NCBI GenBank assembly: GCA_016794595.1 | Contig: JAEUJN010000064.1 | Coordinates: 1-33,448 of the forward strand | Direction: 5' to 3' | Length of the DNA: 33,448 bases | Source of the DNA: Kineosporiaceae bacterium | GTDB taxonomy: Bacteria; Actinomycetota; Actinomycetes; Actinomycetales; Kineosporiaceae | Shown here: piece after piece, positions 1-33,448 of the stretch | Numbering within the stretch: position 1 is the first letter of the stretch | Layout: each line of letters begins with the position of its first letter | Position numbers and translations under genes: made by a program | The notes under the pieces: generated by a model | Seen by the model: only the letters and a program-made list of their open reading frames with translations | Databases searched by the model: none | What the model was told of the DNA's origin: nothing

Positions 1-1
1 T

Positions 2-829
2 GCCGACGGGGGCCGCCTGAAGCTGGAGTGGGGCGCACTGCGCAGCCGTTCCGGCCGGCGGGTCGAGGATCTGCTCTGGTGGGACGGCGAACACCTGCTC
101 GGCTTCCTGGGCCTCTACGGATTCGGCGCGCCGACGGTCGAGCTGGCCGGCATGGTCGACCCCGAAGCCCGGCGGCGCGGCATCGCCACCGCCCTGCTGG
201 ACGCGGCGCTACCGCTGTGCCGCGACCAGGGGTACACCCAGCTGCTGCTGGTCACCCCGAGAAGCTCGACGGCCGCCCGTGAGCTGGCGCTCGCGCGGGG
301 GGCGGTGCTGGATCATTCCGAGCACGCTCTGCAGCTGCCCGGGGACCCCACTGAAGGGCCGCCCGCGACGCGAATCGCCTTACGGCCCATGACCTCTCAC
401 GACACGGTGGCGGTGGACGCCCTGCTCGAGCTCGGGTTCGGCTGGCACCCGCCGCCACCGATGGACGACGCGAGCGACGACCTGGCGCGCCGCGACCGGG
501 CCGAGACCGTGGTGGTGATGCTCGACGACGCGATCGTCGGCACCCTGCGGCTGTCCCGTGACCGGGACACGGCCGCGGTCCACGGTTTCGTCATCCACCC
601 CGATCACCAGGGCCGGGGGATCGGCCGCGACGTCCTGCGCCGGGTCTGCCGGCAGGCCCGAGCGGACGGCGCGAGCCGGGTGCACCTGGAGGTCGCCGTC
701 GACAACGACCGGGCGCTCACCCTGTACACCTCCCTCGGGTTCACGCTCGTGACCACCGAGGACTACTACGCCCTGCCATCGATGAGCCATCGAGCCGACA
801 CCCTCACGTTGCCGATGCCGACCGGGTGA
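2..829 (+). CDS. Tandem GNAT N-acetyltransferase (5' end cut off)
   Basis: Two GCN5-related acetyltransferase domains in one chain, expected to move an acetyl group from acetyl-CoA to an amine; the substrate cannot be told. The frame is open from the first bases of the window, so the true start lies outside. The first domain shows the acetyl-CoA loop as [15 protein letters not shown]. The second begins near ALRPMTSHD and shows [18 protein letters not shown] followed by the usual VxxDNxRALxLYxSLGF ending. Both loops keep the R/Q-x-x-G-x-G/A form, so both halves look able to bind the cofactor, although the first is divergent after its loop. The next gene follows after about 80 bases with its own ribosome binding site. 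Family assignment is firm, function is open. Confidence 0.88.
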
Positions 830-911
830 CGATCGCGCCGACGCGATAGCCTTCCGGCCTGCGGCGCCGCGCGCTCGTGTGGCAGCTCCGGAGGACGAGG
901 GGAGGCAGGTC

Positions 912-1286
912 GTGGCAGGGCACCGGATCTTCGGCGTCAGCTTCGCCAGTGTCTACCCGCACTACGTGAACAAGGCCGAGCGCAAGAGCCGCAGCAAGGA
1001 CGACGTGGACCAGGTGATCTGCTGGCTCACCGGGTACGACGCCGATGGGCTGCAACGGGTTCTGGCCTCGCAGGTCAGCATGGAGACGTTCTTCGCCGAG
1101 GCGCCGGCCCTGAACCCGAACGCCTCGCTCATCACCGGCATGATCTGTGGCCACCGGGTCGAGGACATCGAGGACCCGCTGATGCAGAAGATCCGCTACC
1201 TGGACAAGCTGGTCGACGAACTGGCGAAGGGCAAGGCGATGACGGCCATCCTGCGCGGCGGTGTCGAGGCCCGGCGCCGAACCTGA
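912..1286 (+). CDS. DUF2200 family protein
   Basis: A small cytoplasmic protein of about 124 residues matching the DUF2200 family over its whole length: [20 protein letters not shown] at the start, the WLTGYD segment, [18 protein letters not shown] and the ending [27 protein letters not shown]. The biochemical role of the family is unknown. I chose the GTG at 912 because GGGGAGG lies seven bases upstream and because family members start with residues like MAGHRIF. An in-frame start at 879 would add 11 residues with no support. It is followed after 23 bases by a reductase gene on the same strand, so the two may be cotranscribed. Confidence 0.87.
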
Positions 1287-1309
1287 TCGACCGAGAGAAC
1301 AGGACGGAC

Positions 1310-1780
1310 ATGAGCTGGAACGACGCGGTGATCGAGCAGTTCCTGCGGGGCGAGCAGCGGATCGCGAACACCTTCGACCGCGACTTCCTGATTCTGCTGG
1401 ACACGATCGGTGCGAAGTCCGGGCTGCGGCGCACCTCGCCGGTCGGCTGTTTCGCCGATGGTGACCGGTTGCTGATCGTGGCCAGCAAGGCCGGCGCCGA
1501 CACCCACCCCGCCTGGTACGCCAACCTCGTGGCCCACCCCACGGTCGGGGTCCGTCGCTGGGAGAACGACGAACTGGCCGAGTACCAGGCCACTGCGGTC
1601 GTGCTGGACGGCGCCGAGCGTGATCGCGTGTTCGAGTGGATCGTGCAGCAGGCACCAGGATTCGGGACGTACCAGACCAGGACCGACCGGGTCATCCCGG
1701 TGGTGGCGCTGCACCCCCGACGACAGACAACTCCGCCACGTGCCGGGCCCCTCAGCCCGACGCCAGGTGATCCCTCATGA
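1310..1780 (+). CDS. Deazaflavin (F420)-dependent nitroreductase family protein
   Basis: A split-beta-barrel oxidoreductase of the Ddn/F420H2-dependent reductase family, 156 residues. Family marks are LLDTIGAKSGLRRTSPV, the loop SKAGADTHPAWYANL and the following VAHPTVGVRRWENDE segment. Known relatives use the reduced deazaflavin F420 to reduce quinones or nitro compounds; the real substrate here is unknown. The start has AGGA seven to ten bases upstream. Its last 29 bases overlap the 3' end of the protease gene on the other strand (tail to tail). The last 20 or so residues, rich in Pro and Arg, are probably not part of the fold. The gene implies the host makes F420, which fits an actinobacterium. 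Confidence 0.87.
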   Translation: MSWNDAVIEQFLRGEQRIANTFDRDFLILLDTIGAKSGLRRTSPVGCFADGDRLLIVASKAGADTHPAWYANLVAHPTVGVRRWENDELAEYQATAVVLDGAERDRVFEWIVQQAPGFGTYQTRTDRVIPVVALHPRRQTTPPRAGPLSPTPGDPS

Positions 1781-3656
1781 TCACCAGATCCGCCGCCGCG
1801 ACCCCGAGCTGATCCGCTGCTCGTTCCAGCAGCTCGCGGGCCTGCCACGGGCTGGCCTCGGCCAGGCGCCGGACCCCGACCAGCAACCGGCCGAGCTGCT
1901 GGGCGGTCGGGTCCTTCCAGTCGACGCCCTCGACGATCTCGAACCCGCCGGGCTCGAGGGTGGCGTCCTCGAGCGCATCCTTGATCGGCCGAAGGCAACT
2001 CGCCCGGTCGATCTCGGCCTGGGCGGGTAACTGCCAGGCCCGGGTGGCCACGTGCGCCGTGCTACCGGACTCGGCGGACCACTCGGCGTCCGCCGCGGTG
2101 ATCGTCACCTCGAAGGTGATCAGGCCAAAGCCGGTGGGCGGCTCGAGCTCCAACACGGTGGCGAGGGTGCCGCCGGCACCGGCCCCGGCACCGGTGACGG
2201 TGTAGCGCACCTCGAGCCACTGCACCTGCCGCTCGCTCTGCCGATAGCCGGTGGGGACGTCGACGGTGGCCTGGACGTGCAGCGTTCCCGAGCGGGCGGG
2301 CGAGGAGGCGCTCGTCGTCCCGGCAAGCTCGATCCCGTTCACCGCGTAGGTGAAGGACGGATCCGTCAGCCCGTGGGCGAGGCCGGTGGCGCGCAGGGTG
2401 AGCGAGGTGTCGACGATCTCGGTGGTGTACTGAGTGGGGGTGCACGAAGGCCCCATCATGGGGACGGTGACCACCTGATCCGGGGTTCGGGTGACCGCGG
2501 TCTCGACGACCTCGAGCGTCAGGCGCGCCCAGACCGAGGCCGGGGTGTACTCGGCGAGTTCCACGGCGATCGCCCCATCGGCTGTCACCGCGTTCTCGGC
2601 CACGCGGACCACGAAGGTCGAGTTGTACCAGGTGACCCGGCCACCGACCGGGATCGGGATGGTGTCGACGTACTCCACCGCCTGCGTGCGCGGGAACCCG
2701 TACTGCGCCGAGGTCCCGATGTCGACGATCCGGTGCACGACCAGGCCGGCGCATCCCGCGGTGTCGCCGATCCCCGCCTGCCGGGAGAGCACGCTGTCCC
2801 AGCCGATCGCCGGCCGGTACTCCACGGTGTAGTAGCCGGGAGCGGGAGCCATTGCGCCCGTGGGGATCACGGCCAGTCGCGTGCCCGCGCGGGTCGAGGA
2901 CGGCGCGCACAGCGTCACCGGCGTGGGTTTCGGATCGACCGGCAGCAGCTGCACCCACGGCGGTGCGGCGGGATACTCACCGCAGTGGCGCCACAGCGTC
3001 GCCGGCGACGGGCCCGGCCCGGCGGCGCTCCACAGATTCGACGTGGCTGCCACGCCGCACCCGGGCACCGGGGTGAGTGCCCGGGTGGGGGCCGGAGCGA
3101 GGTCACCGTAGGTCATCGCCGACATGATGCAGGTGGGATCGCCGTACTCGCCGTTGACATAGCGCGTGAACGACTGGCGGAAGGGGTGTTCCAGACCGAT
3201 CACGTGCCCGACCTCGTGGGCCAGGAAGTCGTGCTGCCCCTGCTGGTCGAACAGGGCAACCGGGAGCATCCGGCCGCCGAGTGACCCCACGGTCTTGCCG
3301 CCGTCGATGGTGGCGATCCCGGCGATCACGAGCACCACCCCGTCATGGTCCGGCAGGGCCACCCCCTGGGCCGCGGCCGCATCCAGGGCCAGCTGCACCT
3401 GGGCCGAACGCTTGCCGGCGGTCATGGCGGCGTGCAGGTCGGAGTCCTCGATCGCGAGGTAGCCGAAGACCTCGGTGTCCAGGCGCACGAGACCCGCGGT
3501 GCTCTCCCGCCAGAACGCCGGGATCCCCGTGCCACCGGCCGAGTCCCACAGCCAGCGCAGGCCCTGCTGGGTGATGGCCGTGGTCGGTTGCGCACCTCCG
3601 GCCGGCCGGATCGACAACGCGATGACCGCGAGCTTCCTGGCATACCCGATGGCCAT
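1752..3656 (-). CDS. Metzincin-like zinc metalloprotease, 634 aa, no signal peptide
   Basis: The first 200 residues carry the metzincin zinc site HEVGHVIGLEH (H147, E148, H151, H157) followed by a Met-turn-like segment CIMSAMTYG (Met178 or Met181). The rest (about 200-550) is predicted beta-rich, with repeated V/T-rich strands like Ig-type accessory domains. The last 80 residues are helical (LGRLLVGVRRLAEA, ARELLERAADQLG). I recognise no named subfamily. Oddly there is no clear signal peptide or membrane segment: the N-terminus has only a short hydrophobic run (KLAVIALSI), so it may act inside the cell or leave by another route. The ATG at 3656 has GAAGG close upstream. It sits 44 bases behind an SDR gene on the same strand. 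Protease assignment is good; target and location are unknown. Confidence 0.72.
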   Translation of the reverse strand: MAIGYARKLAVIALSIRPAGGAQPTTAITQQGLRWLWDSAGGTGIPAFWRESTAGLVRLDTEVFGYLAIEDSDLHAAMTAGKRSAQVQLALDAAAAQGVALPDHDGVVLVIAGIATIDGGKTVGSLGGRMLPVALFDQQGQHDFLAHEVGHVIGLEHPFRQSFTRYVNGEYGDPTCIMSAMTYGDLAPAPTRALTPVPGCGVAATSNLWSAAGPGPSPATLWRHCGEYPAAPPWVQLLPVDPKPTPVTLCAPSSTRAGTRLAVIPTGAMAPAPGYYTVEYRPAIGWDSVLSRQAGIGDTAGCAGLVVHRIVDIGTSAQYGFPRTQAVEYVDTIPIPVGGRVTWYNSTFVVRVAENAVTADGAIAVELAEYTPASVWARLTLEVVETAVTRTPDQVVTVPMMGPSCTPTQYTTEIVDTSLTLRATGLAHGLTDPSFTYAVNGIELAGTTSASSPARSGTLHVQATVDVPTGYRQSERQVQWLEVRYTVTGAGAGAGGTLATVLELEPPTGFGLITFEVTITAADAEWSAESGSTAHVATRAWQLPAQAEIDRASCLRPIKDALEDATLEPGGFEIVEGVDWKDPTAQQLGRLLVGVRRLAEASPWQARELLERAADQLGVAAADLVIMRDHLASG

Positions 3657-3700
3657 GGGCCTTCATCTCTCTCCGCTGTGGGTGACGAGGAACCCAACGG

Positions 3701-4729
3701 TCAGGGTGCCCTCAGGTCGAGCAGGGTCCGGGCACTGGCCACCAGCGCCTCCTCCCGTGAGCGCGGCGTCCAGCCCAGCAGCTCACGCGCCTTGCCCGAG
3801 CTGGCGTGCTTGGCGACCCCGAGCTCCGGCACCAGCTGGCGGACGCCGGCGTCGAAGCGCCCGGTGAGGCGCACCAGCCAGTCCGGCAGCTCACGGGCGG
3901 GCACCTTGCGGCCGTGCTCGCCGAGGCCCTCCCTGAGGGCAAACGCCATGTCCCGCAACGACATGAAGTCACCGGAGATGGCCAGGAAGCGTTCGCCGCG
4001 GGCGGCCTCTCGCTCCATGGCGAGCAAGTGCAGGTCGGCGACATCCCGCACGTCGACCACCCCGAAGGTCAGCCGCGGCAGCCCGGGCATCGCGCCGTCC
4101 ACCAATCGCCGGACCAGCTCGATCGAGGTGGAGGTGTCCAGCGCCAGCAGGGGTCCGAAGATGCCGACCGGGTTCACCGTCGCCAGTTCCAGGCCGTTGC
4201 CCTCGGTGGCCACGAAGTCCCAGGCCGCGCGTTCGGCGAGGGTCTTGGACCGCGGGTAGGCATCGACCGGCACAGGGCCGTCCAGCTCCGTCCAGTCCTG
4301 CTCGGTGAAGGGGATCGACCGGGGCGCGTGGCCGTACCCGATCGCGGCGAACGACGAGGTCAGGACGACGCGTCGCACGCCGGCGTCCCGGGCCGCCCGC
4401 AGCACGCGCAGGGCACCGTCGCGCGCCGGTCGCACCAGCTCGTCGGGGTCCCTCGGGACCGACAGCGGGAACGGCGAGGCGACGTGCAGCACAAAGGCGC
4501 AGCCGGCCACCGCAGCCGGCCACCCGGCGTCCGCCAGCAGATCTGCCTCGACCACCTCGAGCCGCTCGCCGCCGTCGGCACCGCCGCGCTCGACCATGTC
4601 ACGGACCTCGCCCTCGCGGCGCAGGGAGCGGACCGTGGTGCGCACCCGATGGCCCCGTTCGAGCAGCGCCACGATGCACCGCGATCCCAGGAACCCCGAA
4701 CCACCGGTGACGAGTACGAGATCGTCCAT
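3701..4729 (-). CDS. NAD(P)-dependent epimerase/reductase, extended SDR
   Basis: An extended short-chain dehydrogenase/reductase of 342 residues resembling dihydroflavonol 4-reductase and related ketone reductases. The Rossmann motif is TGGSGFLGS (residues 8-16). A Ser-rich strand end LTSSFAAIGYG (124-133) supplies the catalytic Ser, and YPRSK (Y158, K162) is the active-site pair. VNPVGIFGP and DVRDVADLH are further family marks. The substrate is not known. No Shine-Dalgarno sequence is seen; instead TAGGGT lies six bases before the ATG, suggesting a leaderless transcript. Multicopper oxidase lies upstream and the protease downstream on the same strand. Confidence 0.88.
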   Translation of the reverse strand: MDDLVLVTGGSGFLGSRCIVALLERGHRVRTTVRSLRREGEVRDMVERGGADGGERLEVVEADLLADAGWPAAVAGCAFVLHVASPFPLSVPRDPDELVRPARDGALRVLRAARDAGVRRVVLTSSFAAIGYGHAPRSIPFTEQDWTELDGPVPVDAYPRSKTLAERAAWDFVATEGNGLELATVNPVGIFGPLLALDTSTSIELVRRLVDGAMPGLPRLTFGVVDVRDVADLHLLAMEREAARGERFLAISGDFMSLRDMAFALREGLGEHGRKVPARELPDWLVRLTGRFDAGVRQLVPELGVAKHASSGKARELLGWTPRSREEALVASARTLLDLRAP

Positions 4730-4735
4730 GCCCGC

Positions 4736-4741
4736 ACCCTA
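4736..4741 (-). promoter_or_regulatory. -10 box TAGGGT of a putative leaderless promoter
   Basis: TAGGGT on the minus strand ends six bases before the ATG of the SDR gene, so transcription would start at or next to the start codon. The arrangement is the same as at 8459, 13409, 25290 and 28403. No clear -35 element was found. Confidence 0.5.
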
Positions 4742-4767
4742 GGCGATCACCCGCACCGCCGGGGGCC

Positions 4768-6333
4768 TCACCGCTGGTAGGCGATGGTGCCCATCATGCC
4801 GGTCTCGGCGTGATACAGGTTGTGGCAGTGGGCCATCCACAACCCGGGGTTGTCCGCCTCGAACTCGATGTTCATGGCCTGCATGGGGCGCAGCAGCACG
4901 GTGTCCTTTCGCATGCCGGTGGCGGCCAGGGCGAAGGTGTGCCCGTGGATGTGCCAGGGGTGGAACATCTTGGACCTGTTCATGATGCGCAGCCGCACCC
5001 GGTCGCCCTGGCTGACCGCGAAGGGCTCGACGTCGGGATGGCTGCGCCCGTTGATCGTCCACCGGTAGGGGTCCATGCGTCCCTCCAGGACCACCTTGTG
5101 GATCCGATTGGCCACGCGCCGGGGCAGCGCGGCCTCGGGAGCCGGTGCGAGGGTGAGGCCGAAGGGCACATACCGGGACAGCTCGCTCGGCCTCACGGTG
5201 GCGTCCGGGGCCCGGCCACTGCCCGTGCGCACCAACGCCATCGCTTCGCCGGTCTTGCCCTCGGGGATCGCCATCAGCGGGAACACGCCGTCCTTCAGGG
5301 TGACGATCACGTCCCAGCGCTCGCCCATGCCCATGATCAGCGCATCGGCCTGCGTGGGGGTCAACGCGAACCCGTCGGTGTGGGTGACCGTGAGCCGGTG
5401 CCCGCCGAGGGCGACCCGGAACGCGGTGTCCGACCCGGCGTTGACGAACCGGATCCTTACGCGCTGACCGGGTTTGCCGGTCAGGGTCACCGGTGCCGTG
5501 GGCAGCCGACCGTTGATCAGGTAGTGGGGGTAGATGATCCCGCTCATCGAGATCCCGTTCATCGAGTGCATGCTGCCCGGGATCACGGCGTCACCGGTCG
5601 GTGAGGGCGGCGGAGGGGCGGGGGATGACGCCCCAGAACTGGCGCCGCCGTTCATCCCCGCCATCGGGGCCATGTCCCCGCCGCTGGCCCGCAGCTGGGC
5701 GAGGATGTCGTCCGGGGTGCGGCCCGTGCCGTCCACCCAGTCGTCCAGCACGACGATCCACTCGACGTCGTAGTCGCCGGGTTCGGCCGGGTCCTCGACG
5801 ATCATCGGGCCGTACAGTGCCCGGTCGACCTGGACGCCGGAGTGCGGGTGGTACCAGTACGTGCCCGGGTCCGGGGCGGTGAACGAGTAGGTGAAGGTCG
5901 ACCCGACGGCGATCGGCAGCTGGGTCAGGCCGGGGACGCCGTCCATGTCGTTGCGCAGCCGGATGCCGTGCCAGTGCACGCTGGTGCCGGTCGGCAGGGT
6001 GTTGCTCACCTCGACCGTGACCAGGTCGCCGGCGGTGGCCCGGATCAGCGGGCCAGGGACGTCCTCGCCGAACGCCCAGGTCGGCACGATCCGGCCGCCG
6101 AGATCGAGATCGACCTGCCGGGCGTCGAGCCGGGCGGTCACGGTGCGCTGCCCCGGACGCACCCGCCTCGCCTCGAGCGCGGCGATCCGCGGGTCGGTGG
6201 GGCCGACGAACCCGTTGGCCTCGAACCCGGCCGTCGAGTCCGGCACGGTGGAGCCGAAACAGGCGCTCAGCGTCGCCACGGATGCCACGCTCCCCGCGGC
6301 GCGGAGGAACTGGCGGCGGTTCAGGTCGGTCAC
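4768..6333 (-). CDS. Tat-exported multicopper oxidase lipoprotein
   Basis: A laccase-like copper oxidase of 521 residues. The twin-arginine signal is RRQFLRAAGS (R6, R7) and a lipobox LSAC ends at Cys25, so the enzyme is probably exported folded and anchored to the outer face of the membrane. All four copper segments are present: HWHG (H120, H122), YHPH (H162, H164), HPWHIHGH (458-465) and HCHNLYHAETGM (H502, C503, H504, H508, M513, the last an axial type 1 ligand). A Met-rich loop (MAPMAGM, then HSMNGISMSG, about 230-285) resembles copper-binding loops of CueO-type cuprous oxidases. The start is GTG at 6333 behind GAGGAGG. Copper oxidation or laccase activity is inferred. Confidence 0.92.
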   Translation of the reverse strand: MTDLNRRQFLRAAGSVASVATLSACFGSTVPDSTAGFEANGFVGPTDPRIAALEARRVRPGQRTVTARLDARQVDLDLGGRIVPTWAFGEDVPGPLIRATAGDLVTVEVSNTLPTGTSVHWHGIRLRNDMDGVPGLTQLPIAVGSTFTYSFTAPDPGTYWYHPHSGVQVDRALYGPMIVEDPAEPGDYDVEWIVVLDDWVDGTGRTPDDILAQLRASGGDMAPMAGMNGGASSGASSPAPPPPSPTGDAVIPGSMHSMNGISMSGIIYPHYLINGRLPTAPVTLTGKPGQRVRIRFVNAGSDTAFRVALGGHRLTVTHTDGFALTPTQADALIMGMGERWDVIVTLKDGVFPLMAIPEGKTGEAMALVRTGSGRAPDATVRPSELSRYVPFGLTLAPAPEAALPRRVANRIHKVVLEGRMDPYRWTINGRSHPDVEPFAVSQGDRVRLRIMNRSKMFHPWHIHGHTFALAATGMRKDTVLLRPMQAMNIEFEADNPGLWMAHCHNLYHAETGMMGTIAYQR

Positions 6334-6368
6334 GGTGCTGCGCCTCCTCGTCGTCCGTCCCGAGTGTC

Positions 6369-6384
6369 ACCCCTGATGAGGGGT
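6369..6384. promoter_or_regulatory. Inverted repeat ACCCCT-N4-AGGGGT in divergent promoter region
   Basis: A perfect 6-bp inverted repeat lies 35 bases upstream of the multicopper oxidase start, in the 187-base region shared with the divergent gene at 6521. Its position suits a repressor site for the oxidase. No regulator is adjacent, so this is a suggestion only. Confidence 0.3.
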
Positions 6385-6478
6385 TGGTGGGCGGGCGTTC
6401 CGGCATTGTCTCGAGAGGCGCGTCACGCCGATGCGCGGGCGCGACGACGGGTGATCCCCGGTTGCCCCACAGCGGGGC

Positions 6479-6500
6479 CGAGAGGATCATCGGCCTCTCG
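6479..6500 (+). promoter_or_regulatory. Hairpin upstream of the maleylpyruvate isomerase-like gene
   Basis: CGAGAGG and CCTCTCG pair around an 8-base loop and end 20 bases before the ATG at 6521, just ahead of the G-rich ribosome binding region. It may be a leader hairpin or an operator. Confidence 0.3.
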
Positions 6501-6520
6501 CCGGGAATGGGGGGTCATCC

Positions 6521-7318
6521 ATGGGGACATCGCGCACGACGGACCTGGTCGAGGCCATCGGCCGGGCGCAACGGCGCCTGGCACACGTGCTCGGTGACGC
6601 GCCCGATCCCGGGCCCGTGGTCCCGCACAACGGTGAGTGGACGGTCCGCGACCTGCTCGCCCACCTGGTCACGGTGACCAGCAGGTACACCCCGGCAGGT
6701 AGTCACTCCGAGCGCTGGGCCGACCGGCCCGACCAGATCGCCGCGCTCAACGACGCCGAGATCGATGCCCTCGGCGGGCAGGCGTACCCCGTGTTGCTGC
6801 ACCGATTGGACGCCGCGGTGGCGGCTCTCGCCCACGGCCCCGAACTGGACGCCGCAGACCCGATGCCCTACACCGGCGGAACCCTGGTGCACCCGGCCGA
6901 CCTGCTGGGAATCCTGCTGGGCGAGTTCCTGGTGCACGGCCGTGACCTGGCTCAGGTGCTCGACCGGCCCTGGGAGATCGGCACCGAGGACGCCGTCCGG
7001 GTGCTGACCGCGCTGGCGCCGATCATGCCCGCCTGGGTCGACCCGGACGGCGCACGCGGGCTCACTGCCGTGTTCGAGGTCAGGTTGCGCGGACACCAGA
7101 GCTACTGGTGGAACTTCACCGACGGCGCGTTGACCGTGGAGCGGTCCCGGCCCGCCGAGCGGGTGGACGTCACCTTCTCCGCCGACCCGGTTGCCCTGCT
7201 GCTCACCTCCTATCGCCGGGTGCCGCTGTGGAAGCCGATCCTGGGCGGCAAGCTGCGCGCCTGGGGACGACGAGGGCACCTGGCCTTCGCCGTCAACAGC
7301 TACTTCCTCGCACCCTGA
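6521..7318 (+). CDS. Maleylpyruvate isomerase family mycothiol-dependent enzyme (MDMPI)
   Basis: A 265-residue protein with an N-terminal DinB-like/MDMPI four-helix domain and a C-terminal SCP2-like segment. Metal ligands expected for the family are visible: H48 in WTVRDLLAHLV, and E135 and H139 in LGEFLVHGRDLA. The C-terminal half (LTAVFEVRLRGHQSYWWNFTDGALTVE onward to ADPVALLLTSYRR) is typical of the sterol-carrier-like domain fused to these enzymes. Members use mycothiol in isomerisation or detoxification; the substrate here is unknown. A G-run about 6-11 bases upstream of the ATG serves as ribosome binding site. It is divergent from the copper oxidase and convergent with the DUF664 gene. 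Confidence 0.85.
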   Translation: MGTSRTTDLVEAIGRAQRRLAHVLGDAPDPGPVVPHNGEWTVRDLLAHLVTVTSRYTPAGSHSERWADRPDQIAALNDAEIDALGGQAYPVLLHRLDAAVAALAHGPELDAADPMPYTGGTLVHPADLLGILLGEFLVHGRDLAQVLDRPWEIGTEDAVRVLTALAPIMPAWVDPDGARGLTAVFEVRLRGHQSYWWNFTDGALTVERSRPAERVDVTFSADPVALLLTSYRRVPLWKPILGGKLRAWGRRGHLAFAVNSYFLAP

Positions 7319-7366
7319 CCCGGTGTCCGTGCCCCGGGCTCACCCAGGGCGGGACCACCGCCGCGA

Positions 7367-7906
7367 TCACTGGCCGGTGCGGCCGTCGATGCACTCGCGC
7401 AACAGGTCCGCGTGCCCGGCATGCCGGGCGTACTCCTCGATCACGTGCACCAGGATGTCGCGGGGGTGGTACGGGTGGCCCTCGCTGAGGGCCTCGCGGC
7501 CGATGGACTCATCGTCCTGGGCGTCGAGCCACAGGTCGGCCTTGGCCATCTCGAACCGCCAGGTGCCGAAGGCCTCGGCGACCAGATCCTGGTCGCCGGC
7601 GGCACCGACGAAGTCCTCGTCGGGCGACTCGTCGGTCCGGTAGAGCCGGGGAGCGTCGGTCTTGCCCTGCAGGACGCGCTGGAACCAGTGGTTCTCCATC
7701 TGGGCGAGGTGACGGACCAGGCCCAGCAGGCTCATGGTGCTCGGTGGTACCGAGCGCCGGGCGAGCTGCTCGGCGTCCAGGCCCTCGCACTTCATCGCGA
7801 TGGTGAGCCGGTAGTTGCCCAGGTACTCGCGATAGGTCGCGAGCTCCCCGACCGGGTTGCCGTAGCTGCGCGGGTCGTGTTCGGGATCGGTCCACATGTC
7901 GCTCAC
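7367..7906 (-). CDS. DinB family protein (DUF664)
   Basis: A 179-residue DinB/DUF664 four-helix bundle protein. The metal-binding His residues are H66 in LGLVRHLAQMENHW, and H162 and H165 in EEYARHAGHADLLRE near the C-terminus. Such proteins in actinobacteria are thought to be thiol-dependent metalloenzymes linked to mycothiol; no substrate is known. The start is GTG at 7906 with GAGGTGG upstream. It lies behind the DoxX gene on the same strand (63 bases) and faces the related MDMPI gene, so two members of the same superfamily stand tail to tail. Confidence 0.87.
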   Translation of the reverse strand: MSDMWTDPEHDPRSYGNPVGELATYREYLGNYRLTIAMKCEGLDAEQLARRSVPPSTMSLLGLVRHLAQMENHWFQRVLQGKTDAPRLYRTDESPDEDFVGAAGDQDLVAEAFGTWRFEMAKADLWLDAQDDESIGREALSEGHPYHPRDILVHVIEEYARHAGHADLLRECIDGRTGQ

Positions 7907-7969
7907 CGGTCCACCTCAGCGGAGCGGGGGCTGCGTGACAAGGCGGCGGGCCGCCGGGATGGCCGGTGC

Positions 7970-8344
7970 TCAGAACGCGTACGGCCCGAAGCGTCCCCAG
8001 GCCACCACGGCGGCCAGGATCAGCAGCGCCACATTGACGCCGACCTGCGGGGTCTCGCCGCGCCGGGCGTGCACCACGATCGCTCCGATCATGACCAGCA
8101 CCAGGCCGGCAGCGGCCAGCGGCGCGAGGACCGGCGCGATGCCGACCAGGGGAGGGACGATCAGGCCGATCGAGGCGAGCACCTCGAGTACGCCGATCGC
8201 CTTGATCTGGCCGGGCGGGAAGTTCTCGGCCCAGCCCATGCCCGAGGCAACGAGCTTCTCCCGAGGTTGTGCGATCTTCATCGCCCCGGCGGCCAGGAAG
8301 GCGGCGGCCAGCAGTCCGGCGAGCACCCACAGGGCGATGTCCAT
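7970..8344 (-). CDS. DoxX family membrane protein
   Basis: A 124-residue integral membrane protein with four hydrophobic segments: a first helix at the N-terminus (ALWVLAGLLAAAFLAAGAMKI), then IKAIGVLEVLASIGLIVPPLVG, LAPLAAAGLVLVMIGAIVVHA and VNVALLILAAVVAWGRFGPYAF. The GAMKI and W-x-E-N-F segment after helix 1 are typical of DoxX. The exact function is unknown; in mycobacteria a DoxX relative works with superoxide dismutase and thiol homeostasis. It is divergent from a MarR-type regulator, and its promoter is bracketed by two of three operator copies, so MarR control is likely. Confidence 0.88.
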   Translation of the reverse strand: MDIALWVLAGLLAAAFLAAGAMKIAQPREKLVASGMGWAENFPPGQIKAIGVLEVLASIGLIVPPLVGIAPVLAPLAAAGLVLVMIGAIVVHARRGETPQVGVNVALLILAAVVAWGRFGPYAF

Positions 8345-8365
8345 GGCGATCCACTCCAGTCATTG

Positions 8366-8381
8366 AGTTCACGATTGAAGT
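8366..8381. promoter_or_regulatory. MarR operator copy 1
   Basis: AGTTCACGATTGAAGT: the outer bases AGTTCA and TGAAGT are identical to copy 3 and hold the inverted repeat TTCA-N4-TGAA. It sits at the expected transcription start of doxX, just downstream of a -10 like TACTTT. Confidence 0.65.
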
Positions 8382-8382
8382 G

Positions 8383-8412
8383 AAAGTAGTCGAGATAAAC
8401 TTCATGATGCAA
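8383..8412 (-). promoter_or_regulatory. Putative doxX promoter
   Basis: On the minus strand TTGCAT (8412-8407), an 18-base spacer and TACTTT (8388-8383) form a fair -35/-10 pair. The -35 lies inside operator copy 2 and the start point falls in copy 1. Confidence 0.45.
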
Positions 8413-8414
8413 GT
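8399..8414. promoter_or_regulatory. MarR operator copy 2 (degenerate)
   Basis: ACTTCATGATGCAAGT; read on the other strand it is ACTTGCATCATGAAGT, which fits the same 16-base pattern with changes in one arm. Its centre is 33 bases from copy 1 and 44 bases from copy 3. It overlaps the putative doxX -35. Confidence 0.5.
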
Positions 8415-8442
8415 CATTCGGGGAGAGAGGGGCGATGGATTC

Positions 8443-8458
8443 AGTTCAACGATGAAGT
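8443..8458. promoter_or_regulatory. MarR operator copy 3
   Basis: AGTTCAACGATGAAGT, with the same six outer bases on each side as copy 1. It ends one base before the -10 box of the regulator gene, so bound protein would cover the -35/-10 spacer and shut off its own promoter. Confidence 0.65.
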
Positions 8459-8464
8459 TACGAT
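8459..8464 (+). promoter_or_regulatory. -10 box TACGAT of the marR-like gene (leaderless)
   Basis: TACGAT ends six bases before the ATG at 8471 and there is no Shine-Dalgarno sequence, which points to a leaderless transcript. Confidence 0.5.
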
Positions 8465-8470
8465 GCGGTC

Positions 8471-8971
8471 ATGGCGGCGGCAGCGGACACCCCGGACGAG
8501 CCCCGCTGGCTGACCGACGAGGAGAGGCAGACCTGGATCGCCCTGGTCGGGTTGCTGGCGCGCCTGCCCGGTGCGCTGGATCGCCAGCTGCAGCACGACC
8601 AGGGGATCAGCCACTTCGAGTACCAGGTGCTCGCCGGGCTCTCGATGGCCCCGGACCGCACGCTGCGGATGAGCGTCCTGGCTGACTTCGCCGAGGGCCA
8701 GCTTCCGCGGTTGTCGCAGGTGGTCGGCAGGTTGGAGAAGCGCGGCTGGGTGAGTCGGTGCGCCGATCCCACTGACGGCCGCTACACCCTCGCCACGCTC
8801 ACCGATGCCGGGTGGGACGTCGTGGTCGAGGCCGCCCCAGGGCACGTGGAACAGGTGCGCACGCTGATCTTCGACGTCCTCACCCGGGCACAGGTGCGCC
8901 AGCTCGGGGAGATCGCCCGCCGCATCCTGGCGGCCGCCGGGCCCCAGGGAGCCTGGCCGCCTCGGGGCTGA
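8471..8971 (+). CDS. MarR family transcriptional regulator
   Basis: A 166-residue winged-helix regulator. The DNA-binding part is the segment YQVLAGLSMAPDRTLRMSVLADFAEGQLPRLSQVVGRLEKRGWVSRCADPTDGRYTLATLTDAG shortened here to its key parts: recognition helix around LPRLSQVVGRLEKRGW and the wing DPTDGRY, where the D-x-R of the family is kept. Helices before and after form the dimer interface. It is divergent from doxX and three operator copies lie between them, so it most likely represses both genes until a ligand, perhaps a phenolic or oxidising compound, is bound. The ligand is not evident from sequence. No ribosome binding site is seen; the -10 box sits six bases before ATG. Confidence 0.92.
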   Translation: MAAAADTPDEPRWLTDEERQTWIALVGLLARLPGALDRQLQHDQGISHFEYQVLAGLSMAPDRTLRMSVLADFAEGQLPRLSQVVGRLEKRGWVSRCADPTDGRYTLATLTDAGWDVVVEAAPGHVEQVRTLIFDVLTRAQVRQLGEIARRILAAAGPQGAWPPRG

Positions 8972-8972
8972 C

Positions 8973-10139
8973 TCAGACTGCGACCGGGTTGCGGCCCGAT
9001 GGCGCCGCCGACTCCGTCACGCCCGAGGCCTTCTGCCGCCGCACACCGGGCTGGAAGTCGTTCGGCAGGGACAGCCGGATGATCTTCCACCAGGCCGAGG
9101 CCACCTGCTTGGGCAGTGGGCCGGAGACATAGGTCAGCCCGTACCGCTCGAACAACTGCTGCACACGCGGCGCGACCTCCTGGTAGCGGTTGCTGGGCAG
9201 GTCGGGGAAGAGGTGGTGCTCGATCTGGTAGCTCAGGTTGCCGGTCATGATGTGCATCAGCCGGCTCCCGCTGATGTTCGCCGAGCCCAGCATCTGGCGC
9301 AGGTACCACTCGGCGCGCGTCTCGCCGTCCAGGGTCTCCTTGGTGAAGGTCTCCACACCCCGGGGGAAGTGCCCGCACATGATCACCGAGTGGGTCCAGA
9401 CGTTGCGCGCCACGTTGGCGACCACGTTCGCCGCCAGGGTCGGCAGTGCCGAGGGACCGGAGACCAACGGGTGCACGATGTAGTCGCGCAGGATCTGCTT
9501 GCGCGCCTTGCGCCAGACCGCCTTCGCGCCGGCCTTCAGCCGATCGGTGTCCGTGCGCTGCTTGGTCACGTAGGCGCCGAGGTCGAGGTCGTACGCCGCG
9601 ATGCCGTACTCGAAGATCAGCATGTTGACGAAGTTCCACAGCGGCTGGCCCAGGAACAGCGGGGTCCACTCCTGGTCCTCGTCGACCCGCATGATCGCGT
9701 AACCCAGGTCGTTGTCCCGCCCGATCACGTTCGTGTACGTGTGGTGCAGCTCGTTGTGCGAGTGCTTCCAGGCCTCGGCCGGGGTGACGTTGTCCCACTC
9801 CCAGGTGGTGGAGTGAATCGCCGGGTCACGCATCCAGTCCCACTGCCCGTGCAGCACGTTGTGGCCGATCTCCATGTTCTCGAGGATCTTGGAGATGCTC
9901 AGCCCGAGCGTGCCCAGCAGCCAGGCCGGCGGGAAGATCGAGGCCAGCAGGACGGCACGGCTGCCCAGCTCCAGCCCGCGCTGGACCTTGATCACGCGCC
10001 GGATGTAGTCGGCGTCGCGTTGCCCGCGGTCGGCCAGGATCTCCTCCCGCAGGGCGTCGAGCTCCTTGCCCAGCTGCTCGATGTCGGCGGGGGTCAGGTG
10101 CGCGATCGGGCTGGTGCGCTTGTGCTGCAGGGCGGTCAT
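8973..10139 (-). CDS. Acyl-CoA/fatty acid desaturase, DesA3-like
   Basis: A membrane di-iron desaturase of 388 residues that should place a double bond in long-chain acyl groups. The three histidine boxes are present: HNVLH (H93, H97), HSHNELHH (H126-H133) and QIEHH (H308, H309). Hydrophobic stretches lie near 62-82, 160-185 and 225-255. It is most like the mycobacterial DesA3 (stearoyl-CoA delta-9) group, and the neighbour upstream is a reductase of the type that feeds electrons to DesA3 (Rv3230c-like), which supports the call. GGAGG lies about ten bases before the ATG. It ends one base after the marR-like gene ends, tail to tail. The position of the double bond is inferred from the family. 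Confidence 0.92.
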   Translation of the reverse strand: MTALQHKRTSPIAHLTPADIEQLGKELDALREEILADRGQRDADYIRRVIKVQRGLELGSRAVLLASIFPPAWLLGTLGLSISKILENMEIGHNVLHGQWDWMRDPAIHSTTWEWDNVTPAEAWKHSHNELHHTYTNVIGRDNDLGYAIMRVDEDQEWTPLFLGQPLWNFVNMLIFEYGIAAYDLDLGAYVTKQRTDTDRLKAGAKAVWRKARKQILRDYIVHPLVSGPSALPTLAANVVANVARNVWTHSVIMCGHFPRGVETFTKETLDGETRAEWYLRQMLGSANISGSRLMHIMTGNLSYQIEHHLFPDLPSNRYQEVAPRVQQLFERYGLTYVSGPLPKQVASAWWKIIRLSLPNDFQPGVRRQKASGVTESAAPSGRNPVAV

Positions 10140-10235
10140 GGGCCGGGGCCTCCGGGTCGGGTCGGCGGTGGCGTTCAGGGGGGTGCGTTCGGCGGGCGAG
10201 TTCAGGGCGCGTTCGGGAGTGCCGAGGGGCGTGCG

Positions 10236-11306
10236 TCAGGCCTCGACCCGGCAGGGGCCGGCGGCGGCGTTGATGCAGGTCTGGACGGCGACCGGGTCAC
10301 CCTGCTCGACGCTGGTCAGGGCACCGTCGCGCAGGTCGCGCACCGTGCCCTCGGTCAGCGGGACCACGCAGCGGTGGCAGATCCCCATCCGGCAACCGGA
10401 GGTCAGCAGGACGCCGGAGGCCTCACCGGCCTCGAGCAGGGACGTGGCGCCGTCCGCCTCGACCACGGGGCCGCTGCGCCCGAAGGTCACCTGGCCACCC
10501 CGGCCGACCGGGGCCAGCACCGGGCGGAAGCGCTCGGTGTGCAGCTGGTCGAGCCGCCCCTGCTGGTCGAGCAGGTCGGCGACGGTGTCGATCAGCCCGT
10601 TCGGACCGCACGCCCAGGTCGGGCGGTCGGCCAGGTCGGGGACGAGCTCGACGAGGTCCGCCGCGCTGAGCCGGCCCGACGTGGCCGTGTGCCGCTCCAC
10701 CAGGCGCAGCCGGCCGGCGGCGTGCCAGGCGCGCAGTTCGTCGGCGAACAGCACCTCCCGGCCGGTGCGCGCCGAGTGCACCAGGACGACGTCGGGCAGC
10801 TCGCTCAGCTGCGTGCGCAGGATGCCCATGACCGGGGTCAGGCCGCTGCCCGCGGTCACGAACAGCACCTTGGCCGGTGCCGGGTCCGGCAGCGTGAAGT
10901 CCCCGTCGGGGCCTTCGAGGCCGACGACCGTGCCGACTCGGAGGCGCTCGACGATGTGCCGGCTCACCCGCCCGTCATCGACACCGGTGACCGTGATGGT
11001 GAGGGTGCCGTCCAGCCCTGCCGGGCCGGTGAGCGAGTACGAGCGCCAGCAGCGCACGCCGTCCACCTCGACCCCCACCCGCACGTGTTGCCCCGCGCGG
11101 TGGCCCGGCCAGCGCCCGGCCGGCCGCAGGGCGACCGTGACCGCCGAGTCGGTCTCGCGACGCACCCCGACCACCCGGGCGCGATGGGCGCCGGGGTGCA
11201 GAGGAGCCAGCAGGTCCAGATAGTCGGCGGGCAGCAGTGGGGTGGTCGCCGCTCGGGCGAGGGGGGCGAGCACGGTGCGTACACCGTCCAACACACGAGG
11301 GGCCAT
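10236..11306 (-). CDS. Ferredoxin reductase with C-terminal 2Fe-2S domain, desaturase partner
   Basis: A 356-residue three-part electron-transfer protein. The FAD domain has RSYSLT, the NAD(P) domain has VTAGSGLTPVMG and CGPNGL, and the C-terminal plant-type ferredoxin domain has Cys305, Cys310, Cys313 and Cys344 (C-x4-C-x2-C...C). Electrons would pass from NAD(P)H through FAD and the cluster to the desaturase encoded 96 bases downstream, as in the DesA3/Rv3230c pair. An N-terminal extension of about 40 residues (LLPADYLDLLAPL) is typical of this subgroup. The gene is first in the operon and divergent from a PucR-type regulator, with two inverted repeats between them. Confidence 0.9.
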   Translation of the reverse strand: MAPRVLDGVRTVLAPLARAATTPLLPADYLDLLAPLHPGAHRARVVGVRRETDSAVTVALRPAGRWPGHRAGQHVRVGVEVDGVRCWRSYSLTGPAGLDGTLTITVTGVDDGRVSRHIVERLRVGTVVGLEGPDGDFTLPDPAPAKVLFVTAGSGLTPVMGILRTQLSELPDVVLVHSARTGREVLFADELRAWHAAGRLRLVERHTATSGRLSAADLVELVPDLADRPTWACGPNGLIDTVADLLDQQGRLDQLHTERFRPVLAPVGRGGQVTFGRSGPVVEADGATSLLEAGEASGVLLTSGCRMGICHRCVVPLTEGTVRDLRDGALTSVEQGDPVAVQTCINAAAGPCRVEA

Positions 11307-11340
11307 GATGACGAGTCTTCCTGATCCAGGGAGCTAAGGT

Positions 11341-11354
11341 CTCACCCCTGTGAG
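11341..11354. promoter_or_regulatory. Inverted repeat CTCAC-N4-GTGAG
   Basis: A perfect 5-bp inverted repeat 35 bases upstream of the reductase start, in the region shared with the PucR-type regulator gene. It lies five bases from a second inverted repeat; both are candidate operators for the desaturase operon. Confidence 0.4.
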
Positions 11355-11358
11355 GTGG

Positions 11359-11378
11359 ACAATCGCAGGATAGATTGT
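11359..11378. promoter_or_regulatory. Inverted repeat ACAATC-N8-GATTGT
   Basis: A perfect 6-bp inverted repeat in a locally AT-richer patch between the divergent desaturase operon and the PucR-type regulator gene. Its place suits binding by the neighbouring regulator. Confidence 0.45.
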
Positions 11379-11407
11379 TCTCTCGAGCCAAATCGCGAGG
11401 TTACAGC

Positions 11408-12655
11408 GTGCAACCGAATCCGCTGCGTCAAACCCTGGACCACCACGGCATCGCGCTGGACGCCGAGGTGGTCGCGGCGCTGCGCACCCGGCTGCCGGTC
11501 ACCGCCGAACGGGCCGTGGACGCCATTGCGGTACAGGTCGCCGAGTACGCCGGCCAGATGACCGGGGAGTTCCGCAGCCGGATCGAGGCGGCCGTGCAGC
11601 TCGCCCTCGGCGGGTTCCTGCGCCTGGCCGAACAAGCGGCCGACTCCGACGCCGGTACCCCGCTCGACCCGGTCCTGGACGACGCCTACGCTCTCGGCCG
11701 CGGTGAGGCCCGCTCGGGCCGGACCATGTCGGCCCTGCTGGCCGCCTACCGGCTGGGGGCCCGGATCGCCTGGCAGGAGTGGAGCGCCCAGTGCGTCGAG
11801 GTGGGGATGTCCGCCGAGGTGCTGGCCCGGTTCGCGGAGCTGATGTTCAGCTACATCGACGCACTGTCGGCGGCCAGCGTCACCGGTCACAGCGATCAGC
11901 TCGCGGTCAGCGGCAGGGTTCGCGATCAGTACCGTGAGCGGCTGGCCCAGGCCGTCCTGGCCGGCGAGGCGGAGGAGCGGGTGCGGGTGCTCGCCGAGCG
12001 TGCCGAGTGGCCCCTGCCGGAGAGCCTGACCGCCGTGGTGGTGAGGGCCTCCGACGCCCGGAATCTGCACGCGCTGTTGGGGCCGGACACGCTGGTGCTG
12101 CCCGGCGACGTCGTCGGCTGGGCCGGCGACGCCAGCGTGCTGCTGGCGGGCGGGCAGCGACGCGCCCTGCTCGATGCCCTGTCGACGGCCCGGGTGATCG
12201 TGGGCCCGACCCGCCCCTGGCGGGAGGCGGCGGCCTCCCTGGAACGCGCGCGACGGCTCTTCGTGCGCCACGGCCTGCGCCACCGCTCGTTGGACACCGA
12301 CCAGCACCTGGTGGAGCTGGTGGTCAGCGCCGACGAGGACGCTCTGCGCGACCTGCGGGAGCGGGCCCTGCGTCCTCTGGCGGGGGTACGGCCGGCAACA
12401 GCCGGTGCGCTCGTGGACACCTTGCGCTCCTGGCTGTTGCACCAGGGACGGCGAGAGTCGGTCGCCGCGGATCTGCTGGTGCACCCGCAGACCGTGCGTT
12501 ACCGGATGAGCAAGATCCGCGCGCTGTTCGGTGAGGCGCTGAACGATCCGGATCAGGTGATGCAGTTGACCGTGGCACTCGCCGTGCCGCCGGTCGCGAG
12601 ATCCCCCCGCACCGACGCGGGCTCCCCGGTGGGGGTGCACCCGTCACCGGGGTGA
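11408..12655 (+). CDS. PucR-type helix-turn-helix transcriptional regulator
   Basis: A 415-residue regulator. The N-terminal half is helical (AAVQLALGGFLRLAEQA, YRLGARIAWQEW), the middle resembles the GGDEF-like CdaR/PucR sensor region, and the C-terminus is the family's helix-turn-helix: DTLRSWLLHQGRRESVAADL, then VHPQTVRYRMSKIRALFG. The closest analogue by architecture and context is the FasR type that controls fatty acid genes in actinobacteria, and it is divergent from a desaturase operon, so control of membrane lipid unsaturation is a fair inference. The GTG at 11408 is chosen because GAGG lies seven bases upstream; a TTG at 11375 would run through this signal. A strong hairpin follows the gene at 12737. 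Confidence 0.85.
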   Translation: MQPNPLRQTLDHHGIALDAEVVAALRTRLPVTAERAVDAIAVQVAEYAGQMTGEFRSRIEAAVQLALGGFLRLAEQAADSDAGTPLDPVLDDAYALGRGEARSGRTMSALLAAYRLGARIAWQEWSAQCVEVGMSAEVLARFAELMFSYIDALSAASVTGHSDQLAVSGRVRDQYRERLAQAVLAGEAEERVRVLAERAEWPLPESLTAVVVRASDARNLHALLGPDTLVLPGDVVGWAGDASVLLAGGQRRALLDALSTARVIVGPTRPWREAAASLERARRLFVRHGLRHRSLDTDQHLVELVVSADEDALRDLRERALRPLAGVRPATAGALVDTLRSWLLHQGRRESVAADLLVHPQTVRYRMSKIRALFGEALNDPDQVMQLTVALAVPPVARSPRTDAGSPVGVHPSPG

Positions 12656-12736
12656 TCTCGATCCCGCCCCGCGTGGATCGTCGGACCGGCCGGGGAACGG
12701 CTCGCGTGGAGCTGCCCGGAGGAGGGCCCGGCGGAA

Positions 12737-12772
12737 GCTGTGCGCTGCTCCACGAGTGGAGCAGCGCACAGC
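12737..12772. terminator. Perfect 17-bp hairpin between convergent genes
   Basis: Two perfect 17-base arms (from GCTGTGCGC inward) with a 2-base loop, placed between the convergent PucR-type regulator and tautomerase genes. There is no T-run, as is common in high-GC actinobacteria. It probably ends transcription from both sides. Confidence 0.75.
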
Positions 12773-12860
12773 GGCGCGGCGTGGCACCTGGCCGGGGCCC
12801 GGCGAGGGGCGGAGAGAGCCACCGCAGTCCGTCGGCAGCACGTCCCGACGGCAGATGGCG

Positions 12861-13277
12861 TCAGGGGGTGATGCGGCGGGCCTCGATCTCGGCCCGGCGC
12901 AGGGCGGCCGCCGGGACCCCGCCGATGGCCCAGTCCTCGGGGTCGATCAACCAGATGCCGCCCCGGATCAGCTCGCGAGGGGTGCCCAGGACCTCGACCA
13001 GCAGGTCGGTGAACCCCGCGAGCAGCCGGTGGCGGTGGTCGAGCGGCCGGCCGGCCAGGAGGGCGAACTGGAAGAACGGGGCCGGCTCGGCCCCGTCGGC
13101 CACCAGTCGCCCGCCGACACAGGCCTGGGAGGGCTCGTGCAGGGTGGCGAAGGCACGCACGCGCTCGATCGGGCTGTCCAGCACCTCGGCGAACAACGCG
13201 CACGACCGGCGCAGGAGCTCGCCGACGGCGTCCGGGGCGTCTCGTCCCGCGACCAGGTGATAGTTCACGACGGGCAT
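12861..13277 (-). CDS. Tautomerase superfamily protein
   Basis: A 138-residue protein starting MPVVNYHLV: after Met removal Pro1 becomes the catalytic base that defines the 4-oxalocrotonate tautomerase superfamily. The length and the two-half layout (residues 1-60, then 75-130 with HRLLAGFTDLLVEVLGTP and IWLIDPEDWAIGG) fit the longer cis-CaaD/malonate semialdehyde decarboxylase-like members. The reaction cannot be assigned. The ATG at 13277 has GAGGAGG seven bases upstream. A perfect 14-bp inverted repeat (13298-13332) lies just upstream, between it and the divergent SDR gene. Confidence 0.82.
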   Translation of the reverse strand: MPVVNYHLVAGRDAPDAVGELLRRSCALFAEVLDSPIERVRAFATLHEPSQACVGGRLVADGAEPAPFFQFALLAGRPLDHRHRLLAGFTDLLVEVLGTPRELIRGGIWLIDPEDWAIGGVPAAALRRAEIEARRITP

Positions 13278-13297
13278 GGCAGGGCCTCCTCACGGCA

Positions 13298-13332
13298 CCG
13301 GCCGGCCGCTGGTGGTGACAGCGGCCGGCCGG
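13298..13332. promoter_or_regulatory. Perfect 14-bp inverted repeat between divergent genes
   Basis: CCGGCCGGCCGCTG and its reverse complement around a 7-base loop, 21 bases from the tautomerase start. Being between divergent genes it is not an ordinary terminator. It could be an operator or, in the tautomerase leader, a very stable hairpin near the ribosome binding site. Confidence 0.5.
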
Positions 13333-13408
13333 GAAGGCTACCGAATCGGCCGGCTGGGGGTGAGTACCGGCCGTTGTCTCGATGCCGAACAGCCGGCGGC
13401 GGGCTCAC

Positions 13409-13414
13409 TACCCT
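13409..13414 (+). promoter_or_regulatory. -10 box TACCCT of a putative leaderless promoter
   Basis: TACCCT ends six bases before the ATG at 13421 and no Shine-Dalgarno sequence is present, which also helps fix that start codon. Confidence 0.45.
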
Positions 13415-13420
13415 TCGCGC

Positions 13421-14278
13421 ATGCCCGATCGCCCTTCCGACCGCCCTGCCGATCGCCCCGCCGAGGTTCTTGCCGAGCTCCCTGCCGGCGCCGCCGCTCC
13501 CGCCACCGCTCCCGCAGCCGCCACCGGCCAGGCGAGCGGCACCGGGCAGGGCGTGGCCGTGGTCACCGGGGCCACCGGGACGCTGGGCACCGCGCTGGTC
13601 TCCCGGCTCGCCGCCGCCGGCCTGGCCGTGCTCGCGGTCAGCCGCTCGGGGGACGCCGTGGGCGCCGGCGAGCGGGCGTGCCTGGCCGCCGATCTGGGCT
13701 CGGACGGCGCCGTGGCGGCGATCCGGGCGGCGCTACCGCCCGGTGAGCTGTCCATCGCCGTGCACGCCATCGGGCTCCCATCGGCCCCGGGGGTGATGGA
13801 CGTCGACCCCGGGCTGCTCGCCCGGTCGGTGGACCTGAAGGCGGGCGGTTTCCTGCGACTGCTGCGCGCCGTCCGCGACCGGATCGTGCCCGGCAGCCGC
13901 CTGGTCGCGGTCGGCGGTCACCTGGGGATCGAGCCCACCGAGCACGCTCCGCTGGCCGGGGTGGCCAACGCGGCCCTGGCCAACCTGGTCCGACAGCTCA
14001 CCGGACCACTCGGACGGCTCGGTGCGAGCGTCCACCTGGTGGCCCCGGGCCCGTTCGAGAGCCCCCGGGTCGAGGCACTCGCCGCGGCCAAGGCAGCCGG
14101 CAGAGGCGTTGCCGCCGAACAGGTTCGGGCCGAGATGGCCGCCGAGTACCCGAGCGGCCGGCTGCCCTCGGCCGAGGACGTCGCCCAGGTGATCGCCCTG
14201 CTGCGTGACCCGGCGGCGGGCGTCCTGAACGGCTCGACGCTGTTCGCCGACGCCGGGGTGCGACGCGGCATCTTCTGA
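13421..14278 (+). CDS. Atypical short-chain dehydrogenase (SDR) lacking the Y-x-x-x-K pair
   Basis: A 285-residue Rossmann-fold protein with the SDR nucleotide motif VTGATGTLG (T49-G56) and the later family segments AVHAIGLP, FLRLLRAVRDRI and VHLVAPGPFESPR. Where active SDRs have Y-x-x-x-K, the aligned stretch reads LAGVANAALANL: both Tyr and Lys are absent. It may therefore bind nucleotide without normal SDR catalysis. The C-terminus GVLNGSTLFADAGVRRG is normal for the family. The first 45 residues are a Pro/Ala-rich low-complexity tail (DRPSDRPADRPAE) that is not part of the fold. The start at 13421 is preferred over an in-frame ATG at 13382 because of a leaderless -10 box. Confidence 0.8.
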   Translation: MPDRPSDRPADRPAEVLAELPAGAAAPATAPAAATGQASGTGQGVAVVTGATGTLGTALVSRLAAAGLAVLAVSRSGDAVGAGERACLAADLGSDGAVAAIRAALPPGELSIAVHAIGLPSAPGVMDVDPGLLARSVDLKAGGFLRLLRAVRDRIVPGSRLVAVGGHLGIEPTEHAPLAGVANAALANLVRQLTGPLGRLGASVHLVAPGPFESPRVEALAAAKAAGRGVAAEQVRAEMAAEYPSGRLPSAEDVAQVIALLRDPAAGVLNGSTLFADAGVRRGIF

Positions 14279-14383
14279 GCCGCCTCAGTCGGAACCCGCT
14301 GCCGGGCCACTCCACGCTGGCGGTGGCGGGGAGCCGACCGGGCGGGTGGCCGGGGTCCACGGCAGGGTGACAGGCTGATCGTC

Positions 14384-15637
14384 ATGCCTGTCGCCCACCC
14401 CGGCCCCCGTCCCGCGGTGCACTTCACACCCCCGACCGGGTGGCTGAACGACCCGCTGGGCCTGACCTGGCACCGGGGTCGCTATCACCTGTTCTACCAA
14501 GCGGTCCCGGACTCGACCGTCTGGCAGGCGTGGTGTCACTGGGGGCACGCGAGCAGCCCGGACCTGCTGGAGTGGACGCATCACCCGGTCGCCCTGGCCC
14601 CCGGTGAGGGCGATGGCGGCTGCTGGTCCGGCAGCGTGCTGCCGGGCGAGGGCGATCACCCGGCGACCATCTACTACACCGCCGTCGACCTCGCCGACCC
14701 CGACCAGGGAGCCGTCCGGGTGGCCCACCCCCAGGACGAGGACTGGCACGCCTGGCGCAAGGGCCCGGTGATCGTCCGCCCGCCCGCCGGGATGCGGATC
14801 TTCCGCGATCCCAGCGTGCTGCGCGAGGGCGACGGCTGGCGGATGCTGGTCGGCGCCGGGTACGACGACGGGCGCCCGGCCGTGCTCACCTACACCTCCT
14901 CGAACGGCACCGACTGGCAGCCGGACGGCGAGCTGATCGTCGGGACGGCGCTGCCCGGCATCATGCAGGGCTGGGAGTGCCCCCACCTGATCACGGTGGG
15001 CGATCGGCACGTGCTGATCGTCTCGCTGTGGGCCGAGGGGGAGGCCGGCGACGTGCTGGCCGGGGTGGGCCGCTACGCGGCCGGCCGCCTGGAGGTCGAC
15101 ACCTGGTGCCGGCTGGCCCAGGGACCCGGGCACTATGCCCCCACGGCGTTCCTGGACGCCGACGGCCGGCCCGGTCTGCTGTTCTGGATCAAGGGGATCG
15201 GTGACGCTGCCGGTGAGTGGTCCGGCGCGCTGAGCGTGCCGTACCTGATCTCGGTCGAGGACGGCGAGGTCCGGCTGCGGCCGCACCCGGTACTGGATGG
15301 GCTCGCGGCCGACGTCCGCGGCAGTGGCACGGGCCCGCACGTGATCAGCTGGCGGCCCGACCCGGCGTCCGGCCCGTTGACCGTGATCAGCGCCGCCGGC
15401 ACCGACAGCACCGACAACACCGACGGCACCGGCGGCACCGGCAGCCTGGTCACCCTGCGCGCGGTGCCCGGTGCGGTCGAGGTCAGTGCGGGCGGCCGCA
15501 CGGCCGGCCTGCCCACCGGGCGCGATCCGGTGACGGTGATCGTGGACGGGCCTGTGCTGGAGGTCTGCTCCGGTCGCGGCGTGCTGGGACTGTCGCTCGG
15601 TGCCTCGGTCCGGGCCTCACCGGGGTCGGGCGAGTAG
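14384..15637 (+). CDS. Glycoside hydrolase family 32 (fructosidase/invertase-like)
   Basis: A 417-residue GH32 enzyme, hydrolysing beta-fructosides such as sucrose, sucrose phosphate or fructans. The beta-propeller carries the nucleophile in GWLNDPLG (D23), the transition-state stabiliser in FRDP (D142) and the acid/base in WECPHL (E198). WSGS and YTAVD are further family marks. No signal peptide is present, so it should act in the cytoplasm, favouring a sucrose or sucrose-6-phosphate hydrolase role; no sugar transporter lies next to it. The C-terminal beta-sandwich region is short and interrupted by a Thr/Asp/Gly-rich run (DSTDNTDGTGGTG, about residues 343-355). CAGGCT seven bases before ATG hints at a leaderless start. 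Confidence 0.9.
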   Translation: MPVAHPGPRPAVHFTPPTGWLNDPLGLTWHRGRYHLFYQAVPDSTVWQAWCHWGHASSPDLLEWTHHPVALAPGEGDGGCWSGSVLPGEGDHPATIYYTAVDLADPDQGAVRVAHPQDEDWHAWRKGPVIVRPPAGMRIFRDPSVLREGDGWRMLVGAGYDDGRPAVLTYTSSNGTDWQPDGELIVGTALPGIMQGWECPHLITVGDRHVLIVSLWAEGEAGDVLAGVGRYAAGRLEVDTWCRLAQGPGHYAPTAFLDADGRPGLLFWIKGIGDAAGEWSGALSVPYLISVEDGEVRLRPHPVLDGLAADVRGSGTGPHVISWRPDPASGPLTVISAAGTDSTDNTDGTGGTGSLVTLRAVPGAVEVSAGGRTAGLPTGRDPVTVIVDGPVLEVCSGRGVLGLSLGASVRASPGSGE

Positions 15638-15678
15638 CCGGCACCACGGGCGGCGCGGGGTCGGGCCCCCGCCCGCAG

Positions 15679-15703
15679 GAATGCATCGGCCTTCCCGGGG
15701 TAC
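15679..15703 (+). promoter_or_regulatory. SigB/SigF-like promoter for the DUF4383 gene
   Basis: GAAT, a 15-base spacer and GGGTAC (15698-15703) fit the actinobacterial SigB-type pattern GNNT-N15-GGGTAC. It lies about 50 bases before the start codon at 15755. Confidence 0.45.
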
Positions 15704-15713
15704 CGAGTGCTCG

Positions 15714-15737
15714 CGGCCCACCACCCGTGGTGGGCCG
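15714..15737 (+). terminator. Perfect 11-bp hairpin upstream of the DUF4383 gene
   Basis: CGGCCCACCAC and GTGGTGGGCCG pair around two bases. It may end transcription of the GH32 gene or act as a leader hairpin of the next gene, since it lies six bases before the GGAGGAGG ribosome binding site. Confidence 0.5.
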
Positions 15738-15754
15738 ACCCCGGAGGAGGAACC

Positions 15755-16219
15755 ATGTCTCAGACACGTTCGACCCGCACCGGCTACGCCGCCTCACCGC
15801 TGCGCACGACGGCAGCGGTGGTGGGCGCCGTCTTCGTGGTCGTGGGGATCGCCGGCTTCGTCCCGGGGATCACCACGGACGTCGACCGGCTGGCAACCGC
15901 AGGCACCGATTCGCATGCCGAGTTGCTCGGCATCTTCCAGGTGTCGGTGCTGCACAACATCGTTCACCTGCTCATCGGTGCCGCCGGGCTGGCCATGAGC
16001 CGCACGGCCAGTGGTGCCCGCGCGTTCCTGATCGGTGGTGGGGTGCTGTACCTGGCGCTCTGGCTGTACGGCCTGGTGATCGACCTGGAGTCGACGGCGA
16101 ACTTCGTGCCGCTCAACACCGCCGACAACTGGCTGCACCTGGGCCTGGGCGTGGGCATGATCGCGCTCGGGCTGGCCCTGGCACGAGGCGAACTCGCCGG
16201 CCGAACCGTTCGCCGCTGA
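15755..16219 (+). CDS. DUF4383 family membrane protein
   Basis: A 154-residue membrane protein with four predicted helices: about residues 20-40 (TAAVVGAVFVVVGIAGFVPG), 65-85 (VLHNIVHLLIGAAGLAMS), 92-112 (AFLIGGGVLYLALWLYGLV) and 128-148 (WLHLGLGVGMIALGLALA). The segments LLGIFQVSVLHNIVHLLIG and DNWLHLGLG are marks of DUF4383, a family common in actinobacteria and of unknown function, often near stress genes. The ATG at 15755 follows a strong GGAGGAGG; an upstream in-frame start has no such site. A SigB-like promoter lies upstream. It is convergent with chaB. Confidence 0.88.
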   Translation: MSQTRSTRTGYAASPLRTTAAVVGAVFVVVGIAGFVPGITTDVDRLATAGTDSHAELLGIFQVSVLHNIVHLLIGAAGLAMSRTASGARAFLIGGGVLYLALWLYGLVIDLESTANFVPLNTADNWLHLGLGVGMIALGLALARGELAGRTVRR

Positions 16220-16238
16220 GGAGTTGCTGCCGCACGCC

Positions 16239-16287
16239 GCCGATCGGCCGAGCCGATCGGTCGGCGCCGATCGGTCGAGCCGATCAG
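16239..16287. repeat. Four short direct repeats GCCGATCGG between convergent genes
   Basis: GCCGATCGG occurs at 16239, 16252 and 16266, and as GCCGATCAG at 16279, spaced 13, 14 and 13 bases. Each copy contains the self-complementary CCGATCGG, so copies can pair with each other. The last copy contains the chaB stop codon. The block fills the gap between the DUF4383 and chaB 3' ends and may be a terminator. Confidence 0.6.
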
Positions 16288-16709
16288 TCGCGCCGGCGTG
16301 CGGCAGCGCTCTCGCGGTCGTTCGCCCTGCGCAGCGCCTCGACCAGTTCGGCCTTGCTCATCCGGGACCTGCCGCGGACATCCAGCCGGCGGGCCAGGTG
16401 CATCAGGTGGCGCTTCGAGGCGTTGGCATCCACCCCGCCGGCCGTCGGCCGTCCGGTGTCGCGCCCGCCTGCGGCCTGCTCGTCCGAGGGACCGCGCTTG
16501 TCCTTGGGCTCCCAGTGGTCGCCGACCTTCTCGTAGCTGTGCTTCAGGGCCGCGTAGGCCGTCTGGTGGGCTCGGCGTCCCTCGCCGTACTGCTCGACCG
16601 CCGAGTCGTGGGTGGCGGCAAAGGTGCGCTGCGCCTTGGTGTCCGACCGTTGCAGGGTGCTGGGCAGCTCCTGCGGTCGTGGTGCGCCGTCCTTGCTCAT
16701 CTTGGGCAT
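16284..16709 (-). CDS. chaB: ChaB family protein with C-terminal Rho-N/SAP-like helix-turn
   Basis: A 141-residue cytoplasmic protein. Residues about 12-70 match ChaB: ELPSTLQRSDTKAQRTF, then AHDSAVEQYGEG-type and YAALKHSYEKVGDHWEPKDKRG. The C-terminal 45 residues (ASKRHLMHLARRLDVRGRSRMSKAELVEALRRAN) look like a Rho N-terminal or SAP-like nucleic acid-binding motif, a frequent fusion in actinobacteria. ChaB was first linked to cation transport regulation, but its role is not settled; in actinobacteria it tends to belong to general stress genes. A very good SigB/SigF-like promoter lies 46 to 71 bases upstream, divergent from one for the DUF6766 gene. Confidence 0.88.
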   Translation of the reverse strand: MPKMSKDGAPRPQELPSTLQRSDTKAQRTFAATHDSAVEQYGEGRRAHQTAYAALKHSYEKVGDHWEPKDKRGPSDEQAAGGRDTGRPTAGGVDANASKRHLMHLARRLDVRGRSRMSKAELVEALRRANDRESAAARRRD

Positions 16710-16754
16710 GATCCCTCCCTCGTTCCGCCTCCGCGGACATCTCAGGGTCGCGGA

Positions 16755-16780
16755 CTACCCCCGGGTGATGCCCCGAAACG
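16755..16780 (-). promoter_or_regulatory. SigB/SigF-like promoter for chaB
   Basis: On the minus strand CGTTT, a 15-base spacer and GGGTAG (16760-16755) match the SigF/SigB pattern GTTT-N15-GGGTA. It faces chaB and is placed 46 bases before its start. Confidence 0.6.
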
Positions 16781-16789
16781 GCCCGGGCG

Positions 16790-16815
16790 GGTTTGATCCC
16801 CGCAGCATCGGGCAC
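16790..16815 (+). promoter_or_regulatory. SigB/SigF-like promoter for the DUF6766 gene
   Basis: GGTTT, a 15-base spacer and GGGCAC (16810-16815) match the same pattern with one change in the -10. It is back to back with the chaB promoter and about 80 bases before the ATG at 16894. Confidence 0.5.
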
Positions 16816-16893
16816 ACCCCCAGCTGCCCCGGATCGGGGCCGGCAGCGCACCAACAGCCGGGTCGTCCCGGCCGCGAGCCCTCAGGAGCGAGC

Positions 16894-17304
16894 ATGTCCT
16901 CGTCCGCCGTGCACCGAGATCAGCACAACAACGACGTGTCCAAACCGTCCTTCCGGCGGGCGTACAGCTTCGCCGTGGTGACCGCAGCGCTGTTCCTGCT
17001 CTCCTGGACGGGGCAGTTCGTCGCCCAGTTGCTGGTGGTCAGGAACGAGAACTCCCAGCACGAGCAGCCGTTCGCCTGGGGTGACTTCATCGCCCAGTTC
17101 CTGGCCTCCACGTTCGAGAACTGGCAGTCCGAGTTCCTCCAGTTGATCTGGCAGGCAGCGGGTCTGGCCCTGTTCCTGTTCTGGGGCTCCTCCCAGTCGA
17201 AGGAATCCGACGAGCGGCTCGAGGCCAAGGTCGACGCCCTGCTGCGCGAGCGCGGCATCGATGCCCGCGAGATCTCGGCCACCGTCAACCGCTCGTTGTC
17301 GTGA
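16894..17304 (+). CDS. DUF6766 family membrane protein
   Basis: A 136-residue protein with two membrane helices, about residues 26-48 (FAVVTAALFLLSWTGQFVAQLLV) and 84-103 (LIWQAAGLALFLFWG). The sequence between, ENWQSEFLQLIWQ, and the tail SSQSKESDERLEAKVDALL mark the DUF6766 family, of unknown function. The tail from about residue 105 is charged and likely cytoplasmic. The ATG at 16894 has CAGGAG upstream; the frame is open further upstream but without a good start. It is divergent from chaB, with paired SigB-like promoters, which suggests a stress response gene. Confidence 0.84.
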   Translation: MSSSAVHRDQHNNDVSKPSFRRAYSFAVVTAALFLLSWTGQFVAQLLVVRNENSQHEQPFAWGDFIAQFLASTFENWQSEFLQLIWQAAGLALFLFWGSSQSKESDERLEAKVDALLRERGIDAREISATVNRSLS

Positions 17305-17385
17305 CGGTCTGCCCGGGGGACCTCGGCCCCCTGGAACGACCGCCGGCCGCGGACCAGGCTGGTGGTCAGGACGCGGAGGTGCGCC

Positions 17386-18597
17386 ATGACGTCACCGTCG
17401 ACATCACCGTCCCCGACACCTTCACTCGCTGCGCGGCGCGAGGTCTGGGTCGACTCGCTCCGGGTGATCCTCATCGCCGGGGTGCTGGTGTTGCACACGG
17501 CCACCGGTTACGTGCTCGACTTCGCAGGCTGGTACTACGACGACGAGGTCCAGGCCTCCGGGATGGTCTCGAAGGTGCTGACCGGACCGGCGCTGCTCGG
17601 GGGCCTCTTCTGGCTGGGGCCCTTCTTCGTGCTGGCCGGTTGGTTCTCTGCGCGCTCCCTCGCCGGGCGCGGGCCGGGAGGCTTCGCCCGGGCTCGCCTG
17701 GTGCGCCTCGGCGTCCCGTTGCTGGTGTTCGTCCTGCTGCTCAACCCGCTGACCGACTACCTGGGAAACGTCTTCGACGAGCGCGGTAGCTTCGCCTTCT
17801 ACCTGCGCCAGACCGAGGTCGGGGCCCTGTGGTTCGTGGCGGCTCTGCTGGTCTTCTCCCTCGGCTACGCCGCGCTGCGCCGGTGGCACGGGCCCGCGGA
17901 CGCCTCGGGGCGCCTGCCGGACGGCGCGGCTCACCCCTGGCTGCGACTGGTACTGGCGGCCATGGTCGCCATCGCGGTGACCTCCTGGTTGGTCTGGCTG
18001 CGCTGGCCGCTCACCGAGGAGGCCGTGCTGAACCTGAAGTTCTCGGAGTGGCCGCAGGGCGCCGTCCTGTTCGCGCTGGGGGTCCACGCCGCCGAGACCG
18101 GTTGGGTGGACCGGCCGCCGAGCCTGCACCAGGTGCGGGCTCTGGGCTGGACGGCGCTCGCCGGAGCGATCGGGTTCGTCGCGCTGGTGGCGGTCGGGGT
18201 GTCCTCGGACTCGCAGGACGACCTCGGGCCCGCGACCGACTGGCCGGTGATCTCGGCCGCGGTGCTGGACGGCATCGTCGCCGTGTCGTTCACGGTGTGG
18301 TTCCTGGTCTGGTTCCGCACGCGCGCCATGGCGCGTGCTCGAGCGGGGGATCGAGCCCGTGCCGGTGCCGGGAGCGCGGACCCGCGGTGGCAGGCGCTGA
18401 TCGCCCGGGCGGGACGAGCCTCCTACGCGACCTACGTGGTGCACCCGCTGGTGATCACCCTGATCATGCTGGCGCTCTCGTCGGTCCCTCTCGGCCCGTG
18501 GATCAAGGTCGTGATCGTCTCGCTGCTCGCCGTGCCTGCCTGCTTTGCCGCTGGTGACGCGCTGACCCGTGCCCCGGGCCTCTCCCGCATCCTGTGA
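17386..18597 (+). CDS. Acyltransferase 3 family membrane protein
   Basis: A 403-residue protein with about ten hydrophobic helices and the acyltransferase-3/OpgC-like layout. Early residues VDSLRVILIAGVLVLHTATGY keep the D-x-x-R...H pattern that holds the family's catalytic His. Later helices include WLGPFFVLAGWFSARSL, LVRLGVPLLVFVLLL, GALWFVAALLVFSLGYA and YATYVVHPLVITLIMLAL, where the H in VVHP is also typical. Members transfer acyl groups to sugars, peptidoglycan, antibiotics or polymers; the substrate here is unknown. The ATG at 17386 is preferred for GGAGG six bases upstream. It follows the DUF6766 gene by 81 bases on the same strand. Confidence 0.86.
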   Translation: MTSPSTSPSPTPSLAARREVWVDSLRVILIAGVLVLHTATGYVLDFAGWYYDDEVQASGMVSKVLTGPALLGGLFWLGPFFVLAGWFSARSLAGRGPGGFARARLVRLGVPLLVFVLLLNPLTDYLGNVFDERGSFAFYLRQTEVGALWFVAALLVFSLGYAALRRWHGPADASGRLPDGAAHPWLRLVLAAMVAIAVTSWLVWLRWPLTEEAVLNLKFSEWPQGAVLFALGVHAAETGWVDRPPSLHQVRALGWTALAGAIGFVALVAVGVSSDSQDDLGPATDWPVISAAVLDGIVAVSFTVWFLVWFRTRAMARARAGDRARAGAGSADPRWQALIARAGRASYATYVVHPLVITLIMLALSSVPLGPWIKVVIVSLLAVPACFAAGDALTRAPGLSRIL

Positions 18598-18733
18598 TCC
18601 CCAGAACTCGCTGCCCTGAACGTGCTGCACCTCGAGGCAGAAGGCGGGACGTCCTGCTCTGCCCGCTGACACCGGGACGTGACACGGTCGAGGTATCGAC
18701 CCACCCGGTCGTGCTCGCCCTGGGGGTGCCGTC

Positions 18734-19399
18734 ATGGTCTCGGTCCACGGCCACGTGCTTCATCCGCACCTGCCGCACCTGCGCACCGGACGCCGGCGCC
18801 GCTCCGGGTCGGCCGGCACCTCCTCGTGGTCGGTCGATGCCCTGCGCGTGGTGACGCTGGGCCTCACCGTCGTGTTCGGTCTCGTGGCGATCACCTTCGT
18901 GGTCGGCGAGGCCATGACCGCGCCCGGTGGCTGGGCCGGCTTGGGGCTGTCCGCCTCCTGGCTCCTGCCGAGTGCGATCCTCGCGGTGTTGGCCTGGCGT
19001 CATCCGGACGCCGAGGCTCCGGTGCTCGCCGCCGCGACCGGGGCGCTGGTGGTCCTGGCGGCCTGGGCGGTCGTGCCGGCGGGTGGCTGGGAGGCCGCCG
19101 AGAGTACCTACGGCCCGGTGCGTGCCGTCGCCACGGTGGCGGCCACCTGCGTGCTCGGTTTGTACGGCTGGCGGCGGCCCCGCCTGGCCGGTGAACTGCT
19201 GATGCTGGTCGCGGTCACGCCCGTGGTCGGTCTGGTGCTCGGTTCGATGCTGTCGGCGCTGCTCGGGGTCGGCGGTGTGACCTGGCAACTGCCCACCTCG
19301 ATGGCCGTGGTCAGCCTGCCTGCCGCCGCCCTGGGGGGCCTGCACCTGCTCATCGGCTCGGCCACGGGCCACGCCGAGGAGGGCGAACCGGCGTCCTGA
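18734..19399 (+). CDS. Six-helix membrane protein, unrecognised
   Basis: A 221-residue protein that I do not recognise. After a basic, His-rich head (HGHVLHPHLPHLRTGRRRR) there are about six hydrophobic helices: near residues 35-58, 68-86, 94-115, 126-145, 152-180 and 190-212. The layout resembles conserved actinobacterial integral membrane proteins of unknown role. It lies 136 bases behind the acyltransferase gene and before another membrane protein on the same strand. The start has only a G-run upstream; a later start is possible, since the basic head may not be translated. Confidence 0.65.
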   Translation: MVSVHGHVLHPHLPHLRTGRRRRSGSAGTSSWSVDALRVVTLGLTVVFGLVAITFVVGEAMTAPGGWAGLGLSASWLLPSAILAVLAWRHPDAEAPVLAAATGALVVLAAWAVVPAGGWEAAESTYGPVRAVATVAATCVLGLYGWRRPRLAGELLMLVAVTPVVGLVLGSMLSALLGVGGVTWQLPTSMAVVSLPAAALGGLHLLIGSATGHAEEGEPAS

Positions 19400-19513
19400 T
19401 CGCGACCTGGATCACGAGCCTGATCGCGGCCTGGGCTGCCGAGTGCTCGGCGGGCCGGGGACCCGTCGGCCGGTCTGTCGTGCCGACGGTCGACCACGCC
19501 GCATGCTGATCAC

Positions 19514-20350
19514 GTGCGTGCGATGTTCTCAGTGGTGCGGTGGCTCTTGGTCACCCAGCCCTGCCGGTTCTACCTGGCATGCGAGGACGCGGGAGTGGTC
19601 CCGTGGCGCTACCTCGGGGTGGCGGGTGGCATCTCGGCCCTCGGTGCAGCCCTGGGGGCAGGCTGGGCGCGACTCGCCGACGCCGATTCCGCGGACGCGG
19701 TCGCCTTGGGCATCGTCGCGGGGCCGGCCATCCTGGGCTGTCTGGGACTGCAGTCGCTTCTGGTGATGATCGTGCTCTGGATTCGAGGTACGGGTCCTGA
19801 CGAGGTGCTCGACCGTGGCGCCATGTCGGCGCGTGGGGCGCGTGGGACAGGCCCGTCGGGACGGCATGCCGACCCGCCCGGCCGGATTCCCCGGCGCCGC
19901 GCCGGGCGCGATCCGCTGGTGCCGTGGCCGCTGGTGGCGTTCTTCGCCCTCGTGAGCGCCGTTGCCGTGCTGGACGTCGGGTGGATCCATCACCGGGAGC
20001 GCGCCTACTCGGGCCCCCGCCAAGTGACGACGGCCTTCATCGACTCCTACGACGACGGTCGGTTCGGGCTGGGCAGGCGGAGGTTGCACATCATCTTCGA
20101 GGTGGAGGGACGTCTCGTGCGCGCGTCGGTGCGGGCCGAGGACATCGATGGCGTTGTCCCGCAGCCCGGCAGGAGCACCTCGGTCGAGTACCTGGTGGCG
20201 GATCCCCTGCGGGTCCGTCCGGAAGGAACGAGCAGGCGTGCACAGGAGGAGGCCGACTTCTCGCGCGGTGTCGCCGTGCTGTGCCTGATTCTCATGGTCC
20301 TCACCGGGGCCTTTCGAGTGATCGCGCTGCTCCGGCGACGAGCTCGGTGA
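19514..20350 (+). CDS. Membrane protein with DUF3592-like extracytoplasmic domain
   Basis: A 278-residue protein with four membrane helices: about 30-50 (YLGVAGGISALGAALGAG), 60-92 (ALGIVAGPAILGCLGLQSLLVMIVLWI), 137-157 (LVAFFALVSAVAVLDVGWI) and 252-272 (GVAVLCLILMVLTGAFRVIAL). Between the last two lies a beta-rich domain with VTTAFIDSYDD, LHIIFEVEGRLVRASV and STSVEYLVADPLRVRPEG, which resembles DUF3592, where V-x-Y-x-x-x-D/N-P is typical. Residues 100-135 are a low-complexity basic linker. The start is GTG; CATGCT six bases upstream may be a leaderless -10. Function unknown. Confidence 0.7.
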   Translation: MRAMFSVVRWLLVTQPCRFYLACEDAGVVPWRYLGVAGGISALGAALGAGWARLADADSADAVALGIVAGPAILGCLGLQSLLVMIVLWIRGTGPDEVLDRGAMSARGARGTGPSGRHADPPGRIPRRRAGRDPLVPWPLVAFFALVSAVAVLDVGWIHHRERAYSGPRQVTTAFIDSYDDGRFGLGRRRLHIIFEVEGRLVRASVRAEDIDGVVPQPGRSTSVEYLVADPLRVRPEGTSRRAQEEADFSRGVAVLCLILMVLTGAFRVIALLRRRAR

Positions 20351-20411
20351 GTGCCCACCGCACCGTCATCCGGCAGTGGGAGGAGGGGCGGCGTCGACCG
20401 GGACCCTCCGG

Positions 20412-20891
20412 TCACCGTCGGGCCAGCTGCCAGTACCCGATGGACAGGCTGGTCGCGATGCTCATCCACAGGGCGTAGGGCACCAGGGTGAGTCCGGTCC
20501 AGGGCACCGCTCGCCAGGCCAGCGCGAGCAATCCCCAGGTCAGCACCGCGGCGACGGCGAGACACAGGGCTGCCGGTCCCAGCGCGTGGGGCACGTAGAA
20601 CAGGTAGGCCCAGGCCAGCGCCGCCGCCACCGAGACCGCGAACACGACCAGCGCCGTCCAGGCCTGGATCGGCCGTTCTGCCCGCGCGGACAGGCCCACG
20701 CCGGCCACCGCCAGGGCGAGGAAGTTCAGCGGCCACATCACCCCGAACACCACCGGGGGCGGTTGCCACGCCGGCTTCTCGAGGGCGGCGTACCAGCCGG
20801 GGTCGGACCCGGTCCACACGGTGGACAACCCTGCGTAGAGCAGCACGAGCACCACGAAGCCCGCGGCGGGCAGCACTCCGGATCTGCTCAT
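20412..20891 (-). CDS. tspO: TspO/MBR family protein
   Basis: A 159-residue, five-helix membrane protein of the TspO/peripheral benzodiazepine receptor family. The mark WYAALEKPAWQPPPVVFGVMWP (shortened: WYAALEKPAWQPP and FGVMWP) follows the first helix, and LVPYALWMSIATSLSIGYW closes the last. TspO proteins bind tetrapyrroles and cholesterol-like ligands and are linked to porphyrin turnover and stress. The ATG has GGGAGGA ten bases upstream. It is divergent from the TerC gene, whose promoter begins 42 bases from its start. Confidence 0.92.
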   Translation of the reverse strand: MSRSGVLPAAGFVVLVLLYAGLSTVWTGSDPGWYAALEKPAWQPPPVVFGVMWPLNFLALAVAGVGLSARAERPIQAWTALVVFAVSVAAALAWAYLFYVPHALGPAALCLAVAAVLTWGLLALAWRAVPWTGLTLVPYALWMSIATSLSIGYWQLARR

Positions 20892-20932
20892 CGGTACCGT
20901 CCTCCCTCTGGCGGAATTACATCATCATGCTG

Positions 20933-20961
20933 TTGCCTTAATCGGCCTCCACCTCTAACCT
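20933..20961 (+). promoter_or_regulatory. Promoter of the riboswitch-terC transcript
   Basis: TTGCCT (20933-20938), a 17-base spacer and TAACCT (20956-20961) form a good vegetative promoter. The start point would fall near 20968, exactly at the 5' side of the riboswitch closing helix. Confidence 0.65.
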
Positions 20962-20967
20962 CGGGAC

Positions 20968-21096
20968 CGAGGGGAGTACTTCCCAACACCGTCATCGGTC
21001 ATCACGGGCATCCAGCGATGCTCTCGGTGCGGCGGCCGGGCACCCGTCCTCGGGTGAGCCCGGCGAAGGAGACCTCAGCCGTTCCGTGCTGAGGAG
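20968..21096 (+). promoter_or_regulatory. yybP-ykoY-type (manganese) riboswitch with ribosome-site switch
   Basis: The leader of the TerC gene has the two conserved elements of the yybP-ykoY aptamer: GGGGAGTA (20971-20978) near the 5' end and GAAGGAGACC (21065-21074) near the 3' end, joined by strong hairpins. One is ACCG-TCAT-CGGT (20988-20999); another pairs GCCGGGC (21035-21041) with GCCCGGC (21058-21064) around an inner CCCG/CGGG stem. GAGG (20969-20972) and CCTC (21073-21076) close the aptamer. CCTCAGC (21073-21079) can instead pair with GCTGAGG (21088-21094), which hides the ribosome binding site GAGGAG (21091-21096). The two pairings exclude each other, so metal binding would free the site and turn on translation. 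Known members sense Mn2+ and control TerC-type and other Mn exporters. Confidence 0.83.
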
Positions 21097-21103
21097 TCCT
21101 CTC

Positions 21104-22258
21104 GTGACCGATGCCCCCGTGGGCACGCCTTTGCTGTGGGCCTTGACCATCGGCGCCGTCATGCTGCTGCTGGTCGCCGACTTCCTGATCACCCGCCGTC
21201 CGCACGAGGTCTCGATGCGCGAGGCCATCGGATGGTCGGCGTTCTACATCGCCCTCCCGTTGGCCTTCGGTGCCTGGATCTGGACCAGCTACGGCTCGCA
21301 ACGTGGCCTGGAGTACTACACCGGTTACCTGGTCGAGAAGTCGTTGTCGGTCGACAACCTCTTCGTCTTCCTGTTGCTGCTCGCGGCCTTCGCCGTCCCG
21401 CGGGAGTTGCAGCAACGGGTGCTGCTGATCGGGGTGGCCGGAGCCCTTGTGTTGCGCGGGGTGTTCATCGCCCTGGGCGCCCAGCTCATCTCCTCCTTCT
21501 CCTGGGCGTTCCTGCTCTTCGGCGCGATCCTGCTGGCGACCGCGGTGAAGGTGCTCCGGGACGCCATGAGCCACGAGGACGCCTCGATCGACATCTCGCA
21601 GCTGCGCAGCGTCCGGTTGTTGCGCCGGTTCTGGCCGGTGACGGACACCTATGTGGGGACCCGGATGTCGGTGCGGGTGTCCGATGGTCGGGCCGAGGGC
21701 GGGGTCGCGGTGAGCGGGGGCGCGCGAGGACGGGCCGGACGGCGGGCGCTCACGCCGCTGGCCCTGGTCGCGGTGGCGATCCTGGCCACCGACGTGGTGT
21801 TCGCGATCGACTCGGTGCCGGCGGTCTACGGCATCACCGGCGACCCCTACCTGGTGTTCGCCACCAACGCCTTCGCGCTGCTCGGCCTGCGCGCCCTCTA
21901 CTTCGTGCTGGAGGGGGCGCTGACCAAGCTGACCCACCTCGGCTACGGGCTCTCGCTGATCCTGGCCTTCATCGGGGTCAAGCTCGTGCTGCACTGGGCG
22001 CACGGCATCTGGACCTGGATTCCCGAGGTGCCGACCCTGCTGTCCCTGGGCGTGATCGTGGCGATCCTGGCCGTGGTCACCGTGACCAGCCTGACCATCG
22101 GCGCCCCTGCGGTCACCGAACCCGATCGGCCGGACGACGCGGCCCACGCCGAGCAGAGCGGGATGCAGAACGAGATGCAGGACGGGATGCAGGACGGCAC
22201 GCGGACGGTGAGGCAGGACCAGCCGACCGAGGTGCCGGCGGGGACCAGGCGGAACTGA
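21104..22258 (+). CDS. TerC family integral membrane protein (likely Mn2+ exporter)
   Basis: A 384-residue membrane protein with about nine helices. Family marks are the conserved acidic positions in EKSLSVDNLFVF (D84) and LATDVVFAIDSVPAVYGIT, and the FATNAFALLGLRALYFVLEG segment. TerC/Alx proteins are now seen mainly as manganese exporters, also tied to metallation of exported proteins; a Mn2+-type riboswitch in the leader supports that role here. A hydrophilic insert (VSDGRAEGGVAVSGGARGRA) splits the middle, and the tail has a Met/Gln repeat (MQNEMQDGMQDG). The GTG at 21104 is chosen because GAGGAG lies seven bases upstream. Convergent with the feo operon. Confidence 0.9.
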   Translation: MTDAPVGTPLLWALTIGAVMLLLVADFLITRRPHEVSMREAIGWSAFYIALPLAFGAWIWTSYGSQRGLEYYTGYLVEKSLSVDNLFVFLLLLAAFAVPRELQQRVLLIGVAGALVLRGVFIALGAQLISSFSWAFLLFGAILLATAVKVLRDAMSHEDASIDISQLRSVRLLRRFWPVTDTYVGTRMSVRVSDGRAEGGVAVSGGARGRAGRRALTPLALVAVAILATDVVFAIDSVPAVYGITGDPYLVFATNAFALLGLRALYFVLEGALTKLTHLGYGLSLILAFIGVKLVLHWAHGIWTWIPEVPTLLSLGVIVAILAVVTVTSLTIGAPAVTEPDRPDDAAHAEQSGMQNEMQDGMQDGTRTVRQDQPTEVPAGTRRN

Positions 22259-22271
22259 GCGCGGTGCGCCG

Positions 22272-22290
22272 GCCGGAGGGGGTGTCCGGC
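22272..22290. terminator. Hairpin between convergent terC and feo operons
   Basis: GCCGGA and TCCGGC pair around a 7-base G-rich loop between the 3' ends of the TerC gene and the Cys-rich feo gene. No T-run. Probably a weak bidirectional terminator. Confidence 0.4.
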
Positions 22291-22617
22291 TCAGCGCCGC
22301 GACACCGGGCAGCCGGTGCACCCGGAGGGTGCGCAGGCCTGGGAGCTGCACCCAGCGGACGGCGCGGCCGCCTCGAGCGCGGCGGCGAGCGCCGTCCGCA
22401 CGGGTTCGCCCTCGCGCCGCCAGGTGCGTCCGGCACCGATCCGGAGGTCGACTCCCTCGGCGGCGACGTCCAGCCCGGCCAGCGTGCCGTCGTCCAGCAG
22501 GGCCCGCAGCGACGGGTCGGTCGCGATCCGTTCGGCCAGCGCGATCAGCGGGTAGCCGGGCACCACCCAGCGCACCACCGCCGGGGACCCGGTGGCCTCA
22601 GGGTGCATCGGCCGCAT
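22291..22617 (-). CDS. Small Cys-rich protein translationally coupled to feoB (FeoC-like role)
   Basis: A 108-residue protein whose ATG shares one base with the feoB stop (TGATG), so it is made together with FeoB. The tail holds four cysteines, C90, C95, C100 and C103 (C-x4-C-x4-C-x2-C), enough to bind an Fe-S cluster or metal. The body (WVVPGYPLIALAERIATDPSLRALLDDGTLAGLDVAAEGVDLR, listed by its ends) contains no clear winged helix as in enterobacterial FeoC. By position and cysteines it may play an FeoC-like part in control of FeoB, but it is not a recognised homolog. A longer upstream frame exists only as an overlap with feoB and is not credible. Confidence 0.72.
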   Translation of the reverse strand: MRPMHPEATGSPAVVRWVVPGYPLIALAERIATDPSLRALLDDGTLAGLDVAAEGVDLRIGAGRTWRREGEPVRTALAAALEAAAPSAGCSSQACAPSGCTGCPVSRR

Positions 22618-24536
22618 CAGAGCGCCCCCCACGCCAGCACGCGCTCGGTCACCTCGTGAGCGAGCAGGGCGGCTGCGTAGGCCAGCACCACCAGGTACCC
22701 GAACGCCAGCGCCGGCCAGCGCCACGAGCCGGTCTCGCGGCGCATCACCGCCACGGTCGAGATGCACTGCAGGGCGTAGACGAACCAGGCGAGCAGCGCC
22801 ACCACGGTCGGGGCCCGGAAGAGTGGCTCACCCTGGCGGGGGCCGTCCAGGTAGGTGGCCGCGCGCAGGGCATCGGTCGGGTTCTCGGGGTCCGCGGCCG
22901 CAGCGACCTGGCCCAGGGTGGAGACGAAGACCTCCCGGGCCGAGACCGCACCGACCAGGCCGAGGTCGATCCGCCAGTCGAAGCCGAGCGGGGCGAACAC
23001 CGGCTCGATCACCGAGCCGATGCTCGCGGCGTAGGAGTGTTCGAGCACGTGCGCACTGGCCTGGGCCGGCGGCATGCCCGCGGTCTCGGCGTCCCGGGAG
23101 GGGAAGGCCAGCAGCATCCACAACACGACCGCGGTCCCGAAGATGATCGTCCCGGCCTTGCGCAGGAACATGGCCACCGACCCCCACATGGCCAGCAGCA
23201 CCGAACGCAGGCTCGGGATCCGGTACGGGGGCATCTCCAGGTAGAAGGGCACCAGCTCGCCACGCAGCAGGGTGGAGCGCAGGATGCGGGCCGACACCAT
23301 GGCGGAGACCCCGCCCACGACGTACAGCGCGAACATCGCCAGTCCCTGCACCTGCACCGGTCCCCACCGCTCTGCCGGGGGGATCAACAAGCCGATCAGC
23401 AGCACGTAGACCGGCAGCCGGGCCGAGCAGGGGACCAGGGGCGCCGACATGATGGTGGCGATCCGGGTGCGCGAGGAGGGGATCGTCCGGGTGGCCATGA
23501 TGCCGGGCACGGCGCAGGCGAACGAGGACAGCATGGACACGAACGCCCGGCCGTCGAGGCCGGTGGTGGCCATGATCCGGTCCATCAGATAGGCCGCCCG
23601 GGCCATGTAGCCGATGCTCTCCAACGCCGCGATCACCAGGAACAGCAAGGCGATCTGGGGGACGAAGACCAGGACCGAGCCGACCCCGCCGATCATCGCC
23701 TCGGAGACGAACGCACCGACCAGTCCGTGGCCCAGGGTGGTGGCGGTCCAGCGAGCCAGCAGGCCGAGCAGCCCCTCCAGGCCGTCCTGCAGCGGGGCGG
23801 CCACGGTGAAGATCAGCTGGAAGAAGACGAACATCACCGCGAGGAAGACCAGCCCGCCCCAGAGCGGGTGCAGCAGCACCCGGTCGACCGCGGCGGTGCG
23901 CCGGTCCGGTGCCGGGGGCCGGTAGCCGGCGGTGGTCAGCACCGAGGCGGTCCAGGCGGCCAGTGCGTCGTCGTCCTCGGGGGGTAGGACCGGCGGCGCC
24001 GGCCACTGGGAGAACGACCCGAGTTGGGCGGCCAGCGCGGCCATGCCCACGCCCTTGTGAGCGGTCAGGCCCAGGGTCCGCACCCCCAGGGCACGACCCA
24101 GCGCCTCCAGATCGACCTGGCCGCCGCGGCCGATGAGCTCGTCCATCATGGTCACCGCGACGATCACCGGCTGGTCGAGCCGGATCGCCTGGGCGGCCAG
24201 GGTGAGGCTGCGGCGCAGGGTGGTGGCGTCCAGGACGACGACCAGGGCGTCCGGGGGAGGGCAGCCGTCCAGGTCGCCCGCGAGCAGGTCGAGCACCACC
24301 TGCTCGTCCGGGCTCATGGCGCTCAGGCTGTAGGTGCCCGGGACGTCCTCGACGGCGACCGGTCCGCCGGGGGTCTGCGCCGTGCCCTCGCTGCGGGTCA
24401 CCGTGACCCCGGGATAGTTGGCCGTGCGGGCGCGCAGTCCGGTGAGGTGGTTGAAGATCGTGGTCTTGCCCGCGTTGGGGCTGCCGAGCAGGGCGACCCT
24501 GGTGGGGGCCGTCGACGAACCGGGAGCCGGGGTCAT
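22617..24536 (-). CDS. feoB: Ferrous iron transporter FeoB
   Basis: A 639-residue Fe2+ transporter with an N-terminal G domain and a membrane domain. G1 is GSPNAGKTT (18-26), G3 is DVPG (64-67), and a G5-like LTAHKG follows. G4, usually N-x-x-D, reads TMMD (129-132): Asn is replaced by Thr. The membrane part keeps the Gate and core motifs, e.g. FACAVPGIMATR, CSARLPVYVLL and PFYLEMPPYRIPS. The start codon ATG at 24536 shares one base with the feoA stop (TGATG); a longer reading from 24602 would overlap feoA fully. Both joins in the operon show the same one-base overlap, so translation is coupled through all three genes. Confidence 0.95.
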   Translation of the reverse strand: MTPAPGSSTAPTRVALLGSPNAGKTTIFNHLTGLRARTANYPGVTVTRSEGTAQTPGGPVAVEDVPGTYSLSAMSPDEQVVLDLLAGDLDGCPPPDALVVVLDATTLRRSLTLAAQAIRLDQPVIVAVTMMDELIGRGGQVDLEALGRALGVRTLGLTAHKGVGMAALAAQLGSFSQWPAPPVLPPEDDDALAAWTASVLTTAGYRPPAPDRRTAAVDRVLLHPLWGGLVFLAVMFVFFQLIFTVAAPLQDGLEGLLGLLARWTATTLGHGLVGAFVSEAMIGGVGSVLVFVPQIALLFLVIAALESIGYMARAAYLMDRIMATTGLDGRAFVSMLSSFACAVPGIMATRTIPSSRTRIATIMSAPLVPCSARLPVYVLLIGLLIPPAERWGPVQVQGLAMFALYVVGGVSAMVSARILRSTLLRGELVPFYLEMPPYRIPSLRSVLLAMWGSVAMFLRKAGTIIFGTAVVLWMLLAFPSRDAETAGMPPAQASAHVLEHSYAASIGSVIEPVFAPLGFDWRIDLGLVGAVSAREVFVSTLGQVAAAADPENPTDALRAATYLDGPRQGEPLFRAPTVVALLAWFVYALQCISTVAVMRRETGSWRWPALAFGYLVVLAYAAALLAHEVTERVLAWGAL

Positions 24537-24781
24537 CAGGCGGGCTCGCCGAGCAGCACGTGCCGGGCGTGCTCGCGGCGCAGGCAGATGTCGTAGTCGC
24601 ACAACCGGTACACCGAGGGTCCGCCGAAGGGCGCGCGCCGGATCACCTCGACCACCGTGCCGGGCCGGAAGCCCAGGTGGCGCAGTCGTAGGCGCAGCAT
24701 CTCGGGAATCGACGGATCGATCAGGCCGATGTGCCCGCGATCCCCGCTGCGCAGCTGGGCCAGGGTGCCCGTGGTGACCAT
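24536..24781 (-). CDS. feoA: FeoA family protein
   Basis: An 81-residue SH3-like FeoA protein: LAQLRSGDRGHIGLID at the start, RLRHLGFRPGTVVEVIRRAPFGGP in the middle and YRLCDYDICLRREHARHVLL at the end. FeoA is a cytoplasmic partner needed for FeoB-driven Fe2+ uptake. It is first in the feo operon. GAGGAA lies ten bases before the ATG and overlaps a DtxR/IdeR-like box, so iron repression is expected. Confidence 0.95.
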   Translation of the reverse strand: MVTTGTLAQLRSGDRGHIGLIDPSIPEMLRLRLRHLGFRPGTVVEVIRRAPFGGPSVYRLCDYDICLRREHARHVLLGEPA

Positions 24782-24793
24782 GGCGACCGTTCC

Positions 24794-24812
24794 TCAGGAT
24801 TGCCTTACCTAC
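24794..24812 (-). promoter_or_regulatory. DtxR/IdeR-like iron box upstream of feoA
   Basis: On the minus strand GTAGGTAAGGCAATCCTGA matches the known 19-base DtxR/IdeR consensus at 14 positions by my count. It begins just downstream of a -10-like TAGACT (24824-24819) and ends 13 bases before the ATG. This position suits repression of the feo operon by iron-loaded DtxR/IdeR. Confidence 0.65.
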
Positions 24813-24893
24813 CCGGCCAGTCTAGGCAGCTTCCCGGCGGGCAGGGATGGGCCGTTCCTCACAGCGGTCCGCCTCACGACGCAGCCCGCTGGG

Positions 24894-25283
24894 TCAGGAG
24901 TCGGTCAGGGCCCGCACGCTGGCCGGCAGCTCGATCAGGCGCTGCTCGGGATTCAGGCAGGCCACGTCCACACTCGCCTCGACCACCAGCTCGCCGTCCC
25001 GCTCGATGCGCTGCGCGAACCGGCCGCGGAAGGGTGACTTGACCTCGAAGCCGGTCACGACGTCCAGCATCTCCCCGAGCCGGGCGCTCTTGCGGAACGT
25101 CGCGGTCAGCGAGTGCACCACCACCAGGACGCCGGCGCGGTTCAGCTCGGCCACGTCCTGGCCGTGGGCGGCCAGGTACTCGGTCCGCCCGCGCTCGAAG
25201 AACTTGAAGTAGTTGGCGTAGTAGACGACCCCGAGGCTGTCGGTGTCCTCGTAGTAGACCCGGTAGGAGACGCGATGCGGCAC
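24894..25283 (-). CDS. YbgC/4HBT-type acyl-CoA thioesterase
   Basis: A 129-residue hotdog-fold thioesterase. The family's active-site segment YYEDTDSLGVVYYANYFKFFERGR is clear: the Asp of the EDTD-x-x-G-V/H-V-Y-Y-A-N-Y block is the catalytic residue. LLVVHSLTATFRKSARLGEML-type strands follow. It hydrolyses acyl-CoA thioesters in the cytoplasm, exact chain unknown. In proteobacteria YbgC sits with Tol-Pal, which is absent here. The GTG start at 25283 has TAGCGT six bases upstream and no ribosome site, so a leaderless transcript is likely. The OsmC gene lies upstream on the same strand. Confidence 0.9.
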   Translation of the reverse strand: MPHRVSYRVYYEDTDSLGVVYYANYFKFFERGRTEYLAAHGQDVAELNRAGVLVVVHSLTATFRKSARLGEMLDVVTGFEVKSPFRGRFAQRIERDGELVVEASVDVACLNPEQRLIELPASVRALTDS

Positions 25284-25289
25284 TCGCCC

Positions 25290-25295
25290 ACGCTA
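25290..25295 (-). promoter_or_regulatory. -10 box TAGCGT of a putative leaderless promoter
   Basis: TAGCGT on the minus strand ends six bases before the GTG of the thioesterase gene. The same hexamer and spacing occurs before the helicase-like gene at 28403. Confidence 0.5.
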
Positions 25296-25335
25296 GCCGA
25301 GGGTGATCCGTTCGGGGTCCGTCGGGGCATGCCGA

Positions 25336-25758
25336 TCAGTCGATCGTGACCGTCACCGGGACCCCGGCCTCGATGGTGCGCGAGACCGTGCAGGTGCGAT
25401 CGTGCGAGGCCCGGACGGCGCGCGGCAGAGCAGCGCGGGCGGCGTCCCCCTCGGGTCCCTCGGGGAATCGCACCCGGAAGCTCAGGTGCAGGTCGCGCAG
25501 CACATTGCCGCTCTCGTCACGGACGGCGTGGGCATCGACCCGGGCACCGAACTCGGTGGCCTCGCTGCGTCGTCCACAGACGACGTCGACATCGACGGCC
25601 GAGCAGCCGGCGATCGCTGCCAGCAGCAGTTCCACCGGGGTGAAGCCCTCGGGGTCCTTGCTGCCGAAGCGCAGCTCGTGGCCGCGGGCATTGCGGGCGA
25701 GGTAGACGCCCTCGTCGAGGCGATCGAGGGTGATCCAGCGGTGGGTCTCGTCGGCCAT
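25336..25758 (-). CDS. OsmC family protein
   Basis: A 140-residue OsmC/Ohr-like protein. The two redox cysteines are in AIAGCSAVDVDVV and SHDRTCTVSRT, with the usual helix PVELLLAAIAGC before the first. Such proteins reduce organic peroxides or have related thiol roles. The start ATG at 25758 has GAGGA seven bases upstream and is followed by MADETHRWITLDRLDEG; the longer open frame upstream overlaps the divergent DUF1345 gene and is not real. It is 52 bases ahead of the thioesterase gene and may be cotranscribed. Confidence 0.88.
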   Translation of the reverse strand: MADETHRWITLDRLDEGVYLARNARGHELRFGSKDPEGFTPVELLLAAIAGCSAVDVDVVCGRRSEATEFGARVDAHAVRDESGNVLRDLHLSFRVRFPEGPEGDAARAALPRAVRASHDRTCTVSRTIEAGVPVTVTID

Positions 25759-25869
25759 CGCACGATCCTCGCAGAGGTGCCGGTCGGGTGATGCCGGCGA
25801 CCCACCACGCTCCCGACTGGGGGATGATCGGCCTTCGGGTGGCGCACGGGCGGCGGACGGGAGACGGGC

Positions 25870-26520
25870 ATGGCGGGTGAGGGCACTCGATCGGGCCGCC
25901 GCTCGGGGTGGCGCCTGACGGCCGCCGTGCTGGTGGGGGCTGTGGCGGGGACCATCTGGTACGCCACCGCCGGTCGCGGCGACTATGCGGTGGCGGTGGG
26001 CTGGTCGACCGGGGCGCTGGCCTACCTGGTGCGGACCTGGGCGGTGATCGGGCCCATGGACGCCCCACGGACTGCGACCCACGCCGACCGCGAGGAGGCC
26101 GGCGGGGTGGTCGGCACGGAACTGGCGGTCCTGGTGGCCTGCCTGGCGAGCCTGGTGGCAGTGGGGCACCTGCTCATCGGTGGTGGGACCGGCGATCGAT
26201 CCACCCGGGGGCTGCTGGGAGTGCTGGTCGTGGTGCTGTCCTGGGTGCTGGTGCACACCGTGTACACGTTGCGCTATGCCCGCCTCTACTACTCGGGCCC
26301 GGACGGCGGGATCGAGTTCTCCGGCGAGGAGCCCGCCCGCTACAGCGACTTCGCCTACGTGGCCTTCACCCTCGGCATGACCTACCAGGTCTCCGACACC
26401 AACCTCACCTCGGGGACGATCCGCCGGGCGGCGCTGGCGCACTGCCTGCTGTCCTACGTCTTCGGCACCGTGATCCTGGCGACCACGGTGAACGTGGTGA
26501 TCGGGCTCGCGGTCGGCTGA
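25870..26520 (+). CDS. DUF1345 family membrane protein
   Basis: A 216-residue protein with five hydrophobic segments, near 16-33, 40-58, 80-105, 115-138 and 185-212. Family marks are the charged loop after helix 2 (THADREEAGG), WVLVHTVYTLRYARLYY and the segment YSDFAYVAFTLGMTYQVSDTNL. The function of DUF1345 is unknown. GGGAGA lies just before the ATG. It is divergent from the OsmC gene; no convincing promoter was found in the 111 bases between them. Confidence 0.88.
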   Translation: MAGEGTRSGRRSGWRLTAAVLVGAVAGTIWYATAGRGDYAVAVGWSTGALAYLVRTWAVIGPMDAPRTATHADREEAGGVVGTELAVLVACLASLVAVGHLLIGGGTGDRSTRGLLGVLVVVLSWVLVHTVYTLRYARLYYSGPDGGIEFSGEEPARYSDFAYVAFTLGMTYQVSDTNLTSGTIRRAALAHCLLSYVFGTVILATTVNVVIGLAVG

Positions 26521-26827
26521 GATCGTCCGCCGGATCCGCGGCCCGACGTCGCCCGATCTGTCATGGTTCGGGCCCGGGGTCGCCTGGTGGCAGCTCGTTG
26601 TTCACTCTTCGTATCCGCCGCAGAAGATCACCCGGGCGACGGTGGTGGGTCCGAGGTCCTGGGTGGGCGGCAGATCGCCCGCTGCGGCCACGGCGTCGCG
26701 GCCACGGCTCCAGCGGGTGGGTTCCGGTGGCCGTCGAGGCCGACCTCGAACCTGCAATCGCTTCCGTTTCAATCGGTTCGGGGAGGTTGTCGCCCGGGCG
26801 TCCACTCGACTGGCGACCTCGGGTCGC

Positions 26828-26846
26828 TCACCTAGGGTCGAGGTGA
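26828..26846 (+). promoter_or_regulatory. Inverted repeat over a -10-like box
   Basis: TCACCT and AGGTGA around seven bases, with TAGGGT inside. It may be an operator over the promoter of the leader and gene at 27109. No clear -35. Confidence 0.35.
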
Positions 26847-27064
26847 CCAAACCTCCTCCGATGCTCGGAGTTGCCCCTGGGGGTGACCTTGGGCCCAGGT
26901 GTTCCTCCGATGGCCCGGGCACCATGGGTGACGTCGCCACTCCTCGAATCGGTGGTCACCGCACTACAGAGTGTGACCATGACCCACCGGCATCGTGACG
27001 CGATCACTCGGCCCGTCCACCGGTCACCCGCTGTGCCAGGCACGACGACCCGGACCTCGACCGT

Positions 27065-27086
27065 CCGACGTCATCGATGACGTCGG
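27065..27086. promoter_or_regulatory. Perfect 22-bp palindrome before the gene at 27109
   Basis: The half-site is CCGACGTCATC, followed directly by its reverse complement with no spacer. It ends seven bases before the AAAGGA ribosome site. It could be a strong protein-binding site or a leader structure that affects translation. Confidence 0.6.
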
Positions 27087-27108
27087 GCGCCGAAAGGACG
27101 TGCTCCGC

Positions 27109-27681
27109 ATGATGGCCATCGACCACTCTCAGCTGCACGCGCTCTCCGTACGAGGGCTGGAAGACGACTTCGTCCGCCGCGAGGCCGGCACCGCCGAGGA
27201 CGTCGAACTCCACCTCCTGCGCCTGGTGCTCGACCTCCAGGTCGACGCCCTGCTGTTGACCCTCGGGGCCTCGGTGAGGCCGGGCTCCGCGCAAGTTCCC
27301 TGGCAGCGTTGGCTCGCCGAGGACCTCGAGCTGGCCCAGGTGCTGACCGCGGCCCTGACCGAATCCGAGTCGGCGCCCTGGCCGACGATCGGAGGCGCCG
27401 TCAGCGGGCCGACCGGCAACGTTCTCGATCATCTGCTCTCGCGCTACACCACCATGCGCGACCAGCTGGACCACGTGCTCCGCCGCGCGCACACCGGACA
27501 GACCTGGCGGATGGCGGCCACCCACGCCCAGGTGCGCTGCCGCTCCCGGATCGACGAACTCCACCTCCACCGACGGGCTGCCCATGCCCGTGCGGCGGCC
27601 GAACGGGCCGCCACCGGTGAGGCTCCCTCGGGTCAGCCCCCGAGGCGGGAGTCCTATCTGCCGGGCGAACTGCTCGGCTGA
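27109..27681 (+). CDS. Helical protein of unknown function, 190 aa
   Basis: I do not recognise this protein. It is 190 residues, soluble and almost wholly helical: LRLVLDLQVDALLLTLGASV, EDLELAQVLTAALTE, NVLDHLLSRYTTMRDQLDHVLRRAH and a basic Arg/His-rich stretch (RCRSRIDELHLHRRAAHARAAAERA). The C-terminal 20 residues look disordered. Helix-rich with several His and Glu, it could be a four-helix bundle, but no ligand pattern is clear. The ATG at 27109 has AAAGGA ten bases upstream; an ATG follows directly and may be used instead. It has an unusually long, structured upstream region with a perfect 22-bp palindrome. Confidence 0.68.
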   Translation: MMAIDHSQLHALSVRGLEDDFVRREAGTAEDVELHLLRLVLDLQVDALLLTLGASVRPGSAQVPWQRWLAEDLELAQVLTAALTESESAPWPTIGGAVSGPTGNVLDHLLSRYTTMRDQLDHVLRRAHTGQTWRMAATHAQVRCRSRIDELHLHRRAAHARAAAERAATGEAPSGQPPRRESYLPGELLG

Positions 27682-27720
27682 CCCTCGGCCGTCCACCTCT
27701 CGGATCACCCGTTCGGGTGC

Positions 27721-27752
27721 CGTTGGCACTCGACACCCCTTGTGTGCCAACG
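27721..27752. promoter_or_regulatory. CIRCE-like inverted repeat
   Basis: CGTTGGCAC and GTGCCAACG, perfect 9-base arms with 14 bases between. Read as TTGGCACTC-N10-GTGTGCCAA it is close to the HrcA operator (CIRCE, TTAGCACTC-N9-GAGTGCTAA, often TTGGCACTC in actinobacteria), but with one extra spacer base and one arm change. It is 72 bases before the gene at 27825, and could equally be a terminator for the gene at 27109. Confidence 0.45.
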
Positions 27753-27824
27753 CCGTCACCCCGCACCCTGCCCTCAGGACACCGAGCAGAGTGCGCCGGA
27801 CGGCGCGGATCCCGGGAGGTCGCC

Positions 27825-28346
27825 ATGCCACCCGTCGAAGTCTCCCCGTTCGCCGGGGGCGACCGGCAGCTGTCCGGATTCGTGGTGTCCGGGCGCTGGC
27901 CCGCCTCCACCCGTGAGTGGGCGCAGTTCCTGGCGCTCGCCGTCCGCTTGGCCGCCGTCCCCGGCCTGGTGCCGACCACCACCGTCTACCGCGCCGTCGA
28001 CGACGTCCCGGAGGACCCTCAACCGGGCACCGTCGGCCTGGTCACCGCCGCCGGGCCGGTGCTCGGGGACGGCGCCCCCCGGCCCGGCCAGTTCAGCGAG
28101 GAGTCGCCCTCGGCGCTGATCCTGCTGCACCCTCCGGCCGAGTCCCGCCCGTCCACGCCCGAGGCGGCCGGGTCGGCTTCCGGCTGCGTGCTGCTGCCCG
28201 GCCTGCCCCACTTGGGGCTGGAGCACCGGGCGGCCTGGGTGGAGGCCGAGGTGGACGGCACGGTCACCCGGCTGGTCAGCCAGGTCGGTGTCGACCCGCT
28301 GCGCGACCCGGACACCGCCGTCCTGGCGATGCTGTTGGCCGCCTGA
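27825..28346 (+). CDS. Protein of unknown function, 173 aa
   Basis: I do not recognise this protein. It is 173 residues and acidic, with an alpha/beta look: a strand-rich start (RQLSGFVVSGRWPAS), the helix EWAQFLALAVRLAAVPG, a central Pro-rich part and a final AAWVEAEVDGTVTRLVSQVGVDPLRDPDTAVLAMLLAA (given by its ends). No signal peptide, membrane segment or Cys cluster. The ATG at 27825 is fixed by GGGAGG five bases upstream. It is followed after 68 bases by the large helicase-like gene on the same strand, which has its own promoter, and preceded by a CIRCE-like repeat. Confidence 0.66.
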   Translation: MPPVEVSPFAGGDRQLSGFVVSGRWPASTREWAQFLALAVRLAAVPGLVPTTTVYRAVDDVPEDPQPGTVGLVTAAGPVLGDGAPRPGQFSEESPSALILLHPPAESRPSTPEAAGSASGCVLLPGLPHLGLEHRAAWVEAEVDGTVTRLVSQVGVDPLRDPDTAVLAMLLAA

Positions 28347-28402
28347 CAAGGGCGGGCGGCGACGCGCCGTCCTGGCTGCCCCGGTGGGCGAGCACGGCCG
28401 GT

Positions 28403-28408
28403 TAGCGT
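28403..28408 (+). promoter_or_regulatory. -10 box TAGCGT of a putative leaderless promoter
   Basis: TAGCGT ends six bases before the GTG at 28415, with no ribosome binding site, as at 25290. Confidence 0.5.
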
Positions 28409-28414
28409 GGATTC

Positions 28415-31400
28415 GTGGCTCATGACGCGTTGCCCGATCGTGCCGCGCCGCGGCACGGACGGGCGCGCCACCAGCCCAGCGGCGCCGCCGGGCGGCTGCC
28501 GGGGACACCCGAGCCGACCGAGCCGGCAGCCGACGCCTCGGTCGTGATCGACACGGCGGAGCCGACGGTCGGGATCGCGTCGGCAGAGCCGACGGTGGCC
28601 GTCGCGTCGACCGAGCCGACGGTGGCCGTCGCGTCGACCGAGCCCGAGCCCGAACCGGTCACCGTGCCGGCGGTCGATCGGTGGCGGCGGACCCTGGCGG
28701 CGGCCCGACTGCCCGACACGCTGATCGGTGAGGACGGCAGCACCGACGTCCTGGACCTCACCCATGCCCACCCCTCGGGCCTGGCCACCTTGATGGCGGG
28801 GCGGTCCACCCGACTGTCCAGCCTGGTCCGTGAGCCGGCGGCGCACGCGGCGTCGCGGCGCCGGGCCCGGTTGATCGCAGCCAGCGCCGAGTCCCTGGCC
28901 GCCGAGCGAGGCGTGCGTTCCTGCTATCTCGCGGCCGGCCTGGTGACCTGGACGGACGGGCCGGCGGGGGCCCCGGTGCTGCTGCGCAGCTGCACCCTGC
29001 ACCCGCGGGGAGCCGGTCAGGACGACTACGAGCTGGACCTGGACGACACGGCAACGGTCAACCCCGAGGTGGTGCGCCGGTTGGCCTCCGGGCACGGCAT
29101 CGAGCTGGATCCCTCATGGCTGGGCGGGTTGTCCTTCGGCGTCGACGGGTTCGACCCGAGGCCGGTGTACGCGCTGCTCGAGGACGTGTGTGCCGCCGTC
29201 CCGGGGTTCGCCATCGACCGGCGGCTGGTGGTGGGCAGTTTCACGCCCGGGTCCGACGCCCTGATCGCCGACCTGGACGCCGCCCGCCTGGCGCTCGAGA
29301 TCCACCCCCTGCTCGGCCGGCTGGCGAACACCACCCCGTCCATGGAGGCGGCCGCCGCGCGTCCCTTGCCCGATCCCGGCGATCCCGACGCCGACCGCCT
29401 GCGCCGGGCGCGGCCCTTCGTCGTCCTGGATCCCGAACCGGAGAGCGACGACGTCCCGATGGAGCTCGACTGCGCTCAGCGGGCTGCCGTCGATGCCGCG
29501 CTCGGTGGCTCGCACGTGGTGATGGAAGGTCCCCCGGGCACCGGGCTGACCCACACCCTCGCGGCGGCGGTCGCCACCCTGGTCGCCCGCGGACGCCGGG
29601 CGTTGATCGTCACCCCCCACCGGGGGACCGCCGATGCGGTGGTGCGGCGCTTCACCGAGGCCGGGCTCGGTGACCTGGTGCTCGACCTGCACGACGGCAT
29701 CGGCGACCGGCCCAAGATCCTGGCCGCCCTCGGGATCGGGCTGCAGGCTGCCTCGCGCAATGCCGAATCCGGCGCGGAGGGGTCCGGCGCTGCATCGGCG
29801 GCCGGCGCCCGGGCGGCCATGACGGAGGCCTCGGCTGCTGCCCGCCTGCGCGTGGCGGCGCAGGCGCTCGGCGGGGCCACCGGCGCCCTGCACGCGCGCC
29901 GGGATCCCTGGGGGGTCTCGGCCTACGACGCGATGGTCGCGCTGGCCGACCTCATGGCATCGGACAACCCGCCCCGCACTCGGGTGCGGCTGCCGATGGA
30001 CACCTGCCGGCAACTGGACGCCACCCGTCGGGACAGCCTGCGCGCGGACCTGCGCCAGGTCGCCGAGCTGGGCGCCTTTCACCAGACCCGGGTGGACACC
30101 CGGTGGCTGGACGCCAAGGTCGCCACCGACGAGGAGGCCGCGCGCGCCCTGGCGGCCGCCCGGGCCGCCCGAGAAGTGCTGCCGGAAGCTGCCGCGGCGA
30201 TGTCCCGGCTCGCCCTGGCCGCAGGGCTCGAGCCGGCCACCGTGGTGGGTTCCTGGCGACCCCAACTCGACCTCCTGCTCGCCGTGCGGGACACCCTGGA
30301 CGTGCTGCAGCCCGCCGTGTTCGAACAGCCGATCGCCGACCTGATCGCCGCGCTGGACCCCGATGGCGACCCGGGGCACGAACAGGCGGGCTGGCTGGCA
30401 CGTCGGGCGCTGCGCCGCCGGGCCATGGCCCTGGTGCGCCCGGGCACCCACCTGCCGGACCTGCACGCCCGCCTGCGCAGGGCTGCCGAGCAGAGGCGGC
30501 GCTGGCTCGACCTGGCGCCGGGCGGTGGCTGGCCCCGCGTGCCGACCGGGCTGGAGGCCGCCGACGCGGCGGTGAACCGGCTCGAACTGGCGCTCGAGGT
30601 GCTGGCCGGGGTGCTCGACGGCACGGGAACCCCGGACCTGGCCACGCTGGAGGTCGACCGGTTGCGTCAGCGGCTGGCTGACCTGTGTGCGGACGCCGAC
30701 GGCCTGCTCGCCCAGCCGCAGCGGCGGGTTCGGATGAAGCGACTGCACGACGCCGGTCTCACGCCCTTGCTGGTGGATCTGAACGATCGTCGCCCGGAGC
30801 CCGAGGACGTGGACGGCGAGCTGGACCTGGCCTGGTGGACCTCGGTGCTGGAGACCATCATCCGCAACGACCCTCACCTGGCCCGGCACGACCCGGCCGC
30901 CCTGCGCGGGCACGTGGAGACCCTGCGCGAGGCCCAGGCGCAGGTGCTCCAGGCCCGGGTCGCCCAGATCCTGGCCGGCGTCAGCCTGCGAGCCACCGAC
31001 GTGGTGCGCACCCGGCCGGACCAGGTGCGATGGCTGCTGGCCGAGGTGCACCGGGGTCACCGGTCGAGCTGGCCGATGGACTGCCTGTCGCGGGCTGGTG
31101 AGCTGGTGGGTGCCTTGCGTCCGATCTGGGTGATGAGCCCGGACGCCGTGGCCCGCAACCTGCCGCCGGCGCGCCCCGGGGTGCCGATGCTCGACGTGGT
31201 CGCGGTGGACGACGCGAGCCAGGCCGGCATGCCCGAGTGCGCCGCGACGCTGGCCCGGGCGCAGCAGGTGATCGTCGCCGGTGACCGGCGGCGCATGCCC
31301 CCGGCCACCGGCGGGCCCTCGGTGATCGAGGCGCTGGCCGAGCTGGCGCCGTCCTCGGTGCCGCGGACCGCACGCCTGGTGCCCGCTCACCCGCTGGTCT

Positions 31401-32746
31401 CCCTGCATCGTCTCGATCGCGATCACCGCACCCGGGACGGGCGCCTGCTGTTCCCGCTGCGATCGGGCTACCCGCAGGTGTGGGGGCTGACCGCCGGCGC
31501 GGCGGCCAGCTCTCCCTTGCGGCTCGAGCACGTTCGCGAGGGCACCGGAGTCCCGGCGCCCGGCGAGCAGATGGCGGTCAGCGCCGCCGCCGAGGTGGCG
31601 CGGGTGGTCGACCTGGTCACCGAGCACGCGGTACGCCGTCCGGGGGAGTCGCTGCTGGTGGTGACCCTCGGGGCGCGGCACGCCGAGCGGATCGAGGAGG
31701 CGTTGCGGTTCGAGGTGGCCGATCGGCCCGAGCTGGCCCGCTGGCTCGATGTGCACTGGGCCGGGGACATCTCCGAGCCGTTCCTGGTGCGTCCGATCCA
31801 CCGGATCCCCGGCGTGGAGCGGGACGCAGTGATCGTCTCCATCGGCCTGGCCCGGACCCCGCACGGGCGGGTCCTGCACCGGTTCGGCGTGCTCGACGGC
31901 CGGTTCGGGCGGGCCTGCCTGACCACGGCGCTGTCGCGGGCCCGCCGTCGCACCACCCTGGTCTGCTGCTTCACCGCGGAGGATCTCGATCCCGAACGGC
32001 TGCGCACCGACGGCTCGCGGATGCTGCGGGACGTGCTGGCGCTCGCCGCCGACCCGGATGCCCGGGGAGATCACCCGCCGCTGCCGGTGACCTCAGCGGC
32101 CGATTCCGACCAGGCTCCCGATGCCCTCGTCCGCGACCTGCGCGAACGGCTGGAGGCAGTCGGGCTGCCGGTGGTCGACGGCCCGGTGTGCGCCGACTGG
32201 CCGCTCGAGCTCGCGCTGGCCGATCCGGATCAGCCCGGACGGCGGCTGCTCGCGATCGAGGTCGACGGGCCGGGCTATGCGAGCTGCGCCAGCGTGGGCA
32301 CCCGGGACCGCCTGCGGCGCGAGACCCTCGAACGGGCCGGGTGGACCTATCTGCGGGTGGCCTCGATGGACCTGTTCTGCGATCCGGGTGCGGAGGTCGA
32401 GCGGATCCGGGCCCAGTGGCGCGACCTGGTCGGGGCGGCCCAGGCCACCAAGGAGACGCTGATCATCGTCGGCAGGCCCCGGGTGCGCGGACCGTTCCCG
32501 CCGGTGGCCCCGGGACGCCCGGTGTCCCTGTACACCTCGGCCGAACTCGAGGACGTGGCCAGCTGGGTGCTCACCGATGGGGTGCAACGCAGCGCCGAGG
32601 AGCTGGCGGCCCTGGTTCGCGAGGCTCTGCACCTGCCGCGGCGGGGCATGCACGTCGAGGCTGCGGTCGGTGGGGCCGCCCGGCGCGTGCTGGACGGCGT
32701 GCCGGCACCCGACCCGAGTGGGGGTGCCCGTGTCCCAGGGCCCTGA
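28415..32746 (+). CDS. Large SF1 helicase-like protein with Vsr-like nuclease domain and altered ATPase motifs
   Basis: A 1443-residue protein laid out like DUF4011/SF1 helicase-endonuclease proteins. Residues 1-90 are low complexity with a repeat (EPTVAVAST). The Walker A region is MEGPPGTGLTHT (372-381): the usual Lys is Leu378. The Walker B region is VVAVDDASQ (932-936), where D-E-A-S is usual, and motif III reads GDRRRMPP (956-963) where GD-x-x-Q-L-P-P is usual. Motif VI is kept in part (TTALSRARRR, near 1170). The C-terminal part (about 1230-1350) resembles the Vsr-like MTES_1575 nuclease: LAIEVDGPGY, TRDRLRRETLERAGWTYLRV and ASMDLF. The first acidic position of that site appears as Glu (PLELALAD). 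ATP hydrolysis is thus doubtful; a nucleic acid-binding or regulatory role is possible. The start is a leaderless GTG. Confidence 0.8.
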   Translation: MAHDALPDRAAPRHGRARHQPSGAAGRLPGTPEPTEPAADASVVIDTAEPTVGIASAEPTVAVASTEPTVAVASTEPEPEPVTVPAVDRWRRTLAAARLPDTLIGEDGSTDVLDLTHAHPSGLATLMAGRSTRLSSLVREPAAHAASRRRARLIAASAESLAAERGVRSCYLAAGLVTWTDGPAGAPVLLRSCTLHPRGAGQDDYELDLDDTATVNPEVVRRLASGHGIELDPSWLGGLSFGVDGFDPRPVYALLEDVCAAVPGFAIDRRLVVGSFTPGSDALIADLDAARLALEIHPLLGRLANTTPSMEAAAARPLPDPGDPDADRLRRARPFVVLDPEPESDDVPMELDCAQRAAVDAALGGSHVVMEGPPGTGLTHTLAAAVATLVARGRRALIVTPHRGTADAVVRRFTEAGLGDLVLDLHDGIGDRPKILAALGIGLQAASRNAESGAEGSGAASAAGARAAMTEASAAARLRVAAQALGGATGALHARRDPWGVSAYDAMVALADLMASDNPPRTRVRLPMDTCRQLDATRRDSLRADLRQVAELGAFHQTRVDTRWLDAKVATDEEAARALAAARAAREVLPEAAAAMSRLALAAGLEPATVVGSWRPQLDLLLAVRDTLDVLQPAVFEQPIADLIAALDPDGDPGHEQAGWLARRALRRRAMALVRPGTHLPDLHARLRRAAEQRRRWLDLAPGGGWPRVPTGLEAADAAVNRLELALEVLAGVLDGTGTPDLATLEVDRLRQRLADLCADADGLLAQPQRRVRMKRLHDAGLTPLLVDLNDRRPEPEDVDGELDLAWWTSVLETIIRNDPHLARHDPAALRGHVETLREAQAQVLQARVAQILAGVSLRATDVVRTRPDQVRWLLAEVHRGHRSSWPMDCLSRAGELVGALRPIWVMSPDAVARNLPPARPGVPMLDVVAVDDASQAGMPECAATLARAQQVIVAGDRRRMPPATGGPSVIEALAELAPSSVPRTARLVPAHPLVSLHRLDRDHRTRDGRLLFPLRSGYPQVWGLTAGAAASSPLRLEHVREGTGVPAPGEQMAVSAAAEVARVVDLVTEHAVRRPGESLLVVTLGARHAERIEEALRFEVADRPELARWLDVHWAGDISEPFLVRPIHRIPGVERDAVIVSIGLARTPHGRVLHRFGVLDGRFGRACLTTALSRARRRTTLVCCFTAEDLDPERLRTDGSRMLRDVLALAADPDARGDHPPLPVTSAADSDQAPDALVRDLRERLEAVGLPVVDGPVCADWPLELALADPDQPGRRLLAIEVDGPGYASCASVGTRDRLRRETLERAGWTYLRVASMDLFCDPGAEVERIRAQWRDLVGAAQATKETLIIVGRPRVRGPFPPVAPGRPVSLYTSAELEDVASWVLTDGVQRSAEELAALVREALHLPRRGMHVEAAVGGAARRVLDGVPAPDPSGGARVPGP
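28559..28639 (+). repeat. Three tandem 27-bp repeats inside the helicase-like gene
   Basis: Three 27-base units starting GAGCCGACGGT at 28559, 28586 and 28613. Units two and three are identical; the first differs at a few bases. They encode EPTVGIASA, EPTVAVAST and EPTVAVAST in the disordered N-terminal tail, and the number may vary between strains. Confidence 0.85.
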
Positions 32747-32870
32747 GGAGCCGGTCCTCCCCGAGCAGACTCGCGATGATAGCGACGAGGGTGGCGACTG
32801 GCGGGATCGGGACGAGGACATCGACCGTGATGCCTGGATGGAACGCGAGCGGCCACCTCACTGGGAGTGA
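32730..32870 (+). CDS. Small acidic protein ending RERPPHWE
   Basis: A 46-residue, strongly acidic protein that begins inside the last 17 bases of the helicase-like gene in another frame. Its key parts are PEQTRDDSDEG, a D/R-rich middle and the ending WMERERPPHWE. I recall similar small proteins ending in RPPHW in other actinobacteria, but cannot check it here. Three GTG codons at 32718, 32724 and 32730 could start it; I chose 32730 because a G-run lies five bases upstream. The overlap suggests it is translated together with the helicase-like protein and may be its partner. Confidence 0.62.
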   Translation: MSQGPEEPVLPEQTRDDSDEGGDWRDRDEDIDRDAWMERERPPHWE

Positions 32871-33016
32871 CGACCGCGCACGTCCTGGCCGGTCCCGTGC
32901 ACCTCGATCGCTCACCTGGCGTGTTGTGATGTTGGGTGGTGATCACGCGGGATAGGGTGCCGTCCGTCCGTAACCGAGGCCGCATCCCCAACCTGGCGGC
33001 GCGCAAGGAGATCCTC

Positions 33017-33364
33017 ATGTCGGGATTCAAGGCATTCGTACTCAAAGGCAACCTGGTCGACCTCGCGGTCGCTGTGATCATCGGTACCGCGTTCGGCGCC
33101 GTGGTCACGAAGTTCACCGAGTGGCTGACCGGCCTGATGCCGGAATCGGCCTCGGACTTCTTCAGCACCGCTCCGCAGAGCTTCGGCGCGTTCCTCAACG
33201 CGTCCATCTCGTTCCTGATCCTCGCGGCAGTGGTCTACTTCTTCGTGGTCAAGCCCTACCAGGCGGCCAAGGACCGGTTCTTCCCCGACGCCCCCGCCGA
33301 GGACCCGGCTGACATCAAGCTGCTGGCCGAGATCCGCGATCTGCTGGCTTCGCAGCGGCGCTGA
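33017..33364 (+). CDS. mscL: Large-conductance mechanosensitive channel MscL
   Basis: A 115-residue channel protein that opens under membrane tension to release solutes on sudden osmotic downshift. The N-terminal amphipathic helix and first membrane segment are clear: MSGFKAFVLKGNLVDLAVAV (shown as its first 20 residues), then IIGTAFGAVVTKF. The second helix is FLNASISFLILAAVVYFFVV (about 57-76), and the C-terminal helix is DIKLLAEIRDLL. The loop between the helices is rather short, which fits the smaller actinobacterial members. AAGGAG lies six bases before the ATG at 33017. A -10-like TAGGGT lies at 32953. A strong terminator hairpin follows. Confidence 0.95.
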   Translation: MSGFKAFVLKGNLVDLAVAVIIGTAFGAVVTKFTEWLTGLMPESASDFFSTAPQSFGAFLNASISFLILAAVVYFFVVKPYQAAKDRFFPDAPAEDPADIKLLAEIRDLLASQRR

Positions 33365-33374
33365 CCCTGCTGGC

Positions 33375-33419
33375 CTGTGGCCGGCGTGCCTCCACCCGGT
33401 GGAGGTACGCCGGCCACAG
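33375..33419 (+). terminator. Terminator hairpin after mscL
   Basis: Two 21-base arms (from CTGTGGCCGGCG inward) with a 3-base loop, paired throughout except for one G-U pair, 10 bases after the mscL stop. No T-run, as at 12737. Confidence 0.8.
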
Positions 33420-33448
33420 TGCTCGGGGGCTGTGGGGCTCACGATGTG

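Follow-up and report, generated by a model that had tools for sequence, protein, structure and literature searches.

The window analysed here, a stretch of 33,448 nucleotides, carries an intact open reading frame of 1,443 codons (hereafter the giant), whose end overlaps a conserved gene for a very small acidic protein (hereafter the PPHW protein), with mscL downstream and a further conserved reading frame upstream. The features are as follows.

27825 to 28346, forward strand: conserved upstream ORF of 173 aa, its link to the giant uncertain
28415 to 32746, forward strand: giant pseudo-helicase, 1,443 aa, GTG start, intact frame
32135 to 32413, forward strand: Vsr-like REase domain of the giant (Pfam MTES_1575), residues 1241-1333, some of its acidic residues changed
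GTG 32724 or 32730 to stop 32870, forward strand: acidic PPHW mini-protein of 46-48 aa, overlapping the end of the giant, a conserved gene
33017 to 33364, forward strand: mscL, a frequent neighbour identified by Pfam, outside the proposed system

The giant is laid out as a DUF4011-like N-terminal domain, an SF1 helicase core with a long insertion, an MTES_1575 nuclease and a conserved C-terminal stretch. The helicase core is recognisable by sequence (Pfam AAA_11, 38.9 bits against a cut-off of 27), its PDB matches are Upf1/SMUBP2/DNA2-type SF1 helicases, and the nuclease domain passes its gathering cut-off (54.4 against 38.2 bits). DUF4011 stays below threshold in the window protein (19.8 bits against a Pfam gathering score of 22.2), whereas two relatives that keep the Walker A lysine pass it, with 29.0 and 47.5 bits. 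A Pfam search matched no HEPN domain in the giant, and an AlphaFold model built from two sequences is of low confidence (pLDDT 39.6, pTM 0.27). Judged from these domains and from the motifs described below, the giant is a core pseudo-helicase of the DUF4011/MTES_1575 helicase-nuclease kind.

Five helicase motifs of the giant are degenerate; they are named here by standard usage.

29528 to 29551, forward strand: degenerate Walker A, GPPGTGLT (residues 372-379), with L378 at the lysine site; GPPGTGKS in paralogs
31208 to 31219, forward strand: degenerate Walker B, DDAS (residues 932-935), with D933 at the glutamate site
31280 to 31303, forward strand: degenerate motif III, GDRRRMPP (residues 956-963), with R960 at the glutamine site
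31805 to 31825, forward strand: degenerate motif V, IPGVERD (residues 1131-1137); VQGDERD in paralogs
31919 to 31945, forward strand: degenerate motif VI, LTTALSRAR (residues 1169-1177); LNVA[VI]TRAR in most paralogs, the arginine kept

The Walker A lysine, Walker B glutamate and motif III glutamine of an active SF1B (Upf1-like) helicase are thus replaced by L378, D933 and R960, exactly where the original prediction had placed these changes. It overlooked two further losses, those of the motif V glutamine (now P1132) and the motif VI asparagine (now T1170). In the window's genome and in related ones, paralogs read GPPGTGKSQT, DEASQ, GDxxQ[LM]PP, QGDERD and mostly NVA[VI]TRAR. Orthologs of the giant are found in 12 of the 13 genomes of its GTDB family (the window's own counted), most of them 49-60% identical to the window protein; the thirteenth genome is 88% complete. 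The original prediction had suggested aligning such homologs, naming close ones with an intact lysine as the evidence that would speak against it, and none emerged: the 12 aligned orthologs carry leucine (four, window counted), alanine (six), histidine (one) or asparagine (one) at the lysine site, all share D933 and hence DD instead of DE in Walker B, and none has the motif III glutamine (GDRRR in ten, GDPYG and GDPRG in one each).

Beyond the family, a first profile covering the N-domain and Walker A was searched against 98 genomes of the class and matched 24 of them at E<=1e-8. Thirteen of these matches are full-length (E<1e-37), including those in all six genomes of the order sampled; the remainder, to judge by their length and incomplete match, resemble paralogs. 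Of the order's 149 genomes, 146 are matched by an improved profile. The lysine site was read in 135 of these (window counted), and one of the other 11 (G189) shows a paralog-like match only. The wider survey aligned 144 loci (120 of them fetched for it, the window excluded), comprising 136 from the order, one from Actinomyces oris and seven from other families of the class. The lysine is kept at nine loci, eight of the 136 in the order (six genomes of family f33 and two of f68) and one outside it (G112, f57). At the 135 others, hereafter called dead, 14 different residues take its place (A 45, V 24, G 13, S 11, T 10, R 9, Q 8, P 6, L 3, N 2, and H, M, I and D once each), the alignment at this site being uncertain by about one residue in the most diverged members (f66 and f67). 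Arginine replaces the lysine in f50 and G075, and at the three f67 loci read (L240, L241, L243), from small genomes that we presume to resemble bifidobacteria, the P-loop is wholly replaced (EQTGRHSADD and similar). Within the order, the giant is also retained in genomes of 2 Mb or less (L226, L229 and L236 read at the lysine site). The idea that loss of ATPase residues is a clade trait therefore holds for the whole of the window's family and most of the order, but not for the nine loci with lysine, which belong to two other families of the order and one outside it.

The A. oris relative comes from a public record filed as a 415-kb plasmid; it is full-length, 31% identical to the giant over 1246 positions, annotated as 'DNA helicase', and reads APPGSDVAGT at Walker A. 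At its locus the giant is followed by a small ORF ending NDARLRRDVPPHWG, then by mscL and a SAF protein. Because the A. oris protein is 68% identical to that of genome G179, the order would include Actinomyces-type bacteria.

Two trees place these members. An IQ-TREE phylogeny of 25 members and nine paralogs separates the two sets with support of 100/100 and recovers an all-dead group of the window's family, A. oris, G098, G020 and G161 (99.9/100), several other nodes being weak. One member cut by a contig end (L090) was left out of the trees; ORFs in the wrong frame at L037 and L040, together with a short fragment, L039, were discarded after motif comparison with the paralogs. The FastTree phylogeny holds 141 members and nine paralogs: three of the 144 (L129, L140, L150), all lacking the lysine and with fewer than 950 aligned columns, were left out of it and of the conservation counts. 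Here members from the order and A. oris form one clade of 134 tips (support 1.0). Within it, the eight lysine-bearing members of the order all fall in a clade of 11 tips (1.0), and the remaining 123 tips, all dead, group with a support of only 0.412. Nested within the 11-tip clade are three dead f33 tips (0.987), and six further dead tips, all with lysine changed to arginine, lie outside the order (0.683). These placements require a minimum of three separate losses on the tree; the true number may differ because support for the 123-tip group is weak and because L129 (genome G197), a dead fragment from f68, where a further loss is possible, is absent from the tree. Two f33 members look like intermediates between active and dead proteins: both keep the lysine, but L139 (G247) has lost the motif III glutamine, the motif V glutamate and the motif VI asparagine, and L134 (G286) the motif VI asparagine. 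Since a single gene family, and even f33 by itself, includes both dead members and members with the lysine, the presumed change from motor to scaffold can be traced directly.

The dead proteins are maintained by purifying selection, as argued by low dN/dS and by near-invariant residues despite the lost catalytic sites. Across 60 partly overlapping pairs of close dead members the median dN/dS is 0.182 and the maximum 0.349, while the single lysine-bearing pair gives 0.247; in the window's family the two closest pairs give 0.12, and values reach 0.46 in comparisons across genera, whose synonymous sites have diverged strongly. This bears out the claim, made from the intact 1,443-codon frame, that the gene is no decaying pseudogene. 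When 1185 columns were ranked by conservation in the 132 dead members with good coverage, the lysine site came 902nd and the motif III glutamine site 999th, and the Walker B glutamate is retained in two members. Near-invariant in the same set are W564, R663, P187, L687, G175, D927 and W1310. Also kept are G375 of the P-loop (131 of 132), G956 and D957 of motif III (127 and 129), R1136 (117), D1137 (124) and R1177 of motif VI (121); the retention of G375, the motif III glycine and aspartate, and R1177 would allow nucleotide binding without hydrolysis in some lineages. Helicase homology, loss of the catalytic residues and continued selection together characterise the giant, at the level of sequence, as a pseudohelicase.

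If the ATPase is dead, the Vsr-like nuclease might still work, making the giant an ATP-independent DNA or RNA nuclease. Besides the MTES_1575 score above its cut-off, the retention in dead members of D1284 (126 of 132), R1297 (109), G1309 (127) and W1310 (128) speaks for this, and D1284 and R1297 in particular would make nuclease activity possible. However, of positions 1265, 1282 and 1284, which we take to be the acidic catalytic residues, the first two vary. Position 1265 is aspartate in all nine lysine-bearing members, but in the dead ones it is proline in 52, aspartate in 22, alanine in 17 and glutamate in 12, with others in the rest; E1282 is kept in eight of the nine against 40 of the 132. 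The window protein does carry the predicted glutamate in place of the first nuclease aspartate (E1265), although the position is variable, with D, S or E across its family, and 1282 is E or D there. A working nuclease is thus unlikely, if worth keeping in view, as the explanation of the giant's retention.

The closest named models of the giant are anti-phage ones, which raises the possibility of an immunity protein that no longer needs ATP. The giant scores 347.6 bits with ProA (NCBIfam NF058533) and 217.3 bits with Hhe (NF042953), and PADLOC matches it to PDC-S37 at E 2.2e-110. Both NCBIfam scores are far below the curated cut-offs (1500 and 2000 bits), and membership in ProA or Hhe is rejected. 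For comparison, ProA is passed by paralog L094 (1798.6 bits) and failed by two lysine-bearing relatives (800.9 and 868.4), and the Swt1-like HEPN at the N-terminus of L094 has no match in the window giant. The genomic setting also speaks against immunity in the usual sense, including the immunity sensor proposed in the original prediction: a defence gene would be expected to be patchy, whereas the giant is matched in 146 of the order's 149 genomes and, in its own family, sits with mscL in a chromosomal stretch that is conserved. Many of the family loci also hold SAF-like, MTAP-like phosphorylase and FmdB-like genes (names given by eye; mscL by Pfam), and in the wider set mscL is near the giant at 78 of the 131 loci with at least 1500 bases downstream. 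Viral contigs, scanned with two short peptide patterns only, yielded no relative. Retention in almost every sampled genome of the order, including ones of 2 Mb or less, points to a housekeeping role rather than optional immunity. A mobile defence gene is rejected in view of this spread and the conserved family neighbourhood, a mobile immunity role for the giant looks unlikely, and an ATP-free anti-phage protein appears improbable.

The 173-aa ORF, which has no Pfam, NCBIfam or PADLOC match, lies just upstream of the giant in eight of 11 family loci at 73-84% identity, and is thus more conserved than the giant itself; of the three family loci without it, two have a contig end about 1 kb or less from the giant. 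Two genomes from a different family of the class carry it unlinked (63-66%), with no giant within the surrounding 18 kb.

The giant might instead serve an active paralog in the same cell, a ProA-like anti-phage protein, as its decoy or its regulator. The window's genome does encode a paralog with intact motifs (L037:3355-10131 on contig C20; GPPGTGKS, DEAS and GDSRQLPP), which scores 1363 bits with ProA against the cut-off of 1500. Against this, 111 of the 146 matched genomes of the order show a single match and 35 more than one, a rough count because the profile spans the N-domain and Walker A only and one gene may match twice. We consider such a role a long shot. As a separate observation, the ProA-type paralogs L092, L093, L094, L037, L025 and L040 read LLD where other nuclease domains of this kind read ECD or EVD; with their helicase motifs intact, the Vsr-like nuclease may be altered there. 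Finally, an artefact such as a sequencing error, a pseudogene or a strain-specific loss, in favour of which nothing was found, has a negligible chance, since the loss is shared by 12 family orthologs, frames are open and dN/dS low across many genomes, 12 of 13 family genomes have an ortholog, and the lysine is absent from 135 of the 144 wider loci.

In the small gene that overlaps the giant's end, the PPHW profile matches the window at 32760-32867 (E 3.7e-8); a typical PPHW protein has DDxDxGWG, an acidic run and PPHW at or near its C-terminus. PPHW is present at 113 of the 144 giant loci, fused to the end of the giant in 29 and in a separate downstream frame in 84, eight of the latter being less sure at 650-1363 bases from the giant. 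With PPHY or PPHF at 11 more loci, 124 of the 134 testable loci have a PPHW/Y/F tail; the other ten, with enough sequence, show neither this nor PPHH at the giant, and ten of the 144 end too early to judge. Genome G075 has no tail beside its giant, yet a tail match occurs on another of its contigs. At the f67 loci L240, L241 and L243 the tail carries a fixed extension, ELPPHWGLFP. On the tree, fused and separate states change at least ten times, in either direction, with the fused ones in ten groups, and when the labels were shuffled 200 times the mean was 26 changes; this repeated fusion argues for a working link between the two proteins.

PPHW is not exclusive to the giant, and that idea was dropped: its profile matches 65 of the 98 class genomes at E<=0.01 (weak matches counted), against 13 of 98 with a full-length giant match, and 53 of the 65 are without one. 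Since more genomes have the PPHW gene than have the giant, their adjacency may partly be inherited gene order. Among 20 fetched tail loci (L255-L274), 19 of them from genomes without a full-length giant match, mscL is nearby in nine, and the PPHW gene looks ancestral at the mscL locus, with the giant as a probable later arrival. The proposed link between the giant and the acidic micro-protein is strengthened by repeated fusion, but the micro-protein also occurs without the giant.

Our preferred reading, to which we give a probability of roughly 55%, is that the giant, a vertically inherited core pseudo-helicase, is an ATP-independent scaffold or sensor bound to nucleic acid, which works with the PPHW protein. 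The original prediction's overall interpretation, a protein kept for a non-catalytic job, is partly supported in this form. A DUF4011/SF1 helicase/Vsr-nuclease ancestor would first have come to adjoin the PPHW gene of the mscL locus. Most lineages then lost the residues of ATP hydrolysis, three or more times independently on the tree, the remainder of the protein staying under selection. What remains is predicted to lack ATPase activity; most likely it needs no ATP to bind nucleic acid and serves as a sensor or platform on which partner proteins are held. The PPHW protein would be an interaction tail that can detach and in some members is covalently joined to it. The giant's job is probably structural or one of sensing rather than unwinding, because nearly all sampled genomes of the order keep it though most members, the window's included, have lost the ATP-burning residues. 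A gene matched in almost every sampled genome of the order, and labelled 'DNA helicase' in one record or more (that of A. oris), is therefore probably no helicase in most of them, and its tiny conserved neighbour, often fused to it, offers a handle on its job. More speculatively, and at odds that we put short of even, the giant, as a near-universal core gene of the order, might be an ATP-independent pseudo-helicase that forms a so far undescribed complex with PPHW, for example a platform for DNA maintenance or for sensing forks or breaks; an anti-phage-type helicase-nuclease would then have become a housekeeping scaffold, losing catalysis repeatedly.

Among open-licence papers, searched by title or abstract, we found no description of the giant's family or of such an inactive clade. 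Its best named relatives by profile are ProA and Hhe, from which it differs in its dead ATPase motifs and in forming a clade apart from the ProA-type paralogs in the trees. The closest architecture is that of the MTES_1575-type giants, which are described as combining HEPN-Swt1, a transglutaminase-like domain, an SF-I helicase, a Vsr REase and two wHTH domains (Anantharaman et al. 2013, PMC3710099). The window protein likewise joins an SF1 core and an MTES_1575 Vsr-type nuclease in a single giant; it differs in that it has no HEPN match, its helicase motifs are dead, PPHW is adjacent or fused, and a match occurs in nearly all sampled genomes of the order. In Pseudomonas aeruginosa, the core flank of a defence hotspot is reported to include a DUF4011 gene, next to which lies a small hypothetical gene that is likewise conserved.

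The preferred ATP-independent platform or sensor is favoured by two precedents for useful dead helicases, and the change envisaged would be of the same kind as in Deinococcus PriA or AddB. D. radiodurans PriA is reported to carry Walker changes including lysine to arginine, the change also seen here in f50 and G075; it has lost ATPase activity and keeps DNA binding, with evidence that it binds the replicative helicase (PMC4504706). The giant resembles it in having degenerate Walker motifs, phylum-wide in the case of PriA, within an otherwise retained helicase, and differs in belonging to another helicase family and in that PriA has a known partner. In AddAB, the Chi-recognition locus is reported to sit in a helicase-like region of AddB (PMC4824097). 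The giant as we read it would share with AddB a helicase-like region that serves DNA recognition, although AddB acts inside AddAB, whereas the giant would do so without a known active partner.
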